Source: Nitrospira sp. (GTDB lineage Bacteria > Nitrospirota > Nitrospiria > Nitrospirales > Nitrospiraceae). From it: a DNA stretch of 64,000 bases. The stretch covers positions 242,432 through 306,431 of the forward strand of contig JALDRG010000005.1 of assembly GCA_031315995.1 (NCBI GenBank), written 5' to 3'. Positions 1-64,000 of this stretch are shown one piece after another. How positions within the stretch are numbered: the first letter of the stretch is position 1; each line of letters begins with the position of its first letter. The notes under the pieces are model-generated. The model did no database searches. It saw only the letters and a program-made list of their open reading frames with translations, and was not told the DNA's origin. A program made the translations under genes and the position numbers.

Positions 1-1485
1 GTCCCAGTCGAGGAGATAGCTGGTTCGATTGGCGCCGTCGGCATAGACCGGGGCCCACTCTTCCGTTCCAACCTCATCGAATTGCAAGCGGAGGAGGGCG
101 TAAAACAGGTCCTGCAGGTCCTGCTCATCGGTGATTTCCAGCGTCGGTCGATATTCCTTTCGCAAACGAAGTTGTCGAGCCACCAGGTGGAATCTGGCAC
201 ACATTCTCCGGAGGATGTCGAGCGTTGTGGTCTCTGATTGGCTGCTATTCATGCTCGAATCCCCGGGCGCTGCGAGCACCGTCGCCGTTGTGGGTGGTGT
301 GACGACGGGTGCGACGAGCGAAACTGGTTTGGGCTCAATGCCGGAAGCAGCAGGAAGAGGTGCGTCCGGGATAGACAGCATAGGTCGAACCTCGCGAAGG
401 CCGGGGAGATCGTTGTGCTGCTGTTTTTCCCCTGCAGGCGCGGGTGTGGATGGATTCGACGCAGGCGCAACGGTGGTGACTAGGGCCGGTGAGGCCGCCG
501 GCGCGTCTATCGAATTCGAAATCGATTGGACTGGTGGAGGCGGCTCAATGGGAGACGCGGGTAGATTAGCAGGCCCCTGCGTCACTCTCGGTGGAGGAGG
601 GATGGTTCCCGATGGAACGGGTGTCCCTAGTGGTGCCGTTGTCGGACTTGCGGCTGTGGTGACCACCGGACGCACTGTCACGTCTGGTAGTGGTGCGGCA
701 TTCGTGGATGGAGGGGAAAGCGCAGGTACTTCGGGCAACGAGGGTGCGGGACTCTGGGGGGGCACGATTTTCTCAACCGGGACCACGGCGGCATTCGCCG
801 CCACGGGGCTCAGTGGAAGAGATGACGGTGGCTGCGGCGCGCGCTGGATTGATGTTTCGCGAACCGGTTGAGATGCAGTCTCCGGCGCAGGCGGCATTGG
901 TGCAGTCGTCGCGGCGACCGGTGCCGTTAGGACGATCGGAGCCATGGCCTGTGTGATCTGGCTGAGGTTCGTCGTCATGGCTACCGAGACGGTCATCGGT
1001 GTGCTGGTCATGGTCACAGCGGCAAGGGGGGGGGCGTTCTGAGCGTTGGGGCGTGCGATAGGATCGGAAGGCTGGATCGGGGAAACCGGCGTTCGCATGG
1101 AGCGATCAGGGGCCGTTGGTGGCGGCGCTGGTGGTTCGTTTGGTTTGAGGCCTAGGAGGTCGGCTTTCTGGTTCTCCAGGGCGATAATCAAGTCCTTGAC
1201 CAGCGTTGTGCTCTGTGCGGACTCCGTACGACTGCCGATTCGGAGCTTGTGATTCTTATGCGCTTGATACTCCGGTGATTTTTCGCCGAACAGCCGCCGA
1301 ATCGTTTCACGGAAAGAGAGCTCGGTTCTCGCTCGGACCGCTTCACGGTAGGGGAATCCATCCTGGCTGAGGTCGTCGATTTGTGTGCTCAGTTCGCGCA
1401 GCGTGGTGATGCCGCGGTTGAGTTCTTCTACGGGATTCGGTTTCGATCGACTGCGCTGCGGTTCGCTGGCTTTTGCTCGTGCCAT
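1..1485 (-). CDS. Large protein with Pro/Ala/Thr-rich linker and nuclease-like C-terminal domain (3' end outside window)
   Basis: The ORF track misses this gene because its frame runs off the window edge. From the ATG at 1485 I read 495 codons on the minus strand with no stop. Residues 1-110 are charged and probably helical (EELNRGITTLRELSTQ). Residues ~115-415 form a low-complexity linker rich in Pro, Ala, Thr and Val. From ~420 a folded domain begins (RLRKEYRPTLEITDEQDLQD, then FYALLRLQFDEV). That segment resembles the N-terminal part of PD-(D/E)XK nuclease-like domains with the pattern RPTLEI.DE.DVQDLLHALLRL, often found in stand-alone or fused restriction-like proteins. The catalytic part would lie beyond the edge, so activity cannot be judged. 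No strong Shine-Dalgarno precedes the ATG. The plus-strand ORF at 131-871 is its shadow. The gene is well supported; the family call is tentative. Confidence 0.7.
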   Translation of the reverse strand, partial: MARAKASEPQRSRSKPNPVEELNRGITTLRELSTQIDDLSQDGFPYREAVRARTELSFRETIRRLFGEKSPEYQAHKNHKLRIGSRTESAQSTTLVKDLIIALENQKADLLGLKPNEPPAPPPTAPDRSMRTPVSPIQPSDPIARPNAQNAPPLAAVTMTSTPMTVSVAMTTNLSQITQAMAPIVLTAPVAATTAPMPPAPETASQPVRETSIQRAPQPPSSLPLSPVAANAAVVPVEKIVPPQSPAPSLPEVPALSPPSTNAAPLPDVTVRPVVTTAASPTTAPLGTPVPSGTIPPPPRVTQGPANLPASPIEPPPPVQSISNSIDAPAASPALVTTVAPASNPSTPAPAGEKQQHNDLPGLREVRPMLSIPDAPLPAASGIEPKPVSLVAPVVTPPTTATVLAAPGDSSMNSSQSETTTLDILRRMCARFHLVARQLRLRKEYRPTLEITDEQDLQDLFYALLRLQFDEVGTEEWAPVYADGANRTSYLLDWD

Positions 1486-1542
1486 GTGTCCGGTACCCCT
1501 GTGGAGAAAGTTTATCCGAGAGGGTGTTGCCTGACAAGAAAT

Positions 1543-1590
1543 CCCTCGCTTGCGTCCGTTGGGCGATGAGAGAGAATCAGGTAGCGAGGG
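1543..1590 (-). terminator. Probable terminator of the receiver gene
   Basis: A perfect 8-bp stem (CCCTCGCT pairing with AGCGAGGG) encloses a 32-nt loop. On the minus strand it starts 3 nt after the stop of the receiver gene and is followed by a T-rich ATTTCTTGT. The loop is long for an intrinsic terminator. Confidence 0.45.
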
Positions 1591-1593
1591 TCT

Positions 1594-2088
1594 TCAGTCA
1601 ACCCACTCGACGTCACCATTGCCGGATCGGGTCGCGTTCTTTGGATCGGGAGTGGCAGGAGGCCCTGCTAAAACCTGTCGCACAAGCGACAGCAGTGCTT
1701 CACTGGTAAAGGGCTTTTTGAGAAACGGCAATCCCTCTCGCACGAGGCCTCGATTCTGTAACTCATGGCCGGGGCTGCCGGACATGAGTATGACGCGGAT
1801 CTCTCGCTTGTCTTGGAGGAGCCGCTCAACCATGTCGAGGCCGTTCACACGGGGATAGGGGTTCTTCTCGACGGAGAGTTGAAAACCGGGTGGAGGGAGG
1901 AAGACATCGGCGATGATGAGATGTATCGGTTTGGGGTGTTCAGCAGAGAGTCTGAGGCCTTCGGCGCTGCCCGGCGCCTGGAGAACCGTGTAGCCGGCAT
2001 CCCGTAAGGGCTTGCTCCCTAGGAGCAACGTGGTGGGGTCGTCGTCGACTATCAAGATCGTCGCGAGTGGCACTCCGTCTGGGGCCAT
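1594..2088 (-). CDS. Receiver-only response regulator (CheY-like)
   Basis: A 164-residue protein consisting of one phosphoacceptor receiver domain with no output domain. Visible landmarks are the acidic cluster ILIVDDD (D15-D17), the predicted phosphorylated Asp61 in IIADVFLP, Ser103 in ILMSGS, and Lys125 in FLKKPF. About 15 extra residues (PPPGFQLSVEKNPYPRVNG) sit between the phospho-Asp and the next helix, where most CheY-like proteins have a short loop. The tail after residue 140 is Pro/Gly rich. The start is supported by AGAGGAG upstream of the ATG. No histidine kinase is adjacent, so its partner is unknown. The receiver call is secure; its pathway is not. Confidence 0.9.
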   Translation of the reverse strand: MAPDGVPLATILIVDDDPTTLLLGSKPLRDAGYTVLQAPGSAEGLRLSAEHPKPIHLIIADVFLPPPGFQLSVEKNPYPRVNGLDMVERLLQDKREIRVILMSGSPGHELQNRGLVREGLPFLKKPFTSEALLSLVRQVLAGPPATPDPKNATRSGNGDVEWVD

Positions 2089-2126
2089 GGTGAACTCCTC
2101 TGTGGCGGGGCCTGTGTCCCGCGGCC

Positions 2127-2993
2127 TTAGAAGGGACGTTGTTGCTCTCTCAGCCGTTCGTATTCACGTTGTTCGCAACTGCCCGGTTTGGGGCGTAAGG
2201 ATTCAGGGACCTCTGCGAAGCGCACGGTGCAATAACGCTGGGCCTGGCGGCGCCGATCGAGGTCTTGTTGCTCCTCGAGTTGCTGGAGGCGGACCGTGAG
2301 GTCGATAGTCGGAAGATCCTTGCCTGTCGGTGAGGCCTGTCGCGGTGTCAGTGAGTTGTCCTCGCTGGATCGGGGGTGTGGCCCATTCAATCGCCAGCGC
2401 GTCAATACATCGTCCTGATTGAACACCATGGTCAAGCCGAATTGAGAGTAATCCCAGATCAGTTCTCCCTGATCGGGACGCGCCCAGATAGATCGAGGGA
2501 GGCCGTATCGGTTCCAGATCTCGTCGCGCAGCATGCCGACGCGCGGCGTCAGATTTCGGATCGCCGTGATTTGTGCCACGATTGGGGAAATGTCTTTCTG
2601 CGTACCGGGATTGGTGCGACTGGTGAGCGATTCCAAGGTGGAGCGAGGCACGCGCAGCAATCGCCACACCGTGACGAGTCCTTGCGTGCAGTCGGCGGGA
2701 CGCAAGTCTTCGAAAATCATTTGTGTGTCCATCGGAAATCCTCCGATTTCCTGGGTACCTGTGAAGTTCTTGACCTCTTGGACGGCGGCGATGTAGGCAC
2801 GTTGACGCCCCTCTTCTACGTTCGGGGCGCAAGAAGATCGTCCGGTAAAAAATACATCGTCGCCAAAGTGAAACAGCGCTTGCTCCGTCCAAAATGGGCG
2901 ATTCTCAGCGGCGCTTACCATTGAGGTCGCGATGAGGCTCAGGAGCGCGGCGGCAAGATAATGGACCATAGGGGGTGCAAGGCGAACGCCCAT
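2127..2993 (-). CDS. Exported protein with LPP20-like and BamE-like segments
   Basis: The ORF opens at 3110, but a signal peptide begins at the internal ATG at 2993 (MGVRLAPPMVHYLAAALLSL, cleavage near SAAEN), giving 288 residues; an ATG at 2969 is also possible. After the signal, WTEQALFHFGDDVFFTG and RQRAYIAAVQEVKNFTG follow the layout of LPP20/SHS2-type envelope proteins. A middle segment (LRDEIWNRYGLPRSIW, then ELIWDYSQFGLTMVF) resembles the small BamE/SmpA fold, in which a G-x-P-x-x-x-W segment is followed by a W-x-Y strand. The C-terminus is charged and probably coiled. Both resemblances are by eye and weak. A periplasmic or outer-membrane-facing location is inferred from the signal peptide. 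Confidence 0.65.
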   Translation of the reverse strand: MGVRLAPPMVHYLAAALLSLIATSMVSAAENRPFWTEQALFHFGDDVFFTGRSSCAPNVEEGRQRAYIAAVQEVKNFTGTQEIGGFPMDTQMIFEDLRPADCTQGLVTVWRLLRVPRSTLESLTSRTNPGTQKDISPIVAQITAIRNLTPRVGMLRDEIWNRYGLPRSIWARPDQGELIWDYSQFGLTMVFNQDDVLTRWRLNGPHPRSSEDNSLTPRQASPTGKDLPTIDLTVRLQQLEEQQDLDRRRQAQRYCTVRFAEVPESLRPKPGSCEQREYERLREQQRPF

Positions 2994-3153
2994 TGTGGGA
3001 CGGCAGTGTTGAGTATAACGCGCGGGTTGAAAAAATCGACAAAAGAGCGAGTTTGCGCGTTGGAGGAGCGGAAGGGAAGCCTTCGGGCGTGCGCCAAGGG
3101 GCAGGAGCAAACCGTCGGTACAAGGATTTGCGGAAGGATCGGCAGAGAGACTG

Positions 3154-3843
3154 CTAGTAGTTCGTCGAGCCGGTTGAACTATCTCTACTTGATGCGGCCG
3201 GGGTAGCCAGGGGCTTAGGAGCGGTTACTTCGCTGGTCATGAGCCCGGACCCCGGAGGGCAAATGTTTTCCGGTGCGACGGCGCCTGGGTTTCGTATGCC
3301 CCAGGCCGTTGCGAGGGCATGGCAGGTCAGGAGGGTGATACCTTCTTCGATATTGCCGAACCGTTCAGTCGATTGAGCCTTGCCGCTCCATTCAATTTCG
3401 CCGGTATTAACATCGACGGCCCTGAGGGCAATCGTGGCGGAATAGACCCGTTGGCTGTGAGGGAAGCCGGTGCTCCAATCGAGCGCCTCCCAGGTTCCTA
3501 TCTCGGCATTGCTAAACACCACCAGCCGCGCGCCTACGAGTTTGGCCATTCGCAGCACGTCTGTTTCAAGGTACTGATAGCCGGTGAGACTCACTTTCTG
3601 GTCGGCCGCCGCCTGCAGCACTTTCGTCTGGTCCACGACGAGAATTCCCTTTTTGAGCAACCAGGTACTCGCACTCTGGACCGTGTCGGGACGACCACCC
3701 CAGACGACGGCGCGAGTGTAGGGGGCGGGGAGTTTTGAGTGGAAGCCATCCGTCGTCGGGGTTTCGACAAACGCATACCCATGGCAACCGGCTGTTGCCA
3801 GGAGAAGTATCGCCAAATACAGGAACAAATTCACCGGCTTCAT
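3154..3843 (-). CDS. Lipoprotein, possibly CsgG-related
   Basis: A 229-residue protein with a lipoprotein signal: MKPVNLFLYLAILLLATAGC, with the lipobox Cys at 20. The body has an alternating pattern seen in CsgG/GNA1162-like outer-membrane-associated proteins: a strand-helix ILVVDQTKVLQAAADQK, then RMAKLVGARLVVFSNAEI, then paired strands YSATIALRAVDVNTGEIEWS. The last 40 residues are Pro/Ser/Thr rich and probably unstructured. It lies just upstream (minus strand) of the LPP20-like gene with about 160 nt between them, so the two may act together in the envelope. The lipoprotein call is firm; the CsgG relationship is a tentative fold-level guess. Confidence 0.7.
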   Translation of the reverse strand: MKPVNLFLYLAILLLATAGCHGYAFVETPTTDGFHSKLPAPYTRAVVWGGRPDTVQSASTWLLKKGILVVDQTKVLQAAADQKVSLTGYQYLETDVLRMAKLVGARLVVFSNAEIGTWEALDWSTGFPHSQRVYSATIALRAVDVNTGEIEWSGKAQSTERFGNIEEGITLLTCHALATAWGIRNPGAVAPENICPPGSGLMTSEVTAPKPLATPAASSRDSSTGSTNY

Positions 3844-4339
3844 GGGACTCTTACGACAAGAATTTCCTGCGGGCCGTCACGGCGTGCAGTCGGATGCATT
3901 GGTCAATTAGCGACAGTATACATGAACAATTCTACCTACGTCTGCTCTATTCGTCGAGGTGCTTCGAATATCCGACCGCGACAAGGCCGCCATAGCCTGA
4001 CCTACTTATGTGATTCATCCATGGCGAGATGCGGATACAGTCCGCCAGAAGCGTTCTCGGCCTTCGTGATTCGTGACGCGCCTGGTCAGGGATTGCAGCC
4101 GAGATGTACCGAGAGACGAACAACGGACTAAGAGGATGGCTTTGTGGCGCCTTCTGCGGACGCGTTTGATGGCGACTCGGCACGTGAGTTGATTGCAGTC
4201 GATGCGGCAACGATCGACCGTTGCCGCAGTCTGTGAGGAATTGGTCGATGAGTCGACCCGTTCCATCGGGACGTTGCAGGGTGATGCGAACAGAGCAGGG
4301 AGAGTGGAACAGGCCTGGACTAGCCGGGCCGTAGGAAAG
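3844..4339. other. Intergenic stretch without a convincing gene
   Basis: Several short ORFs cross this region on both strands, the longest at 4015-4362 minus (115 codons). None has a Shine-Dalgarno, a recognisable domain or plausible composition. A TATACT on the minus strand (3915-3920) about 75 nt before the lipoprotein start could be a -10 element, but I see no matching -35. Confidence 0.5.
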
Positions 4340-4374
4340 GCGGCGGTTCCATTCATGACCAACAGAACCGCCGC
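4340..4374 (-). terminator. Hairpin after the 43-residue peptide gene
   Basis: A perfect 10-bp stem (GCGGCGGTTC with GAACCGCCGC) encloses a 15-nt loop. It begins 4 nt past the stop of the small minus-strand gene. The tail (CCTTTCC) is poor in T, so termination may be weak or the hairpin may protect a 3' end. Confidence 0.5.
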
Positions 4375-4378
4375 AGGC

Positions 4379-4510
4379 TTATACGATCTCGACCTGAGGA
4401 AAGCCGTTCTGGTCGCCCGTCTGTTTGGGTCGGTCAGCCCTGATCATGATCTGGATGGCGACGAGTGGCAGAAGTGCATAACCGATTAGGATCAACGGAA
4501 ACTCAATCAT
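4379..4510 (-). CDS. 43-residue single-span membrane peptide
   Basis: The track shows a 77-codon ORF, but the internal ATG at 4510 has a near-ideal AAAGGAG about 8 nt upstream, giving 43 residues. The peptide is one hydrophobic helix at residues 2-22 (MIEFPLILIGYALLPLVAIQ) followed by a polar tail with basic residues and ending in VEIV. It has its own hairpin after the stop, so it looks like a stand-alone gene. I do not recognise a family. Small peptides of this design often modulate membrane complexes, but nothing nearby shows which one. Confidence 0.6.
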   Translation of the reverse strand: MIEFPLILIGYALLPLVAIQIMIRADRPKQTGDQNGFPQVEIV

Positions 4511-4949
4511 GATGTGGACTCCTTTGTGATGTAAAGCATCCATTGCAATCTTGGTACCGATCCGCGGCCAGGTCGTAACGCCTTGATTATTTAAGCGACG
4601 GTAGCGATCCAACGCAAAAGCGTTCTAGGTGGAAGTCGAGAATCGGCGCAAAGAACTGTGCACTAGCAACATTTTGCGCTGAGCCGGAAGGCCTAAGGGT
4701 GGTCGTGCGAAAGGCAAGTGCTGGTCGAGTCCTCGCTCCGGTTTTGATGGGAGAGCGGCGCGCCGTTTGAACTTGGTATTAATCAGTGACTTGGAGGAAT
4801 CAGCAGAAAATCACCGGAGGGCACCTCAGGTCATGCGTGACGTGTGGACCGAAGAAGAGGTATCGGAGAGATTCTGAACCGCACAGAGCCTCTCAACAGT
4901 CACGACTGTGGGCGCAGTGGAGTACGGCTCAATGGAGGCTGGGTGTGGA
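4511..4949. other. Intergenic stretch upstream of the small peptide and downstream of tRNA-Arg
   Basis: No ORF here has a ribosome binding site or recognisable product. On the minus strand a weak TTGCGT and an AT-rich TTAAATAAT lie about 17 nt apart, roughly 100 nt before the peptide start, and could form a poor promoter. Nothing else stands out. Confidence 0.4.
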
Positions 4950-5026
4950 TGGTGCCCCCGACACGAATTGAACGTGCGACCCGCGGTTTAGGAAACCGCT
5001 GCTCTATCCAACTGAGCTACGGGGGC
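4950..5026 (-). tRNA. tRNA-Arg (anticodon CCU)
   Basis: A complete cloverleaf reads on the minus strand: acceptor GCCCCCG paired with CGGGGGC, D arm GCTC/GAGC, anticodon stem GCGGT/ACCGC with loop TTCCTAA (anticodon CCT), a T arm with TTCAATT, and an encoded CCA. It reads the rare AGG codon. Confidence 0.95.
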
Positions 5027-5073
5027 GTAGAGGTACGATACTGAAAGCGGGAGAAATTGTCCACAGAGCTGAT

Positions 5074-5109
5074 GCACCTCCGACGGGGCGTCGTCACGGT
5101 CGGAGGTGC
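5074..5109 (-). terminator. Strong hairpin after the Cys-motif lipoprotein gene
   Basis: A perfect 11-bp inverted repeat (GCACCTCCGAC with GTCGGAGGTGC) encloses a 14-nt loop and lies about 23 nt past the stop of the minus-strand lipoprotein gene. The stem is GC rich but there is no T-run, so it is only terminator-like. Confidence 0.5.
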
Positions 5110-5132
5110 GTCAAGCGTAAGTGACGGTGTCG

Positions 5133-5549
5133 TTAACGCCGGTTGGCCTGATCGCGCTGGCAGCTCTCTTCGGCCAACATCCGTTGTCCGGCCGTCCCGT
5201 CTTTCGGAATTCGGGACATGCAGGCCTCGAGTGTATCACCGGCGGTTCCGGCAGCCGCCCGATTCCCGCTCTTTGCGGAGGCATTGCCGGCAACGGACTG
5301 GCGAAGCGCCTCGTCCTTCCGGCAACCTTCTTCCGCGAGCATGCGAGTACCGGCGGTGCCGCCGGGTTGGATGCGTGCCAGGCACGATTGAAGCGAGTCA
5401 TAGGCCTGCGCGGCGGTCTTCGTCGAAGCGCTCGATGAGGAGGCCTGTGTCGATCCGCCGCTGGTCATGGCTTCTTCCGTGGCACAGGCGCTGAGGAAGA
5501 GAAGAGATAAGGACAAGGCAATGGCACCGTGAGAACGCGAGTACGTCAT
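5133..5549 (-). CDS. Lipoprotein with two copies of a Cys-containing motif
   Basis: The start is the ATG at 5549, preceded by AAGGAGG; the ORF track begins 12 codons too early. The 138-residue product has a lipoprotein signal (ALSLSLLFLSAC). It then carries two homologous units of about 30 residues: SCLARIQPGGTAGTRMLAEE followed by GCRKD, and ACMSRIPKDGTAGQRMLAEE followed by SCQRD. Each unit has two Cys about 21 residues apart around the core GTAGxRMLAEE. A Ser/Thr/Ala-rich linker follows the lipid anchor and a Gly/Ala-rich spacer separates the units. The spacing suggests a disulfide or ligand site per repeat in the periplasm. I do not recognise a named family. Confidence 0.8.
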   Translation of the reverse strand: MTYSRSHGAIALSLSLLFLSACATEEAMTSGGSTQASSSSASTKTAAQAYDSLQSCLARIQPGGTAGTRMLAEEGCRKDEALRQSVAGNASAKSGNRAAAGTAGDTLEACMSRIPKDGTAGQRMLAEESCQRDQANRR

Positions 5550-5630
5550 TGAAGGATCCTCCTTGATCAAGGGCGATGGGCGCACAGTACCATAAACCGT
5601 CTCAATCTGGAAACATCTCTGGCAGGAGGT

Positions 5631-7001
5631 TTAGGGGAGTGTCATCTGTCCCTGGTTCAGGAGCGCCAGTCGAGAGGGGATTTGCGCCAGCAGGTCGGGG
5701 CGTACCTGGAAGACTCCAGGAATTCGTCGACCCATGGCGTAGACGAGGCCGCCGACTTGATTCCCCATCGCGAGGCGTCCGGCAAGGCGTCCATCTTTGC
5801 CGGTGGCGACGAACTCAGCCGCGGGGGCTACGAGGCCATAGGGCGCAAGCTGGCCGGCTTGCTTCAGGACACGTTCTTCAGCCGGCAGATTGACGATACG
5901 GCTGACGAGCAAGTCCGCCACGTCCTGGCGGATCTTCTCTGTTGGCTGATCCTCAAGAATCCATTCATTTCGGTCATGGACGAGCACGTACTGCTCATCG
6001 CGTGTTTTGATCGAGAGCATGGCGATCTCGCCGGTATCCACTCCGAGCAGCCGCTTGTCTTGGAGGGTGAAGAGGTCTTTGGTGAGATCCTTGATCGCTG
6101 AGGGACTGACTTTGTAAATGGGGCCCTCCGGGGTGGTTTGGGCATAGGCTTCCCCACTGGTCGGGTCCGGTTGAAAGATGCGTACCACGTGGTCGACGCC
6201 TGCCGCGTGCAAGGTGACTTTCACTTTGGGCTTGATCAGCGCGGGTGCGAGCTTTTCCCGTTCAGGTCCCTGATCCACGATCGCCAGTGCCTTGAGATCC
6301 TCCAGCCGAAAGAGGAGCGCTTGGATCTCGATGCGGTCTCCCTCGGCTTCGATCGGATAGCGGATTTTCCATTTCTTTTTTGGCTTTTCGTCGAGCGCGT
6401 AGAGCACGATTTCCGTCGAGGGATACGTGAGTCGCACTCGCTCTGTCTCTTGCTGGTTGAACTGCAACAATTCTTTGCGGCGGAAGGATAGCAGGTTCCT
6501 GTTTAGAAAATCTTTGGGCGCCAGGTCCGTCAAGAGTACGGCTTCGTCGGACGTTCTGAGGACATAAAGAGTGGAAGACAGGGGGCCGGCGTCTCCGATC
6601 GAGAGGGTTTCCTGTTTGTCTCCCGCGGTCAGCGTGACGATCGTCGAGGGATGATCAAGACCGAACGGAGCGAGCGAGGCCGGATGTTTGTCGACCAAGC
6701 GTGAGACTTTTCCCGTGACCAGGGCGCGGAGTAAGGCCTGCACTTGCCGCTGATCGGCGTCGGTTTGAATGGGGGCGGTGATGGTCCATGACTGGCCGGG
6801 CGTCTTAGTTAGTACCACTTCGCCGGACTGCCCGCGGACTGTCAGTGCGTTGATCTGCGCCTCGCTGAACGGCAGAATTTGTTTGGCTTGGGTGGCGGTT
6901 GCGACTTCGGTACGTTCGTCGGGGAGTTCGACGAGATACAGATAGAGTCCAAGTCCTGCTAATACGCCTGCCAGTATGAGTGTTGGCCAATAGCGCGTCA
7001 T
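5631..7001 (-). CDS. DUF4340-domain membrane-anchored protein
   Basis: A 456-residue protein with one N-terminal membrane span (YWPTLILAGVLAGLGLYLYL) and a large extracytoplasmic part. Repeated strand-rich segments such as INALTVRGQSGEVVLTKTPG, WTITAPIQTDADQRQVQALL and WILEDQPTEKIRQDVADLL match the pattern of DUF4340, a domain usually found next to GldG-like proteins. Two or three units can be seen. It is the last gene of a four-gene minus-strand cluster, starting 4 nt after the GldG-like gene. In known clusters such proteins accompany an ABC-2 transporter; the substrate is unknown. The family call is good; a precise role cannot be given. Confidence 0.8.
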   Translation of the reverse strand: MTRYWPTLILAGVLAGLGLYLYLVELPDERTEVATATQAKQILPFSEAQINALTVRGQSGEVVLTKTPGQSWTITAPIQTDADQRQVQALLRALVTGKVSRLVDKHPASLAPFGLDHPSTIVTLTAGDKQETLSIGDAGPLSSTLYVLRTSDEAVLLTDLAPKDFLNRNLLSFRRKELLQFNQQETERVRLTYPSTEIVLYALDEKPKKKWKIRYPIEAEGDRIEIQALLFRLEDLKALAIVDQGPEREKLAPALIKPKVKVTLHAAGVDHVVRIFQPDPTSGEAYAQTTPEGPIYKVSPSAIKDLTKDLFTLQDKRLLGVDTGEIAMLSIKTRDEQYVLVHDRNEWILEDQPTEKIRQDVADLLVSRIVNLPAEERVLKQAGQLAPYGLVAPAAEFVATGKDGRLAGRLAMGNQVGGLVYAMGRRIPGVFQVRPDLLAQIPSRLALLNQGQMTLP

Positions 7002-7005
7002 GGCC

Positions 7006-8535
7006 CTACAAACGACGCCGTTTTCGCCAAACCAGGAGTCCGAAGAGGACGGTCATCGCCGGAAGCAGAATGACTTGGACGTAGAGCAGAATGCGTTCCT
7101 GGAGCGGGTTGGGGGTAAAGGGTCGAAGTGCGGGATCTTTGGGTGTGAGCGAAATGAGATCCCGTTCTTCCGTGAGCCATCCCACTGTGCGCTGAAAAAA
7201 GTCACTGTTGCCGACGAAGTTGATGAACCCGTTGCTGGCGAATGCGGAATTGCCGACGACCACTATGGCGGGACGTGGCTTGCCTTCCTCGGGCGTTTGC
7301 TTCGGGGTCAAGGCTGCGGCCAGCGCCAGGGGACCTTGGACGTCTTCTTTTTCGGTATAGCTGACGACTCGACCCTTCATGTCGGTTTCAGCCCAGCTGC
7401 GCGGCGAGGTGCGTGCGAGCGGGACATAGTCCCAATCTTTTCCTTGCTCTTCCTGGAACGTGAGATGGCGGGCCAGTGGAAACAGTACCGCAGCGGTGAG
7501 TTCATGAGTAATTTCGTGGTCGGTGAAGGTGCGAACCAAGAGGGCGGTCAGGTCACCCTGCGCGAGTCGATCTTGCAGATCAACCAAGACCCCTGGTCCC
7601 AGTTCAAGGCCCCAGACTTTGAGCAGATCGTCCAGGTTTGACTGTGTGTCGGGATCGACCAGCACGAGGAGGTGTCCCCCCTTGGCGACATAGGTTTGAA
7701 TGCGTTCCTTCTCCTCTTTGGTCACAGCCCGCCGCGGGCCGGCAATGATCAGGACATCGGTGTTCTCCGGTACGGCGGATTCCTGGAGCAAGGTGACGGT
7801 GCCGATGTCATATCCTTGTTTTTGCAGCACTTCTTTGGTCAACGCCAGCCCGCCGCGGTCCGTGTCATCCAGGCTTCGTTCACCGTGACCTTCCAGGAAT
7901 ACAACCCGCTTCTTCGTGTCTTTGGACACGCGGAGGAGGGCCCCGGTAATCTCGACCTCAGCTGGCGACGTAATACGAACCGATTGTGGACCGCTTTCAA
8001 AGATGGCGATGTCGGTTCGGGTGATCCCGTAGTTTTGTGCCACTTTCGGCTGTCGCTCGGGGTCGATGAACTGGACCGTCAGCTTGGAGCTGGCCTGTCG
8101 ATAACTATCCAATCGTTCCTTGTAGGCCTGGTAGCCGGGATCCTTTTCCCTTGTGAACACCGTAATGCTGACGTCTCGGGGGATGTTGCGAAGGACGCGA
8201 TAGGTTTCCGGCGCGAGCGTATAGTTCTGATTCTCGGAGAAATCCCAACGGATTGAATGTCGAGCAGCAAGGAAATTGACGATGGCGAGGATTGCCACAA
8301 ACAGCGCCACCATCAGTGCGCTATTCGCGCCCATTCGGGTCGATCGTTGGGAGGAGAAGGTCTTGAGACGATCGAAGTGGATAGCGAACGCCCAGATCAG
8401 GCAAGCCAGGGCCAGCCCTTCCAGGAGCGTCACGAGCCAGAGCTGGTCGGGGACCAGGGAATAGGCGATCACTCCGGCAAGAGCCAGGCCGGTTCCGATG
8501 GCGCCGATGGGAAGGGTGCGACGAGTTATTTCCAT
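7006..8535 (-). CDS. GldG-like ABC transporter accessory protein
   Basis: A 509-residue protein. The N-terminus has about three membrane spans (to residue ~90). A periplasmic region follows with the GldG/IFT52-like opening SIRWDFSENQNYTLAPETY and DVSITVFTREKDPGYQAYKE, then VLIIAGPRRAVTKEEKERIQ and GGHLLVLVDPDTQSNLDDLL. A last span is followed by a basic tail (VWRKRRRL). This is the layout of the auxiliary component encoded beside GldA/GldF-type transporters, used for gliding in Bacteroidetes but widespread elsewhere with unknown cargo. The ATG at 8535 has GGTGG upstream and overlaps the permease gene by 10 nt, which indicates translational coupling. Confidence 0.85.
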   Translation of the reverse strand: MEITRRTLPIGAIGTGLALAGVIAYSLVPDQLWLVTLLEGLALACLIWAFAIHFDRLKTFSSQRSTRMGANSALMVALFVAILAIVNFLAARHSIRWDFSENQNYTLAPETYRVLRNIPRDVSITVFTREKDPGYQAYKERLDSYRQASSKLTVQFIDPERQPKVAQNYGITRTDIAIFESGPQSVRITSPAEVEITGALLRVSKDTKKRVVFLEGHGERSLDDTDRGGLALTKEVLQKQGYDIGTVTLLQESAVPENTDVLIIAGPRRAVTKEEKERIQTYVAKGGHLLVLVDPDTQSNLDDLLKVWGLELGPGVLVDLQDRLAQGDLTALLVRTFTDHEITHELTAAVLFPLARHLTFQEEQGKDWDYVPLARTSPRSWAETDMKGRVVSYTEKEDVQGPLALAAALTPKQTPEEGKPRPAIVVVGNSAFASNGFINFVGNSDFFQRTVGWLTEERDLISLTPKDPALRPFTPNPLQERILLYVQVILLPAMTVLFGLLVWRKRRRL

Positions 8536-9314
8536 CGTGACGAATCCACCACTCGGTGAGCGAGGAACAACATGAGGACGGTGCCGCTCACGTAATAAAC
8601 CAAATCTTTCGTGTCGACCAGCCCACGGACCAAATGATCGAAATGTTCCATGAACGAGAGGTACGAGACCACGTGGCCAGCCGGCGTGTCACCCAAGAGT
8701 GAGCCGAGGCCTGCCAACAGCCAACACATCAAGAGAAGGCCGAAGCTGGTAAAAGCGGCCACAATTTGATTCTCGGTGATGGATGAGGCAAAGAGGCCGA
8801 CGGCCAGGAAGAACCCTCCAAGGAGTGTCATGCCGAGATAGCCCGTCAGGACCGGATACCAGTCGAAATCGCTGAAGAGGGCCAGCGTGAGCGGCACCAA
8901 GGTGGTGAGGAGCAGCATCCCGATAAAGACCAGATACACGCTGATGAATTTCCCGACAATAATCTCGCTGACCCGCACCGGAGCGGTCATCAAGAATTCG
9001 AAGGTCCTGAGCTTTCGTTCCTCAGCCAGGAGCCGCATGGTCAGAATGGGGAGAATTAACAGCAGCACGAACCGCATACTGGCGAAGAGATTGCGGAATA
9101 CCAGATCGTTCAGGTTAATCTGCGCGGTGCCGCCCTGCATTTGCATCAGCTGAATCGCTTGGGCCCCGGTAAACACAATATAAAGATACGCGAGGAAGCC
9201 AAAGGTGAGCAGGAACACGCCACCGACGACGTAGACGATCGGAGAGACGAAATATGAGCGGAGTTCCTTCGCGATAATGGCTTGAACCGGTGGCATCGCG
9301 TTAGTATCGTTCAC
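8526..9314 (-). CDS. ABC-2 type transporter permease (GldF-like)
   Basis: A 262-residue integral membrane protein with about six hydrophobic spans. It opens with IIAKELRSYFVSPIVYVVGG, typical of ABC-2 permeases in which a short cytoplasmic helix precedes the first span. The conserved loop LLAEERKLRTFEFLMTAPV, which contacts the ATPase, is present around residues 90-108. The start is a GTG at 9314 that overlaps the ATPase gene by 14 nt; an ATG six codons later is an alternative and neither has a strong Shine-Dalgarno. With the upstream ATPase and the downstream GldG-like and DUF4340 genes it forms a complete export-type ABC system of unknown substrate. Confidence 0.88.
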   Translation of the reverse strand: MNDTNAMPPVQAIIAKELRSYFVSPIVYVVGGVFLLTFGFLAYLYIVFTGAQAIQLMQMQGGTAQINLNDLVFRNLFASMRFVLLLILPILTMRLLAEERKLRTFEFLMTAPVRVSEIIVGKFISVYLVFIGMLLLTTLVPLTLALFSDFDWYPVLTGYLGMTLLGGFFLAVGLFASSITENQIVAAFTSFGLLLMCWLLAGLGSLLGDTPAGHVVSYLSFMEHFDHLVRGLVDTKDLVYYVSGTVLMLFLAHRVVDSSRWK

Positions 9315-10269
9315 TTTCGGTCGTGTCGTCCGTTTTGGATAGACCGTCTTCGCGTTGGGTCAGCCTGAGGAAGACGTCTTCCAAGGTCATCGCCACGGGT
9401 TTCATTTCGAGCAATCCCCAATCCTGTCCCACTGCATAGCGTGCGACTTCTTCTCGGATATCTCTGCCTAGAGCACATTCGATGAGGATCGTGCGGGGAT
9501 CAGGAGTCGTCATCACATGCTCGACTCCGGCGACGGTCCGAAAGCGTTCGAGGACATTTGCCGGAGGGGCTTTGAGGGTCACGCTGATCTTTTCCGATCG
9601 CCGGAGCCGGGCGGACAACTGGTCCGGCGTGTCTTCGGCGACAATCCGGCCGCCATTAATGATGACCACGCGCTGACAGACGGCAGTCGCCTCAGGAAGA
9701 ATGTGCGTGCTCAAAATCACTGAGTGAGAGCCAGCCAGGCTCTTGATCAATTCTCTGATTTCGATAATTTGTTTTGGGTCGAGACCGACGGTGGGTTCGT
9801 CCAGGATCAGGACCGGTGGATCGTGGATCAGCGCCTGTGCGAGGCCGACCCGCTGGCGATACCCGCGCGATAGATTGGCGATGAGCCGATGACGGACAGA
9901 TCCTAAGGAAAGCCGCTCCACAACACGATTCATACCGGCGGTCAGGTCCGCGCCACTGAGTCCGCGAAGTTTGCCGACGAAGGCGAGATATTCGGAGACC
10001 GTGAGCTCCTGATACACCGGAGGCGTTTCCGGCAAATACCCGATGCGCTTTTTCACCTCATCCGGTTGGTCTGCGCAGTCGAATCCTGCAACCTGCGCGG
10101 TCCCTTCCGTCGCGGGGATGAAGGAGGTCAGGATGCGCATGGTGGTGGTTTTCCCGGCGCCATTTGGGCCAAGGAAGGCCAAGACCTCACCTTTCTCGAC
10201 GCGGAAGGTTACGCGGTCAATCGCTGTGAGATGGCCATACCGTTTTGTGATGTTGCGAACTTCGATCAT
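9301..10269 (-). CDS. ABC transporter ATP-binding protein (GldA-like)
   Basis: A 322-residue cytoplasmic ATPase, first gene of the cluster. Walker A GPNGAGKT is at 34-41. The signature is LSRGYRQ (133-139), the variant common in ABC-2 importers and exporters of this group. Walker B VLILDEP is at 153-159, and the switch His is in STH (189). A C-terminal regulatory part of about 100 residues follows, as is usual for GldA/CcmA-type subunits. It powers the adjacent permease. The upstream region (10270-10515) separates it from a divergent plus-strand gene and must hold promoters for both, though I see no clear consensus. Confidence 0.93.
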   Translation of the reverse strand: MIEVRNITKRYGHLTAIDRVTFRVEKGEVLAFLGPNGAGKTTTMRILTSFIPATEGTAQVAGFDCADQPDEVKKRIGYLPETPPVYQELTVSEYLAFVGKLRGLSGADLTAGMNRVVERLSLGSVRHRLIANLSRGYRQRVGLAQALIHDPPVLILDEPTVGLDPKQIIEIRELIKSLAGSHSVILSTHILPEATAVCQRVVIINGGRIVAEDTPDQLSARLRRSEKISVTLKAPPANVLERFRTVAGVEHVMTTPDPRTILIECALGRDIREEVARYAVGQDWGLLEMKPVAMTLEDVFLRLTQREDGLSKTDDTTESERY

Positions 10270-10450
10270 GCAGTCGAGATAGACGGCTGGATGGGTGTGA
10301 TTTTCGCTGTTCGTAAATACAGCACGTGGTGTGGCAAATCGAGGTGGATATTACCGACCGCCTTCGACGCAGTCAAGAGAGAGCTGTGTCTCTCCACTTC
10401 CGGGACGACAGGAAAAGACTTCGTCCGTCTTTACAGCGCGGTGTGTAACT

Positions 10451-10472
10451 GCTAAAGTTCCGCGACTTTAGC
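10451..10472. repeat. Palindrome in the divergent intergenic region
   Basis: A perfect 8-bp inverted repeat (GCTAAAGT and ACTTTAGC, 6-nt spacer) lies 44 nt before the ATG of the next plus-strand gene, between it and the divergent ABC cluster. It could be an operator or an RNA hairpin in the leader. Confidence 0.4.
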
Positions 10473-10515
10473 CCACGCTTCTCTACGCAACGAACGGGAA
10501 AGAGGTTCGTCTGAG

Positions 10516-10902
10516 ATGCAAAATGACATGAATCAACCGAGACCGAGCCTGCTCGGTGTGTTAGTGATCGGCGCGGCACTCTGCGTGGCCCTTGCTGGCC
10601 TCGGAAGTCTCCTGACCTCAGTCTATGCCGCTAATAACACCGTGTATGAGGTCAAAGGGACGGTTGAAGCCGTGAATGCAGCAGATGACCCTTCCGTTAT
10701 CGTGGTCAGGGGGAAGCAGGGAACGAATGAGGAAACGGTGGTCGGGGCGGTGTTTAAACAGGATGCCACTATTGTGCGCGGGAAAAAACGGATCCGACTC
10801 GGTCACATTCGTGCGGGAGACAAGGTGACGTTGAAGTATGTCAAAACTCGCGACGGCCTCACCGTTCGATCAATCGTTCTTCATCGCAATGAGCAAAGAT
10901 GA
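10516..10902 (+). CDS. Small exported or membrane-anchored beta-rich protein
   Basis: A 128-residue protein with an N-terminal hydrophobic segment (LLGVLVIGAALCVALAGLGS) ending near VYAANN, which could be a signal peptide or an anchor. The rest looks beta rich (VYEVKGTVEAVNAADDPSVI, ATIVRGKKRIRLGHIRAGDK, VTLKYVKTRDGLTVRSIVL) and resembles OB-fold-like periplasmic proteins of the DUF5666 type, a weak similarity. A GAGG lies about 10 nt before the ATG; a second ATG at codon 5 is possible. The next gene begins 47 nt downstream on the same strand, so the two may be co-transcribed. Confidence 0.65.
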   Translation: MQNDMNQPRPSLLGVLVIGAALCVALAGLGSLLTSVYAANNTVYEVKGTVEAVNAADDPSVIVVRGKQGTNEETVVGAVFKQDATIVRGKKRIRLGHIRAGDKVTLKYVKTRDGLTVRSIVLHRNEQR

Positions 10903-10949
10903 ACGACCAAGTTCGTGACCTGTTATTCACAAGGAGGTAGAGAGATTCT

Positions 10950-11609
10950 ATGATTCGACAGCATGGGGTGCGGGGGATAGCTGCGCCGGTCGCCGTCGGG
11001 TTGCTGCTCCTGCTGGGCTGCTCCGGAAAAGGCGACATTATTCCGATGAATTTGACCCCCAAGCAGCCCAAGAGTACCAATGGCGCGGTGCAGGTGGTCA
11101 AAGCTACGGCGGGTCCTCGGGTGACGGTGATCCCGTTTGAAGATGGTCGGGCCGATCGAACAAAGATCGGGAGCCGAAGTTCGCTGTGGGGAGGGGACAC
11201 ATATTTTAATGTGTCTAGCGGCAGCGCAGGCGAGGAAACCGCTCAGGCATTTGCCGACTATCTCAAGCGTAAAGGATGGCATGCGCAGTACGCCAAGACT
11301 GCTCCGTCCGCGACAGAATCTGGCTCCGATATTGTGCTGTCCGGTAAGATTCTCGAACTGGCTGTCGATGCCAGGCGCGGACTACTTCTTACCGATATTG
11401 AAGCCCGAAGCAAGCTCGTCATTCAGGCAAGTAATCGCGAAGATCATAGCTCGCTTGTCAGAACCGATGCTCATTCCGGTAGCCATGACAACGTGTTGTG
11501 GTTCGAGCCGCAGGATGGAGAAGATATTCTGTCGGAAGTGCTGGAAAAGAATTTCGAACGATTTGTCGTCAATACCAAATTCGAGGATCAGGCCATTCGA
11601 TTTCGTTAG
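10950..11609 (+). CDS. YajG-like lipoprotein
   Basis: A 219-residue lipoprotein: signal VAVGLLLLLGC with the lipobox Cys near residue 25, and a well placed AAGGAGG upstream of the ATG. After the anchor, VTVIPFEDGRADRTKIGSR recalls the opening strand of YajG-type and related transport-auxiliary lipoproteins. Next come a helix (AQAFADYLKRKGWHAQYAKT), a strand-turn (IVLSGKILELAVDAR) and another strand (EARSKLVIQASN), the usual alternation in that fold. The C-terminal part is acidic. Function is unknown; it is likely periplasmic and anchored to a membrane. Similarity to YajG is by pattern only. Confidence 0.7.
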   Translation: MIRQHGVRGIAAPVAVGLLLLLGCSGKGDIIPMNLTPKQPKSTNGAVQVVKATAGPRVTVIPFEDGRADRTKIGSRSSLWGGDTYFNVSSGSAGEETAQAFADYLKRKGWHAQYAKTAPSATESGSDIVLSGKILELAVDARRGLLLTDIEARSKLVIQASNREDHSSLVRTDAHSGSHDNVLWFEPQDGEDILSEVLEKNFERFVVNTKFEDQAIRFR

Positions 11610-11946
11610 GGCGAGGCGGAGAACGTAAGTAGGGTCGCTAGTGTGCCATATTGTTTGGCCGATGAAGGCCCCCGATGGTCTTCCCTGGTGTCCAATCTTG
11701 AACTGTTCGCGGTCAGGCGTTCTGCTCAACACAGAAAGGGATTGCGTTCTTTAGTCTCGATTCTGCATTGTTAGGTGAGATCGTAGATTTCTTCTTCGTT
11801 GAATGTTGCATTCTCTGCTCGTTTGTAGGGGACTTTGCTACCCCGACGGTATTGTCGCCAAGGAGAAAATTTCGTAGCCTGCGATCACTGTGTGCGAAGG
11901 TCATCAGGCAGACTGTGATGTACAGCTGTTCACACGAGGTGCTTCT
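11610..11946 (+). other. Intergenic region before rlpA
   Basis: About 340 nt without a supported gene. The minus ORF at 11713-12084 overlaps rlpA and has no recognisable content. The tract is more AT rich than its neighbours between about 11730 and 11870, as expected for a promoter region, but I cannot assign -35 and -10 boxes. Confidence 0.4.
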
Positions 11947-12606
11947 ATGGATATGAACTCCCTGACACTTTCCCGTCGTAAGGCTGGGTACGCTTTGGTT
12001 CCCCTGGCTGGGTGTCTTCTCCTGAGTGCCTGTTCTGCCGTACCAAAAGGTGAGCTCACGTTGGATCTTGGAATCAAGGATCAAGGAGTCGCCTCATGGT
12101 ACGGCAAGGAATTCCACGGGAAACTCGCAGCAAATGGGGAAGTCTTCGATATGACCGCCTATACGGCTGCTCACCGCAAGTTGCCCTTAGGAAGTGTGGT
12201 TCGCGTGGTTAATTTGACTAATGGGAAATCCGTCCAAGTTCGCATCAATGACCGCGGCCCCTACGTTGCAGGCCGAATGCTGGATCTCTCACGTGCTGCT
12301 GCGCGCGAACTGGGCATGGTTGAGATCGGTACCGCGGCCGTGCAAATTGAGGTAATTGGAGATCATCGTCCGGTCGCCCCCATCCCTGCTACCAAGATAC
12401 CAGCTGTGGCCGGCATGTTATTGAATATGGATACTTCTGCAGCGAGACAACACGGTCAAACGGATGAAGGGGTTAAACTGCCTGCCGTTCCAGTCAGAAT
12501 GATGCCGCAAGATGCCCTCTATGTGCGACGTGAACGCCGGATCGGCAACATGTTGGCTGCCGACTATACGGCGCACCACACTGTCCCCGGTCTGATCGTC
12601 TCATAA
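11947..12606 (+). CDS. rlpA: RlpA-like septal ring lytic transglycosylase or lipoprotein
   Basis: The track ORF starts 19 codons early; the ATG at 11947 has a GAGG about 8 nt upstream and leads into a lipoprotein signal (VPLAGCLLLSAC). The mature part is a double-psi beta-barrel: GVASWYGKEFHGKLAANGE, then MTAYTAAHRKLPLGSVVRVV and VRINDRGPYVAGRMLDLSRA, the RlpA hallmark. In studied RlpA proteins this domain cleaves naked glycan strands at the septum. The 219-residue product lacks the C-terminal SPOR domain seen in longer homologues; its tail of about 80 residues is unremarkable. It likely acts at the outer membrane. Stand-alone gene, with an intergenic region on each side. Confidence 0.9.
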   Translation: MDMNSLTLSRRKAGYALVPLAGCLLLSACSAVPKGELTLDLGIKDQGVASWYGKEFHGKLAANGEVFDMTAYTAAHRKLPLGSVVRVVNLTNGKSVQVRINDRGPYVAGRMLDLSRAAARELGMVEIGTAAVQIEVIGDHRPVAPIPATKIPAVAGMLLNMDTSAARQHGQTDEGVKLPAVPVRMMPQDALYVRRERRIGNMLAADYTAHHTVPGLIVS

Positions 12607-12738
12607 GTTGGCGCAAGTCGCACGCCGTCAGTTGACACTCCCGCACGTTCTTGATTAAACTGCCGGGTCTATAGTGACGCCTGATTTCGCTGTCATTATT
12701 TATGTTTGTCGATTTTAACTGTGGAGGTTGAGAGCTGA

Positions 12739-12942
12739 ATGGCAAAGAAACCAGCCGGTGAATCAGACGAAGTCCGACTCAAGAACAAAATTTCGAAGCA
12801 AGCGCAAGGTGACACGAAACGTTCTGGTGATCCGGCTGCTCGCTCCTTGCGCAAACGACTTAAGCGAGTACAGCGTAAACGACGCGCACTTTCGTTGAGA
12901 AAGAAGCATGCGGCGGGAAAACAAGCTGAGACGAAATCCTGA
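12739..12942 (+). CDS. Small highly basic protein
   Basis: 67 residues, about one third Lys or Arg, with no hydrophobic core (KRLKRVQRKRRALSLRKKHA). The composition suggests RNA or DNA binding, but no motif is recognised. A GGAGG about 13 nt before the ATG supports translation. It sits between rlpA and the HEAT-repeat gene, 64 nt before the latter's start, and may share a transcript with it. A TTGACA about 100 nt upstream lacks a good -10 partner. It could be an unstructured nucleoid- or ribosome-associated protein; nothing more can be claimed. Confidence 0.6.
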   Translation: MAKKPAGESDEVRLKNKISKQAQGDTKRSGDPAARSLRKRLKRVQRKRRALSLRKKHAAGKQAETKS

Positions 12943-13005
12943 ACGGTTGCAGGATTTCGGGACTTGATCACTACGCCTACCCTCTGCGGGACAAGGAATA
13001 TCGAT

Positions 13006-13836
13006 ATGGAACACGGTGGTGAAAAAGAAGAGCAGGCCCAGGCTGTTTCCCCTATAGGCCAAGTTACAGACGAGACTTTGACCGATCAGGTCTCGGACGG
13101 ATTAGCTGCGTCCTTGGATTCTTCAGCAGAGGCCCAGGACCTCAGTGATCCATTGCAGGAAGTAGTTCTTGAGGAAGAGCAGGTCAAAGATGAAATCGAC
13201 ATTCAGGTCGACCTTCTCAAGGATCCTGATTGGGTGGTCCGGCGCGAAGCCGCGATCACGCTGGGAGAAATGGGCGACGAGCGATGCGTGGAGCCACTTG
13301 CCAACGCACTTCGGGATGGCGATTGGCAGGTTCGAGAGGTTGCGATTGATGGCCTTGGGCAGATCGGTTCTCCTTCTGTTGAGGTGCTTCTCAAGTTGCT
13401 TCGCGATTGGGACGTCCGTAAGTCCGCCATTTTGGCGCTGGGAAAGATTCGTGATGAACGAGTCCTGGAACCGCTGATGCAGCAGCTTCGTAACGATGAG
13501 TTTATGGAGGATGCCACCGATGCATTGGTGAATCTTGGTGAGCCATCCTTGCCGGGGTTGATTAAAGCATTAAAGGACAAAGAGGAATTGGTGCGGAAAC
13601 AGGCGGTGATTGCGTTGGGACGGATTAAATCACCCGAAGCGATCGATCCGTTGATCGAAATGTTGCAAAATAAAGACTGGTTTACTCGCTTGACGGCTGC
13701 CGCAGCACTTGAGGCTATTGGCGATGAACGTGGTCGAGAAGCGATCAAGCCGTTATTGAAAGACCACGATATGGTAGTCAAGATGCGGGTCGAACGCATT
13801 CTTGCAAAATGGAAGAAGCAACCGGCTACCGTTTAG
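13006..13836 (+). CDS. HEAT-repeat protein, cytoplasmic
   Basis: The ATG at 13006 is preceded by AAGGA; the track start (TTG at 12964) is 14 codons earlier and less likely. The 276-residue product has an acidic, Gln/Glu-rich N-terminus (~65 residues). About six HEAT/PBS-lyase-type repeats follow, such as DPDWVVRREAAITLGEMGDE, DGDWQVREVAIDGLGQIGS and NKDWFTRLTAAAALEAIGDE. There is no signal peptide. Such solenoids usually bind proteins or act as lyase-like scaffolds; no ligand can be inferred. It converges with the coiled-coil gene, with 8 nt between the two stop codons. A second HEAT protein is encoded 0.5 kb away on the other strand. Confidence 0.9.
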   Translation: MEHGGEKEEQAQAVSPIGQVTDETLTDQVSDGLAASLDSSAEAQDLSDPLQEVVLEEEQVKDEIDIQVDLLKDPDWVVRREAAITLGEMGDERCVEPLANALRDGDWQVREVAIDGLGQIGSPSVEVLLKLLRDWDVRKSAILALGKIRDERVLEPLMQQLRNDEFMEDATDALVNLGEPSLPGLIKALKDKEELVRKQAVIALGRIKSPEAIDPLIEMLQNKDWFTRLTAAAALEAIGDERGREAIKPLLKDHDMVVKMRVERILAKWKKQPATV

Positions 13837-13844
13837 TACGAGCT

Positions 13845-14279
13845 TCACCTGCGGAGGAGAATATCGAGTTCTCTTTGGATGTCATCCAGTTTCGTGGCAG
13901 ATACTTTCTTGCCAAGAGCCAATTCCAGACGAATTTCCCTTATTTTTCCAGCCAATTCCATGACCTGAGCAGTAGGATCTGCCCGCTTTTCCCCACGTGT
14001 GGCTAGTTCGAGTGAGTCGACGGCTTCTGCCAGCTCCCTCGCAGCATCGGTCGTACGCTTGTCGTGGAGTTCAGCCTTTGCTTGCACCACCCTGGATTTG
14101 GCATCCACCAGACTTTGACGGCGGTGTAGATCCCGCTCACTTCCAAGAGTGGTATCCACTACATTCCGTGAAAAATCGCGCACCATTTGTTCAAGATTAT
14201 TGGTCGGCTGTTTACCCCAGAGGTATCCGAATCCGAACGAGAGCGCTAGTAGCATCGATAGCCCTATGAGCCTGAGCAT
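13845..14279 (-). CDS. Membrane-anchored coiled-coil protein
   Basis: A 144-residue protein with a single N-terminal span (LIGLSMLLALSFGFGYLWG) followed by a charged, helical region. The heptad-like segments QSLVDAKSRVVQAKAELHDK and DAARELAEAVDSLELATRGE suggest a coiled coil. The C-terminus (ATKLDDIQRELDILLRR) continues the helix. No known family is recognised. It is the second gene of a probable minus-strand pair with the exported HEAT-repeat protein, whose stop lies 15 nt upstream of this start. Together they may form a membrane-tethered assembly, which is inference from spacing only. Confidence 0.75.
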   Translation of the reverse strand: MLRLIGLSMLLALSFGFGYLWGKQPTNNLEQMVRDFSRNVVDTTLGSERDLHRRQSLVDAKSRVVQAKAELHDKRTTDAARELAEAVDSLELATRGEKRADPTAQVMELAGKIREIRLELALGKKVSATKLDDIQRELDILLRR

Positions 14280-14293
14280 GCTGGTCTCAGCCC

Positions 14294-15739
14294 TTAGCGG
14301 GCGCTCCCTTGCTTGTCTTTTCTAGACAACACGTGGATCAGGCTTCCTGCCGAAGCGATGCGAACGGTGGGATCCGAATCTTGCAAACCAGTCTTGAGCG
14401 GAAGGATCAGCGACTTCAGTTGTGATTTTCCCAATGCTCTGGCGGCCATGAGTCGTGGAAGTGGTTGCTGATCTCTGAGCAACCTTTCGAGTATTGTCAG
14501 GGCATTGGGAGTTGTTGCGGCTGCCAGAGCATATGCAGTACCTGCGCGTACTGATGGATCGGGATGTCGGGCGAGGTCGGTTGCATTCAAAATGGCACTG
14601 GCATCACCCAGCCGGAGCAAGGCTTCCACCGCGCTGATGCGCACGTGCTCGTCAGGGTCGCGCAAGAGCGTCTGTACGACGCTACGACCTTCTGCCGCGC
14701 CCAGGCGGCCAATGCCGGAGGCGGCGACGCTACGAACGCGCGGATTCTCGTCACTCAGCGCGTGTGTCAGTGGAGCGATGCCCTCAGTGCTGCCGAATTC
14801 TCCTAACGCACCGGCTGCGAAGGCCCGAACGGAAGGATGAGGGTCGTAGATGGCTTGGCTCAGGATGGATAAGCTAGCAGGACGACGTAAGCGCCCCAAC
14901 GTTCCTAATGCGGCCATGCGCACTTCAGGGTCGGGCAGTGTCACGGCATTGGAGATATCGGTCAGGACATCCGTTCGTCCAAGTTTATACAATCCCGCGA
15001 GGGCAAAAATAGATTCAGGACCTTCATCGATACGAGCGATTTCTGTGAGTTGATCCAATATGTCGGTGACTTTGGCATCGCTGAGCGCATTGATCGCAGC
15101 AATACGAACACCGGGTGCTTCATCACGTAACGCCCGTTTGAGAGCCGAGGAGCGTCCAGCCATCCCGCTGCGGCCGATGGCTTCGGCCGCGCGAGCGCGG
15201 ACGAGTGCTGATGAATCCAGAAGGCCGTCCTCAAGGATCGGTAACGTATCGCTCGCGCCCATGTCAGCCAGCGCCGTATAGGCGGCGATGCGGATATGTT
15301 CCTGTGAGTCGCGGACACGTGTGACAATAACATTTCGTGCGATTTCTCGTAACAATTCCGGCTCGTCAGGACGATTGTTCGCGACGAGTTTGACGTATAA
15401 CTTCCAGGCTTCCTCAGGTTTGCCAAGCTTGAGATGACTCCGGATGCCATAACGAATCACTTTCGGACCAGGCTCTTGGCCGGAGGGTATGCGTTGCAGG
15501 ATCTCGAGCACGCGGCTGTACTCGGCCGCCTGATAGAGGGTCATCGCCTCTCGTTCGAGTGGGGTGACCGTGGGCTTGGGCGTTGATGAGGCTGCTGTTG
15601 CTGTATGAGGGACGGCCCAAGCAAACAGCACAAGCCCAGCGGGTAGCATCCAAGGAGAACATCGGCGGCCTCGCACGAGACTGGGCCAGGGACCAGTCTC
15701 GTTACCACTTGTTCGGGGTGCGTGCGGTGGCCGGTGCAT
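14294..15739 (-). CDS. Exported HEAT-repeat protein
   Basis: A 481-residue protein. The N-terminus has a hydrophobic segment (MLPAGLVLFAWAVPHTATA) preceded by about 30 basic residues; the start at 15739 has GAGG 8 nt upstream, with a later Met at codon 31 as an alternative. Residues 55-130 look like helical TPR-type pairs (LYQAAEYSRVLEILQRIPSG). After that come at least nine HEAT units such as DSSALVRARAAEAIGRSGMA, DENPRVRSVAASGIGRLGAA and HPDPSVRAGTAYALAAATTP. It is probably periplasmic or membrane anchored. The gene overlaps the end of the glucan phosphorylase gene by 38 nt. The domain call is firm; the function is unknown. Confidence 0.88.
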   Translation of the reverse strand: MHRPPHAPRTSGNETGPWPSLVRGRRCSPWMLPAGLVLFAWAVPHTATAASSTPKPTVTPLEREAMTLYQAAEYSRVLEILQRIPSGQEPGPKVIRYGIRSHLKLGKPEEAWKLYVKLVANNRPDEPELLREIARNVIVTRVRDSQEHIRIAAYTALADMGASDTLPILEDGLLDSSALVRARAAEAIGRSGMAGRSSALKRALRDEAPGVRIAAINALSDAKVTDILDQLTEIARIDEGPESIFALAGLYKLGRTDVLTDISNAVTLPDPEVRMAALGTLGRLRRPASLSILSQAIYDPHPSVRAFAAGALGEFGSTEGIAPLTHALSDENPRVRSVAASGIGRLGAAEGRSVVQTLLRDPDEHVRISAVEALLRLGDASAILNATDLARHPDPSVRAGTAYALAAATTPNALTILERLLRDQQPLPRLMAARALGKSQLKSLILPLKTGLQDSDPTVRIASAGSLIHVLSRKDKQGSAR

Positions 15740-17912
15740 ACAGTTGCCTCATGTATTCCTTGACCATCCGTTTGGTGCAGAAGCGGGGTGCAATGGTCCT
15801 AATGCTTTCTTTGACAATGTGAAGCCAGCCGCGTGGAATGCCATCAAGGTCGCGTTGATAAAACAAGGGCACGACCTCCTGTTCTAGTAAGCGAAACAAC
15901 TGTTCGGCATCGTGAGCGTCCTGCGCCTGCGTATCCGAGCCCTCAGGCAAAGGTTGAATCCCCCATCCGTTGGCACCGTTGTAGCCTTCTTGCCACCACC
16001 CATCGAGGACGCTGAGATTTATCACCCCATTGAGCGCGGCTTTTTGCCCACTGGTGCCGCTCGCTTCGAGGGGGGCTCTAGGAGTATTGAGCCAAATATC
16101 GACGCCCTGAACCAGATACTTTGCCATATGCATGTCGTAGTCTTCCAGGAAGGCGACATGTCCCCCGAGTTTGTGATCGTTACAAAAGCTCAGGACTTCG
16201 TGGATGAAGTATCGTCCCGGTTCGTCGGCCGGATGAGCTTTGCCGGCAAACACGAGTTGGACCGGTCGCCACCGATTGTGGAGCAATTGTTTGAGTCGAT
16301 CGAGGTCACGGAAGAGCAGTGTGGCACGTTTGTAGGTTGCGAACCGCCGGGCGAATCCTATGGTAAGGGCTTCCGGGTCCAGGAGTATTCCTCTGGCGAT
16401 GGCTTGCATGGGTTGGAGATGGCCTCGAATCCATCCATCGCGCGCGCGTTCACGAATAAACCGCATTAGTTTACGTCTGGTCGTTTGCCGAACGTCCCAC
16501 AGGGCGTCATCGGGCAGGTCTGAGACTCGTTGCCATATGGTCGGGTCGTCGATTCGTTCCGCCCAATCTGGGCTGAGGTACTTGGCATAGAGGGAATCCG
16601 ACTCAGGGGAAATCCAGGTGGGGGCGTGAATACCGTTGGTGAGACTGCGGATGGGGACGAGATCCTGTGCCAGACCCGGCCACAAGTGTTGCCACATTTG
16701 TCGAGAGACTCGTCCATGCTCGCGACTCACGCCATTTACGTGGGCGGACAGCCGCATCGCGAGGGCCGTCATGTTGAAGCCGTGCCCCGTGCTCTCGGGC
16801 GTTTCGCCAAGGCGGAGGAATTCTTCCCGAGAGAGTCCGAGTTGGTCCCAATAGTTGCTGAAGTAGCGATCCATCAGGTGAAACGGGAAGATATCGTGGC
16901 CGGCTGGAACGGGTGTATGCGTCGTGAAGACGGTGCTCTGGCGGACCAGGTCACTGGCTTCAGCGTGGCTGTGTCCGGTTGTGACGAATTCGCGGATTCG
17001 CTCCACGGTCAGGAAGGCAGAATGGCCTTCATTACAATGCCACACGGCGGGATTGATGCCGAGGGCGCGGAGGATTCGTACCCCGCCGATCCCGAGCAAA
17101 AACTCCTGGCAGAGCCTGGTTTCCTGGTCTCCACCATAGAGCCGAGCGGAGAGCGCCCGATCTTCCGGGGTGTTTTCGGGTACATCGGTGTCGATCAGAT
17201 AGAGGGACATTCGTCCGGCACGGACTTGCCACACGAGCACCGTGACCTGACGGTGGCCGATTTCGACTTTGATGGAGCAGGGGATGCCACTCGGTGTCAT
17301 GGCCTGGTGGATCGGTGAATCATGGCGGTTAAACGGTGCATAGGTGGCTTCTTGCCACCCCTCCGGGTTGATACGCTGCTTGAAGTACCCTTGCGGGTAC
17401 ATGAAACCGATACCCACGAGAGGAATGCCCAGATCGCTGGCTTCCTTGCAATGGTCCCCGGCCAGAATGCCGAGCCCTCCGCTGTAAATTGGAATCGAGA
17501 TGTGGAGTCCGAACTCGGCCGAAAAGTAGGCAATGGGAGAATTCTGGAGCGCGGGAAATTCCGTGGCGGCCCAGGTGTTCTTATGGCTCATATATTCGTC
17601 GAAGGTGCGCAGCACGGCGGCGTATTGACGCACGAAATTCGGGTCACTGGCCAGGGTGGTAAAACGTTCGGGTTTTACGCCGGAGAGCAACTGGACCGGA
17701 TTGTGATGAGTGAGAAACCAGAGGGTCGGGTCAATAGACTCAAACAGTTGACGTGCCGTCTGGTTCCAGCTCCACCATAGATTGCGTGCCAGCTCGCCAA
17801 GTCGATGCAGGCTTTGTGGAACCGTATCTTGAGGGGGTTGTATGTGATCGGGTGCTTGCACGACGCCTCCGTGGAATGAAATCGATGGGTGAGGAAGCTG
17901 ACCGTGGGTCAT
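15702..17912 (-). CDS. glgP: Alpha-glucan (glycogen/starch) phosphorylase
   Basis: Catalyses phosphorolysis of alpha-1,4-glucan to glucose-1-phosphate, using pyridoxal phosphate. I take the ATG at 17912 (736 residues); the track start is a GTG 17 codons earlier without a Shine-Dalgarno. Family landmarks are LARNLWWSWNQTARQLFESI near the N-terminus, AYFSAEFGLHISIPIYSGGL, VWHCNEGHSAFL, and the PLP-lysine motif EASGTSGQKAALNGV (near residue 620). It belongs to the shorter phosphorylase type with the N-terminal DUF3417-like region rather than the 800-plus-residue type. It starts 17 nt after an unknown gene's stop and overlaps the HEAT gene at its end, so the three are likely co-transcribed. No other glycogen genes lie in the window. 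Confidence 0.93.
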   Translation of the reverse strand: MTHGQLPHPSISFHGGVVQAPDHIQPPQDTVPQSLHRLGELARNLWWSWNQTARQLFESIDPTLWFLTHHNPVQLLSGVKPERFTTLASDPNFVRQYAAVLRTFDEYMSHKNTWAATEFPALQNSPIAYFSAEFGLHISIPIYSGGLGILAGDHCKEASDLGIPLVGIGFMYPQGYFKQRINPEGWQEATYAPFNRHDSPIHQAMTPSGIPCSIKVEIGHRQVTVLVWQVRAGRMSLYLIDTDVPENTPEDRALSARLYGGDQETRLCQEFLLGIGGVRILRALGINPAVWHCNEGHSAFLTVERIREFVTTGHSHAEASDLVRQSTVFTTHTPVPAGHDIFPFHLMDRYFSNYWDQLGLSREEFLRLGETPESTGHGFNMTALAMRLSAHVNGVSREHGRVSRQMWQHLWPGLAQDLVPIRSLTNGIHAPTWISPESDSLYAKYLSPDWAERIDDPTIWQRVSDLPDDALWDVRQTTRRKLMRFIRERARDGWIRGHLQPMQAIARGILLDPEALTIGFARRFATYKRATLLFRDLDRLKQLLHNRWRPVQLVFAGKAHPADEPGRYFIHEVLSFCNDHKLGGHVAFLEDYDMHMAKYLVQGVDIWLNTPRAPLEASGTSGQKAALNGVINLSVLDGWWQEGYNGANGWGIQPLPEGSDTQAQDAHDAEQLFRLLEQEVVPLFYQRDLDGIPRGWLHIVKESIRTIAPRFCTKRMVKEYMRQLYAPATARTPNKW

Positions 17913-17929
17913 GCTTCCGGAATGCTCTG

Positions 17930-18766
17930 TCAGGCGTGTCCGGCTTTGTGCCAGGATGCCCACTGGTCAGAAAAGGCGACAGTGGCGTACCGCTCTCCGA
18001 GGATCTTGGCGACTCGATTCATGGTCGTCGTCAGTTGTTTCGCCTCCTCTTGTGTCAGGTCTTGGCGGAAACGCGGATGGAGCCCCCATCGTGTCTCGAC
18101 TTCCTCGCCTTTGATGCTCGACATCACACTCACCAGCTTAATGTCGACGCCAGTGGTTCCTCGAGACGCACTGCTTCCTTCAGTCCTCGCCTGGTTTGTC
18201 GTGGCGTCCGCGACAACCGGCGGCGTCTGACCTTCGAAGATTCCAATAAGGGCTGGAATGACGGCACTGATACAGAGCGTGGCGGCTGCGGCCACGCCTG
18301 CATTGCCAGGAGCCCCGACCGCACGGGCGATGCGATCGCTGAAGTCCTGGTACAGGTCATTCTTGGCCGGGCTGTCTTCCGTGACCAGAAATCGATAGCG
18401 CTCATAGGTCTGGCGGCTTTCGGCCACGGCCGTTCCGATCGTCAGGACGATTTCCGTTTGGTCGTTGCCCGCCCCAAAGGCCGGCTCCAGGGCTTTTTTG
18501 AGCTGGTCGATGACCGTGTCGGTCAACTCGTCCATGAATTGCGGTTGCTCCTTGAGCGGGAGGTGGAGTGCTGACACGCGATCGGTCAGGTTGAACATCA
18601 CGCGCAAGAATTCGAGGTAAATGGTCCATTCATCCTGGCGTTTGAGCTTCAAAGACTGTTCCGGAGCTGCGCGTTTGATGACGGATACAGACTCTCCCGC
18701 CACCGCGAGCATGAGCTCCGCCACGGTTTGCAACTGTTGAGCGAACGAATACGGCCGTGTCGTCAT
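17930..18766 (-). CDS. Conserved-looking protein of unknown function
   Basis: The track ORF extends to 18979, across the divergent helicase start. The ATG at 18766 has AGAGG 7 nt upstream and gives 278 residues. The N-terminal half is helical with charged stretches (DEWTIYLEFLRVMFNLTDRV, QFMDELTDTVIDQLKKALEP). A hydrophobic segment at about 160-185 (AGVAAAATLCISAVIPALIG) could be a membrane span. The C-terminal half is mixed, including RWGLHPRFRQDLTQEEAKQL. I do not recognise the family. It lies immediately upstream of the glucan phosphorylase gene, 17 nt away, which suggests co-expression but not a shared function. Confidence 0.65.
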   Translation of the reverse strand: MTTRPYSFAQQLQTVAELMLAVAGESVSVIKRAAPEQSLKLKRQDEWTIYLEFLRVMFNLTDRVSALHLPLKEQPQFMDELTDTVIDQLKKALEPAFGAGNDQTEIVLTIGTAVAESRQTYERYRFLVTEDSPAKNDLYQDFSDRIARAVGAPGNAGVAAAATLCISAVIPALIGIFEGQTPPVVADATTNQARTEGSSASRGTTGVDIKLVSVMSSIKGEEVETRWGLHPRFRQDLTQEEAKQLTTTMNRVAKILGERYATVAFSDQWASWHKAGHA

Positions 18767-18953
18767 AGAGTTCCTCTGCTGGTCCGGCATTATATACAAC
18801 ATATACAACCCGATTTGAAGGTCCAAGTGCTGATCTCGACTGAAGCGATCATCGATGCTGTCCAACACGCTCTGTCGTTGCAAGGTGTTCGGTGGTATGT
18901 TATACAGCGCGTCCGCTCCCGTCATGTGCTTCACCGCCACCTCGGATGCCAAT

Positions 18954-20981
18954 ATGGATCGAGACAGTAAGCCGTACATCCTGAAACGGACACCGGATCA
19001 CGACATCGTCCGAAAGCTCTCGTTGGACTATGCCAAGGAGCTGAATGCACAGCAGTATGCGGCAGTGACGGCAGCGGACGGTCCGGCACTGGTGATCGCC
19101 GGCGCCGGCAGCGGCAAAACGCGGACGCTCGTGCACCGCGTCGCCTATCTGATCGATTCCGGTGTGGATCCCTCCCACATTCTGCTCCTGACATTTACAA
19201 GGAAATCTTCTGAGGAGATGCTGGAGCGTGTCGGCGCCTTAATCGGGTCGCGCAGCCAACGGGTCTGCGGCGGCACGTTCCATTCGGTCGCCAACATGCT
19301 GCTGCGGCGTCATGGCCGAGTGCTCGGGGTCGACCCTGGCTTCACGATCATGGATCGCGGCGATGCCGAAGACCTCATCGCCTTATTGCGCGCGCAATTG
19401 GGCCTCAATGAAAAAGATAAGCGGTTCCCTCGCAAGGGAACCATCGCGGAGATCTATAGTAAGTGTGAGAATACGCTCCGTGGGCTGGAAGAAATTGTGC
19501 TTGATGAATTCTCGCACTTCGCAGACCATCTGGATGCACTTGGGAAACTGCAACGTGCCTATCAGGCCGCGAAGCGCCAGCGCCAGCTGCTTGATTATGA
19601 CGATCTTCTCGTGTTGTTGCGGGACTTACTGACCAAAGATGAGCCCACGCAACGAACGATCTCACAGCAATTCCGCTATCTCTTAGTAGACGAGTATCAG
19701 GATACGAATCGGCTGCAGGCGGAACTGATCCGGAAGCTGGCCGCCACGCATGACAATGTCATGGTCGTGGGTGACGATTCGCAGTCCATTTATGCCTTCC
19801 GCGGCGCGACGTTCCGCAACATCATGGAATTCCCCTCCTGGTTCCCCGGTGCTACGATCTACAAGCTGGAGGAGAACTATCGCAGTACGCAGCCGATTCT
19901 TAGCGTGGCCAACGAGATCATTCAAGAAGCGCCGGAGAAATATACGAAACATTTGTTCACGCGTAAGTTGGACGGGCCGTTGCCGGCGCTCGTAGAGGCG
20001 GCGGGGGAGAACGCGCAATCTCGATTTGTAGCGCAAAAAATTCTCGAACTGCGCGAAGAAGGCGTCCCGCTGAACGAGATGGCGGTGCTGTTTCGTTCGA
20101 GTTTTCACTCCTTCGATCTGGAAATCGAACTGTCGCGCTGCGGGTTGCCGTTTGTGAAGCGGGGCGGGATCAAGTTTATTGAGGCTGCGCATGTGAAGGA
20201 TCTTCTCGCCCATTTGCGCGTCGTGGTGAATCCTCAGGATGCAGTCAGTTGGCATCGCGTGCTTATGCTGGTTGAAGGCGTCGGTCCCAAAAAAGCGCAG
20301 GATTTGGTGGCGGCTATGGTGCGGGTGAACGATCCGTACCAAGTGCTCCGAGACAGCAGCGGCCGCTCGGGAAAGGCGTTACAGGAGTTGGGCCTGGTTC
20401 TCGAAAACCTCTCGAACAGTGACGATTTGAGTCCGACCGAACAGGTGAACCGCGTCTATGAATATTATCTGCCGATTCTCAAAGATCACCATGACGACTA
20501 TCCGAAACGGATCCGGGATCTCGACCATCTGCATACTATTGCAGAGAGCTACCCCGGTCTAACCGAGTTTCTGGCTGACTTGGCGCTCGCGCCGCCGGAC
20601 GGGAGTGCCGTTGGGGTGGAGCCTGTGGGACGGGACGATGAGCAGGTGGTGTTGTCTACGATTCACTCCGCCAAGGGATTGGAGTGGCAGTGTGTGTTTC
20701 TACTGTGGGTGGTGGATGGGAAATTCCCCTCGGTCTTCTCATTCAACACCGATGAAGAGCTAGAAGAGGAACGGCGGCTATTGTACGTCGCGGTGACGCG
20801 GGCGAAGCGTCACCTGTTCTTGACCTATCCGATCAATGTGTATGATCGAAGTTCGGGCATGTTGCTATCCAAGCCATCGCGATTCCTGGACCACGTGTCC
20901 CCCCGTCTCTTTGAAACGTTGGCTCTGGTCGAGGAAGGCTCTGCGCATGACTGGGGCCATGAGCATGATCGGTATGTTTAA
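18954..20981 (+). CDS. UvrD/PcrA-family ATP-dependent DNA helicase
   Basis: An SF1A 3'-5' DNA helicase for repair or replication-fork work. I place the start at the ATG at 18954 (675 residues), because the track start at 18855 adds an unrelated N-terminus; neither has a good Shine-Dalgarno, and an ATG at 18897 is a third option. Motifs: Q-motif LNAQQYAAV, Walker A AGAGSGKT (49-56), LLLTFTRKSSEEM, Walker B VDEYQDTN, motif III VGDDSQSIYAFRGA, motif IV ENYRSTQPIL, motif V STIHSAKGLEW, and motif VI RRLLYVAVTRAKRHLFL. No nuclease domain is present, so this is not RecB or AddA. It is divergent from the unknown gene at 17930-18766. Confidence 0.92.
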   Translation: MDRDSKPYILKRTPDHDIVRKLSLDYAKELNAQQYAAVTAADGPALVIAGAGSGKTRTLVHRVAYLIDSGVDPSHILLLTFTRKSSEEMLERVGALIGSRSQRVCGGTFHSVANMLLRRHGRVLGVDPGFTIMDRGDAEDLIALLRAQLGLNEKDKRFPRKGTIAEIYSKCENTLRGLEEIVLDEFSHFADHLDALGKLQRAYQAAKRQRQLLDYDDLLVLLRDLLTKDEPTQRTISQQFRYLLVDEYQDTNRLQAELIRKLAATHDNVMVVGDDSQSIYAFRGATFRNIMEFPSWFPGATIYKLEENYRSTQPILSVANEIIQEAPEKYTKHLFTRKLDGPLPALVEAAGENAQSRFVAQKILELREEGVPLNEMAVLFRSSFHSFDLEIELSRCGLPFVKRGGIKFIEAAHVKDLLAHLRVVVNPQDAVSWHRVLMLVEGVGPKKAQDLVAAMVRVNDPYQVLRDSSGRSGKALQELGLVLENLSNSDDLSPTEQVNRVYEYYLPILKDHHDDYPKRIRDLDHLHTIAESYPGLTEFLADLALAPPDGSAVGVEPVGRDDEQVVLSTIHSAKGLEWQCVFLLWVVDGKFPSVFSFNTDEELEEERRLLYVAVTRAKRHLFLTYPINVYDRSSGMLLSKPSRFLDHVSPRLFETLALVEEGSAHDWGHEHDRYV

Positions 20982-21048
20982 GTCGAGCGCTCGCGCCGTC
21001 TAACCCTGACTAGACGTTCCACTGTCCTTTCCTTGCTGCAGGATAACC

Positions 21049-21984
21049 ATGCGTCGGATGTTTTCATGTCACGGTTGGCTGCGAGCAGTACTTCCCGTGA
21101 TGGCGGCTGGGATGTTGCTGGTGCAGGTACTGTCCGGCCAGGCTAGGGCGGAGACGGGTGCGGCGCTTTCGGATTCCTCCCGACTCTGGGGGACATTGTT
21201 GGCGGAAGCGAAAAAACTCAATCTCCCAACTCAGTTTCTTGAGCAAATTCCTGCGCAGTTTGTGGTGTTTGAGTTTGAAGATCTCCACGCGTTTGCCGCG
21301 GAGTATCATCCGGCAGAGCATCGAATGGTGTTGGATCGATCGCTGTCTCTGAATGCGGCGGGAAGGACCCTGCGTCCCCTGGGGAGGTTGACGCACAAGG
21401 AGCTAGAGACGCTGTATCACGAGCTGTTTCATGCCTATATGGATTTTGTCGAGCAGGCCCGTCAGTTGTCGGCGGCGCAGGCCTCGCTGATGGCGTTCGC
21501 TCGTGAGCAGCAACAGTGTCGTTATCAGCACGTGCTCATTACACCAGTGCTCCAAAAGAAAGATTTGAAAGAGGAACGGTTTCTTAGCGAGACGGAGTCG
21601 TGGGAAGCGCTTAATGAAACGTGGGCGGTGTTTGTGGGATGGGCGATATGGACTCAACTGGAAGTGGAGAAAAAAGGACCAGGTGCGCCTCGATCGTCAG
21701 GGCGGCCGCTCAATGTATCCGGTTGGATCGCCCGACTCATTCAGGCGGAGCAGCGCGCAATTTTGAGCGGATATTATGAGCCAGAGGATCCGAATGAAAA
21801 GATGATGGCGCGCAAGCGATTTTTGGCGCCAGATTTTCGTCTTTCATCCCCAGAACTGTTGCTGCTCATGAAGAACGTGTTAGGGAGTTCGGCAGACATG
21901 ATTCACCAGGCCGAACTCGCCCTCGAGGGTGCCGGGTTGGTTCCTGCTGCACGTGGAGCCTGCGCTGCTCCCCCAACGCTGTAG
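21049..21984 (+). CDS. Putative secreted zinc metallopeptidase
   Basis: A 311-residue protein with a signal peptide (LPVMAAGMLLVQVLSGQARA) and an AGGATAACC-ATG start. A zinc-binding HExxH motif occurs at 124-128 (LYHELFHAYMDFV). A Glu-rich helix about 60 residues later (SETESWEALNETWAVFVGW) could supply the third ligand, as in gluzincins. The spacing and surroundings do not match a family I can name with certainty. The C-terminus is ordinary and soluble. It stands alone between the helicase gene and the tRNA cluster. The signal peptide is well supported; catalytic activity is inferred from the motif alone. Confidence 0.7.
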   Translation: MRRMFSCHGWLRAVLPVMAAGMLLVQVLSGQARAETGAALSDSSRLWGTLLAEAKKLNLPTQFLEQIPAQFVVFEFEDLHAFAAEYHPAEHRMVLDRSLSLNAAGRTLRPLGRLTHKELETLYHELFHAYMDFVEQARQLSAAQASLMAFAREQQQCRYQHVLITPVLQKKDLKEERFLSETESWEALNETWAVFVGWAIWTQLEVEKKGPGAPRSSGRPLNVSGWIARLIQAEQRAILSGYYEPEDPNEKMMARKRFLAPDFRLSSPELLLLMKNVLGSSADMIHQAELALEGAGLVPAARGACAAPPTL

Positions 21985-22011
21985 AATTGTTCCTGCATAG
22001 AACATACCCCC

Positions 22012-22040
22012 TTGACAATGGCGCGCGTCGCAAATAAAAT
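22012..22040 (+). promoter_or_regulatory. Sigma-70-type promoter of the tRNA-tuf operon
   Basis: A perfect -35 TTGACA and a -10 TAAAAT are separated by 17 nt. The expected start near 22047 leaves a leader of about 175 nt before tRNA-Tyr, so this promoter plausibly drives tRNA-Tyr, tRNA-Gly, tRNA-Thr and tuf. Confidence 0.7.
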
Positions 22041-22128
22041 CGGCTGCTTTCGAAGCCAGGTCAATCTTCACTTCAACAGCACTCCAGCCCTGTCGTTTTG
22101 CTGGGGCGCTGTGCGTGGTGAGGCTTAC

Positions 22129-22155
22129 TTTCATTCTCCGCTCTAAAGAATGAAA
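22129..22155 (+). promoter_or_regulatory. Hairpin in the tRNA operon leader
   Basis: A perfect 9-bp inverted repeat (TTTCATTCT with AGAATGAAA, 9-nt loop) lies inside the predicted leader. No T-run follows, so it is not a normal terminator; it may be a processing or antitermination element. Confidence 0.4.
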
Positions 22156-22221
22156 CTGTGCTGGTTCGGGATTATTTGAAAAGAAATAGTCTTTGCTTGC
22201 GTTTGGGAACGTGTGTCTAGC

Positions 22222-22307
22222 GGGCAGGTACCCAAGTGGACAAAGGGGGCAGACTGTAAATCTGCTGCCTTATGGCTTCCAAGGTTCGAATCCTTGCCTG
22301 CCCACCA
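22222..22307 (+). tRNA. tRNA-Tyr (anticodon GUA)
   Basis: An 86-nt class II tRNA with a long variable arm: acceptor GGGCAGG with CCTGCCC, anticodon loop containing GTA, T arm GGTTCGAATCC and an encoded CCA. Confidence 0.97.
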
Positions 22308-22444
22308 AACCGAGCCTGTACAGCCGGATCACGCATAAAAGTGTTTCCGGCCGTGACGATAATGACGGCGATGTGACGGTGCGCAGGCGTGTGTGGGTTA
22401 GCATGTGGCCGGCGGATCGTGAAGTGTTGGTAGGTTCACCGTGG

Positions 22445-22519
22445 GCGGGCGTAGCTCAGTGGTAGAGTTCCAGCCTTCCAAGCTGGCTGTCGTGGGTTCA
22501 AATCCCATCGCCCGCTCCA
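22445..22519 (+). tRNA. tRNA-Gly (anticodon UCC)
   Basis: A 75-nt cloverleaf: acceptor GCGGGCG with CGCCCGC, anticodon stem CCAGC/GCTGG around loop CTTCCAA (anticodon TCC), T loop TTCAAAT and an encoded CCA. Confidence 0.97.
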
Positions 22520-22592
22520 ATCCAGCCTGTTCTACCGCGGGTAGGTACAGAGGATATACGGGCGAATCAAGACTGAAGACTGTGAATTGAGG

Positions 22593-22668
22593 GCCCACGT
22601 AGCTCAGTTGGCAGAGCACGTCCTTGGTAAGGACGAGGTCACGCGTTCGATTCGCGTCGTGGGCTCCA
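22593..22668 (+). tRNA. tRNA-Thr (anticodon GGU)
   Basis: A 76-nt cloverleaf: acceptor GCCCACG with CGTGGGC, anticodon stem CGTCC/GGACG around loop TTGGTAA (anticodon GGT), T loop TTCGATT and an encoded CCA. It lies directly upstream of tuf, the classic tRNA-tufB arrangement. Confidence 0.97.
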
Positions 22669-22760
22669 GGTCAGGCAAGGGACTCTCGCTGGGTGCCTGA
22701 ATATTCTGAGTATACGGTTGGGGTTCTGGGAAAACAGCGTTCTGAGAAAAGGAGTGAATC

Positions 22761-23966
22761 ATGGCGAAGGCGAAATTTGAGCGACGTAAGCCCCACGTGA
22801 ACATCGGGACGATTGGGCACGTGGACCATGGCAAGACGACGCTGACCAGTGCGCTGACCAAGATCTGTGCGGATCGCGGGATGGCGAAATTTGTGAGCTA
22901 CGACGAAGTGGCGAAGGCGAGCGAGAGTCAGGGGCGCCGGGATGCCAGCAAGATCATGACCATCGCGATCAGCCACGTCGAGTACGAGACGGACAACCGG
23001 CACTATGCGCACGTTGACTGCCCGGGCCACGCCGACTATGTGAAAAACATGATCACCGGCGCCGCGCAGATGGACGGGGCGATCCTGGTGGTGAGCGCGG
23101 CCGACGGCCCCATGCCGCAAACGCGGGAACATATTTTGTTGGCGCGCCAAGTCGGCGTCCCCTACATCGTGGTGTTTCTGAACAAGGCGGACAAGGTCGA
23201 TGACAAGGAATTGCTGGAGCTGGTCGAGCTGGAGGTGCGCGAGTTGCTGTCGAAGTACGATTTTCCGGGCGACAAGATTCCGATCGTGCAGGGGTCGGCG
23301 CTGAAGGCGGTCGAGGGGGATCAGGGGCCCTTGGGCGTCCCGTCGATTTTGAAGTTGCTGGAGGCCGTGGATACCTATATCCCGACGCCGACCCGGGCCA
23401 TCGACAAGCCGTTTCTGATGCCGATCGAAGACGTGTTCACGATCAGCGGGCGCGGCACGGTGGTGACGGGGCGATGCGAGAAGGGGATCGTGAAGGTCGG
23501 CGACGAAATTGAAATCGTCGGCTTGCGGCCGACGCAGACGACCATCGTGACGGGCGTGGAAATGTTCCGCAAGGTGCTCGATGAAGGGCAGGCGGGCGAC
23601 AATATCGGGGTGTTGCTGCGGGGCACGAAGAAAGAAGACGTGGAGCGCGGGATGGTGTTGGCGAAGCCGAAGAGTATCACGCCGCACACGAAGTTCAAGG
23701 CGGAGATCTATGTGCTGACCAAGGAAGAGGGGGGCCGCCATACGCCGTTCTTCAACGGGTACCGGCCGCAGTTCTATTTCCGGACGACGGATGTGACGGG
23801 GATCGTGACGTTGACGCCGGGGGTGGAAATGGTCATGCCGGGGGACAATGTGACGGTGACGGGCGAGTTGATCAGCCCAATTGCGATGGATCAGGGGTTG
23901 CGGTTTGCGGTTCGAGAGGGCGGCAAGACCGTCGGCTCGGGCGTCGTCACGGAAATTCTAGCGTAG
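22761..23966 (+). CDS. tuf: Elongation factor Tu, copy 1
   Basis: A GTPase that delivers aminoacyl-tRNA to the ribosome; 401 residues with AAAGGAG before the ATG. G-motifs: GHVDHGKTT (P-loop), [12 protein letters not shown] (G3) and NKADKVDD (G4). Domain 3 contains [11 protein letters not shown], with the normal paired glycines at 324-325. It is downstream of the Tyr-Gly-Thr tRNAs, as in many bacteria. The nucleotide sequence is almost identical to the second copy at 39009, with two silent differences that I can see (ATT/ATC near codon 20 and CAT/CAC near codon 119) plus a GGG triplet present only here. Codons are richer in third-position G and C than in nearby fusA. Confidence 0.99.
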
Positions 23967-24054
23967 TGAGGGGGAGGCGTTAAGCGTCAACACGTTTCGG
24001 GTCTGGAGGTGATCCTCTTCTCCCGCGTTACGTTGCACGCTTCACGGATACGAC

Positions 24055-24204
24055 ATGCGAGATATCATTGACTTGGCCTGCACGGTCTGCAAGCAGCGAA
24101 ATTATTCGACCCGCAAGAACAAAAAGAACGATCCGGATCGTTTGGAGCGAAATAAGTTCTGTAAGTTCTGCCGGAAACACATCGCTCACAAGGAAGTGAA
24201 GTAA
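24055..24204 (+). CDS. rpmG: 50S ribosomal protein L33, zinc-binding form
   Basis: 49 residues, too short for the ORF track. The sequence opens [19 protein letters not shown] and has two CxxC pairs (C9, C12 and C36, C39), so this is the zinc-binding (C+) L33. It ends KHIAHKEVK. It lies between tuf and tRNA-Trp, as usual ahead of secE-nusG. The Shine-Dalgarno near the ATG is weak (GGA), while a perfect GGAGGTGATC lies 41 nt farther upstream. Confidence 0.95.
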
Positions 24205-24263
24205 GAATTTCTGTGCTGAGTGGGGCATGGCCCTTGGCTCGGCAGCGCTCATGTTCCGGATGG

Positions 24264-24338
24264 AGGGGCATGGTGTCAACGGCAGCACATCGGTCTCCAA
24301 AACCGAGAGTCTAGGTTCAAATCCTAGTGCCCCTGCCA
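24264..24338 (+). tRNA. tRNA-Trp (anticodon CCA)
   Basis: A 75-nt cloverleaf: acceptor AGGGGCA with TGCCCCT, anticodon stem TCGGT/ACCGA around loop CTCCAAA (anticodon CCA), T loop TTCAAAT and an encoded CCA. It sits between rpmG and secE, the canonical place. Confidence 0.97.
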
Positions 24339-24430
24339 AGCCGAGCGCCCCTGAACCGGCGCGTGATGATATGCGCTACTCGCTCAGGGCGAGTGCAGTG
24401 CGCGGCAAGTTCTAAGAGAGGATTGTAACC

Positions 24431-24625
24431 GTGTTTCAGCGATTGATCGCGTCTATTCGAGAATTTATCGATGGTGTCCGCGGCGAACTAAAGAAGGTCT
24501 CTTTTCCGACGAAAGCCGAAACGATCGGCGCCACCACGGTCGTAATCGTGTTTTGTATCCTCATGTCACTTTACCTGTCGATGATGGATTCCGTGCTGGG
24601 CTGGCTGATGCGCAAGGTCATTTAG
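24431..24625 (+). CDS. secE: Preprotein translocase subunit SecE
   Basis: A 64-residue single-span SecE. It has the conserved amphipathic segment REFIDGVRGELKKVSFPTKAE followed by one membrane helix (VVIVFCILMSLYLSMMDSVL). It clamps SecY in the SecYEG channel; secY itself is 25 kb downstream in the spc cluster. The start is a GTG with AGAGGA upstream. This is the short SecE form with one membrane span, unlike the three-span E. coli protein. nusG follows after 73 nt. Confidence 0.97.
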   Translation: MFQRLIASIREFIDGVRGELKKVSFPTKAETIGATTVVIVFCILMSLYLSMMDSVLGWLMRKVI

Positions 24626-24698
24626 TTGCGTGGTGCGGCTGGACGGGTCCGGCAGTGCCCGGACGATACGGTGCTGGATGTTCAGCTGAGAGGAGATG

Positions 24699-25238
24699 AT
24701 GAGCAATAAGAACTGGTACGTCATCCATACCTATGCGGGGTTTGAGGGTCGCGTGAAGACCAGTCTTCTTGAGCGCGCAAATCAAATGGGGCTGACCGAG
24801 CAACTTGGGCAGGTCCTGGTTCCCACGGAAGATGTCATTGAGATTAAGGATGGTAAGCGACGGACATCGCGGCGCAAGTTTTTCCCGGGCTATGTGCTGA
24901 TAGAGCTGGAGGCGCCGCTGGCCGATGAAACCCTGCAGATGATCAAGGAGACCCCCAAGGTAACAGGCTTTGTTGGTGGAGGGGCTCAGCCGACGCCGCT
25001 TTCGTCGGAAGAAGTCGATTCCTTACTAAAGCAAGTGGATGCCGGTGCGGCCGGACCACGCGAGCAAGTGCGCTTTATCAAGGGCGACAATGTGCGCATT
25101 GTGGACGGTCCCTTCTTGGGCTTCAACGGCGCCGTCGATGACGTGGATGCCGATCATAGCCGCGTCAAAGTCTTCGTCAGCATTTTTGGTCGGTCGACGC
25201 CGGTCGAACTCGGGTTTTTGCAGGTCGAACGTATTTGA
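24699..25238 (+). CDS. nusG: Transcription termination/antitermination factor NusG
   Basis: A 179-residue protein. The N-terminal NGN domain (NWYVIHTYAGFEGRVKTSLL, FFPGYVLIELEA) binds the RNA polymerase clamp; the C-terminal KOW domain (GDNVRIVDGPFLGFNGAVDD) binds S10 or Rho. Two adjacent ATGs occur; the second (24699) has better spacing from AGAGGAG, so I take it rather than the track start at 24696. It is co-directional with rplK, 78 nt downstream, in the classical secE-nusG-rplKAJL order. Confidence 0.97.
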   Translation: MSNKNWYVIHTYAGFEGRVKTSLLERANQMGLTEQLGQVLVPTEDVIEIKDGKRRTSRRKFFPGYVLIELEAPLADETLQMIKETPKVTGFVGGGAQPTPLSSEEVDSLLKQVDAGAAGPREQVRFIKGDNVRIVDGPFLGFNGAVDDVDADHSRVKVFVSIFGRSTPVELGFLQVERI

Positions 25239-25259
25239 GGTCACTGGATTGGAGATGGT

Positions 25260-25310
25260 GGACTGAGAGCCATTCTCAGCCCTCGCGCTCAGTCCGCAGT
25301 TCTCAGGGAG
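25260..25310 (+). promoter_or_regulatory. rplK leader with alternative hairpins
   Basis: GGACTGAG (25260-25267) can pair with CTCAGTCC (25288-25295). Alternatively CTGAGA (25263-25268) can pair with TCTCAG at 25274-25279 or at 25301-25306; the last directly abuts the rplK Shine-Dalgarno. These pairings are mutually exclusive. L1 represses the L11-L1 mRNA through a leader site in other bacteria, so this may be that site; the link is inferred. Confidence 0.45.
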
Positions 25311-25316
25311 TAACTC

Positions 25317-25739
25317 ATGGCCAAGGAAGTATCCGCACAGATTAAACTGCAGATTCCGGCCGGCAAGGCCAATCCTGCTCCGCCTGTTGGTCCCTCGCTG
25401 GGCCAGCACGGCGTAAATATTATGGAGTTCTGCAAGCAGTTCAATGCCAAGACGCAGAAGGACGGGGACAGTATCATCCCGGTGATCATTACGGTCTATA
25501 AGGACCGGAGCTTTACCTTCATCATGAAGACGCCTCCCGCTTCGGACTTGCTCAAGAAGGCTGCCGGCATTATTAAGGGGTCGGGCGTGCCACATAAAGA
25601 CAAGGTGGGCAAGGTCAGCCAGGCCCAAGTCCGCGAGATCGCGCAAAAGAAGTTGTCCGACCTGAATGCCTCTGATCTTGAGGGTGCCATCAAGATCATT
25701 CAAGGAACCGCGCGTAGCATGGGCATTACCGTCCAGTAA
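25317..25739 (+). CDS. rplK: 50S ribosomal protein L11
   Basis: 140 residues, full length. It opens [20 protein letters not shown] with the Pro-rich [20 protein letters not shown] that forms the L11 N-terminal domain of the GTPase-associated centre and the thiostrepton site. The C-terminal RNA-binding domain ([20 protein letters not shown]) follows. The Shine-Dalgarno GGGAG precedes the ATG. First gene of the L11-L1-L10-L7/L12 unit; L1 follows after 44 nt. Confidence 0.98.
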
Positions 25740-25783
25740 GCTTCTGTAGAGCGAACCTCCGGCGGAGATGAAGGAGTAGCAGT

Positions 25784-26476
25784 ATGGGAAAGAAGATGAC
25801 CGCGGCTCAAGAAAAGATCGAGCCCAGGTTCTATGGGTTGAAAGAGGCGGTCGAAGCCGTGAAGCAGGCCGCTTTTGCCAAGTATGATGAGTCTGTCGAT
25901 TTGGCGATTCGATTGGGGATTGATCCCAAGCGATCGGATCAAATGGTTCGTGGGACGACCGCGTTGCCGCACGGAACCGGAAAGAAGCTTCGCGTGCTCG
26001 TGTTTGCCAAGGGAGAGAAGGAGCAAGAGGCCCGACAGGCCGGCGCCGATTTCGTGGGATCGGATGATTTGATGGAGAAGATCAAGGGTGGGTGGATGGA
26101 GTTCGATTGCGCGATCTCCACGCCGGATCTCATGGCCTCGGTCGGTAAGTTGGGAAAGGTGCTCGGTCCTCGAGGTTTGATGCCCAATCCGAAAACCGGT
26201 ACGGTCACCTTTGAGGTCGGCAAGGCTGTCGGTGAGATTCGGAGGGGCCGTGTCGAGTTCAAGGTTGAGAAAGCCGGAATCGTGCAAGTGCCTGTCGGCA
26301 AAGTGTCGTTTGATGCTGAGAAGTTGTACGACAATGCGCAGGCGGTGTTGGAATCTGTGGTGAAAGCGAAGCCGTCGTCCTGTAAGGGCCGGTATCTCAA
26401 GAGTGTGACGATGTCGAGCACCATGGGTCCTGGGGTGAAGCTGGATCCGGTGGCGTTGTCGAAGTTGTGGAGTTGA
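25784..26476 (+). CDS. rplA: 50S ribosomal protein L1
   Basis: 230 residues, normal length. Landmarks are [13 protein letters not shown]-like [20 protein letters not shown], the core [20 protein letters not shown] and the family signature [21 protein letters not shown]1 forms the ribosomal stalk that guides deacylated tRNA from the E site. In many bacteria it also represses its own operon by binding the rplK leader; a candidate leader structure is noted upstream. AAGGAG precedes the ATG. The L10 gene begins 31 nt after the stop. Confidence 0.98.
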
Positions 26477-26507
26477 GAACCGGCAGGTTCTCAGTAAGGG
26501 GAGAGGC

Positions 26508-27446
26508 ATGAAGAAAGAAGAGAAGGCAACAGCGATCGCGGAGTTGACGGAAAAGTTCGGTCGCGCCCGCTTGGCTATTCTGACGGAGTGCGCCGGGATG
26601 CCCGTCAATCAAATGACCGAGTTGCGCAGGCAGTTGCGCGGTGCCAAGGCTGAGTACTGCGTCATCAAGAATACCCTGGCCGTTCGTGCCTCGTCCGGCA
26701 CGATTCTCGCGGATGCAAAAGCCCATTTCAAGGGGCCGACCGGGTTGGTGATTGGGTATGACGATCCGGTCCTTCCGGCGAAAATCTTGCGGGATTTTAT
26801 TCAGGCTGAGAAGCGGGCCGAGAAAATCAAGGTCACGGTTGGAGTGTTAGAGGGCAAGCTGGTGCAAGCGGCCGATCTTGCGGCCATCGCACAGTTGCCC
26901 AAGAAGGAAGTGCTGATCGCGATGTTGCTATCGGCCATGCAAGGTCCGATTCGCGGCGTGGTCTATGCGTTGAGCGGAGTGTTAAGCAAGTTTGTGCGAG
27001 TCATTGCAGCCATTCAGGATAAAAAGAAAGGGGAGGGCGACATGTCAGCAGCAGAAGCAGGAACCAAGTTGTCACAAGATGAATTGATCAAGGCAATCGA
27101 GGGTATGAGCGTGTTGGAATTGGCCGACTTGGTCAAGGGATTGGAAACGCGCTTTGGCGTGACGGCAGCGGCCCCGATGGCCATGGCGGCACCGGCCGGC
27201 GGTGGAGCGGCGGCAGCGCCGGCAGAGGAAAAGACATCCTTTGACGTGGTTTTGGTCAGTGCTCCGGCTGATAAGAAGATCCAGGTCATCAAGGTTGTAC
27301 GCGAGCTCACCAGCCTGGGGCTCAAGGAAGCCAAAGATTTGGTCGAAGGCGCGCCGAAGCCTGTCAAGGCGGGTGTGACCAAGGAAGAGTCCGACACCAT
27401 GAAGAAGAAGCTCGAAGAGAGCGGTGCGAAAGTCGAAATCAAGTAA
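26508..27446 (+). CDS. rplJ: Ribosomal proteins L10 and L7/L12 in one uninterrupted frame
   Basis: A single 312-codon frame encodes a complete L10 (residues 1-178, [20 protein letters not shown], ending near [14 protein letters not shown]). It then runs without a stop codon into a complete L7/L12 (from residue 179, [20 protein letters not shown]). Normally rplJ and rplL are separate genes, one L10 holding four to six copies of L7/L12 on the stalk. Here a read-through product would carry one L12 covalently attached. Free L12 could come from an internal start at 27042, preceded by GGGGAGG. L10 and L12 look intact and normal in length. I checked one-base indels around the AAAAA/GGGG runs; none gives a clean stop before the L12 ATG. 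A sequencing error nevertheless remains possible. Confidence 0.9.
27042..27446 (+). CDS. rplL: 50S ribosomal protein L7/L12 from an internal start
   Basis: 134 residues, nested in frame within the L10-L7/L12 fused ORF. The Shine-Dalgarno GGGGAGG lies 5 nt before the ATG, so it can be translated alone. Layout: N-terminal dimerisation domain ([20 protein letters not shown]) that binds the L10 C-terminal helix, an Ala/Pro/Gly hinge ([16 protein letters not shown]), and the C-terminal domain ([36 protein letters not shown]) that recruits translation factors. Both forms sharing a frame would produce one anchored and several free copies. Confidence 0.85.
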
Positions 27447-27530
27447 TCGTGCGATGATCTGCGGTGCGCGGGGTTGTCCGGTGGGATGGCGCGAGGCCGT
27501 CATCTCCTTATGAGCTTGGAGGGCTAACGA

Positions 27531-30500
27531 ATGTCGGAATCGACTCTTTCGGAGTTTGTCGAACGCAAAGATTTTTCTCGGATTCGTACGAGCATCGACA
27601 TTCCCGATCTCATTGAAATCCAGAAGCGGTCCTACGAGGAATTCCTCCAAATGGAGGTCGAACCGGATCGTCGCAAGGATCAAGGGTTGCAAGCCGCATT
27701 GGCCAGCGTCTTTCCCATTACGGATTACAACAACACCGCGGCGCTGGAGTTCTCCAATTATTCGTTGGGGACTCCGAAATATGATGAGCGGGAATGTCTT
27801 GAGCAGGGGATGACGTATGCCGTTCCTTTGAAGTTGCGCGTGCGGCTCATCGTCTTCGATAAAGAGGATAAGGGGCCGAAGAAAAAGGTGCTGGACGTTC
27901 GGGAGCAGGAGGTCTACGTCGGCGAACTTCCGCTCATGACTGAACGCGGTACGTTTCTCATCAACGGGACTGAGCGAGTGGTGGTCAGTCAGTTGCACCG
28001 CTCGCCGGGCGCGTCGTTCACCCACGACAAGGGGCGGACTCACGCGAGCGGTAAGGTATTGTACTCCGCTCGGATCATTCCCTATCGCGGATCGTGGCTC
28101 GATTTTGAGTTCGATGCGCGGGATATCCTGTACGTCCGTATTGATCGCCGTCGCAAGATGCCCGCGACTATCCTGCTGAAGGCCTTCGGCTATAGCACGG
28201 ATGATCTGTTGCGGATGTATTACCCCGTGGAGGAGATCCGTGTCTCTAAAGGCAAGCTCTTTCGGAAGCTTGATGCAGAGATCCATCATGGACTCAAGTG
28301 TACGACGGAGGTGATGGAGAAGGGGGGCAAAGACCCTCTCGTTCGCGAAGGGGCGAAGCTGACGAAGGTCTTGATTGCCAAGTTGAAGGCTGCGGGAATC
28401 AAGGAAATCCCTGTCACGCCGGCCGAGCTGGTTGGGCGTGCCGTGCTGACAGAGCTGGTCGACGGCGGCAAGAAGCAATCGCTGGCGGAGAAAAATCAGC
28501 GTCTGACCGAGGAAATCCTCGAAAAGATCCTGGAGAGTGACATCGAGGAGTTCAAGGTCATTTATCTGGATACGACCAATGCCACTCTGGTCATCCTCGA
28601 TACGCTGGATATGGAGCGCACCGGGTCGAAGGAGGAGGCGATGGTCGAGATTTATCGCCGTCTCCGGCCGGGTGAGACGCCGTCGGTCGAAACGGCGCGG
28701 GCCTTGTTCGATAATTTGTTTTTGAGCCCGAAGCGGTACGATTTGTCCCCGGTGGGAAGGCTCAAGCTCAACAAAAAGCTGGGGCTCGATTTTGCGCTCG
28801 AACAGCGGACACTCACGGCGCAAGATATCGTTGAAGTGGTGCGGTACCTAGTGAACCTCAAGATCGGTCGCGGCGAGATCGACGACATCGACCATTTGGG
28901 CAACCGCCGTGTGCGGTCCGTCGGCGAGTTGTTGGAGAACCAGTTCCGATTAGGCCTTGTGCGCATGGAGCGAAGCATTAAAGAGCGCATGAATCTCCTG
29001 GACATGGAAACGGTGTTGCCGCATGACTTGATCAACGCTAAGCCCGTGGTGGCGGCGGTAAAGGAATTTTTCAGCAGCAGTCAGCTCTCCCAGTTCATGG
29101 ACCAAACGAATCCGCTGGCCGAGATCACGCACAAGCGCCGGCTCTCGGCCCTTGGACCGGGCGGTTTGACGCGCGAGCGCGCGGGCTTTGAAGTGCGCGA
29201 CGTGCATCCATCGCACTACAGCCGCATTTGTCCGATTGAGACGCCGGAAGGTCCGAACATCGGATTAATCACCTCCCTGGCTACCTATGCGCGGATTAAC
29301 GAATTCGGATTCATCGAGGCTCCCTACCGCAAGGTTCTGAAGGGGCGAGTCAGTGACGAACTGGAGTATCTTTCGGCGATCGAGGGCGACAAATACATCA
29401 TCGCTCAGGCGAATTCGAAGGTCGATCCGTCGGGACGGCTGGTTTCTGAAACCGTGTCAGCCCGCTCAGGTGGAGATTTTATTACGGCGACCCCCGATAA
29501 GATCGAGTACATGGACGTGTCCCCGAAACAGGTGGTGAGCGTCGCTACGGCGTTAGTACCGTTCCTTGAGCACGATGACGCGAACCGCGCGTTAATGGGA
29601 TCAAACATGCAGCGACAGGCGGTGCCGCTGTTGAAGGCGGAATCGCCGTTGGTCGGAACCGGTATGGAGGCAGTGGTCGCGAGAGACTCCGGTTATGTCG
29701 TGCAAGCCAAGCGTGAAGGTGTGGTGGAAAGCGTCGATGCAACCAGGATCGTGGTGCGGGCCGATGCCAAGGAAGGCCGTAAGCGAAACGATTCTGGTCT
29801 TGATGTGTATGAAATGATCAAGTTTCAGCGGTCGAACCAGAATACCTGTATCACTCAAACCCCGGTGGTGCGAATCGGAGAACCGGTCAAGAGGGGGCAG
29901 GTGCTCGCTGATGGTCCCGCCATCGATCATGGAGAACTTGCACTGGGGAAGAATGTGCTCGTCGCGTTCATGCCGTGGGGAGGGTATAACTTCGAAGACG
30001 CGATTCTCCTGAGCGAAAAATTAGTGCGAGAAGATGCCTTCACCTCGATTCATATCGAAGAGTTCGAGGTGGAAGCTCGCGATACTAAATTGGGCAAGGA
30101 AGATATTACGCGTGACATACCAAATGTCGGGGAAGAAGCGCTTCGGGATCTCGATGAGAGCGGAATTATTCGGATCGGTGCGGAAGTAAAGCCTGGTGAT
30201 ATTCTCGTCGGGAAGGTGACCCCCAAGGGTGAAACGCAGCTCACACCGGAAGAGAAGCTGCTGCGCGCGATTTTCGGTGAGAAGGCCGGTGACGTCAAGG
30301 ATACATCCCTGACGGTTCCGCCTGGCGTGGAAGGGATCGTCGTCGATGTAAAGATCTTCTCCCGCAAGGGTTTGGATAAGGATGAACGCTCGAAGAGTAT
30401 CGAGAGTGAAGATCACATGAAGCTGCAGCGCGACCATCAGGAAGAGCTGCGGATTATTGAGGATGAAAAGACGAAGAAGGTTCGTAAATTACTGCTCGGC

Positions 30501-31490
30501 AAGGTAGTCGGTCGGGACCTGATGGATCCTGAAACGGGCGACGTCATTCTGAAGAAGAAGGGCAAGCTCACCGCCGAAATTCTGAAGCGGTTGCCGGACG
30601 ACATGGTGCGCCACATCATACTCAGCGATCCTGACGAGCAGAAGGAGCTTGAGGATGTTGAGCGCCGCGCCAAGGAGCAGATTGAAATCCTGCAGACGCT
30701 GTACGACGAAAAAGTCGGTCGACTGCGCCGCGGTGACGAACTTCCTCCTGGTGTGATTAAGCTTGTGAAGGTCTATATCGCGATGAAGCGGAAGATTCAG
30801 GTCGGCGATAAGATGGCCGGACGGCACGGTAATAAGGGTGTTGTATCGCGTGTTCTGCCGGAAGAGGATATGCCTTACTTACCGGACGGAACTCCGGTGG
30901 AAATCGTGTTGAATCCGCTGGGTGTGCCATCTCGCATGAATGTCGGCCAGATTTTGGAGACCCATCTTGGCTGGGCCGCTCGGGCGCTGGGGATCAAGGT
31001 TGCGAGCCCTGTGTTCGACGGCGCCTCGGAGAAAGAGATCAAGGAACTTCTGAAGAAGGCTAAGCTGTCTCCAAGTGGTCAAACGATCTTGATGGACGGG
31101 CGGACGGGAGAATCGTTCAGTAGCCCTGTCACGGTCGGATACATGTACGTCTTGAAGCTCCACCACCTGGTGGACGATAAGATTCACGCCCGGTCGATCG
31201 GTCCATATTCTCTCGTAACGCAACAACCTCTGGGAGGCAAGGCGCAATTCGGAGGGCAGCGCTTGGGAGAGATGGAAGTGTGGGCGCTTCAGGCCTATGG
31301 GGCAGCCTCCATTCTCCAAGAATTCCTGACCGTGAAATCCGACGACGTGCCGGGCCGGTCGCGCATGTATGAGGCGATTGTCAAGGGTGAACCGTTCCTG
31401 GAGCCGGGATTGCCGGAATCGTTCAACGTGTTGGTCAAAGAGCTGCAAAGTCTTGGGCTCGATGTCGAGTTGGTTAAATCGAAGGACTGA
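27531..31490 (+). CDS. rpoB: DNA-directed RNA polymerase subunit beta
   Basis: 1319 residues, full length. The rifampicin pocket [20 protein letters not shown] is at about 516, followed by [20 protein letters not shown]. Residues matching E. coli D516, H526 and S531 are wild type; the S522 position is Ala, as in some other phyla. Further landmarks are [13 protein letters not shown], the active-site segment near [16 protein letters not shown], and the clamp motif [20 protein letters not shown]. It follows L7/L12 after 84 nt and precedes rpoC by 84 nt, the universal order. Forms the catalytic cleft with beta-prime. Confidence 0.99.
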
Positions 31491-31574
31491 TTCTAGTGCT
31501 GAGTCTTGAGGGCGGACATCAGTTAACTCACCACTCAGAACTGCGCTCAGGCGACCGTTAAGGAGGGATCAACC

Positions 31575-34500
31575 TTGGAAGGTGTATACACATTATTCGA
31601 GAAGCCGCGCGACGCGGTGTCATTCGATTCGATGCGCATTCGCATTGCCTCGCCGGAAAAAATTCGGTCTTGGTCCTATGGCGAAGTAAAGAAGCCTGAG
31701 ACGATCAACTATCGATCGTTCAAGCCTGAGAAGGATGGCTTGTTCTGCGCGAAGATTTTCGGTCCGATCAAGGACTGGGAGTGCAATTGCGGCAAATACA
31801 AGCGAATGAAGCACCGCGGGATCGTCTGCGACAAATGCGGTGTCGAGGTCATTCAATCGAAGGTGCGTCGCGAGCGCATGGGGCACATCGAGCTGGCGGC
31901 GCCCGTCGCGCATATTTGGTTTCTAAAAGGCGTGCCGAGTCGAATCGGAACATTGCTGGATATGAGTCTGAAACAGCTCGAGAAGATTCTCTATTTCGAG
32001 AGCTACGTCATGGTCGATCCTGGCTCGACCAGCATGAGCGAGCAGGAATTAGTCTCGGAAGAGCAGTTGCGGTCCTTGCAGTCGGAGTATGGGAGTGGTG
32101 CGTTCAAGATCGGCATCGGAGCCGAGGCTATTCGCGAGCTGCTCCGGAAGGTCGATATCAACACGCAGTGGGATGAATTGCATGTGAAGGCGAAGGCGTC
32201 TGCCTCCGCTGCGCTCAAGAAGAAGTATGCCAAGCGGTTGAAGGTCTTGGAAGCGTTTCGCCGTTCCGGCAACAAGCCGGAGTGGATGATTATGGATGTC
32301 ATCCCGGTCTTGCCGCCGGAACTGCGACCACTCGTGCCGCTGGATGGAGGTCGCTTTGCGACGTCGGACCTCAACGATCTCTATCGTCGGGTGATCAATC
32401 GAAACAATCGCTTGAAGCGGCTGATCGAGTTGAAGGCGCCGGGGGTCATCATTCGCAATGAAATGCGGATGTTACAGGAAGCGGTAGATGCGCTGTTTGA
32501 TAACGGCCGTCGAGGTCGAGCGATTCGTGGGCCGAACAAGCGTCCGTTGAAGTCGTTGAGCGACATGCTCAAGGGTAAGCAGGGTCGGTTCCGCCAGAAT
32601 TTGCTTGGAAAGCGCGTCGATTATTCAGGTCGTACCGTGATTGTCGTCGGGCCGGAGTTGCGTCTGCATCAGTGCGGCTTGCCCAAGAAAATGGCGTTGG
32701 AATTGTTCAAGCCGTTTATCTTCCATAAGCTGGAGGAGCGGGGCGCGGCCACGACGATCAAGAGCGCCAAGCGGCTGGTGGAAAAGGAACGCCCCGAGGT
32801 GTGGGACGTGCTGGACGAAGTTATTCGGGAACACCCGGTGTTGCTCAATCGTGCACCGACTTTGCACCGACTTGGTATTCAAGCATTTGATCCGGTGTTG
32901 GTTGAAGGCAAGGCGATCCGGCTTCATCCGCTCGTCTGCGCCGCGTTCAACGCCGATTTCGACGGCGACCAGATGGCGGTGCACGTGCCGTTGTCCGTGG
33001 AGGCGCAGGTCGAAGCGCGTGTGCTCATGATGTCGATCAACAATATTTTGTCTCCTGCCAACGGCAAGCCGATTGCCGTTCCTTCGCAAGACATGGTCCT
33101 CGGTTGTTATTGGTTGACCAAGGAACGAGTCGGTGCGAAGGGCGAAGGCAAGTTGTTCGGCTCACCCGAAGAAGCGCGGATTGCATACGATGCGGGTGCG
33201 CTTGATGAGCATGCCCGTATCAAGGTGCGATGCAACGGAACGATGGTTCAGACGACCGCGGGGCGCGTCATCTTGTCGGAGATTCTTCCTCCGATGATGC
33301 CCTTCGCCGATGCCAACAAACTGATGACCAAGAAGGAAATGTCGAAGCTCATCGATGCGGTTTATCGGCAAGCGGGGCACCGTGAGACGGTGACATTTCT
33401 GGACAAGATCAAGGACCTTGGATTCCATTACGCGACCAGGGCCGGGATGTCCATCTGCATCGACAACATGCACATTCCGTCCCGTAAGGAAGACCTCATC
33501 GGGAAGGCGCAGCATGAGGTCAATGAAATCGAAAAGCAGTATTCGGAAGGTCTGATCACCAACGGCGAGCGATACAACAAGGTCATCGACATTTGGGCGC
33601 ATGTCACGGAGCAGGTGGCGAATGAGATGATGAAGGAGTTGGGTGCCGGAGGCGATCCGGCGAAGGTCGAATCCTTCAATCCAATTTTCATGATGGCTGA
33701 CTCGGGCGCGCGAGGCAGTTCGCAGCAGATTCGTCAGCTCGGTGGTATGCGCGGATTGATGGCCAAACCGTCCGGCGAAATCATCGAGACCCCGATCACG
33801 GCGAACTTCCGTGAAGGGTTGACGGTGTTGCAGTACTTCATTTCGACGCACGGTGCGCGAAAAGGTTTGGCGGATACGGCGCTCAAGACGGCGAATTCAG
33901 GTTATTTGACCCGTCGATTGGTGGACATCGCTCAGGACGTCATCGTGACTGAAGAGGATTGCGGCACCACGGACGGTATTTTGGTTAGTGCGCTCCTGGA
34001 GGGTGGAGAAATTATTCAGCCGTTGGAGGAGCGTCTTCTTGGACGTCTTGCCGGCGAGGATATTCGCGATCCAGTGACCGGGGAGATCATTGTATCCTTC
34101 AATGAAGAAATCGACGAAGAGCAGGCGAAAGCAGTGGTGGAGGCGGGCGTCGATCGAGTCAAGATTCGGTCGGTACTCACTTGTCAGTCTGCTCGCGGCG
34201 TGTGCCGCCTGTGTTACGGTCGCGATCTTTCGCGCGGGAGACTGGTCGAAAAGGGCGAGCCGGTCGGAGTTATTGCCGCGCAATCCATCGGTGAGCCAGG
34301 TACGCAGTTGACGATGCGGACATTCCATATCGGTGGTACGGCCAGCAAGGTCGTCGAACAGACCGTATTGGAGGCGAAGCATGCGGGTCATCTGAAGTAC
34401 ATGAGCTTGGATGCCAAGAAGAATGCCGATATGCACAATGCGGGCATTGCGGTGCGTAACAAAGAAGGCGAGTGGGTCGTCATGAACCGCAACGCGAAAA

Positions 34501-35762
34501 TCGCGATTGTGGACGACAGTGGTCGAGAGCGCGAGAAATACCCCGTTGTCTATGGCGCTAAAATCAAGGTGAAGGATGGCGATCGGGTTGAGGTTGCTCA
34601 GAAGTTGGTCGAATGGGACCCCTATTCGTTGACCATTCTTACGGAGACCGGCGGAAAGGTTGCCTACGGCGACATTCTCGAAGGCGTCACGATGAAGGAA
34701 GAGTTCGACGAGGTGACGGGGTTGTCGCGGAAGGTCATCATCGAGCAGAGCGGGGCGACGCTTCGACCGCGCGTATCGATTAAGGATGACAGCGGAAAGA
34801 CGGCCAAGGTCTCGGGGTCTGGAGCGCCGGTCGCCAGATATCTGTTGCCGGTCGGTGCCCACATTTTCGTTGAGAAGGGGGCCACAGTGCATCCCGGCGA
34901 TGTCTTGGCCAAGATTCCGCGCGAAACGACGAAGACCAAGGACATCACCGGAGGTCTCCCGCGAGTCGCAGAACTGTTCGAGGCTAGGAAGCCCAAAGAG
35001 CAGGCGGTGATCAGCGAGATCGATGGCGAGGTGTCATACGGCGGGTTTGTGAAGGGAATGCGAAAGGTGTTGGTCGACAATAAGATGGGCGACGTGAAAG
35101 AGTACTTCATCCCGAAGGGTAAGCACGTCAATGTTCATGAAGGCGACTGGGTTCGAGCCGGTGAGCCACTGATGGACGGTTCGGCCAACCCCCACGATAT
35201 TTTGGATGTGTTGGGGCCGAAGGAGTTGCAGAAATACCTGGTCGACGAAGTGCAGGACGTCTATCGCCTGCAAGGTGTGTCCATCAACGACAAGCATATC
35301 GAAATTATTGTGCGGCAGATGCTCCGCAAGGTCAGAATCGAGGACCCTGGAGACACGTCATTCCTACCGGGCAGTCAGGTGAGTAAAGGGCTGTTTGATG
35401 TAGAGAATCAGCGAGTTCTCGAGAAGGATGGGAAGCCGGCCCTTGGGAAACCGGTCTTGCTGGGTATCACCAAGGCTGCGTTGACCACGGATAGCTTCAT
35501 ATCCGCGGCATCGTTCCAAGAGACGACGCGTGTGTTGACTGAAGCGGCCATCAATGGTCGAGAAGATAATCTCCTGGGCTTGAAGGAGAACGTGATTGTT
35601 GGACGACTCATTCCTGCGGGTAGTGGCTTTGAGGAGTATCGCGAAACCTTTGTGGCCAGTGCCAAGGCTCCTGGAGAGTTATCGGGCGCTATGCCTCAGC
35701 CGGTAGCGGTAGGGCAGTTACCTGCGGGTTCTCCTGGGTCTGAACCTGAGAATAATGGATGA
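31575..35762 (+). CDS. rpoC: DNA-directed RNA polymerase subunit beta-prime
   Basis: 1395 residues. The start is a TTG with a strong AAGGAGG at proper spacing. The N-terminal zinc ribbon has its four Cys ([20 protein letters not shown]). The absolutely conserved Mg-binding loop [12 protein letters not shown] is at about 459-470. The bridge helix and trigger-loop region include [14 protein letters not shown] near 930. A second zinc site ([16 protein letters not shown]) is present. The C-terminal tail is Pro/Gly/Glu rich. It is followed by a strong promoter for the next operon, so rpoBC transcription probably overlaps that promoter. Confidence 0.99.
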
Positions 35763-35768
35763 AAAGAA

Positions 35769-35808
35769 CAAGAACGTTCTTGACATAAGTAGTACACATC
35801 TCTATAAT
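35769..35808 (+). promoter_or_regulatory. Consensus sigma-70 promoter of the str operon with an overlapping palindrome
   Basis: TTGACA (35780-35785) and TATAAT (35803-35808) match the consensus exactly with a 17-nt spacer. A perfect 14-bp palindrome, CAAGAACGTTCTTG (35769-35782), covers the first three bases of the -35 box. It has no loop, so it is a DNA site rather than a terminator hairpin, and could be an operator. The promoter should drive rpsL, rpsG, fusA and perhaps tuf. Confidence 0.8.
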
Positions 35809-35871
35809 CCGACGGCTTCGCTCATGAGCATTTTTGAGCAACTGCCCGCTTTTCAAGAAAGAGTATAGTGC

Positions 35872-36243
35872 ATGCCAACGATTAATCAGCTGGTGAGAAA
35901 AGGCCGGAAACTCGTCAAGTCAAAGACCAAGAGTCCGGCGCTCAAGCGCTGTCCCCAGAAGCGCGGGGTGTGTCTCCGTGTTTATACCACGACTCCCAAG
36001 AAGCCTAACTCCGCGCTCCGCAAGGTGGCTCGTGTTCGGTTGACGAATGGGATGGAGGTTACGACGTACATTCCTGGCGTCGGACACAATCTTCAGGAGC
36101 ACTCGATCGTGTTGGTTCGTGGCGGTCGAGTCAAGGACTTGCCTGGTGTGCGCTATCACATTGTTCGTGGCTCGCTGGATGCGGTTGGCGTTGCTGACCG
36201 GAAGCAGGCACGGTCGAAGTATGGAGCGAAGCGGCCTAAGTAG
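35872..36243 (+). CDS. rpsL: 30S ribosomal protein S12
   Basis: 123 residues, normal length. Landmarks are the N-terminal [13 protein letters not shown], the decoding-site loop [20 protein letters not shown] with both lysines intact, and the second loop [20 protein letters not shown] with K87 and D88. The usual streptomycin-resistance positions are therefore wild type. Starts 64 nt after the promoter -10. First gene of the str operon, followed by rpsG after a hairpin-containing gap. Confidence 0.99.
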
Positions 36244-36255
36244 TAATTGATTGTA

Positions 36256-36277
36256 TCATTGCGCGTGCGTGCAATGA
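36256..36277 (+). promoter_or_regulatory. Hairpin in the rpsL-rpsG intergenic region
   Basis: A perfect 7-bp stem (TCATTGC with GCAATGA, 8-nt loop) is followed a few bases later by a T-rich tract (TTTTATTTTAT). In E. coli, S7 binds the rpsL-rpsG intergenic RNA to repress its own synthesis; the position here suggests a comparable site, by inference. Confidence 0.4.
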
Positions 36278-36304
36278 AAACCGATTTTATTTTATAGGAC
36301 AACG

Positions 36305-36778
36305 ATGCCACGCGGACAATTTTTCGGTCATCGAGAGGCGCAGCCGGATTCCAAGTATCGCGATAAGCTGGTCGGGAAGTTCCTGAACGTCCTGATGGGT
36401 GGTGGGAAGAAGAGTACTGCCGAGCGGATCTGTTACGGGGCATTTGACTTGATTCAGGAGAAGACCAGTGGTGGTGATCCGATGAAGGTCTTCAAGTCGG
36501 CCATCGACAATGTCAAGCCGGTTGTCGAGGTCAAGTCTCGCCGGGTTGGTGGTGCGTCGTATCAGGTTCCTGTCGAGATACGCCCTTCTCGTCGTGTTTC
36601 TTTGGCATTGCGGTGGATCACGGAGTATTCCCGTTCTCGTGGTGGGAAGAGTATGCAGGACAGGCTGGCGGCTGAATTGCTCGATGCGTCCAATAATACG
36701 GGTGCGTCGGTGAAGAAGCGCGAGGATGTGCATCGGATGGCAGAGGCCAATAAGGCGTTTGCTCATTATCGTTGGTAG
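36305..36778 (+). CDS. rpsG: 30S ribosomal protein S7
   Basis: 157 residues, normal length. It carries the 16S-binding start [20 protein letters not shown], the loop [20 protein letters not shown] and the C-terminal basic helix [16 protein letters not shown]-like [21 protein letters not shown]7 nucleates the 30S head and contacts E-site tRNA. It is the classic autoregulator of the str operon. The fusA gene lies 115 nt downstream after a hairpin and a T-run. Confidence 0.99.
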
Positions 36779-36805
36779 TGTTGTGTCGTGCTGCTGTTGA
36801 GCCCG

Positions 36806-36841
36806 ACTGCAAGAGCGTCGAGTAAGCTTCGGCCTTGCAGT
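36806..36841 (+). promoter_or_regulatory. Hairpin between rpsG and fusA
   Basis: A perfect 8-bp stem (ACTGCAAG with CTTGCAGT, 20-nt loop) is followed about 30 nt later by a T-run (TTTGTTTTTTTT) that immediately precedes the fusA Shine-Dalgarno. It could be partial attenuation or an mRNA-processing signal between rpsG and fusA. Confidence 0.35.
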
Positions 36842-36893
36842 GGAAGGTTGGCGGCTCGGATGGCGGCACGTTTGTTTTTTTTCTGGGGGAGTT

Positions 36894-38975
36894 GTGGCTA
36901 GGCAGACACCGTTAGAGCGCACAAGAAATATCGGCATCATGGCACACATTGATGCCGGAAAGACGACGACCACCGAGCGCATTCTCTATTATACGGGAAT
37001 GACTCATAAGATGGGTGAAGTGCACGAAGGTGCTGCAACCATGGATTGGATGGAGCAGGAGCGCGAGCGTGGTATTACGATCACCGCAGCGGCGACTACC
37101 TGTTTCTGGCGGGATCACCGTATCAACATCATTGATACGCCTGGTCACGTCGATTTTACGATCGAGGTTGAACGCTCCTTGCGTGTGCTTGATGGCGCCG
37201 TTGCGGCATTTGACTCTGTGCAGGGTGTTGAGCCTCAGTCGGAAACCGTCTGGCGTCAGGCTGACAAATACGAAGTGCCTCGCATCGCTTTCATGAATAA
37301 AATGGACCGAATTGGGGCGGACTTTTACGCCAGTGTCCAGTCCATCATCGATCGATTGGGTGCGAATCCTGTGCCGATCCAGATTCCCATTGGTCGGGAG
37401 GCAGAGTTCCGGGGGTCTATCGATCTGATATCGATGAAGGGGTATTTCTACGACGACGAAACGCTGGGGGCGAAATATAAGATCGGTGAGATTCCTGCTG
37501 ATATGGTCGATCAGGCGAATGAGTATCGTCAGAAAATGCTGGATGCTGTGGCTGAGTTCGACGATCAGGTCATGGAGAAGTACATCAATGGTCAGTCGTT
37601 AACGGAGGAAGAGGTTCGTCGTGTTGTTCGCGCTGGTACCATCGCCATGAAGGTGGTGCCTGTCTTGTGCGGATCTGCCTTCAAGAATAAGGGTGTCCAG
37701 CAGCTTTTGGATGGAGTTGTGGATTTTCTTCCGTCTCCGGTAGATATTCCTCCGGTCATCGGAGTGGATCCGAATAATGCCAAAGAGGTCGAGAGGCGAC
37801 CTGCTGATTCTGAACCGTTTTCCGCTCTCGCATTCAAGATTATGACCGATCCGTTTGCGGGTCAACTCACATTCTTTCGTGTGTATTCCGGTACGTTAAA
37901 GACGGGAACGGCGGTTCTTAATGTGACTAAGGGCACGAAGGATCGTGTCGGTCGTCTTCTGAAGATGCATGCCAATAAACGTGAAGAGATCGATATCGTA
38001 TACGCGGGAGATATTGCGGCAGCCGTTGGTCTGAAAAATGCGACGACCGGAGATACGCTGGCAGATGAGAAGCAGCCTGTCCTCCTGGAGATCATGAAGT
38101 TTCCGGAGCCGGTTATTGCGATGGCGATTGAGCCGAAGACCAAGCCCGATCAAGAGAAGATGGGTTTTGCCTTGCAGAAGTTGGCGCAGGAGGATCCTTC
38201 GTTCCGCGTTCGGACCGATGAGGAGACCGCGCAAACTATCATCGCCGGGATGGGTGAGTTGCACCTCGAGATAATCGTTGACCGGTTGATGCGTGAATTT
38301 AAGGTTGAGGCAAATGTCGGAAAGCCTGAAGTGGCGTTTCGTGAAACTATCCGGCGCAAGGCTGAGGCTGAGTCCAAGTATATTAAGCAGACTGGTGGTC
38401 GTGGTCAGTATGGTCACGTCGTGTTAACGGTTGAGCCATCGGAGCAGGGTAAAGGTTTAGAATTTGTGAATAAGACCGTCGGTGGTTCAATTCCCAAAGA
38501 ATATATCCCTGCAATCGAAAAGGGCGTGAAGGAGCGGATGGAGACGGGCGTGGTGGCTGGATTCCCCTTGCGAGATGTCAAGGTGACAGTGATTGACGGC
38601 TCTTACCATGACGTTGACTCCAACGAAATGGCTTTCAAGATTGCCGCGTCAATGGGGTTTGCTGATGCTTGCAAGAAGGCCGACCCTGTTCTGCTTGAAC
38701 CGATCATGAAGGTTGAGGTCCTGGTGCCTCAAGACTTCATGGGCGATGTTATCGGCAACTTAAATGGCCGCCGTGGCAAGGTTCAGGGAATGAAGGTGCG
38801 TGCCGGAGCCCAGGCGATCGAGGCCACTGTTCCGCTAATGGAGATGTTTGGGTATGCAACGGATTTGCGTTCTCGGACGCAAGGTCGTGCCACATATAGC
38901 ATGGAGTTTGACCGCTACGACCAGGTGCCTCGGCAAATCGCTGAAGCGATTACTTCGAAGCATCGAGGCGAATAA
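36894..38975 (+). CDS. fusA: Elongation factor G
   Basis: 693 residues from the GTG at 36894, which has GGGGGAG upstream; the track start at 36840 adds 18 unrelated codons. G-motifs: [19 protein letters not shown] (P-loop), [18 protein letters not shown] (G3) and [11 protein letters not shown] (G4). Domain IV ([20 protein letters not shown]) and the C-terminal domain V are complete. It translocates tRNA and mRNA on the ribosome. It belongs to the str operon and is followed by the second tuf copy 33 nt downstream. Confidence 0.99.
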
Positions 38976-39008
38976 CGTATTGGGTTTTGTGAACCAGGAG
39001 GATTGGGG

Positions 39009-40211
39009 ATGGCGAAGGCGAAATTTGAGCGACGTAAGCCCCACGTGAACATCGGGACGATCGGGCACGTGGACCATGGCAAGACGACGCTGACCAGTGC
39101 GCTGACCAAGATCTGTGCGGATCGCGGGATGGCGAAATTTGTGAGCTACGACGAAGTGGCGAAGGCGAGCGAGAGTCAGGGGCGCCGGGATGCCAGCAAG
39201 ATCATGACCATCGCGATCAGCCACGTCGAGTACGAGACGGACAACCGGCACTATGCGCACGTTGACTGCCCGGGCCACGCCGACTATGTGAAAAACATGA
39301 TCACCGGCGCCGCGCAGATGGACGGGGCGATCCTGGTGGTGAGCGCGGCCGACGGCCCCATGCCGCAAACGCGGGAACACATTTTGTTGGCGCGCCAAGT
39401 CGGCGTCCCCTACATCGTGGTGTTTCTGAACAAGGCGGACAAGGTCGATGACAAGGAATTGCTGGAGCTGGTCGAGCTGGAGGTGCGCGAGTTGCTGTCG
39501 AAGTACGATTTTCCGGGCGACAAGATTCCGATCGTGCAGGGGTCGGCGCTGAAGGCGGTCGAGGGGGATCAGGGGCCCTTGGGCGTCCCGTCGATTTTGA
39601 AGTTGCTGGAGGCCGTGGATACCTATATCCCGACGCCGACCCGGGCCATCGACAAGCCGTTTCTGATGCCGATCGAAGACGTGTTCACGATCAGCGGGCG
39701 CGGCACGGTGGTGACGGGGCGATGCGAGAAGGGGATCGTGAAGGTCGGCGACGAAATTGAAATCGTCGGCTTGCGGCCGACGCAGACGACCATCGTGACG
39801 GGCGTGGAAATGTTCCGCAAGGTGCTCGATGAAGGGCAGGCGGGCGACAATATCGGGGTGTTGCTGCGGGGCACGAAGAAAGAAGACGTGGAGCGCGGGA
39901 TGGTGTTGGCGAAGCCGAAGAGTATCACGCCGCACACGAAGTTCAAGGCGGAGATCTATGTGCTGACCAAGGAAGAGGGCCGCCATACGCCGTTCTTCAA
40001 CGGGTACCGGCCGCAGTTCTATTTCCGGACGACGGATGTGACGGGGATCGTGACGTTGACGCCGGGGGTGGAAATGGTCATGCCGGGGGACAATGTGACG
40101 GTGACGGGCGAGTTGATCAGCCCAATTGCGATGGATCAGGGGTTGCGGTTTGCGGTTCGAGAGGGCGGCAAGACCGTCGGCTCGGGCGTCGTCACGGAAA
40201 TTCTAGCGTAG
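39009..40211 (+). CDS. tuf: Elongation factor Tu, copy 2 (one glycine shorter)
   Basis: 400 residues from the ATG at 39009 with AGGAGG upstream; the track start (a TTG at 39003) is two codons early. Almost identical at nucleotide level to the copy at 22761. The one protein-level difference is [10 protein letters not shown], where copy 1 has [15 protein letters not shown] triplet inside a G-run is missing, so one of the two glycines corresponding to E. coli 316-317 is lost. That loop lies at the domain 1/3 interface, where kirromycin-resistance substitutions (such as G316D) occur. All G-motifs are intact. It is directly upstream of the S10 operon. Confidence 0.98.
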
Positions 40212-40251
40212 TGATGTCCCGGTCAATTGGCCGGCATGTGAGGAGTTGAGC

Positions 40252-40563
40252 GTGAAAGTCGATCAAAGAATTCGTATCAGGTTGCGCGGGTTCGATTATC
40301 GCGTGCTTGATCAGTCGGTAGTCGAGATCGTTGAGACGGTGAGGCGAAGTGGTGCCAGGGTTGTGGGCCCTATTCCATTACCGACTCGGATTGAGAAGTT
40401 TACGGTGCAGCGCTCGACTCACGTTGACAAGAAGTCTCGTGAGCAATTTGAGATCCGTACTCACAAGCGGCTGTTAGATATCATGGAGCCGACGCCGGAA
40501 ACGATGGACTCGCTGATGAAGTTGAATTTGGCGGCCGGGGTGGACGTGGAGATTAAGCTCTGA
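40252..40563 (+). CDS. rpsJ: 30S ribosomal protein S10 (NusE)
   Basis: 103 residues from the GTG at 40252, which has GAGGAG about 6 nt upstream; the track start is a TTG two codons earlier. It carries [17 protein letters not shown], the loop [20 protein letters not shown] and [21 protein letters not shown]10 is part of the 30S head and, as NusE, couples transcription to translation by binding NusG. First gene of the S10 cluster. Confidence 0.99.
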
Positions 40564-40605
40564 CGATTGACTTCGGTCGATCACTTTTGAGCTGACAGGA
40601 AGACG

Positions 40606-41226
40606 ATGACAAACGGATTGTTGGGTAAAAAGTTGGGGATGACCCAAATTTATGACGAGAGCGTTCTGGAGCCGGTGACAGTCATTGAGGCGGGCCCCTG
40701 TCGCGTCGTTGCAATTAAGACGAAAGAGCGTGACGGGTACGAAGCGGTGCAGCTGTCGTTTGGGGAAGTGAGGGAGCGCAGGCTGTCGCAGGGTGAGCTT
40801 GGTCACCTGAAGAAGCATCAAGCACCGCCCAGTCGATGGTTACGGGAATTCACGAAAGTCGGGGACGTTACGGTCGGACAGACCATTAATGTCGATATCT
40901 TCAAAAAGGGCGATTGGGTTGATGTAGTTGGTGTGTCGAAGGGTAAGGGGTTTCAGGGTGTGGTTCGACGACACAACTATTCCGGCGGCCCGGAGTCTCA
41001 CGGATCGATGTTCCACCGCGCTCCAGGATCGATCGGCGCCAGTTCGTACCCGTCTCGTGTGTGGAAAAACAAGGCCTTGCCTGGGCATATGGGGGATGAG
41101 CGCGTCACCGTTCAGCGATTGAAAGTGATTGACGCACGTCCAGATGAAAACCTGTTGTTCGTCCGCGGAGCAGTGCCCGGTGGTGAGAATGGGCTGCTGG
41201 TTGTGCGGAAGTCGAAAAAGAGTTGA
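40606..41226 (+). CDS. rplC: 50S ribosomal protein L3
   Basis: 206 residues. It opens MTNGLLGKKLGMTQIYDESV and carries the extended loop reaching the peptidyl-transferase centre (GGPESHGSMFHRAPGSIGAS, then KNKALPGHMGDERVTVQ). The glutamine-containing segment normally modified in some proteobacteria is replaced by the ordinary sequence here. L3 initiates 50S assembly. The next gene, rplD, starts 4 nt after its stop. Confidence 0.99.
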   Translation: MTNGLLGKKLGMTQIYDESVLEPVTVIEAGPCRVVAIKTKERDGYEAVQLSFGEVRERRLSQGELGHLKKHQAPPSRWLREFTKVGDVTVGQTINVDIFKKGDWVDVVGVSKGKGFQGVVRRHNYSGGPESHGSMFHRAPGSIGASSYPSRVWKNKALPGHMGDERVTVQRLKVIDARPDENLLFVRGAVPGGENGLLVVRKSKKS

Positions 41227-41229
41227 GCT

Positions 41230-41853
41230 ATGCCGATCGTTGATGTGGTGGACTCGAAAAAGAAGAAAGTTGGAACTGTGGATTTGCCGAACGAAGTGTT
41301 CGGGTGTAAGCCGCACGGTCCGCTCGTGCATGAGGCGGTCGTGATGCAGCGCGCGTGCGATCGCCAGGGGACCGCGTCCACTCTTCGCCGAGGCGAGGTC
41401 AGCGGATCTGGTAAGAAGCCGTGGAAGCAAAAGCATACCGGGCGAGCCCGTGCTGGCTCCTTGCGTTCCCCAGTCTGGAGGCACGGAGGGACAGTATTTG
41501 GTCCGAAGCCACGAAGCTACGCGTTTGGTATGCCGCGAAAGAAATATCGTGCAGCCTTACAGAGCGCGTTGTCGGCCAAGGTGCTTGAGGGGAATGTTGT
41601 GGTGGTGTCCGAGTTGGCCATTGCGCAAGCGAAGACCAAGTTGCTCTCCACCGCTTTAACGCAACTTGGTATCTCGGGTACGGCACTGCTGGTGATTGGC
41701 GATGTCAATTCGCCTGTAGTGCAAGCCGGAAAGAACCTTTCGAACATTACTGTGTTAAGGCCGGAAGAATTGAATGTATACGATGTCCTTCGCTGTCACT
41801 CCCTGGTGATCCCGCAGAGTGAATTGAGTCGTGTCAGTGAGGTGTGGTCATGA
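41230..41853 (+). CDS. rplD: 50S ribosomal protein L4
   Basis: 207 residues. The extended loop (KKPWKQKHTGRARAGSLRSP, then WRHGGTVFGPKPRSYAFGM) lines the exit tunnel, where macrolide-resistance changes occur; it is normal here. In E. coli L4 represses the S10 operon and slows its transcription, but no S10-type leader structure is obvious in this window. It ends in a TGA that overlaps the rplW ATG. Confidence 0.99.
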   Translation: MPIVDVVDSKKKKVGTVDLPNEVFGCKPHGPLVHEAVVMQRACDRQGTASTLRRGEVSGSGKKPWKQKHTGRARAGSLRSPVWRHGGTVFGPKPRSYAFGMPRKKYRAALQSALSAKVLEGNVVVVSELAIAQAKTKLLSTALTQLGISGTALLVIGDVNSPVVQAGKNLSNITVLRPEELNVYDVLRCHSLVIPQSELSRVSEVWS

Positions 41854-42143
41854 AAGGCGACCTCCATCAGGTGTTAATCCAGCCGCTGTTGACCGAGAAA
41901 ATCACCGCGTTGCGTGAACAGAGCAACACCGTAGGGTTTCTTGTGCATCCAGACGCAAATAAGATTCAGATCAGGCAGGCCGTTGAGTCACTCCTCAAGG
42001 TCAAGGTCTCCCGCGTAAACGTGGTCAACATTCGAGGCAAGGTGAAGCGATTGGGTCGGTTTGTTGGGAAGCGATCTGATTGGAAGAAGGCATTTGTCAC
42101 GTTGAAAGAAGGCGAGAAGCTTGAGCTATTCGAAAGCGTGTAG
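41850..42143 (+). CDS. rplW: 50S ribosomal protein L23
   Basis: 97 residues from the ATG at 41850, whose A begins an ATGA overlap with the rplD stop; GAGGTG lies about 7 nt upstream. The track start is two codons early. It carries LIQPLLTEKITALREQSNTV and the long loop KVSRVNVVNIRGKVKRLGRF. L23 sits at the tunnel exit and docks trigger factor and signal recognition particle. Confidence 0.98.
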   Translation: MKGDLHQVLIQPLLTEKITALREQSNTVGFLVHPDANKIQIRQAVESLLKVKVSRVNVVNIRGKVKRLGRFVGKRSDWKKAFVTLKEGEKLELFESV

Positions 42144-42176
42144 CCATCGGGCCTCTCGATAGAGTGAGAATCAGCT

Positions 42177-43004
42177 ATGGCATTAAAGGTCTATAAACCA
42201 ACGACACCCGGCCGGCGCGGTATGACGGCAATCCAGGGGGAGAAACTCACGAAGAAAGAGCCTGAAAAGGCTTTAACGGGTTTCCATCTCCGGACGGGTG
42301 GTAGGAACAATGACGGTCGCCAAACGATTCGCTTTCGTGGGGGTGGGCATAAGCGACTCTATCGTCAAATTGATTTTCGGCGGGATAAAGCCGGAATTCC
42401 GGCAAAGGTTGCGGCTATCGAATATGACCCTAACCGCTCCTCAAGAATTGTTTTGTTGCACTATGCTGATGGTGAGAAGCGATACATTCTGGCTCCCGTC
42501 GGTCTGAACGTCGGCGATATGGTCCAGTCTGGGGTTGGTGCAGAGGTGCGACCGGGGAATGCTCTCCCGCTCGTCAACATCCCCTTGGGTACCACGATTC
42601 ACAACATCGAATTAAAGCCCGGTAAAGGTGGTCAGTTGATCCGCAGTGCGGGTGGCTCTGCCCAAGTTATGGGCCGTGATGGGGCCTATGTTCAGATACG
42701 CCTGAAGTCTGGGGAAATGCGCAAGGTCTTATCGACCTGCATGGCTACGGTTGGGCAGGTTGGAAATGTGGATCACGAAAACGTTGTGGTCGGTAAGGCC
42801 GGTCGTACGCGATGGAAGGGGAGGCGTCCCCACGTTCGCGGTGTGGTTATGAATCCTGTGGATCACCCGCACGGCGGCGGCGAAGGTAAGTCTGGCCAGG
42901 GTAACCCTCATCCTGTGTCTCCATGGGGAACGCCGGCTAAGGGCTACAAGACTCGCAAGAATAAAGCGACCGATAAATTCATCATCGCGCGCAGGAAGAA
43001 GTAG
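42177..43004 (+). CDS. rplB: 50S ribosomal protein L2
   Basis: 275 residues. Landmarks are [20 protein letters not shown] at the start, the core [20 protein letters not shown], and the C-terminal loop [20 protein letters not shown] with the universally conserved histidine of the peptidyl-transferase region. L2 joins the subunits and binds 23S domain IV. It precedes rpsS by 11 nt. Confidence 0.99.
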
Positions 43005-43015
43005 GAGAGGGGATC

Positions 43016-43303
43016 ATGCCTCGTTCAATTACTAAGGGTCCGTTTGTTGATGATCATCTGATGAAAAAAGTCGATCAGATGAATCAGACGAAGGATCGGA
43101 AACTGATCAAGACCTGGTCGCGTCGCTCCACGGTTGTGCCGGATATGATTGGGCACACGTTTGCGGTGCACAACGGGAAGAAGTTTATTCCCGTCTTTGT
43201 GACGGAAAATATGGTTGGCCATAAGCTCGGAGAATTTGCTCCGACGCGCTTTTTCAAGGGACACGGACAAGCAAAGACTGAAAAAGCGGTGGCTCTTAAG
43301 TAA
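43016..43303 (+). CDS. rpsS: 30S ribosomal protein S19
   Basis: 95 residues, normal length. It opens [19 protein letters not shown] and has the conserved core [20 protein letters not shown] and [20 protein letters not shown]19 lies in the 30S head and bridges to the 50S. AGGAG-type sequence (AGGAGAGGGG) lies before the ATG. Confidence 0.99.
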
Positions 43304-43347
43304 TCGCTGGTTCGCTGAAGGATCGGAAGGTTTGGGTGGGGTCAGCT

Positions 43348-43701
43348 ATGGCAGAAGCAAAAGCAGTGTTACGTTTCGTGAGAGTGACGCCTAGGAAGGC
43401 GCGGATTGTGATCGACATGATTCGGGGGCAGCAGGTTCCGATGGCATTGGCTATGCTCAGGCATACTCCTAAACATGCCGCGCGTGTCATTGAAAAGCTC
43501 CTACGTTCTGCGGTTGCCAATGCCGAGCAAAAGGAGCTGGGCGACAGCGATGAGATGTGGATCTCACAGGCGGTTGTGAACTGTGGGCCGATTTATAAGC
43601 GTTTCAGGGCGCGGTCGATGGGCCGAGCCAACTCGATTCAGAAGCGCACCAGTCATATCACGATTGCGGTCGCTGCTCCCGGCGTCGCAGTGAATAGCTA
43701 G
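43348..43701 (+). CDS. rplV: 50S ribosomal protein L22
   Basis: 117 residues from the ATG at 43348 (GGTGGGG 6 nt upstream). A GTG four codons earlier (43336) with GGAAGG before it is nearly as good. It opens MAEAKAVLRFVRVTPRKARI and includes the tunnel-lining beta-hairpin KRFRARSMGRANSIQKRTSH. L22 contacts all six 23S domains. Confidence 0.98.
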   Translation: MAEAKAVLRFVRVTPRKARIVIDMIRGQQVPMALAMLRHTPKHAARVIEKLLRSAVANAEQKELGDSDEMWISQAVVNCGPIYKRFRARSMGRANSIQKRTSHITIAVAAPGVAVNS

Positions 43702-43733
43702 GGCTTTTACACTTAGACTGAGGGTTATTCTTA

Positions 43734-44402
43734 ATGGGTCAGAAGACACATCCAATTGGATATCGCATCGGCTATAACTACACCTGGAGCTCGCGCTGGT
43801 ACGCGGACAAAGATTACGCCAGGCTTCTTCATCAAGACATCAAAATCAGAAAAATGGTGAAGGCAAAGCTGTACCATGCCGGAGTCGCCAAAGTGGAAAT
43901 TGAGCGGTCTGGAGATCAGACCCGAGTGATTATTCATACTGCTCGACCAGGGATAATCATTGGGCGTAAGGGGGCCGAGGTCGACAAGCTCAAGGCCGCC
44001 TTGGAGAAGGAATACTCGGGGCAGGCGTACATTACAGTCAAAGAGATTAAGAAGCCGGAATTGGACGCCCAATTGGTCAGTGAGAATGTGGCAACACAGT
44101 TGGAAAAACGTGTCGCGTTTCGCCGTGCGATGAAGCGCAGTGTGCAGTCGGCGCTTCGTTTGGGTGCCCAAGGCATTAAGATTATGGTGGCGGGACGTTT
44201 AGGTGGTGCTGAAATCGCTCGAACTGAGTGGTATCGAGAGGGTCGTGTGCCCCTTCATACCTTGCGTGCCGAGGTGGACTATGGATTTGCCGAAGCCCAC
44301 ACGACCATGGGGCAGATTGGTGTTAAGACCTGGATTTACAAGGGCGAATTATTACCTGCCCTTCAACTGAAACCAGACTCGGCACTCGGCCGGCTTGGCT
44401 AA
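43734..44402 (+). CDS. rpsC: 30S ribosomal protein S3
   Basis: 222 residues. The N-terminal KH-type RNA-binding domain has the GxxG loop ([20 protein letters not shown]). The C-terminal part shows [20 protein letters not shown] and [21 protein letters not shown]3 forms the mRNA entry site with S4 and S5 and contributes helicase activity. L16 follows after 28 nt. Confidence 0.99.
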
Positions 44403-44430
44403 AGAGCCTTGATAAGGAAAAGGTGGGTTT

Positions 44431-44847
44431 GTGTTAGCGCCAAAGAAAGTTAAGTTCAGAAAAATGCAGAAGGGGCGGATGCGAGGGAAGGCTTACCGCG
44501 GAGGCGCCATCACCCTGGGGGAGTTTGGGTTGAAAGCCCTCGAACCAGGATGGGTGACCAGCCGACAAATTGAAGCCGCACGTATTGCCATCACCCGATT
44601 CGTGAAACGCGGTGGGCAGGTATGGACTAGAATATTTCCCGACAAGCCTATCACGAAGAAGCCAGCAGAAACCCGTATGGGTAAAGGTAAGGGCAACCCT
44701 GAGTATTGGGTAGCTGTGGTCAAGCCAGGACGGATTATGTATGAAATGGGCGGGGTTGCTCCAGATGTTGCGAAGCAAGCCCTGAAGCTGGCGGCCTACA
44801 AGCTTCCTATCGCGACCAAATTTGTGGCCCGCGGCGAGTTTCTGTAA
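44431..44847 (+). CDS. rplP: 50S ribosomal protein L16
   Basis: 138 residues with a GTG start and an upstream AAGGTGG. It carries [20 protein letters not shown], the loop [20 protein letters not shown] that reaches the A-site tRNA, and the C-terminal KLPIATKFV. The residue modified by hydroxylation in some bacteria (Arg81 in E. coli) is conserved in the RMGKGKG segment. L29 follows closely. Confidence 0.99.
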
Positions 44848-44874
44848 CCTGTAGCATTGTTGAGTGGTGATGTG

Positions 44875-45096
44875 ATGGATGTGAAGGATTTGAGCGGTCT
44901 CTCGATTGAGGAGTTGGCCGAAAAAGAAAAGCAGTTGCGCCATGAGCTGTTCAATCACCGGTTCCAGCTTGGTATTGGTCGCCTTGAGAACCCCATGCAA
45001 GTACGGAGCACGAAACGCGACATCGCTCGCCTAAAAACGGTACGGCGTCAATTGGAATTGCTGCAGACACAGGCCGACCAGTCGGTCGGAAAGTAA
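44875..45096 (+). CDS. rpmC: 50S ribosomal protein L29
   Basis: 73 residues from the ATG at 44875; the track begins six codons earlier at 44857. It is a two-helix protein ([20 protein letters not shown], then [20 protein letters not shown]). L29 is near the tunnel exit next to L23. The spacing to rpsQ is 14 nt. Confidence 0.96.
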
Positions 45097-45110
45097 GAGA
45101 GAAGAGGCGT

Positions 45111-45380
45111 ATGAAGGAAGGCCAACAACATCGACGTGAATGGTACGGCAATGTCGTCAGCAACAAGATGGATAAGACGGTCGTCGTCGCCGTGGAGCGC
45201 TCGGTAACCCATCCGATTTACAAGAAGGTTCTCCGGCGAGTGACGAAGTTGAAGGCGCATGACGAGGGGAACGTGTGCAAAGTAGGGGATCGGGTTCAGC
45301 TCAGCGAAACTCGCCCAATAAGCAAAGATAAGCATTGGCGAGTGGTACGCGTCATGCTGAAGGGGCAGGTCGAGAAGTAA
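45111..45380 (+). CDS. rpsQ: 30S ribosomal protein S17
   Basis: 89 residues. It opens [20 protein letters not shown] and has the conserved [20 protein letters not shown] and [18 protein letters not shown]. An OB-fold protein that binds 16S helix 7 and 11. AAGAGAGAAGAGG lies upstream of the ATG. Confidence 0.98.
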
Positions 45381-45442
45381 CTACGGAACACACTTGAACC
45401 GCTGGAAGGGCAAGATCCCTTTGGCAGTGAGTAGGGCAGGGT

Positions 45443-45811
45443 ATGATTCAGAATTACACATACATGGATGTGGCCGATAATTCAGGCGCGAAGCAAGTCA
45501 TGTGTTTTCACGTACTTGGTGGAACTAGGCGCCGGTACGGATCGTTAGGTGACATTGTGGTGGTGGCGGTCAAAGAAGCGATTCCTCAGGCTGGCGTGAA
45601 GAAGGGCGATGTGAGCCGGGCGGTCATCGTGCGGACGACTAAGGAAGTACGACGAGATGACGGTTCCTACATCAAATTTGATCGGAATGCCTGTGTGTTG
45701 ATCAATGCACAAGGAGAGCCTGTTGGTACCCGTATTTTCGGCCCAGTCGCTCGTGAGCTTCGCTGGAAGAAGTTTATGAAGATTATCTCGCTTGCGCCGG
45801 AAGTCTTGTAG
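45443..45811 (+). CDS. rplN: 50S ribosomal protein L14
   Basis: 122 residues. It opens [20 protein letters not shown] and continues with [20 protein letters not shown] and the C-terminal [21 protein letters not shown]14 contacts L19 and forms an inter-subunit bridge. A long spacer (62 nt) separates it from rpsQ. Confidence 0.99.
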
Positions 45812-45837
45812 TTGAAGGAAGAAAGGTTCTGGTAGGG

Positions 45838-46164
45838 ATGGCACGAATCAAAACGAAAATTCGCAAAGGCGACACCGTCATGGTGGTGACTGGGCGTGAG
45901 CGCGGAAAGTCAGGCAAGGTGTTGTCTGTCGACACCGTGAACGGCAAGATCCTGGTAGAGAAACTCAATATGATCAAGCGTCACACCAAGCCGAACCAGA
46001 AGCTTCGTCAGGGTGGCATTCTTGAGCGTGAGTCTCCTCTTGCTATTTCCAATGTGATGTTTTTGTGTCCAGTTACGAAGAAGCCAACTCGCTTAGGGGT
46101 CAAGCGCCAAGAAGATGGTCGTCGCGCGAGACTGAGCAAGAAGTCAAAAGAAATTGTCGAATAG
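45838..46164 (+). CDS. rplX: 50S ribosomal protein L24
   Basis: 108 residues with the KOW motif near the N-terminus ([20 protein letters not shown]) and the C-terminal tail [20 protein letters not shown]24 is an early 50S assembly initiator at the tunnel exit. The rplE ATG lies 20 nt after the stop, not inside it as the track ORF would suggest. Confidence 0.98.
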
Positions 46165-46184
46165 TCGGAACAGGAAAGACGTTC

Positions 46185-46838
46185 ATGGCAAAAGTAGAGA
46201 AGGGTAAGGGCGGCAAGGGAGCTACTCCCCGGTCGTCAGCAAAGAAGGAAGCCGCCGTTCCTGAGGTTTCTCAGGATTCAGGCAGTGAGCATCAGTTCGC
46301 TCCGCGACTCAGGGAGACCTATCGCGATCAAGTGGTTCCGGCTCTCATGAAAGAGTTTGGTTATGGCAATTTGATGCAAGTTCCTCGTCTGGAACGAATC
46401 GTTTTGAATGTCGGCATGGGTGAGGCGATTCAAAACGTGAAATTGCTGGAAAGCGCATCAAACGAATTGGGGATTATCACCGGCCAAAAACCAATCACGA
46501 CTCGAGCGAAGAAAGCGATCGCTGGATTCAAGTTGAGGCAGGGTATGCCGATCGGCGCAAAGGTCACCCTCCGCAGCCGACGCATGTGGGAGTTTTTGGA
46601 TCGTTTGATCTCGCTGGCCCTTCCGCGAATCCGAGACTTCCGCGGCGTGTCACCGAAAGCGTTTGATGGACGCGGTAACTATACCCTCGGCTTGAAGGAA
46701 CAATTGATTTTTCCTGAAATCGAATATGACACTGTGGCCTCCATCCACGGGATGGATATCACCATCGTGACCACGGCCCAGACGAATGATGAGGGGAAGG
46801 CCCTGCTGAAACATCTTGGTATGCCATTTCGAGCTTAG
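46185..46838 (+). CDS. rplE: 50S ribosomal protein L5 with extended N-terminus
   Basis: The ATG at 46185 is preceded by AGGAAAG; the track start inside rplX is unlikely. The product is 217 residues, about 38 more than the usual 179. The additional N-terminal segment is Lys/Ala/Ser rich ([20 protein letters not shown]). The normal L5 core begins at about [20 protein letters not shown] and includes [20 protein letters not shown] and [21 protein letters not shown]5 binds 5S rRNA and the P-site tRNA; the extension may contact rRNA. Confidence 0.97.
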
Positions 46839-46898
46839 GGCTTGGTTTGAATGAGGATCGCTTGGCGGTGTTCGCCATGCGCGATTAAGGGGGATTCC

Positions 46899-47084
46899 GT
46901 GTCAAGATTAGCGCTCAAAAATAAGGCGGCTAAGAAATCGAAGTTTGGCTGTCGAGACTACCACCGCTGCGGGCTCTGTGGTCGTGTGCGTGGATTCTTG
47001 CGTCGATTTCGCATGTGTCGTATTTGTTTTCGATTTCTGAGTCTCAAGGGTGAGATTCCCGGAGTGCGAAAATCAAGCTGGTAG
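46899..47084 (+). CDS. rpsN: 30S ribosomal protein S14, zinc-binding form
   Basis: 61 residues from the GTG at 46899 with AAGGGGG upstream; the track start is 16 codons early. This is the short, zinc-binding S14: [20 protein letters not shown] supplies the four Cys (two CxxC pairs), followed by [18 protein letters not shown]. Many bacteria keep this short form; S14 packs in the 30S head near S3 and S19. Confidence 0.97.
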
Positions 47085-47129
47085 TCGGCCTAGAGGAAGC
47101 TTGCCGCTGCAAGCGTAAAAGAGGAATGC

Positions 47130-47525
47130 ATGCTTACTGACCCAATTGCTGATCTGTTGGTGAGATTAGGGAACGCTGCCCGTCGGCGTCAAGATGTAGT
47201 CAAGGTCCCCGTTTCCAAGGTGAAGCGGCAAATTCTGAATATCCTTGGCAAAGAGGGATTCATTCTCGGCTACGGTGAGATTCAAGAAGATGGCCATCCA
47301 TTTTTCTCCGTCCAGCTTCGTTATGTGGAAGAGGCGCGTCCTATGATCACGGGTATGCGCCGAATCAGCAAGCCAGGGCGTCGGGTGTATGTAGGGAGAG
47401 ATGAGGTGCCGAAGGTCAGGAACGGGATCGGTGTCGCGGTCATTTCCACCTCGAAAGGTCTGATGACCGACAGTGATTCCAGACGGTCGGGGTTAGGTGG
47501 TGAAGTTCTCTGTTCTGTCTGGTAA
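47130..47525 (+). CDS. rpsH: 30S ribosomal protein S8
   Basis: 131 residues. It opens MLTDPIADLLVRLGNAARRR and ends GISVLSTSKGLMTDxxARx-like GVAVISTSKGLMTDSDSRRS. S8 binds the central domain of 16S rRNA and, in E. coli, represses the spc operon; no matching leader hairpin was looked for here. Conserved KVPVSKVKRQILNILGKEG follows the N-terminus. Confidence 0.98.
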   Translation: MLTDPIADLLVRLGNAARRRQDVVKVPVSKVKRQILNILGKEGFILGYGEIQEDGHPFFSVQLRYVEEARPMITGMRRISKPGRRVYVGRDEVPKVRNGIGVAVISTSKGLMTDSDSRRSGLGGEVLCSVW

Positions 47526-47582
47526 ACAAAGTCGGCTGAGACGCAGTAATAACCGGATTCGGTATAACGTAACGGGGTTCGT

Positions 47583-48119
47583 ATGTCGCGGATAGGGCGT
47601 AAACCAATTTCAGTTCCAGCGGGTGTGGACATTAAGGTTGCCGGTCATTTCGTGTCCGTCAAGGGACCGATGGGTAAACTCGATTGGAAGTTGACCGATG
47701 GTGTGAGTGTCGCAGTCAACGATGGGCAGCTGGTTGTCAACCGGTCTGGTGATGCACGCCAGCTACGGGCGATGCACGGGTTGGTCCGGGCAGAACTCAG
47801 TAACATCATCCAGGGTGTTACCAAGGGATATGAGAAGGCGCTTGAGATTACCGGGGTTGGTTACAAGGCCCAGCTTCAGGGACGTGAGATGAGTTTTAAC
47901 GTCGGCTACATCAATCCCGTGGCTTATACGGTTCCGCCAGGCATTGATGTCAAGGTCGACAAGCAAACCCTCATCTCGATTCGAGGTGTAGATAAGCGGC
48001 TTGTCGGTCAGGTCGCGGCGAATATTCGCTCCATTAAGCCCCCTGATGTGTATAAGCAAAAAGGAATTCGATACGCCGGTGAAGTCTTGAGGAAGAAGGC
48101 AGGCAAGACCGGCAAGTAG
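47583..48119 (+). CDS. rplF: 50S ribosomal protein L6
   Basis: 178 residues. It opens MSRIGRKPISVPAGVDIKVA and has the conserved duplicated domain with VTKGYEKALEITGVGYKAQL and ISIRGVDKRLVGQVAANIRS. The C-terminal KPPDVYKQKGIRYAGEVLR is the standard ending. L6 is near the factor-binding site. The stop lies 9 nt before rplR. Confidence 0.98.
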   Translation: MSRIGRKPISVPAGVDIKVAGHFVSVKGPMGKLDWKLTDGVSVAVNDGQLVVNRSGDARQLRAMHGLVRAELSNIIQGVTKGYEKALEITGVGYKAQLQGREMSFNVGYINPVAYTVPPGIDVKVDKQTLISIRGVDKRLVGQVAANIRSIKPPDVYKQKGIRYAGEVLRKKAGKTGK

Positions 48120-48128
48120 AGGCCTCTG

Positions 48129-48494
48129 ATGAATACCCAAGAAAAAAACAGAAAATTAGCTCGCCGAAAACAACGTGTTAGGAAATCTGTCATCGGAACA
48201 AGCGATCGTCCACGCTTGAACGTGTTTCGTAGCCGCTCTCATATCTATGCGCAAATTATCGATGACCTTCGTGGGCATACCATAGCTGCGGCTTCGACGT
48301 TGGACGAGGCATTACGGAAATCGGTGAAGTCCACGGGTAGTATTGAGGGAGCGAAAGCCGTTGGTAAACTTATTGCGGAGCGTGCGAAGTCGGCCAAAGT
48401 CTCAATGGTGGTCTTTGACCGCGGCGGGCGGCAGTATCATGGGCGCGTAAAGGCGTTAGCTGATGCGTCGCGTGAGGGCGGCCTGCAGTTTTAG
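48129..48494 (+). CDS. rplR: 50S ribosomal protein L18
   Basis: 121 residues. The basic N-terminus ([19 protein letters not shown]) binds 5S rRNA; the core follows with [20 protein letters not shown] and ends [18 protein letters not shown]18 works with L5 to load 5S rRNA. Two blocks of A in the opening codons (GAAAAAAACAGAAAA) make this start AT rich. rpsE begins 75 nt downstream. Confidence 0.98.
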
Positions 48495-48569
48495 GTACGG
48501 ATCATGCCAAGGTTGGCCGTCCTCTGCTCAGAGTAAGCCAAATGAGACGACTTAAAGGAGAATGACGTT

Positions 48570-49073
48570 GTGCGAGTCAATCCCGAAGAATTGAGTCTAA
48601 AAGACAAGGTAGTGTTCATCAACCGTGTCGCCAAAGTTGTGAAGGGCGGAAAGCGTTTCAACTTTTGCGCCTTGGTGGTCGTGGGCGATGGGCAGGGGTA
48701 TGTCGGCGTGGGGAAGGGGAAGGCAGCAGAAGTCCCCGTAGCGATTTCAAAAGCTGTCGAACAGGCCAAGAAACACTTGGTCCGTGTTCCTATAAAGGGG
48801 GGAACCATTCCTCATGAAGTGCACGGACTCTTTGGTGCAGAACATGTGTTGCTCAAACCGGCCGCCGAGGGAACCGGCATCATTGCCGGGGGAGCGGTGC
48901 GGGCGGTCGTCGAACTCGCCGGCGCGCATAATATCATTGCGAAGACTCTAGGCCGCGGCAATCCTTTCAACGCGGTCAGGGCGACGCTCAATGGGCTTCA
49001 GCAGTTGTGTGATCCTCAGGAAATGATGAAATTACGCCGCAGTGCTGGAAACGAAGCGCAGGTACATGTCTAA
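48570..49073 (+). CDS. rpsE: 30S ribosomal protein S5
   Basis: 167 residues with a GTG start and AAAGGAG upstream. It shows [20 protein letters not shown] and [14 protein letters not shown]-like [20 protein letters not shown], then [21 protein letters not shown]5 shapes the mRNA entry pore with S3 and S4, and spectinomycin resistance maps near the N-terminal loop, which looks ordinary. Its stop shares one base with the rpmD ATG (TAATG). Confidence 0.99.
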
Positions 49074-49282
49074 TGGCTACTGAAAAAAAAACAGGAAGTG
49101 ACCAATCATCCCTTCGAATTACTCTGAAGCGGAGCCCGATCGGTACACCGTACAAGCATCGGTTAGTGCTCAGGGGATTAGGGCTGCGTAAACTCAATGC
49201 CACGGTGTTACGTCCCGCAAGCGATCAAGTTAAAGGCATGATTGCCAAGGTGGGCTATTTACTGGAAGTGAGTCCCCAATGA
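49073..49282 (+). CDS. rpmD: 50S ribosomal protein L30
   Basis: 69 residues, with ATG overlapping the rpsE TAA by one base. Sequence LRITLKRSPIGTPYKHRLVL and GLRKLNATVLRPASDQVKGM are the conserved L30 parts. The N-terminal extension before SLRITLKRS is Lys rich and about 10 residues longer than minimal L30. It overlaps rplO by 4 nt (ATGA). Confidence 0.97.
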   Translation: MATEKKTGSDQSSLRITLKRSPIGTPYKHRLVLRGLGLRKLNATVLRPASDQVKGMIAKVGYLLEVSPQ

Positions 49283-49728
49283 AGTTGCACGATCTTGCTC
49301 CTTCTAGAGGAGCGAAACACAAGCGGAAGCGAATCGGGCGGGGTCCAGGATCCGGTCATGGAAAGACCGCGACGAAGGGGCATAAGGGTCTGAAGGCTCG
49401 ATCAGGCGGAGGCAAACGCCCTGGATTCGAGGGTGGTCAGATGCCGTTGATTCGTCGGGTGCCGAAGTATGGATTCACGAATCAATTTCGAACGGAATAC
49501 ACGATCATTAATTTGAAAAGTCTGGCTGGTCTGGAAACGACAGAAGCCATTACGCCCCAACTCTTGATGAATGAAGGCCTTGTGCGACGAAAAGGGGAGC
49601 TGATTAAGATCCTTGCCCAGGGAGAGGTCACCAAACCTCTTGTGGTCCAGGCTCATAAGTTCAGCAAGTCAGCAGAGGCAAAGATTCAGGCAGCCGGGGG
49701 GAGGGCCGAGGTCATTCCCTGTGTTTGA
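49279..49728 (+). CDS. rplO: 50S ribosomal protein L15
   Basis: 149 residues. It opens MKLHDLAPSRGAKHKRKRIG with the Gly/Lys-rich extension GPGSGHGKTATKGHKGLKAR that threads into 23S rRNA, then the C-terminal domain. It begins in an ATGA overlap with rpmD and its stop overlaps the secY GTG region by 8 nt, so translation is likely coupled through secY. Confidence 0.98.
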   Translation: MKLHDLAPSRGAKHKRKRIGRGPGSGHGKTATKGHKGLKARSGGGKRPGFEGGQMPLIRRVPKYGFTNQFRTEYTIINLKSLAGLETTEAITPQLLMNEGLVRRKGELIKILAQGEVTKPLVVQAHKFSKSAEAKIQAAGGRAEVIPCV

Positions 49729-51034
49729 GCGTCTGCTGACTAGTTTTCAAAACATCTTTAAGATACCTGAGCTGCGGACCCGCGTCTTGTTTACGCTGGG
49801 GATGCTTATCGTCTATCGCGTCGGCGCTCACATTCCCACCCCGGGTATCAACGGAGAAGCCTTATCAGAATTTCTGCAGAAACAGGGCGGAGCCCTGCTG
49901 GGATTCTTGGATATTTTTTCAGGCGGGTCCCTCTCGCGACTGACGATCTTTGCGCTCGGTATCATGCCCTACATCAGCGCATCGATCATCCTGCAGTTGC
50001 TGACGGTGGTGATTCCCCACCTTTCCAAACTAGCTAAAGAGGGTGAGCGCGGTCGAAAAAAAATCATTCAATATACGAGATTTGGTACGATTGTCATCGC
50101 ATTGATTCAGGGATTCGGGATTGCCGTGGGTCTCGAACAGATGAATCAAGGAGCTTTTGTGCTCACTCCTGGATGGGGGTTCCGGTTCATGACGGTGATT
50201 ACGCTCTGCGCCGGGACTGGATTTCTCATGTGGCTGGGTGAGCAAATCACGGAGCGAGGGATAGGAAACGGTATTTCCCTCATCATCTTCGCCGGAATCG
50301 TCGCGAGGTTGCCGGCGGCAGTGGCTCAGACGTTTGACCTGTATAAGGTCGGACAGCTGAGTTTCCCGCTGTTGGTCGTGTTGACCCTGGTGATGTTCGG
50401 CGTGGTTGCCGCCATCGTGTTCTTGGAGAGCGGACGGCGAAAAGTTCCGGTTCAATATGCGAAGCGGGTCATTGGGCGAAGAGTGTACGGGGGCCAAAGC
50501 ACCCACATTCCGCTCAAAATAAATACGGCCGGAGTCATTCCTCCTATTTTTGCTTCTTCGATTATTGCTTTTCCCGCTACGATTGCTGGATTTTTTGAAA
50601 CGCCGTGGATCAAGGCCTTTGGGTCGCAGCTCGCTCCAGGTTCCCTTCTCTACACGTTGATGTATGTGGGTTTGATCGTTTTTTTCTGTTTCTTTTATAC
50701 CGCTGTGGTCATGAACCCTGTTGACATGGCTGATAACTTAAAAAAATACGGGGGATTCGTCCCTGGAATTAGGCCCGGACAGCGCACCTCCGACTATATC
50801 TACTCGGTGCTCACAAAGATTACGTTTGCCGGTGCTATTTATCTAGCGATCGTGTGTGTGATTCCAGAGTTTCTCATTTATAAGCTGAACATGCCATTTT
50901 ACTTCGGCGGCACATCACTCTTGATCGTGATTGGGGTCGGCCTGGATACCGCTCAGCAAATCGAGTCTCATCTGCTGAATCGTAATTACGATGGGTTTCT
51001 ACAAAAGGGCAAGCTTCGAGGAAGAACCAGCTAA
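49721..51034 (+). CDS. secY: Preprotein translocase subunit SecY
   Basis: 437 residues from the GTG at 49721, which overlaps the end of rplO; the track start at 49613 lies within rplO. Ten predicted spans. It opens MFERLLTSFQNIFKIPELRT and contains TM1-2a plug region (GALLGFLDIFSGGSLSRLTI), the loop RGIGNGISLIIFAGI and the TM7-8 loop (VVMNPVDMADNLKKYGGFVP). It forms the SecYEG channel with the secE product encoded 25 kb upstream. In the conserved spc position before adk-map. Confidence 0.99.
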   Translation: MFERLLTSFQNIFKIPELRTRVLFTLGMLIVYRVGAHIPTPGINGEALSEFLQKQGGALLGFLDIFSGGSLSRLTIFALGIMPYISASIILQLLTVVIPHLSKLAKEGERGRKKIIQYTRFGTIVIALIQGFGIAVGLEQMNQGAFVLTPGWGFRFMTVITLCAGTGFLMWLGEQITERGIGNGISLIIFAGIVARLPAAVAQTFDLYKVGQLSFPLLVVLTLVMFGVVAAIVFLESGRRKVPVQYAKRVIGRRVYGGQSTHIPLKINTAGVIPPIFASSIIAFPATIAGFFETPWIKAFGSQLAPGSLLYTLMYVGLIVFFCFFYTAVVMNPVDMADNLKKYGGFVPGIRPGQRTSDYIYSVLTKITFAGAIYLAIVCVIPEFLIYKLNMPFYFGGTSLLIVIGVGLDTAQQIESHLLNRNYDGFLQKGKLRGRTS

Positions 51035-51043
51035 GGCGAGTTG

Positions 51044-51700
51044 ATGCGACTTGTGTTTCTCGGCGCTCCAGGGGTTGGAAAGGGAACTCAGGCTGATCGG
51101 GTGACCGCTCAGTTTGGTTGGCCCAAGATATCTACCGGCGACCTCTTGAGAGAGGCTGTACGAACGAAGACCGCGTTGGGACTCGAAGCGAAGAAGAGCA
51201 TGGATGCGGGCCAGCTGGTCCCTGATAATGTCGTCATTGGCATGGTGCGCGCTAAACTGGCTGAACCACTGTGCGAGAACGGCTTTGTGTTGGATGGATT
51301 TCCGCGAACTGTTCCCCAGGCGGAAGAATTGAACGGAATTTTGCACGATCGAGCTCTCAGGCTTGATCGCGTGATTAACTTTCGAGTCTCTCGTGAGGAC
51401 GTAATTAGGCGGCTCAGTGGACGGCGTAGCTGCCCGAAGTGCCAGAGTGTCTTTCATGTGGATTTCGCCGCTCCAAAAGTGAGTGGAGAATGTGATCGGT
51501 GCGGTGGGGTGTTGGTTCAACGGAGTGATGATAAACCTGAGACCATTGAAGCTCGCTTGAAGGTTTATGATGAGCAGACGGCCCCATTAATTGCGTACTA
51601 CGAACAGAAGCAGATCCTGAGTGAGCTGGATGGATCTGGCGATATGTCTCACGTTTACGATAGGCTTGCCAAGGTGATCGTTGAGCTTGGCGCTAAATGA
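51044..51700 (+). CDS. adk: Adenylate kinase with zinc-binding lid
   Basis: 218 residues from the ATG at 51044; the track start is a TTG one codon earlier. It interconverts ATP, ADP and AMP. P-loop LVFLGAPGVGKGTQADRV lies near residues 3-20, followed by ISTGDLLREAV. The LID domain keeps four Cys (CPKCQSVFHVDFAAPKVSGE, then CDRCGG), so it is the long, zinc-type form. The stop overlaps the map ATG (ATGA). Confidence 0.98.
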   Translation: MRLVFLGAPGVGKGTQADRVTAQFGWPKISTGDLLREAVRTKTALGLEAKKSMDAGQLVPDNVVIGMVRAKLAEPLCENGFVLDGFPRTVPQAEELNGILHDRALRLDRVINFRVSREDVIRRLSGRRSCPKCQSVFHVDFAAPKVSGECDRCGGVLVQRSDDKPETIEARLKVYDEQTAPLIAYYEQKQILSELDGSGDMSHVYDRLAKVIVELGAK

Positions 51701-52452
51701 TCGTGTTTAAGACCCCGGACGAAGTTTTGTTAATGGCGCAGGCCTCACACGTGGTGGCAGAAGTGTTGGAGTTGCTAAAGACGAAGGTGGCTCCCGGTAT
51801 CACAACTGATGATTTGGACCGCATCGCTGAAGAGGCGATACGAGTTCGTGGTGCCATCCCGGCGTTCAAAGGGTATCGGAACTATCCGAAGACGCTGTGT
51901 GCCTCGGTGAATGAGCAGGTGGTTCATGGGATCCCTTCCAAGCGTCGTCTCAAGGAAGGTGATATCATCGGCCTTGATTTGGGTGCCATTGTTTCAGGAT
52001 TCTACGGCGATTCTGCGGTGACCGTGCCGGTCGGTGCCGCGAGCAGCGAAGCCTTGCGCTTGATTCAGGTGACCGAGGAGGCGATGTACCGGGGCATTGC
52101 CCAAGCAGTGGTCGGCAACCGGTTGTCCGATGTGTCGCACGCGGTCCAAACGCATGTGGAGCAGGCGGGCTTCGCCGTAGTGACTGAATTTGTCGGTCAT
52201 GGCATTGGACGACAGCTTCATGAAGAGCCGCAGGTTCCGAATTACGGACGGCCAGGGCAGGGGCCACGACTCCAGGTTGGGATGGTCTTGGCAATTGAAC
52301 CCATGGTGAATCTGGGTAGTAGTGCGATTCGCATTTTGGAGGATCGGTGGACGGCTGTGACGCAGGATGGCCGCTGGTCGGCGCACTTCGAGCACACCAT
52401 CGCCATTCAGCCGACAGGCCCAGCACGGGTTCTTTCACAGTTGTCACATTAA
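51697..52452 (+). CDS. map: Methionine aminopeptidase, type I
   Basis: 251 residues; removes the initiator Met from nascent proteins. Metal ligands are visible: Asp94 and Asp105 in GLDLGAIVSGFYGDSA, His168 in FVGHGIGRQLHEEP, Glu201 in LAIEPMVNLG and Glu232 in AHFEHTI. His79 in VVHGIP is the conserved substrate-side histidine. It begins in an ATGA overlap with adk. The usual secY-adk-map-infA order holds. Confidence 0.98.
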   Translation: MIVFKTPDEVLLMAQASHVVAEVLELLKTKVAPGITTDDLDRIAEEAIRVRGAIPAFKGYRNYPKTLCASVNEQVVHGIPSKRRLKEGDIIGLDLGAIVSGFYGDSAVTVPVGAASSEALRLIQVTEEAMYRGIAQAVVGNRLSDVSHAVQTHVEQAGFAVVTEFVGHGIGRQLHEEPQVPNYGRPGQGPRLQVGMVLAIEPMVNLGSSAIRILEDRWTAVTQDGRWSAHFEHTIAIQPTGPARVLSQLSH

Positions 52453-52473
52453 GACGGGGAGGCGTACTGATAC

Positions 52474-52692
52474 GTGCCAAAAGAAGATGTTATAGAAGTG
52501 ACCGGCACGGTGGCGGAAACACTCCCGAATGCAATGTTTCGCGTGGAACTGGAACATGGGCACAGAATTTTAGCGCACATCTCGGGGAAAATGCGGATGC
52601 ACTTCATCCGTATTCTTCCTGGCGATAAGGTGACTGTGCAATTGTCGCCCTATGATCTTACAAGGGGTCGGATTACCTATCGCTTCAAGTAG
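52474..52692 (+). CDS. infA: Translation initiation factor IF-1
   Basis: 72 residues, a single OB-fold of standard length with a GTG start. Sequence [20 protein letters not shown] and [20 protein letters not shown] are conserved IF-1 signatures, ending [13 protein letters not shown]-1 occupies the 30S A site during initiation. rpmJ starts 18 nt downstream. Confidence 0.99.
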
Positions 52693-52710
52693 TGGAGAAA
52701 TGGAATTGCT

Positions 52711-52824
52711 ATGAAGGTCAAGTCCTCAGTCAAGCCGATATGTGTGAAATGCAAAGTGGTCCGCCGGCGTGGGGTCGTTCGCGTGTTATGTGCCAACCCA
52801 CGCCACAAGCAGCGACAGGGTTGA
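52711..52824 (+). CDS. rpmJ: 50S ribosomal protein L36, zinc-binding form
   Basis: 37 residues, too short for the track. It opens [20 protein letters not shown] and has the zinc ligands C-x2-C-x12-C-x4-H (CVKC, then LCANPRHKQ). It is the C+ form of L36. Shine-Dalgarno GGAG lies about 14 nt before the ATG, then a weak spacer. A 135-nt gap follows before rpsM. Confidence 0.96.
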
Positions 52825-52959
52825 CAGGGATGTGGGTTGCCTTGGCAAGGATAGGTCGAGCGTGTCGCATGAGGCTGGTCAAGGAATCATCCTCCCGACG
52901 CTTCGCAGGCCCTTCAAGCCAACTCACGGTGTAATCAAGGGAAGGGATTAGGGGGTATT
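52825..52959 (+). promoter_or_regulatory. Long gap upstream of rpsM, candidate S4-type leader
   Basis: At 135 nt this is the longest gap within the spc-alpha region. It contains the short palindrome CCTTGGCAAGG (52840-52850). In E. coli, S4 binds a pseudoknot in the rpsM leader to repress the alpha operon. Position makes a comparable site plausible here, but I did not resolve a pseudoknot. Confidence 0.3.
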
Positions 52960-53349
52960 ATGGCACGTATTGCGGGCGTGGATTTGCCAAAAGACAAACG
53001 GATCGACATCGGTCTGACCTATGTATTCGGAATCGGTCGGGTTGCTGCTCAGACGATTCTTAAGAAGGCCGGGGTCGAGGGATCCATTCGCGTGAAGGAC
53101 GTGAGTGAAGATAAGATCGTCAAGATTCGAGAGGTCATCGAGCGTGATTATCGCGTGGAAGGCGATTTGCGCAAAGAAGTGTCGATGAACATCAAGCGAC
53201 TGGTAGATACCGGAACGTTTCGCGGTCTCCGGCATCGCAAGGGGTTGCCTGTTCGTGGGCAGCGGACCAAGACCAATGCGCGAACCCGTAAGGGGCGTCG
53301 CTCGGGTGTGGGAAGCAAACCGCAGAAGCCCGCTGGTTCAAGAGCGTAA
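52960..53349 (+). CDS. rpsM: 30S ribosomal protein S13
   Basis: 129 residues. It opens [20 protein letters not shown] and continues with [20 protein letters not shown] and the C-terminal extension [20 protein letters not shown] that reaches the P site. S13 bridges to L5 across the subunit interface. First gene of the alpha cluster, followed by rpsK after 43 nt. Confidence 0.99.
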
Positions 53350-53392
53350 GAGAGTTTAGACCGAGCAGGCGCCATGCGCTGAGGGAGATTCT

Positions 53393-53776
53393 ATGAGTGT
53401 GAAGAAGGGCAAAAAGAAAGAACGTAAGATTGTCCAGAGCGGAGTGGCTCACGTGCAAGCATCGTTCAACAACACGATCGTGACCATTACGGATATGAGC
53501 GGCAATACCGTGGTGTGGGCCAGCTCAGGCAATCAGGGATTTAAGGGGTCACGCAAGAGTACTCCCTTCGCGGCACAACGTGCGGGAGAGGCGGCGGCGA
53601 GGAAGGCCATGGAAAACGGAATGCGCCAGGTTGATGTGTATGTCAACGGTCCAGGGGCGGGTCGTGAGTCCGCCATTCGCTCGTTACAGAGTGCCGGATT
53701 GCGCATCAATCTCATCCGCGACGTGACGCCAATTCCTCACAATGGATGCCGACCGCCGAAGCGTCGGCGAGTCTAG
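53393..53776 (+). CDS. rpsK: 30S ribosomal protein S11
   Basis: 127 residues. It carries [36 protein letters not shown]-like [20 protein letters not shown] and the C-terminal [15 protein letters not shown]11 forms the platform near the mRNA exit. A basic Lys-rich start ([12 protein letters not shown]) precedes the core. rpsD lies 82 nt downstream. Confidence 0.99.
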
Positions 53777-53858
53777 TCGTGATCCAAACGTGGTCCAGAA
53801 TAAGGTAATCGCTGATTCAGTCGTACTTGATTCGTTGAGGTAGAGGAGGGGTAGTAGC

Positions 53859-54485
53859 GTGGCAAAATATAGTGGACCTGTCTGCCGCTTATGTCGGAGA
53901 GAGGGTGAGAAGCTCTTTTTAAAAGGGTCTCGATGCATGACCGAGAAGTGCGCGATTGAGCGCCGGAGTTATCCCCCTGGGCAGCATGGTCAGGCTCGTC
54001 AGCGGACGTCGGACTACAGCCTGCAGTTGCGTGAGAAGCAGAAATTGAAGAGGATTTACGGCCTGCAAGAGTGCCAGTTCCGTGGCATTTTTGAACGAGC
54101 GGAACGTCAAACCGGTGTGACCGGCGATACGTTGCTACGCCTCTTGGAGTGTCGCTTGGACAATGTGGTGTATCGGCTCGGCTTCGGAGCCTCTCGAAAA
54201 GAGGCCCGACAGCTGGTCAATCATGGTCACATGATGATCAACGGTCGGAAAGTGAAGGCGCCCGGTGCTCTCGTCAAAGCAGGTGATTCTGTAGAAGTGC
54301 GGCAGAAGAGCCGTGAACTACTCCCTATTCAGGGAGCGCTGATGGCTGTGGATGGCCGTGGCATTCCGGAATGGCTTGAATTGGACCGAGCGGCCTGCAA
54401 GGGCACCATTCGGTCGTTGCCCACTAAGGAGCATATCGTGCTGCCTGTCAACGAACAAATGGTCGTAGAATTGTACTCGCGCTAA
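53859..54485 (+). CDS. rpsD: 30S ribosomal protein S4, zinc-binding form
   Basis: 208 residues with a GTG start and GGAGGGG upstream. The N-terminal zinc site is intact (CRLCRREGEKLFLKGSRCMT, then EKC), so this is the C+ form. The S4 RNA-binding domain follows with RLDNVVYRLGFGASRKEARQ and the loop LVNHGHMMINGRKVKAPGAL. S4 nucleates 30S assembly and, in E. coli, represses the alpha operon. Confidence 0.99.
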   Translation: MAKYSGPVCRLCRREGEKLFLKGSRCMTEKCAIERRSYPPGQHGQARQRTSDYSLQLREKQKLKRIYGLQECQFRGIFERAERQTGVTGDTLLRLLECRLDNVVYRLGFGASRKEARQLVNHGHMMINGRKVKAPGALVKAGDSVEVRQKSRELLPIQGALMAVDGRGIPEWLELDRAACKGTIRSLPTKEHIVLPVNEQMVVELYSR

Positions 54486-54568
54486 GAATACGTGGTCGGG
54501 GAGTATCTTGCTTTTCCGGCCATGGCTGAACGATAGACGTGCACACACGAGTTAATGAAGGGGGAGTC

Positions 54569-55570
54569 ATGATTAAAGCGATGAAAGACTTTCAGATCCC
54601 CATGCGGGTGGAAGTCGATAAGGACACTCTTTCCCCGACATTCGGCAGATTTACGACCGAGGCATTTGAACGAGGATTTGGCACCACGGTGGGGAATTCC
54701 TTGCGCCGTGTGTTGTTGTCTTCCTTGACGGGGGCTGCGGTGACCACGGTCAAGATCGAAGGAGTGTTGCACGAATTCTCCACGATTCCTGGCGTGACGG
54801 AAGATGTGACGTCCATTATCTTGAACGTGAAAAGCCTTCGATTGGCGCTGCAGGGCGACAAGCCCAAGACCATTCGGCTCAAGAAAAAGGGACCGGGGGA
54901 AGCAAAAGGCTCTGATATCACTCATGACGGAGATGTGACGATTCTCACTCCGGATCTGCACATCGCCACGCTGGACAAAGATGCTTCGCTGGACTTGGAA
55001 ATGACGATCAAGCATGGACGCGGCTTTGTGCCGGCCGAACGAAATAAGGAAGAAGGATTGCCTATTGGGGTGATCGCCGTGGACTCGATTTTCTCTCCGA
55101 TCAAGCGGGTCAATTTTCATGTTGAGAATGCCCGTGTGGGGCGCATGACCGACTATGATAAGTTGACGCTTGAAATTTGGACGGATGGCACCATTTCTCC
55201 ACGTGATGCGTTGTCCAATGCGGCAGGCATTCTTCGCGAGCATCTAGACATCTTCATTAATCCTGAGGAACGTTCTGATGCAAAGCCTTCCGTGGGCAGC
55301 GAAGACCTGTCTGATGAGGTGAACAAGAATCTGTATCGAAGCGTGAATGAGTTGGAATTGTCCGTTCGCGCGGCGAATTGTCTCAAGAACGCCAATATCA
55401 AGACGATTGCTGATTTGGTGCAAAAAACAGAAGCAGAGATGTTGAAGACCAAGAATTTCGGAAAGAAATCCCTCAACGAAATCAAGGAAATCCTGACCGA
55501 AATGGGACTGAGCCTTGGAATGAAAGTCGACGCCTTGCCGTCAGGCGATGCGGGCGTGCGTTCAGAGTAA
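54569..55570 (+). CDS. rpoA: DNA-directed RNA polymerase subunit alpha
   Basis: 333 residues from the ATG at 54569 with GGGGGAG upstream; the track start is ten codons earlier. The N-terminal domain contains [20 protein letters not shown], the dimerisation signature; the C-terminal domain ([20 protein letters not shown], then [20 protein letters not shown]) contacts UP elements and activators. Both domains are complete and joined by a normal linker. It lies between rpsD and rplQ, as usual. Confidence 0.99.
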
Positions 55571-55588
55571 GAAAGGAACAGGACTACC

Positions 55589-56035
55589 GTGCGCCACAAA
55601 AAGAAGGGTCGACAGCTCGGACGTCAAACTAAACACCGATGGGCTCTGTTTCGGAGTCTAGTGACTTCATTGTTGGAACATGAGCGAATCGAAACGACGG
55701 AAGCCAAGGCGAAGGAAATTCGTGGTTTTACCGATCGAATGATTACCCTTGGAAAAGAGGGGGGGCTCCCGGCCCGTCGTCGTGCCCTGAGCTTCTTGCG
55801 AAGCAAGGCTGTGGTGGCGAAGCTGTTCAGCGATGTTGCGTCGCGATTTCGTGAACGCCCAGGAGGTTATACCCGGATCATCCGCACTCGTCGACGAATT
55901 GGTGATGCGGCTGAGATGGTAGCCATTGAATTGGTGACCAGGTCAGAGAAGCCCAAGGCCACGCCATCGACGGAGGTTGCGGTAACCGAGAAGAAAGATA
56001 CGACAGAAAAAAGTTCTGCTCCTGCCGAAAGCTAA
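55589..56035 (+). CDS. rplQ: 50S ribosomal protein L17
   Basis: 148 residues with a GTG start and GAAAGGA upstream. It opens MRHKKKGRQLGRQTKHRWAL and carries SLLEHERIETTEAKAKEIRG, the conserved L17 core. The C-terminus has an additional Thr/Lys/Glu-rich tail of about 30 residues not found in the shortest homologues. Last gene of the superoperon; a strong terminator hairpin follows 6 nt after the stop. Confidence 0.99.
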   Translation: MRHKKKGRQLGRQTKHRWALFRSLVTSLLEHERIETTEAKAKEIRGFTDRMITLGKEGGLPARRRALSFLRSKAVVAKLFSDVASRFRERPGGYTRIIRTRRRIGDAAEMVAIELVTRSEKPKATPSTEVAVTEKKDTTEKSSAPAES

Positions 56036-56041
56036 CGATTA

Positions 56042-56075
56042 GATGCCACGACGGCCCCACGGTCGTCGTGGCATC
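56042..56075 (+). terminator. Terminator of the ribosomal superoperon
   Basis: A 12-bp perfect stem (GATGCCACGACG with CGTCGTGGCATC) continues inward with a G-T wobble and two GC pairs around a 4-nt loop. It begins 6 nt after the rplQ stop and is followed by CCCTTTCTCC. A clear end to the alpha cluster. Confidence 0.75.
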
Positions 56076-56226
56076 GAGTCCCTTTCTCCACTCCACGCTC
56101 CATCGTAATTTCGAATTAATTTCTCATGTCATTGGCGGGCGGTAGGTTTACTTGGTCTTGGTGGAATGCTACTATCATGCCACCGGCTCTGACCTTGGAA
56201 GCTCTTTAAATTATGGGCTTTTCGCC

Positions 56227-56799
56227 ATGTGGGAACGTTGGATTCGACGAGGACTTCTCGCTCTCAGCCTAGTTCTTGCTGCATTTCTAGGGTATTTGCT
56301 CGTCACCCGCTCTAATCCTGGATCCTCGTCGCGTTCGGTCGCCCCGGTCGATACTGAAGCGGCCGACGCCCGTATTCAGGACTTCACCTTCACCCAGACA
56401 AAAGGCGATCTTGTTCAGTGGAAAGTGGAAGCGGAACAAGCCCGTTTGTTTGAGAAGGACAGCCGGGCGATTTTGAACAATGTTCAGATTACGATGTACG
56501 GGGTACAGGGCAGAGAACTGACTTTGTCCGGCGATGAGGGCACGCTTGATACGCAGACGAAAAACTTTCACCTTTCGAACAGGACCACACCGATTGTGGT
56601 CGAAACTCAAAGTGGCTATACCATTCAGACAAATCACCTGGTGTGGACCGATGCGCGGCATGAGATCCAAACTCCTGACCATGTCACAATTTACGGGCAC
56701 GGGCTGCACGTCACCGGCACTGGGTTGCTCGGGAAAATGGACACTGAAGAATTTCAGGTCTTGGACGATGTGCGGGTGGATGTGGTGCCTGCTTCTTAG
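56227..56799 (+). CDS. lptC: LPS export protein LptC
   Basis: 190 residues from the ATG at 56227; the track begins 25 codons earlier. A single N-terminal span (GLLALSLVLAAFLGYLLVTR) anchors it in the inner membrane. The beta-jellyroll periplasmic part has DFTFTQTKGDLVQWKVEAEQ and LTLSGDEGTLDTQTKNFHLS, the OstA-like repeats by which LptC hands lipopolysaccharide to LptA. First of the lptC-lptA-lptB trio; the lptA start overlaps its end by about 32 nt. Confidence 0.9.
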   Translation: MWERWIRRGLLALSLVLAAFLGYLLVTRSNPGSSSRSVAPVDTEAADARIQDFTFTQTKGDLVQWKVEAEQARLFEKDSRAILNNVQITMYGVQGRELTLSGDEGTLDTQTKNFHLSNRTTPIVVETQSGYTIQTNHLVWTDARHEIQTPDHVTIYGHGLHVTGTGLLGKMDTEEFQVLDDVRVDVVPAS

Positions 56800-57361
56800 T
56801 GCCGGAGTCGTGTCGACCAATCTGGTGGTGCACGCATCGGAGCCAGGCATCGCGAAAGAGTCCGCCGCCAATCCTGCGCTGACGACGATTACGTCTCGAA
56901 CCATGACGGTCAGCAATCAGGAGAATACCGCGATCTTTGATGGAGCGGTTGTCTTGACCCGTGGCCTGCTGGTGGTGCATTCCGATCATATGGTGGTCTC
57001 GTTTCATGGCACCGATAGCAAGCCAGCTGCCGGTGCGATCAAGTCGCAAGCTCATCCGAGTACGAATAAATCGGAAGCGCAAGGGCGGGATGCACCACCA
57101 ACGGTCTCGGATCGGAGCATCCGGATGGTTGAAGCAACGGGTCGAGTGAAAATTGAGAAAGCAGATGGTCGTGCGACCTGTCAGAAGGCCGTCTATTACG
57201 AAGATCAAAAGAAAATCATTCTTACGGGTGATCCGGTCGCTTGGCAGAAGGGAACGCGAGTATCGGGAAAGCGGATCATCATGTTCCTGGATGAAGATCG
57301 AAGTGTAGTGGAAGGCGACTCGCAGGTAGTCATCGAAGGCGAAGGCGGGGGCAAGCGGTGA
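56768..57361 (+). CDS. lptA: LPS transport periplasmic protein LptA
   Basis: 197 residues from the ATG at 56768 (ATG at 56780 also possible); the track start is 78 codons upstream within lptC. A signal peptide ([18 protein letters not shown]) leads to an OstA-type domain: [20 protein letters not shown], then [20 protein letters not shown] and [20 protein letters not shown]. LptA bridges LptC to the outer-membrane LptD. An insertion of about 35 residues (Ser/Lys rich, near [13 protein letters not shown]) interrupts the second strand pair. It ends in a GTGA overlap with lptB. Confidence 0.87.
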
Positions 57362-58143
57362 TCGACACGGGCTCAGTAGGCCACACTTCGCTGGATACGC
57401 AGGCGGTCCCACCAGGTGTCGTGAATCGTCTGGCCGCCAGCGGTTTGGTGAAAAGCTTTCGCGGCCGGAAGGTCGTGAAGGGGGTGTCGCTGGACGTGCA
57501 GGCCGGCGAGGTCGTCGGCCTCCTAGGACCGAACGGAGCGGGGAAAACCACGATTTTCGACATGATGGTGGGCTTATGTCAGCCGGACGAAGGACAAATC
57601 GCGTTGAGCGGTCATGACATGACTGATTTGCCCATGTATAAACGGGCTCGACGAGGCATCGGATATTTGCCTCAGGAATCGTCGGTGTTTCGTCGATTGT
57701 CAGTGGAACACAATATCCTTGCGATTCTGGAGATGCTGGGCTATTCGAGAAGTGAACGAATGGAACGGGTCGAGACATTGCTGAAAGAACTGGATCTGGT
57801 GCATATTCGCAAGAGTAAGGCCTATGCCTTGTCGGGTGGCGAACGTCGTCGTCTGGAGATTACCCGCGCGCTGGCGACCAGCCCCCTGTTCATGTTGCTG
57901 GATGAACCGTTCGCCGGCATCGATCCCATCGCGGTAGCGGATATTCAGCAAATCATCATTCGCTTGAAACAGCGGGACATCGGAGTCTTGATTACCGATC
58001 ACAATGTTCGAGAGACGTTATCGATCACCGATCGAGCCTACGTCATCAACGAAGGCACGATTTTAGAGGCGGGGCCTCCCGACGTGATCGAGAAAAGTGA
58101 AATGGCCAGGGCCGTGTATTTGGGCGAAGGGTTCCGCCTGTAG
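57358..58143 (+). CDS. lptB: LPS export ABC ATPase LptB
   Basis: 261 residues with a GTG start that overlaps the lptA stop by 4 nt. Walker A GPNGAGKT is at 57-64, signature [17 protein letters not shown], Walker [17 protein letters not shown], and switch TDHNVRETL. The N-terminus is about 20 residues longer than in E. coli LptB. It powers LPS extraction with LptFG, which are not in this window. The next gene is rpoN, an order shared with many Gram-negative bacteria. Confidence 0.97.
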
Positions 58144-58163
58144 CGGCAGGGAGTGAGTGCGCG

Positions 58164-59684
58164 ATGAAGCTGCGACTGGATCTTAGGCTCAGTCAGAAAC
58201 TTATCATGACGCCGCAGTTGCAGCAGGCGATCAAATTGCTGCAGCTGTCTCGCTTGGAGCTCCAACAGAGCCTGCAGCAGCACCTCATGGAAAACCCGTT
58301 GCTGGATGAATTGGCGACGGAAACAGAGGAGAGTGAGGAAACGGCGGTTGCCGAGCGTGAGCAGCCGGATACGTCGACCACCGTGGCCAGTGAGACGCGG
58401 AATGAAGGCGATGATGATAAGCCGGCTGAGAGCGGAGAAAATGCCGAGGAGTTTTCGGCATCCAGCTGGGAAGATTACTTTGATACGGACATGCGTCGAG
58501 GAGAAACGGAGTACAGTTCCTCCTCGAAGGAAGAGTTTCCTTCTTATGAGCAGACCGTCGCCAAGTCGACCTCGTTGGAAGACCATCTTGTCTGGCAACT
58601 GTCTCTGTCGGGACTCTCGGATCGCGAGAAGGCCATTGGGCGGCTGATCATCGGGAATCTGGACGACGACGGGTACCTCCGGATGACGTTGGAGGAACTC
58701 GTGGCGCAGACAGCCTACTCCGTGGCAGAAGCTGAGTCGGTTCTGAAAGACGTCCAGGGATTTGATCCGAACGGCGTCGCAGCTCGAGACCTGTCGGAAT
58801 GTCTCCTGCTCCAACTCAAGTTTTTGGGCCGCAGCCAGATTGGTTCATTGGGGTCCCGTCCCGGGGTACTCAAGGGATCGGTCTTGGAAGCCATGGTGAT
58901 GCACCACCTCAAAGATCTTGAGAAGAAGCAATACAATCGAATCGCCAAGGCGCTGAATATTTCGATGGAGGATGTGTTCGAAGCCACCCGGATCATCGAG
59001 GGCTTGGAGCCGAAGCCCGGGCGTCCGTTCTCCAACACGCAAAACTATGCGATCGTGCCGGACGTCTTCGTCGTGAAGAACGAAGGGGTGTGGGAGGTGC
59101 TGCTCAACGATGACGGCCTGCCACGTATGCGGATCAGTCCGTATTATAAGCAGTTGATGTCGTCAGGGCAGTCGGGTTCGGCGGAGACCAAAGCCTATCT
59201 GGATGACAAACTGCGCGCAGCGCAGTGGGTCATTCGGAGCATTGAGCAGCGGAACAAGACGATTGTGAAGGTCGTGTCGAGCATCGTGAAGTTCCAGGAA
59301 GGATTTTTTGAGCGCGGGATCCAGCATTTGAAGCCATTGGTCCTCAAGCAAGTGGCCGAAGACATCGGCATGCATGAGTCGACCATCAGTCGGGTGACGG
59401 CCAATAAGTACATGTATTGTCCGCAGGGAATGCTGGAGTTGAAGTTTTTCTTCAACGCCGGTCTTCAGCGCGCTGATCAGCCGATGGATATGTTGTCATC
59501 GCTTACGGTGCGAGAAATGATTCGGCAAATGGTGGCGGCTGAAGATGCGCGCAAACCCCTCAAAGATGAGGAGATCGCGGCGCGGCTGCGTACGCAGCAA
59601 GTCCTGATTGCCCGCCGAACAGTGGCAAAATATCGCGCCGAGGACAATATCCCCTCCGCAACTCAGCGAAGGAAGTTTTTCTGA
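58164..59684 (+). CDS. rpoN: RNA polymerase sigma-54 factor
   Basis: 506 residues. Region I is Gln/Leu rich (LSQKLIMTPQLQQAIKLLQL, QQSLQQHLMENPLLDE), region II acidic, then the core-binding and DNA-binding domains (EDIGMHESTISRVTANKYMY helix-turn-helix). The diagnostic RpoN box is ARRTVAKYRAEDNIPSATQR near the C-terminus. Sigma-54 directs -24/-12 promoters with activator ATPases; none of those activators is in the window. It sits between lptB and the ribosome-hibernation gene, as in many bacteria. Confidence 0.98.
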   Translation: MKLRLDLRLSQKLIMTPQLQQAIKLLQLSRLELQQSLQQHLMENPLLDELATETEESEETAVAEREQPDTSTTVASETRNEGDDDKPAESGENAEEFSASSWEDYFDTDMRRGETEYSSSSKEEFPSYEQTVAKSTSLEDHLVWQLSLSGLSDREKAIGRLIIGNLDDDGYLRMTLEELVAQTAYSVAEAESVLKDVQGFDPNGVAARDLSECLLLQLKFLGRSQIGSLGSRPGVLKGSVLEAMVMHHLKDLEKKQYNRIAKALNISMEDVFEATRIIEGLEPKPGRPFSNTQNYAIVPDVFVVKNEGVWEVLLNDDGLPRMRISPYYKQLMSSGQSGSAETKAYLDDKLRAAQWVIRSIEQRNKTIVKVVSSIVKFQEGFFERGIQHLKPLVLKQVAEDIGMHESTISRVTANKYMYCPQGMLELKFFFNAGLQRADQPMDMLSSLTVREMIRQMVAAEDARKPLKDEEIAARLRTQQVLIARRTVAKYRAEDNIPSATQRRKFF

Positions 59685-59789
59685 AGGGCTCGAAGTCTGA
59701 GACCATGGAGCAGGCTCTGTGGGGACACAACAATCGTCGCAACGGGCTAGGCCGCATGGTGGGGCGCGGGCCCGAGAAACGAGGATGGA

Positions 59790-60341
59790 ATGCGATTGAT
59801 GATCACGGGACGACACGTGGCGGTCACTCCTGCTCTACGGGAGTATGTCGAGACGCGCATGGAGCGCCTGGACCGCTTCGGATTGAAGCTGGGGACGTTG
59901 CAAATCCTTCTCAGTTTGGAAAAATTTCATCATGTGGCTGAGGTGGTGGGAGTCGTGCAGGGGCGTCGTTTGCAAGCCAAGACGTCGACCGAAGAGATGT
60001 ATGCGTCGATCGATGAGGTTGTGGATAAGCTCGGTGCGCAGTTGCGCAAATTGAAGGAGCGGAAGGTCAACCACAAATTCGGCGATCAGCCGCGCGTCCT
60101 CGCAGCGGCACGGAAGTCTCCAAGGTCGGAGAGCAACGAAGTGCAAGTGGTTCGACCGACACTCGAAGTGTTAACGATTGAAGAGGCGGTCGAGGCGCTC
60201 AATGCCTCGAAGCTCGGTGTCCTGATGTTTGTGAATGCGCTGTCCGGTACGGTTCAGGTTCTCCAGCGTTTGCCGAATGGAAACGTGTCTCTGATTGATC
60301 CCGCGAGCGACCGTGCTCGCACTGCTCATGGCCGCGCTTAA
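59790..60341 (+). CDS. hpf: Ribosome hibernation promoting factor, long form
   Basis: 183 residues. Residues 1-100 form the S30AE-type domain (ITGRHVAVTPALREYVETRM, then SIDEVVDKLGAQLRKLKERK) that binds in the 30S decoding region. Residues ~120-180 form the C-terminal dimerisation domain of the long form (IEEAVEALNASKLGVLMFVN, GNVSLIDPAS). Long HPF alone forms 100S dimers. Start choice: ATG at 59790 with GAGG 5 nt upstream; 59799 is an alternative. In the rpoN-hpf-rapZ context, the usual ptsN gene is absent. Confidence 0.94.
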   Translation: MRLMITGRHVAVTPALREYVETRMERLDRFGLKLGTLQILLSLEKFHHVAEVVGVVQGRRLQAKTSTEEMYASIDEVVDKLGAQLRKLKERKVNHKFGDQPRVLAAARKSPRSESNEVQVVRPTLEVLTIEEAVEALNASKLGVLMFVNALSGTVQVLQRLPNGNVSLIDPASDRARTAHGRA

Positions 60342-61194
60342 TCTCGTCGTGATCAGCGGTCTTTCCGGATCCGGAAAGAGCCATGCGTTGAAAGCCTTTG
60401 AAGACGCGGGCTACTTCTGCGTCGACAATCTTCCCCCAGCCCTCCTGCCGACTTTCGTCGAATTGTGTCATCAGCAAGGCGGTGAGATTAAGAATGTCGC
60501 GCTTGGGATCGATATTCGCGAGCGGGTATTTTTCGGGGACTTGGCGAAGGTCTTAGGCGAGCTGAAGGCGCAGGGACATGCCCTGCAACTTGTGTTCTTG
60601 GAAGCACGCGAGGAGGTGCTCGTTCGCCGGTTTTCAGAAAGTCGTCGCCCGCATCCTTTGTTGCCCCATATGCCGGTCGTGGAGGGCGTGCGGTTTGAGC
60701 GGGAGCGGCTCAGCGAGCTGCGGAAGCATGCCGACCGAGTAATCGACACCTCCAGCATTACGGTGCATGAACTGCGGGAGTTGCTGATCAGGCAATTTCG
60801 GCAGGAAACAGCCGCCCGCCGTATGACCATCTCCCTGGTCACGTTTGGTTACAAGTTCGGCGTGCCCTATGATATCGATCTTCTCTTCGACGTTCGCTTC
60901 ATTCGAAATCCCTTCTTCGTACCGGAGCTCAAAGCCTTGACCGGGGAGGATGCCCGAGTTCAGCAGTACGTATTCGGGGACCCGACAGCGGAGCAATTCC
61001 TCGAACATCTGGAAGGTTTGTTTGCTTTCCTGATTCCCCTGTATGAGCGGGATCAACGGAGTTACCTCAGTATAGGCATCGGTTGTACAGGAGGGCGGCA
61101 TCGGTCGGTGACCCTGGCGGTACGCCTTCAGGAACGATTCGCCGCCCTCGGTTATGATGTATCCGTGACCCACCGGGATCTGCAAAAACCCTAG
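60328..61194 (+). CDS. rapZ: RapZ/YvcJ-family nucleotide-binding protein
   Basis: 288 residues from the ATG at 60328; the track start at 60295 (TTG) overlaps hpf further. The P-loop GLSGSGKSHALKAFEDAGYF is near the start, followed by DNLPPALLPTF. The C-terminal domain ends with GIGCTGGRHRSVTLAVRLQE, the RapZ hallmark. In E. coli RapZ guides RNase E to the small RNA GlmZ to control glucosamine-6-phosphate synthesis; here that role is unknown. It is usually linked to rpoN and nitrogen phosphotransferase genes, and it overlaps hpf by 14 nt. Confidence 0.96.
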   Translation: MAALNLVVISGLSGSGKSHALKAFEDAGYFCVDNLPPALLPTFVELCHQQGGEIKNVALGIDIRERVFFGDLAKVLGELKAQGHALQLVFLEAREEVLVRRFSESRRPHPLLPHMPVVEGVRFERERLSELRKHADRVIDTSSITVHELRELLIRQFRQETAARRMTISLVTFGYKFGVPYDIDLLFDVRFIRNPFFVPELKALTGEDARVQQYVFGDPTAEQFLEHLEGLFAFLIPLYERDQRSYLSIGIGCTGGRHRSVTLAVRLQERFAALGYDVSVTHRDLQKP

Positions 61195-61250
61195 TTTCTA
61201 CGCGCTCTTTCGTTGCTTTCCTCCGATAGACCTTCGCTTGCTCCACTTTC

Positions 61251-61278
61251 TTGACAGGTGGACTATATCAACTATACT
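61251..61278 (+). promoter_or_regulatory. Sigma-70-type promoter before the MerR-type gene
   Basis: TTGACA (61251-61256) and TATACT (61273-61278) are separated by 16 nt, about 50 nt before the regulator start. It should drive the small regulator and, by read-through, pilMNO. An imperfect repeat of ACTATA lies in the spacer and -10 region. Confidence 0.7.
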
Positions 61279-61329
61279 TAATTTTGTGAGCTCGGATTAT
61301 GCGATGAATAGCGGCGTTTGAGGCAGTGT

Positions 61330-61545
61330 GTGAAGAAAGTCAGCGATGTCCCTAAAAAGAAATTGTACAAGACCAATGAGGTCTGCGAGATGTTCGACAT
61401 CTCGCGCGCGACGTTATTTCGCTGGGAGCGTGAAGGGTTGATCACCGGGCCGCCGCGCGATTGGCGGAACTGGCGGCTGTATACCGTCGAGAATGTCGAG
61501 CAGATCAGACAGGTGATGGGTGGTGGGCGTAAAGAGGTCGCGTAG
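61330..61545 (+). CDS. Small MerR-type helix-turn-helix regulator
   Basis: 71 residues from the GTG at 61330 with GAGG about 6 nt upstream; the track start is a TTG four codons earlier. It is a lone MerR-family DNA-binding domain: KKLYKTNEVCEMFDISRATL, then FRWEREGLITGPPRDWRNWR with the wing and the RLYT segment. No effector domain or dimer helix follows, so it resembles excisionase-like or BldC-like regulators. It is the first gene before the pilMNO block and the stop lies 13 nt before the pilM ATG, so it may regulate type IV pilus genes. Confidence 0.8.
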   Translation: MKKVSDVPKKKLYKTNEVCEMFDISRATLFRWEREGLITGPPRDWRNWRLYTVENVEQIRQVMGGGRKEVA

Positions 61546-61558
61546 AGAGGGCATGAGC

Positions 61559-62656
61559 ATGCTGGCTTCATTGAAAAAACTCGCCGATCTGGAATTTCTC
61601 TCAATGTTTTCCCCTGCGCGACAGTTATTGGGGCTCGACATCGGCTCGAGCAGCATCAAGCTGGTGCAGATTAAGGAACATCGGGGCCGGTATACGTTGC
61701 AGAAATTCGGCGTGAAGGAATTGGAGCCGGAGGTGATCGTCGACGGGACGGTCATGGACGAAGGACGGGTTGTTGCGGCCATCAAGGAACTGTTGGCCGA
61801 ACAGAATGTCAAATTGAAACAGGTCGCCATTTCCATCTCCGGCCATGCGGTCATTGTGAAGAAAATCACCTTGCCGCCGATGCCCGACGAGGAACTCGAC
61901 GCGCAGGTAAAGTTGTCGGCCGAGCAGTACATCCCCTTCGACATCAATGAAGTGAACCTGGATTTTCATGTCTTGCCCCCATCCGAGAATCCCGACGAGC
62001 AGAGTGAAATGTCGATCGTCCTGGTCGCGGCGAAAAAGGACAAGATCAACGAATTGACTGAATTGGTTAAAGCGGCCGGGTTGATTCCCGTCGTGATGGA
62101 CGTCGACGCCTTTGCGGTGGAAAACATGTATGGCGTGACTTCGCCCGCCTCGCAAGAGGACACGACGATATTGGTGAATATCGGGGCCAGCGTGATGAAT
62201 GTGAATATTGTGGGCGGGGGCGTCTCCCTCTTTACCCGTGATATCCCCTTGGGTGGAAACCGCTATTCCGAAGCGGTGCAGCGCGAGATGGGTGTCTCGT
62301 TCGAGGAGGCGGAGCAACTGAAGAAGAGTGATCGGGACGATGACCACACGCTCGCCTCCGTCATGGAAAGCGTCAATGCGGAAGTGTCGTCGGAAATTGC
62401 GCGCACGATCGATTATTTCAAAACGACCTCCTCTGATAGCGAAATTGCGCGGGTGTTGCTGTTCGGCGGGGGAGCCAAGGTCAAGGGCCTGGCTCAACAG
62501 CTTCGCGATCGAATGCATGTCGAGGTGGATATCGCGAATCCCTTTAACGAGATCGACACCTCGCAGTGCGACGTCGATCCCGATCTGTTGACAGAGATGG
62601 GGCCGCTTGCGGCGGTAGGCGTAGGCCTCGCGCTTCGGACGGTGGGGGACCGATGA
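61559..62656 (+). CDS. pilM: Type IV pilus assembly protein PilM
   Basis: 365 residues from the ATG at 61559, with GAGAGG 8 nt upstream (ATG at 61553 is an alternative). An actin-like ATPase: LLGLDIGSSSIKLVQIKEHR (phosphate 1), then ISISGHAVIVKKITLPPMPD and ILVNIGASVMNVNIVGGGVS, and LLFGGGAKVKGLAQQLRDRM. PilM binds the cytoplasmic tail of PilN and links the inner-membrane PilMNO complex to the motor ATPases. Its stop overlaps the pilN ATG (ATGA). Confidence 0.95.
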   Translation: MLASLKKLADLEFLSMFSPARQLLGLDIGSSSIKLVQIKEHRGRYTLQKFGVKELEPEVIVDGTVMDEGRVVAAIKELLAEQNVKLKQVAISISGHAVIVKKITLPPMPDEELDAQVKLSAEQYIPFDINEVNLDFHVLPPSENPDEQSEMSIVLVAAKKDKINELTELVKAAGLIPVVMDVDAFAVENMYGVTSPASQEDTTILVNIGASVMNVNIVGGGVSLFTRDIPLGGNRYSEAVQREMGVSFEEAEQLKKSDRDDDHTLASVMESVNAEVSSEIARTIDYFKTTSSDSEIARVLLFGGGAKVKGLAQQLRDRMHVEVDIANPFNEIDTSQCDVDPDLLTEMGPLAAVGVGLALRTVGDR

Positions 62657-63207
62657 TTAGAATCAACTTGCTCGCAACTGGACCGAGGGCCAGGAAAGCC
62701 AAACCGCAGTGGGATGTGCGTGCCGAGGCGTTGCTCGGTGTCGGGGTGTTGCTGATCACCTTGGCCAGCTGCTGGTACTACGCCTCCTCACTCGACGACG
62801 AGATTCAAGCCAAGCAGAGCGAGAAGCAGGTCAAGGACAAGCAGGTGGCTCAGCTAAAAGAACAAGTGAAGGCTGTCCAAGACTTTGAGGAGAAGAAGAA
62901 GCAGCTTGAAGCAAAGAATCGCATCATCGATCAGTTGGAAAAAAGTCGGACCGGGCCGGTCAAAGTGCTGGACCATGTCAGCCAGAGCCTGAATCCGCTC
63001 AAGGTCTGGCTTGTGCGGTTGAATCTCAAGGGCAACAACGTTGAGCTCGAAGGCCGCGCGCTGACGAACGACGATGTGGTCGAATTCGTGAATAACCTCC
63101 GGCGGACCGATCAATTCGGCGCCATCAAGTTGATGGAGAGCCGGGCCGGACAGGACAACAAGATGAATACCTATCAATTTAAACTTGACCTGTCGATGAA
63201 AGGCTAA
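62653..63207 (+). CDS. pilN: Type IV pilus assembly protein PilN
   Basis: 184 residues from the ATG at 62653 in an ATGA overlap with pilM; the track start lies 29 codons earlier within pilM. The conserved cytoplasmic motif MIRINLLATGPRARK binds PilM; one membrane span (ALLGVGVLLITLASCWYYAS) follows, then a coiled coil (KQVKDKQVAQLKEQVKAVQD) and a ferredoxin-like periplasmic domain. It pairs with PilO, which starts 1 nt after its stop. Confidence 0.94.
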   Translation: MIRINLLATGPRARKAKPQWDVRAEALLGVGVLLITLASCWYYASSLDDEIQAKQSEKQVKDKQVAQLKEQVKAVQDFEEKKKQLEAKNRIIDQLEKSRTGPVKVLDHVSQSLNPLKVWLVRLNLKGNNVELEGRALTNDDVVEFVNNLRRTDQFGAIKLMESRAGQDNKMNTYQFKLDLSMKG

Positions 63208-63208
63208 C

Positions 63209-63832
63209 ATGAGTCTGAATGCGATCAGCTTAGACAGCCTCCGCAGCATTCCGACGGGCCAAAAAGTCGCGCTGCTTGGTTTGTTGGTGGCGGCGATTTT
63301 GGTAGGGTTCTATTTCTACGTGGTTGATCCCAAGACCATTGAGCTCGAAGCCGTCCAGGGGCAGGTGGCCCAGTTGGATACGGAGATTCAGAATCTGACC
63401 CTCAAGGTCAAACATCTGGATGAACTGGTGGCGGCGAACAAGCAGTTGGAAATCGAGCTCGCGGCGAAGAAAGAACGCCTCCCGCCGGAAGAAGAAGCGG
63501 TTATGTTGCTCAAGCAGGTGTCTGATCTTGGCTTGCGGCTGGGGTTGGATGTCCGGCTCTGGAAGCCGGGTGCGCAATCGGAAGATCCCTCGAAGTTGTT
63601 CATTCGTATGCCCATCAATGTGGAAGTGGCCGGCGGATACCACACAGCTGCCATCTTTTTCGATCGAATCAGCAAGTTGTCTCGTATTGTTACTGTCCAG
63701 GATGTGCGTATCGGCGCGGCTCGCGTGGATCAAGGACGCGTGGTCACACAAACAGTCTTCGATTTGGTGGCCTATGCTGCTCCGGGGGAGAAGAAGGTCG
63801 TGACCCCGGTTCCCGCGGTAAAGCCCAAGTGA
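63209..63832 (+). CDS. pilO: Type IV pilus assembly protein PilO
   Basis: 207 residues. A single span (VALLGLLVAAILVGFYFYVV), then a coiled coil (VQGQVAQLDTEIQNLTLKVK, then ELVAANKQLEIELAAKKERL) and a periplasmic domain with the PilO pattern LPPEEEAVMLLKQVSDLGLR and VAGGYHTAAIFFDRISKLSR. It forms the alignment subcomplex with PilN below the secretin. The downstream truncated gene is a likely PilP or secretin component. Confidence 0.94.
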   Translation: MSLNAISLDSLRSIPTGQKVALLGLLVAAILVGFYFYVVDPKTIELEAVQGQVAQLDTEIQNLTLKVKHLDELVAANKQLEIELAAKKERLPPEEEAVMLLKQVSDLGLRLGLDVRLWKPGAQSEDPSKLFIRMPINVEVAGGYHTAAIFFDRISKLSRIVTVQDVRIGAARVDQGRVVTQTVFDLVAYAAPGEKKVVTPVPAVKPK

Positions 63833-63849
63833 GGAATGGAGCCCAGCTT

Positions 63850-64000
63850 ATGCCCAACGCGAGTGGAAGCACTGTGAATACACGAGTTTGCTGGAAGGAA
63901 TGGAGACGGTCGATGACTGCCGCTGCGGTCGTGCTGGTGGTCGGAGGTACGGCTCTGCCCATTGAGTCGAAAACCCTCCATCACTTGCGCCAAGTCGGAT
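63850..64000 (+). CDS. Exported protein, 5' part only, probably pilus-related
   Basis: The track lacks this frame because it runs off the window edge. From the ATG at 63850, 50 codons are open to position 64000. A GGAG lies about 12 nt upstream. The N-terminus is basic and then hydrophobic (MTAAAVVLVVGGTALPIE), a signal peptide. Following pilMNO, the usual next genes are pilP (lipoprotein) and pilQ (secretin); no lipobox Cys is visible in the part shown, so I leave the choice open. Confidence 0.6.
   Translation, partial: MPNASGSTVNTRVCWKEWRRSMTAAAVVLVVGGTALPIESKTLHHLRQVG

Follow-up and report, generated by a model that had tools for sequence, protein, structure and literature searches.

L10 and L12, among the most conserved of all bacterial proteins, make up the mobile stalk by which the ribosome recruits translation factors. 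In the standard rplJL operon, which yields the L10(L12)4/6 stalk, the two proteins are encoded by separate cistrons: in the 12 unfused relatives used here as outgroup loci, a stop codon, a spacer of 24-60 nt and a Shine-Dalgarno (SD) sequence precede the L12 start. The number of L12 dimers bound to L10 varies from two to four among species and is set by how long the C-terminal part of L10 is (PMC4592705).

Genes that yield a long product and, from an internal start, a shorter one are known from complexes other than the ribosome. SctQ/YscQ, a component of the type III secretion C-ring, is encoded by a fused two-domain gene in which an internal in-frame start additionally gives the C-terminal domain by itself; the shorter and the longer product assemble together, and the flagellar counterparts, FliM and FliN, are two proteins (PMC4295842). 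Similarly, an experimentally demonstrated internal start within Cas8 and Cas10 genes gives rise to Cas11 and thereby supplies a small subunit that is present in multiple copies (PMC11899642 and references therein).

The Nitrospira locus described here, part of a 64,000-nucleotide stretch of DNA (hereafter, the window), shares with the standard operon the gene order nusG-rplK-rplA-rplJ-rplL-rpoB-rpoC and the same two proteins, with a full-length L10 helix and a complete L12. It differs in that both proteins are encoded in one frame, and it does not qualify as a two-cistron rplJL operon because the stop codon that defines the latter is absent, both in the window and in all 104 fused genes that we read. 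The layout is that of SctQ, namely, a single open reading frame (ORF), the C-terminal part of which exists as a gene of its own in relatives, with a conserved internal start codon and a ribosome-binding site under nucleotide-level selection, but the proteins are unrelated, and the internal product, established by experiment for SctQ, is deduced from the sequence here. The Cas8/Cas10-Cas11 genes likewise combine two products in one gene but belong to an unrelated complex that is neither ribosomal nor a stalk. A gene fusion of L10 and L12 with an internal L12 start appears to be undescribed, in agreement with the preliminary description of this DNA, which knew of no bacterial example: our literature search, which covered neither subscription journals nor protein databases (where automatic entries may list the fused protein), found no paper on an L10-L12 fusion.

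The fused frame and its genomic context

Translation of the window confirms the initial observation that rplJ has no stop codon before rplL: the two genes form a single ORF of 312 codons, and the same open frame is found across the order (Table 1). Both parts are recognized as complete proteins. The NCBIfam equivalog model of L10 matches residues 4-173 with 161 bits (cut-off 85; model positions 1-167 of 168), and that of L12 matches residues 186-312 of the same protein with 150 bits (cut-off 84.4; model positions 2-125 of 125). Pfam assigns residues 1-97 to L10 and recovers both the N-terminal dimerization domain and the C-terminal domain of L12. NCBIfam has no model for a fused L10-L12 protein, and no chain in the PDB spans both L10 and L12.

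Table 1. Features of the fused rplJ-rplL locus, in window coordinates
Feature	Position	Strand	Basis
Shine-Dalgarno for the L10 start, AAGGGGAG	26496..26503	+	Sequence
Fused rplJ-rplL ORF, 312 aa	26508..27446	+	Same frame in ~184 genomes
L10 (uL10) part, 178 codons, complete	26508..27041	+	Pfam/NCBIfam; ends like L10 of unfused relatives
L10 C-terminal helix, residues 149-173, expected carrier of L12 dimers	26952..27026	+	AlphaFold2, low confidence here
Predicted disordered linker (residues 174-189) from L10 helix to L12 N-terminal domain	27027..27074	+	AlphaFold2
Internal Shine-Dalgarno AAAGGGGAGG, within the coding sequence, codons Lys-Gly-Glu-Gly	27027..27036	+	Conservation across the order
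L12 (bL12) part, 134 codons plus stop; internal ATG at 27042-27044	27042..27446	+	ATG in 104/104; Pfam, NCBIfam
L12 dimerization domain (Ribosomal_L12_N), residues 190-236	27075..27215	+	Pfam
L12 C-terminal factor-binding domain, residues 245-312	27240..27443	+	Pfam

The L10 part is 178 residues long in 95 of the 104 fused genes, its end matches that of L10 in unfused relatives, and the window's copy can be aligned to L10 of T. maritima as far as residue 179/180. Judged by these alignments, L10 is fused with its predicted L12-binding C-terminal helix retained in full. An AlphaFold2 model (mean pLDDT 63), usable for domain limits but not for docking of the tethered L12, comprises the L10 domain, the helix, the disordered linker and the L12 domains. 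A domain search of the genome, whose assembly is 93.6% complete, found a single L12 domain, so that a second rplL elsewhere is unlikely.

The fused rplJL gene lies within the series secE, nusG, rplK, rplA, rplJL, rpoB and rpoC. Upstream, at 22222-24338, genes for tRNA-Tyr, -Gly and -Thr precede tuf, and a tRNA-Trp gene is located between tuf and secE. Only 31 nt separate rplA from rplJ, and a search for an Rfam L10 leader upstream of rplJ found none. A strong hairpin at 26473-26494, TTGAGAACC-GGCA-GGTTCTCAG (-12.8 kcal/mol, z -2.2), overlaps with the stop codon of rplA, directly ahead of rplJ; its stem is not obvious in the sequences of other families.

Distribution of the fusion

The preliminary description proposed that the junction be compared among related Nitrospirota, and this comparison places the fusion throughout one order. 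All genomes of the same genus with an intact match have it. In the family, 156 of the 175 genomes match by our own count from the match table, 150 of these over the full length (1-312) without a stop, in all 22 genera, and the other 6 as fragments only. The 19 genomes without a match are uninformative because the eight that were tested also lack the neighboring rplA (L1), which points to absence of the whole region from these records and not to unfused genes. In the phylum sample, the fusion is present in 34 of 34 genomes from three additional families of this order, which brings the total to about 184 species genomes in four families, several of them single-contig assemblies; none of these genomes with an intact locus lacks the read-through. 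The 104 loci that were read base by base, the window's copy included, are all fused, with an ATG at the junction and no stop between L10 and L12.

Outside the order, the picture is different. In the phylum sample, the other orders of the class and the rest of the phylum show stops or two separate matches. When the remaining single-match genomes of the phylum were rechecked, the joined ones all contained at least one stop, and four held pieces of L12 only. Beyond the phylum, we surveyed about 490 matched genomes from three groups as well as single loci; among the matches listed for the Bacillota, Pseudomonadota-type (Mariprofundus) and Desulfobacterota-type samples, none was full-length and free of stops. 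For some genomes, the search output indicated a long frame common to both genes, but those with both genes that were read directly all had stops between them, so this measure of frame length reads through stops. Among 80 named L12 loci from many phyla, fusions occur only in four, deposited as Nitrospirae or Nitrospiraceae, and 73 are unfused, with L10 upstream; L138 (Nitrospira sp., at a contig edge), one of the 80, has an in-frame junction. Rare independent fusions may exist elsewhere. We read this distribution as reflecting a single fusion event on the stem lineage of the Nitrospirales, without reversal in the genomes seen.

Several unfused loci deserve separate mention. In L131, whose deposited name is 'Nitrospira sp. 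isolate Ru_enrich_NS', L10 and L12 are unfused, and L12 resembles those of the outgroup loci L093 and L098; this is probably a mislabeled record, judging by that resemblance. In the L12 of one Nitrospirota MAG (L183:2581-3357) and one Actinomycetota MAG (L127:2764-3378), in both cases unfused to L10, the dimerization domain is preceded by a long N-terminal extension rich in Lys and Glu.

The internal Shine-Dalgarno sequence

In the window, the last L10 codons, Lys-Gly-Glu-Gly-Asp, double as an SD sequence, AAAGGGGAGGGCGAC-ATG. The L12 ATG is present in all 104 fused genes, with AAAGGR(G/A) ahead of it. The predicted duplex between the internal SD and the anti-SD has a mean energy of -10.0 kcal/mol, which surpasses 98% of the other in-frame windows in strength; in the three genomes of the most divergent family, it is weaker, at -7.0 kcal/mol. 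When the junctions are shuffled synonymously one by one, the result is less striking, with a mean of 18% of the shuffles as strong, because the Lys-Gly-Glu-Gly peptide is itself purine-rich; the case therefore rests on conservation across species.

This conservation is evident at the nucleotide level. The 5-codon minimum of synonymous diversity in the ORF falls at codons -9 to -5, directly before the L12 start. At the first Gly of the junction, 95 of 95 codons are GGA or GGG; the corresponding share at 16 further conserved Gly positions is 15-76%. A tree of 101 distinct sequences gives this codon 9 third-base changes, with 0 between purine and pyrimidine (6-24 at the 16 other sites). The Lys codon at -5 is AAA in 96%, with 2 changes on the tree, whereas AAA accounts for 7-52% at 23 other Lys sites, which show 6-24 changes, and the overall AAA background is 26%. 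In family f3, one codon is lost and the residues are changed (KEDSM/KEEPM), yet the nucleotides give the canonical AAGGAGG. Most of the ORF is more structured than the 15 nt ahead of the internal ATG (median rank of the latter in the top 5%). Together, these comparisons make a strong case that the internal SD is constrained at the nucleotide level and that the SD and the ATG are under selection. The internal L12 start suggested in the preliminary description thus finds support in the order-wide ATG, the nucleotide constraint on the SD, the lack of a second L12 gene and the full length of L10.

Probable origin of the fusion and alternative explanations

We consider it probable that a single ORF gives both an L10-L12 fusion and, via the internal start, free L12, and that it derives from one fusion, on the stem lineage of the order, in which the old rplL ribosome-binding site was retained. 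Under this scenario, the stop and the spacer between rplJ and rplL would have been lost once, on the stem of the Nitrospirales, and the former rplL ribosome-binding site would have been kept within the coding sequence. Initiation at the L10 start would then produce the fusion, and initiation at the internal ATG, in the same frame and on the same mRNA segment, would produce free L12. Given the single frame, each L10 carries one L12 unless the protein is cleaved.

Such cleavage is the substance of one alternative, in which the fusion is made and then cut by a protease near the junction, so that mature L10 and L12 are separate and internal initiation adds extra L12. The linker is predicted to be disordered and is rich in Lys, Gly and Glu, so clipping is possible, and separate L10 and L12 are universal elsewhere. 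We nevertheless deem this course of events unlikely: there is no conserved cleavage motif, with family junctions varying among KGEGDM, KEDSM, KEEPM, KGMGEM and KTQKGEGEM, and the conserved junction element is the SD, that is, a nucleotide feature. Moreover, cleavage alone would give a 1:1 ratio, so the internal start would still be required.

Another alternative is that the loss of the stop was a tolerated accident without benefit, the L12 tail on L10 being inert and free L12 being the functional form. A single origin could indeed reflect a neutral event that became fixed, and two genes suffice in all unfused relatives. Single-base changes could, however, bring back a stop in the linker, and none has done so in about 184 species; besides, the L12 N-terminus of the fused genes is ~5 residues longer than in most outgroups (19 vs 14 from Met to the M[ST]VL motif), as expected for a linker fitted to the fusion. 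Accordingly, we give this explanation little credence.

It is very improbable that free L10 arises by programmed frameshifting into an off-frame stop ahead of the L12 ATG: the window does have an off-frame TAA, close to a run rich in A and 22 nt upstream of the ATG, but other families of the order (L061, L072) lack this stop and conservation of a slippery site was not seen, and the possibility was rejected. Removal of the stop by a sequencing or assembly error, for which nothing speaks except the homopolymers near the junction, has a negligible chance of being correct and was rejected as well, the fusion recurring in independent genomes: as the preliminary description had argued, the open junction is no sequencing slip, being open likewise in independent species and in single-contig assemblies, and no in-frame stop or indel was seen at 27020-27042.

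Returning to the preferred scenario of a fusion with a nested L12 start, we infer that both products are synthesized, that the fusion stays uncleaved and that the stalk consists of one tethered and several free L12. The fusion alone supplies one L12 monomer per L10, and the internal start would therefore be an economical source of the remainder. The tethered L12 N-terminal domain could pair with a free L12, positioned at the end of the L10 helix, and free L12 would occupy the remaining dimer sites of that helix. The fusion may have a role in setting stoichiometry. With somewhat less assurance, we favor the view that every ribosome of the Nitrospirales would contain one covalently attached L12 that pairs with free L12 and seeds assembly, with the ratio of initiation at the two sites setting the L10:L12 ratio.

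Implications

For annotation, gene callers likely report the locus as one gene, so that the free L12 product is hidden. Here, an essential gene is nested in another, and its start site would be maintained by selection inside another protein. The fusion also provides a natural covalent anchor, which allows one to test the need for several free L12 copies. By implication, one L12 per ribosome may be permanently attached to its anchor. The order in which the fused pair is fixed includes the nitrite-oxidizing Nitrospira, and the finding widens what a ribosomal stalk can look like.

Follow-up and report, generated by a model that had tools for sequence, protein, structure and literature searches.

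A conserved AAGAA sequence next to the -35 element of the str operon promoter in Nitrospira

The operators of class II activators and of repressors overlap the -35 element and take the form of an inverted repeat centred near position -40. When a dimer reads such an operator, both arms are expected to be under like constraint. Promoters of ribosomal protein genes can also be controlled at the DNA level by other means: in Escherichia coli they are reportedly regulated directly by ppGpp and DksA, as Lemke et al. are said to have found in 2011. Promoters inhibited by ppGpp/DksA typically have G+C-rich discriminators (PMC9304144). Two further systems involve the C-terminal domain of the RNA polymerase alpha subunit (alpha-CTD). 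The proximal UP-element subsite, an alpha-CTD site of E. coli rrnB P1, reads AAAAAARNR at -46 to -38 (PMC2801614). The Spx/alpha-CTD element of the Bacillus subtilis trxB and nfrA promoters is the shorter AGCA at -45 to -42 (PMC2801614).

The str promoter of Nitrospira shares features with each of these systems. It lies in the window, by which we mean the whole 64-kb stretch of DNA analysed, where the gene order reads rpoB-rpoC-rpsL-rpsG-fusA-tuf-S10 cluster; the names rpsL (S12), rpsG (S7), fusA (EF-G) and tuf were assigned from the protein sequences. The palindrome CAAGAACGTTCTTG sits on a TTGACA-17-TATAAT promoter exactly as the original prediction had described it, and shares three bases with the -35 hexamer (Table 1). 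From the rpoC stop codon (35760-35762) it is 17 nt to TTGACA. The hexamers are those of a sigma-70-type promoter and their spacing is within the usual 16-18 nt. Because only six perfect TTGACA-16..18-TATAAT promoters occur in the 3.88-Mb assembly, and none in a reversed control, the str promoter is real and not a product of chance.

Table 1. Coordinates of features at the rpoC-rpsL junction and downstream, numbered in the window
Feature	Position	Strand	Observation or basis
Perfect 14-bp palindrome CAAGAACGTTCTTG	35769..35782	.	complete only here and in the nearest relative, G003
AAGAA, left arm of palindrome	35770..35774	+	about -45 to -41 relative to the inferred start; unchanged across 22 Nitrospira genomes
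CG, centre of palindrome	35775..35776	+	variable, 4 changes per column
TTC, right arm outside the -35	35777..35779	+	C invariant; 2 changes in the first T column, 1 in the second
-35 hexamer TTGACA	35780..35785	+	invariant in 22 congeners; present in 7/7 non-congener loci inspected
Spacer, 17 nt	35786..35802	+	sequence reading and congener column counts
-10 hexamer TATAAT	35803..35808	+	genome promoter scan and congener comparison
G+C-rich discriminator/start region CCGACGGCTTCGC (CCGACGGCTTCGCTC to 35823)	35809..35821	+	nearly invariant in the genus, largely retained in other genera
rpsL (S12), first gene downstream of promoter	35872..36243	+	followed by rpsG (S7), fusA (EF-G) and tuf
rpsL-rpsG spacer with small hairpin (CATTGCGCG..GTGCAATG)	36244..36304	+	compensatory changes

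Transcription probably starts near 35815. The discriminator and first transcribed bases (35809-35823) are almost as invariant within the genus as the -10, and no second copy of the discriminator CCGNCGGCTTYGC with fewer than three mismatches exists elsewhere in the genome. The CCGACGG that follows TATAAT is G+C-rich, as is typical of ppGpp/DksA-inhibited promoters, and its place between the -10 and the start of a ribosomal protein promoter suggests a likeness to the rRNA and ribosomal protein promoters under that control. The original prediction called DNA-level control atypical for a str operon; given the direct ppGpp/DksA regulation described for E. coli, the word is too strong.

To compare relatives, upstream regions were located through the S12 protein in 22 congeners, counting the own genome, and at seven other loci of the family. 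No S12 or str promoter was returned from seven of the 29 congener genomes (G009, G011, G016 and four more), some of them nearly complete, probably owing to masked stretches. Changes per column are parsimony counts on a tree of the flanking coding DNA. In all 22 congeners and at the seven other loci, a G+C-rich, CCGnCGGCTT-like stretch comes after TTGACA-17-TATAAT. The palindrome itself is another matter. The exact 14-mer is retained in only two of the 22 congeners, our own genome and its closest relative; the original prediction had named absence from close relatives as what would count against it, and for the exact form that is what we find. The genome scan that it proposed, for copies at other promoters, was equally discouraging: the 14-mer is single-copy, and with up to two mismatches there are 11 matching places against 19 in a reversed control. 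We have dropped the exact palindrome as a repeated operator.

One arm of the palindrome behaves very differently. Counted from the -35, columns -10 to -6 (AAGAA) show 0, 0, 0, 0 and 0 changes among the 22 congeners, and the CTTGACA columns show none throughout. Columns -3 and -2 change two times and once, the two central columns four times each, and columns -11 to -22 two to five times each. Third codon positions of rpsL change 4.3 times on average; if the AAGAA columns evolved as these do, five invariant columns would arise with a probability of roughly 4e-6. Since AAGAA shows zero changes against this 4.3, it appears to be under selection within Nitrospira as a real, genus-level upstream promoter element. 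In other genera the promoters persist and the left arm is mostly gone; at rpsL it is absent with the promoter intact. Twenty of the 29 congener genomes contain the longer sequence AAGAANNTTCTTGACA, each of them once and, where the str promoter could be located, in that promoter; we therefore rejected it as a box common to several promoters.

Could the palindrome and the conservation of its left arm be without specific function, an A-rich sequence downstream of rpoC having met a common -35 flank to give a palindrome by chance? A perfect 14-bp palindrome alone is unremarkable: the window contains eight of this length or longer against 4.2 expected. The rarity of the exact 14-mer among congeners also suits a chance origin, as does the region from -19 to -11, which is merely purine-rich. 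We nonetheless consider this explanation quite unlikely in view of the five successive invariant columns across 22 genomes, and of the independent conservation of the element at two further promoters, described below. The window also contains longer perfect palindromes, one of 20 bp (TCTTTCCGGATCCGGAAAGA, 60360-60379) and one of 16 bp (24127-24142).

The sequence CAAGAANNTTCTTG occurs exactly three times in the own genome, where we estimate from base composition that about 0.1-0.2 copies are expected. All three copies lie directly upstream of genes in the same promoter register. One is at the rpsL str promoter, the second (on L273) is upstream of an FKBP-type isomerase (Pfam FKBP_C), and the third (on L276) precedes the gene for a small secreted protein that belongs to no recognised family and looks cupredoxin-like by eye. 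At the FKBP and secreted-protein sites the TTG that closes the right arm also begins a plausible -35 (TTGAGC and TTGCTT), with a conserved -10-like sequence 16-18 nt away, and both sites are retained in most congeners. AAGAANNTTCTTG thus recurs in register at two further conserved promoters, and the recurrence and conservation in relatives expected of an operator are found there. These promoters were re-read from protein-anchored loci, which lowers selection bias, with a few rows still taken from pattern matches. In the AAGAA columns the FKBP promoter shows 0, 1, 1, 1 and 0 changes and the secreted-protein promoter 2, 1, 1, 0 and 0, against mostly 3-9 in their upstream flanks. In the 0.86 Mb of the own genome used for composition tests (sequence stretches plus the window), AAGAA-N5-TTG with a -10 occurs four times at the str-type spacing versus about 0.5 times at other spacings. 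The secreted-protein promoter (L276 1240-1300; L372-L392) shows family-wide conservation that includes the spacer, CTTGCTTCC...CCCTATGCTATAAG, and is unusually strong for a promoter.

The set of such sites seems small. When AAGAANNTTCTT and its one-mismatch sites were clustered by orthology over several genomes, only the FKBP and secreted-protein sites were widely conserved and non-coding, and among four genomes there were no further conserved non-coding one-mismatch sites. With just these two widely conserved non-coding clusters, and most of the remaining AAGAANNTTCTT sites inside open frames, we rejected the remainder as regulon members. A PilZ-domain gene is preceded by AAGAATAATCTTG, 17 nt and TAGACT, and its promoter is a possible fourth carrier of the element.

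These additional copies also bear on a role in RNA. Read-through from rpoC would transcribe the palindrome, and by eye there is no obvious terminator between rpoC and rpsL, so the site might serve as a hairpin, or as a place of processing, in the read-through RNA from rpoBC. Lacking a loop, however, a perfect palindrome would yield no more than a short A-U-rich stem; it is not followed by a U-run, and the conserved FKBP and secreted-protein copies stand in promoter register rather than between the genes of an operon. Such a role strikes us as most unlikely. An Rfam scan of the 64-kb window returned tRNAs only, and no noteworthy consensus structure was found in the rpsL leader. Control of the mRNA may have its site further downstream: the small hairpin in the rpsL-rpsG spacer, which shows compensatory changes in most congeners, is a candidate S7-type control site. 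G001, G007 and G004 lack it or have a different one; in the first two the spacer is replaced by a longer, different one.

Is the conserved sequence a symmetric operator? Over the three promoters, columns -3 and -2, the part of the right arm outside the -35, change 13 times (rpsL 2+1, FKBP 7+2, secreted protein 0+1), whereas their left partners at -6 and -7 change once; the two arms are not under equal constraint. The pair -6/-3 is broken in two of 22 rpsL promoters (G017 and G004) and in seven of 22 FKBP promoters. These breaks are never compensated, as they should be in an operator, and the left arm stays unchanged. The outer pair is free at rpsL (3/22), and the innermost pair is free there, while its bases mostly fail to pair in the FKBP and secreted-protein promoters. 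The inner G-C and A-T pairs, on the other hand, are retained in 17-22 of the 21-22 genomes per promoter, leaving AAGA-N4-TCTT nearly intact at all three, and most rpsL and secreted-protein promoters retain the T's at -3 and -2, which the -35 does not need. Because the arms change unequally and breaks go uncompensated, an asymmetric word AAGAA (about -45 to -41) with a -35 flank TCTTG fits better than a symmetric operator. Of the regulatory palindrome originally proposed, the consensus promoter stands, as does conservation beyond the core at the palindrome's position; the exact palindrome does not, with its outer and central pairs free, its right-arm breaks uncompensated and its left arm lost in other genera.

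A dimeric protein might still bind here. A genus-specific transcription factor could recognise the sequence AAGA-N4-TCTT (AAGAA-N2-TTCTT in its full form), which has its centre near -40. It would act either as a class II activator or as a repressor covering the -35, and would govern str together with a very small regulon: the FKBP isomerase, the small secreted protein and perhaps the PilZ protein. The restriction of CAAGAANNTTCTTG to three promoters in one register, its persistence at two of them in most congeners, the intact inner pairs and the PilZ-gene site would all follow. We regard this as possible but doubtful, given the unequal arms, the broken and uncompensated -6/-3 pair of the FKBP promoters, the dearth of further conserved sites and the loss of the left arm at most promoters in other genera; moreover, no candidate regulator was found. 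It seems rather unlikely that a dimeric regulator specific to Nitrospira covers the -35 at three or four promoters and couples ribosome synthesis, through the str operon, to a secreted protein, an FKBP foldase and a PilZ protein. The str site resembles class II and repressor operators in having an inverted repeat centred near -40, but differs in its unequally conserved, uncompensated arms and in having no known regulator.

We favour, with a probability of about one half, a strong sigma-70 promoter with a promoter-intrinsic, asymmetric proximal upstream element, AAGAA, read by alpha-CTD or by a factor docked on it; the palindrome is unlikely to be a classical repressor site. A housekeeping sigma-70 promoter with consensus -35 and -10 elements would drive the str operon. 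Because -45 to -41 falls within -46 to -38, AAGAA would lie in the proximal alpha-CTD subsite, where that domain, or a docked factor, contacts DNA, and the contact would most likely raise promoter strength. The G+C-rich discriminator is of a kind usual in growth-regulated promoters, and the promoter may be under stringent control. The palindrome would exist because the -35 flank TTCTTG complements AAGAA; in the own species an outer base and a central base pair as well, by coincidence.

Like the proximal UP subsite, the AAGAA element is A-rich, lies directly upstream of the -35 and belongs to a strong promoter that serves the translation machinery. Unlike it, the element is only AAGAA, present genus-wide with an invariant G that counts against a plain A-tract UP element, which would not need one. 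Nor is a general A-rich UP element seen in the own genome: at 28 promoter-like sites in the 0.86 Mb, positions -10 to -6 are not generally enriched in A. The Spx element offers a second parallel, being a short asymmetric word at -45 read by an alpha-CTD-docked factor, although the word here is AAGAA and not AGCA. A literature search for AAGAACGTTCTT found nothing. Against the reading that we favour, the recurrence of AAGAANNTTCTTG and the preferred AAGAA-N5-TTG spacing are also predicted by a specific regulator. In its favour, strong promoters here can carry conserved upstream sequences of their own: a control promoter, that of tRNA/secE-nusG-rplK (22012; window 21985-22040), reads TTGACA-17-TAAAAT and has its own upstream element, GTTCnTGCATAGAACATACCC, unlike that of rpsL and conserved in the genus as judged from eight genomes. 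Because this promoter has a different element, a conserved upstream sequence does not in itself point to the palindrome seen at rpsL.

Nitrospira is a nitrite-oxidising bacterium whose promoters have, to our knowledge, hardly been studied. The AAGAA element provides a clean, conserved and testable handle on how ribosome synthesis is set at the DNA level in a slow-growing nitrifier. Were it the site of a regulator, it would tie the str operon to envelope proteins in an unusual way; were it a contact of RNA polymerase, it would represent a lineage-specific form of upstream element.
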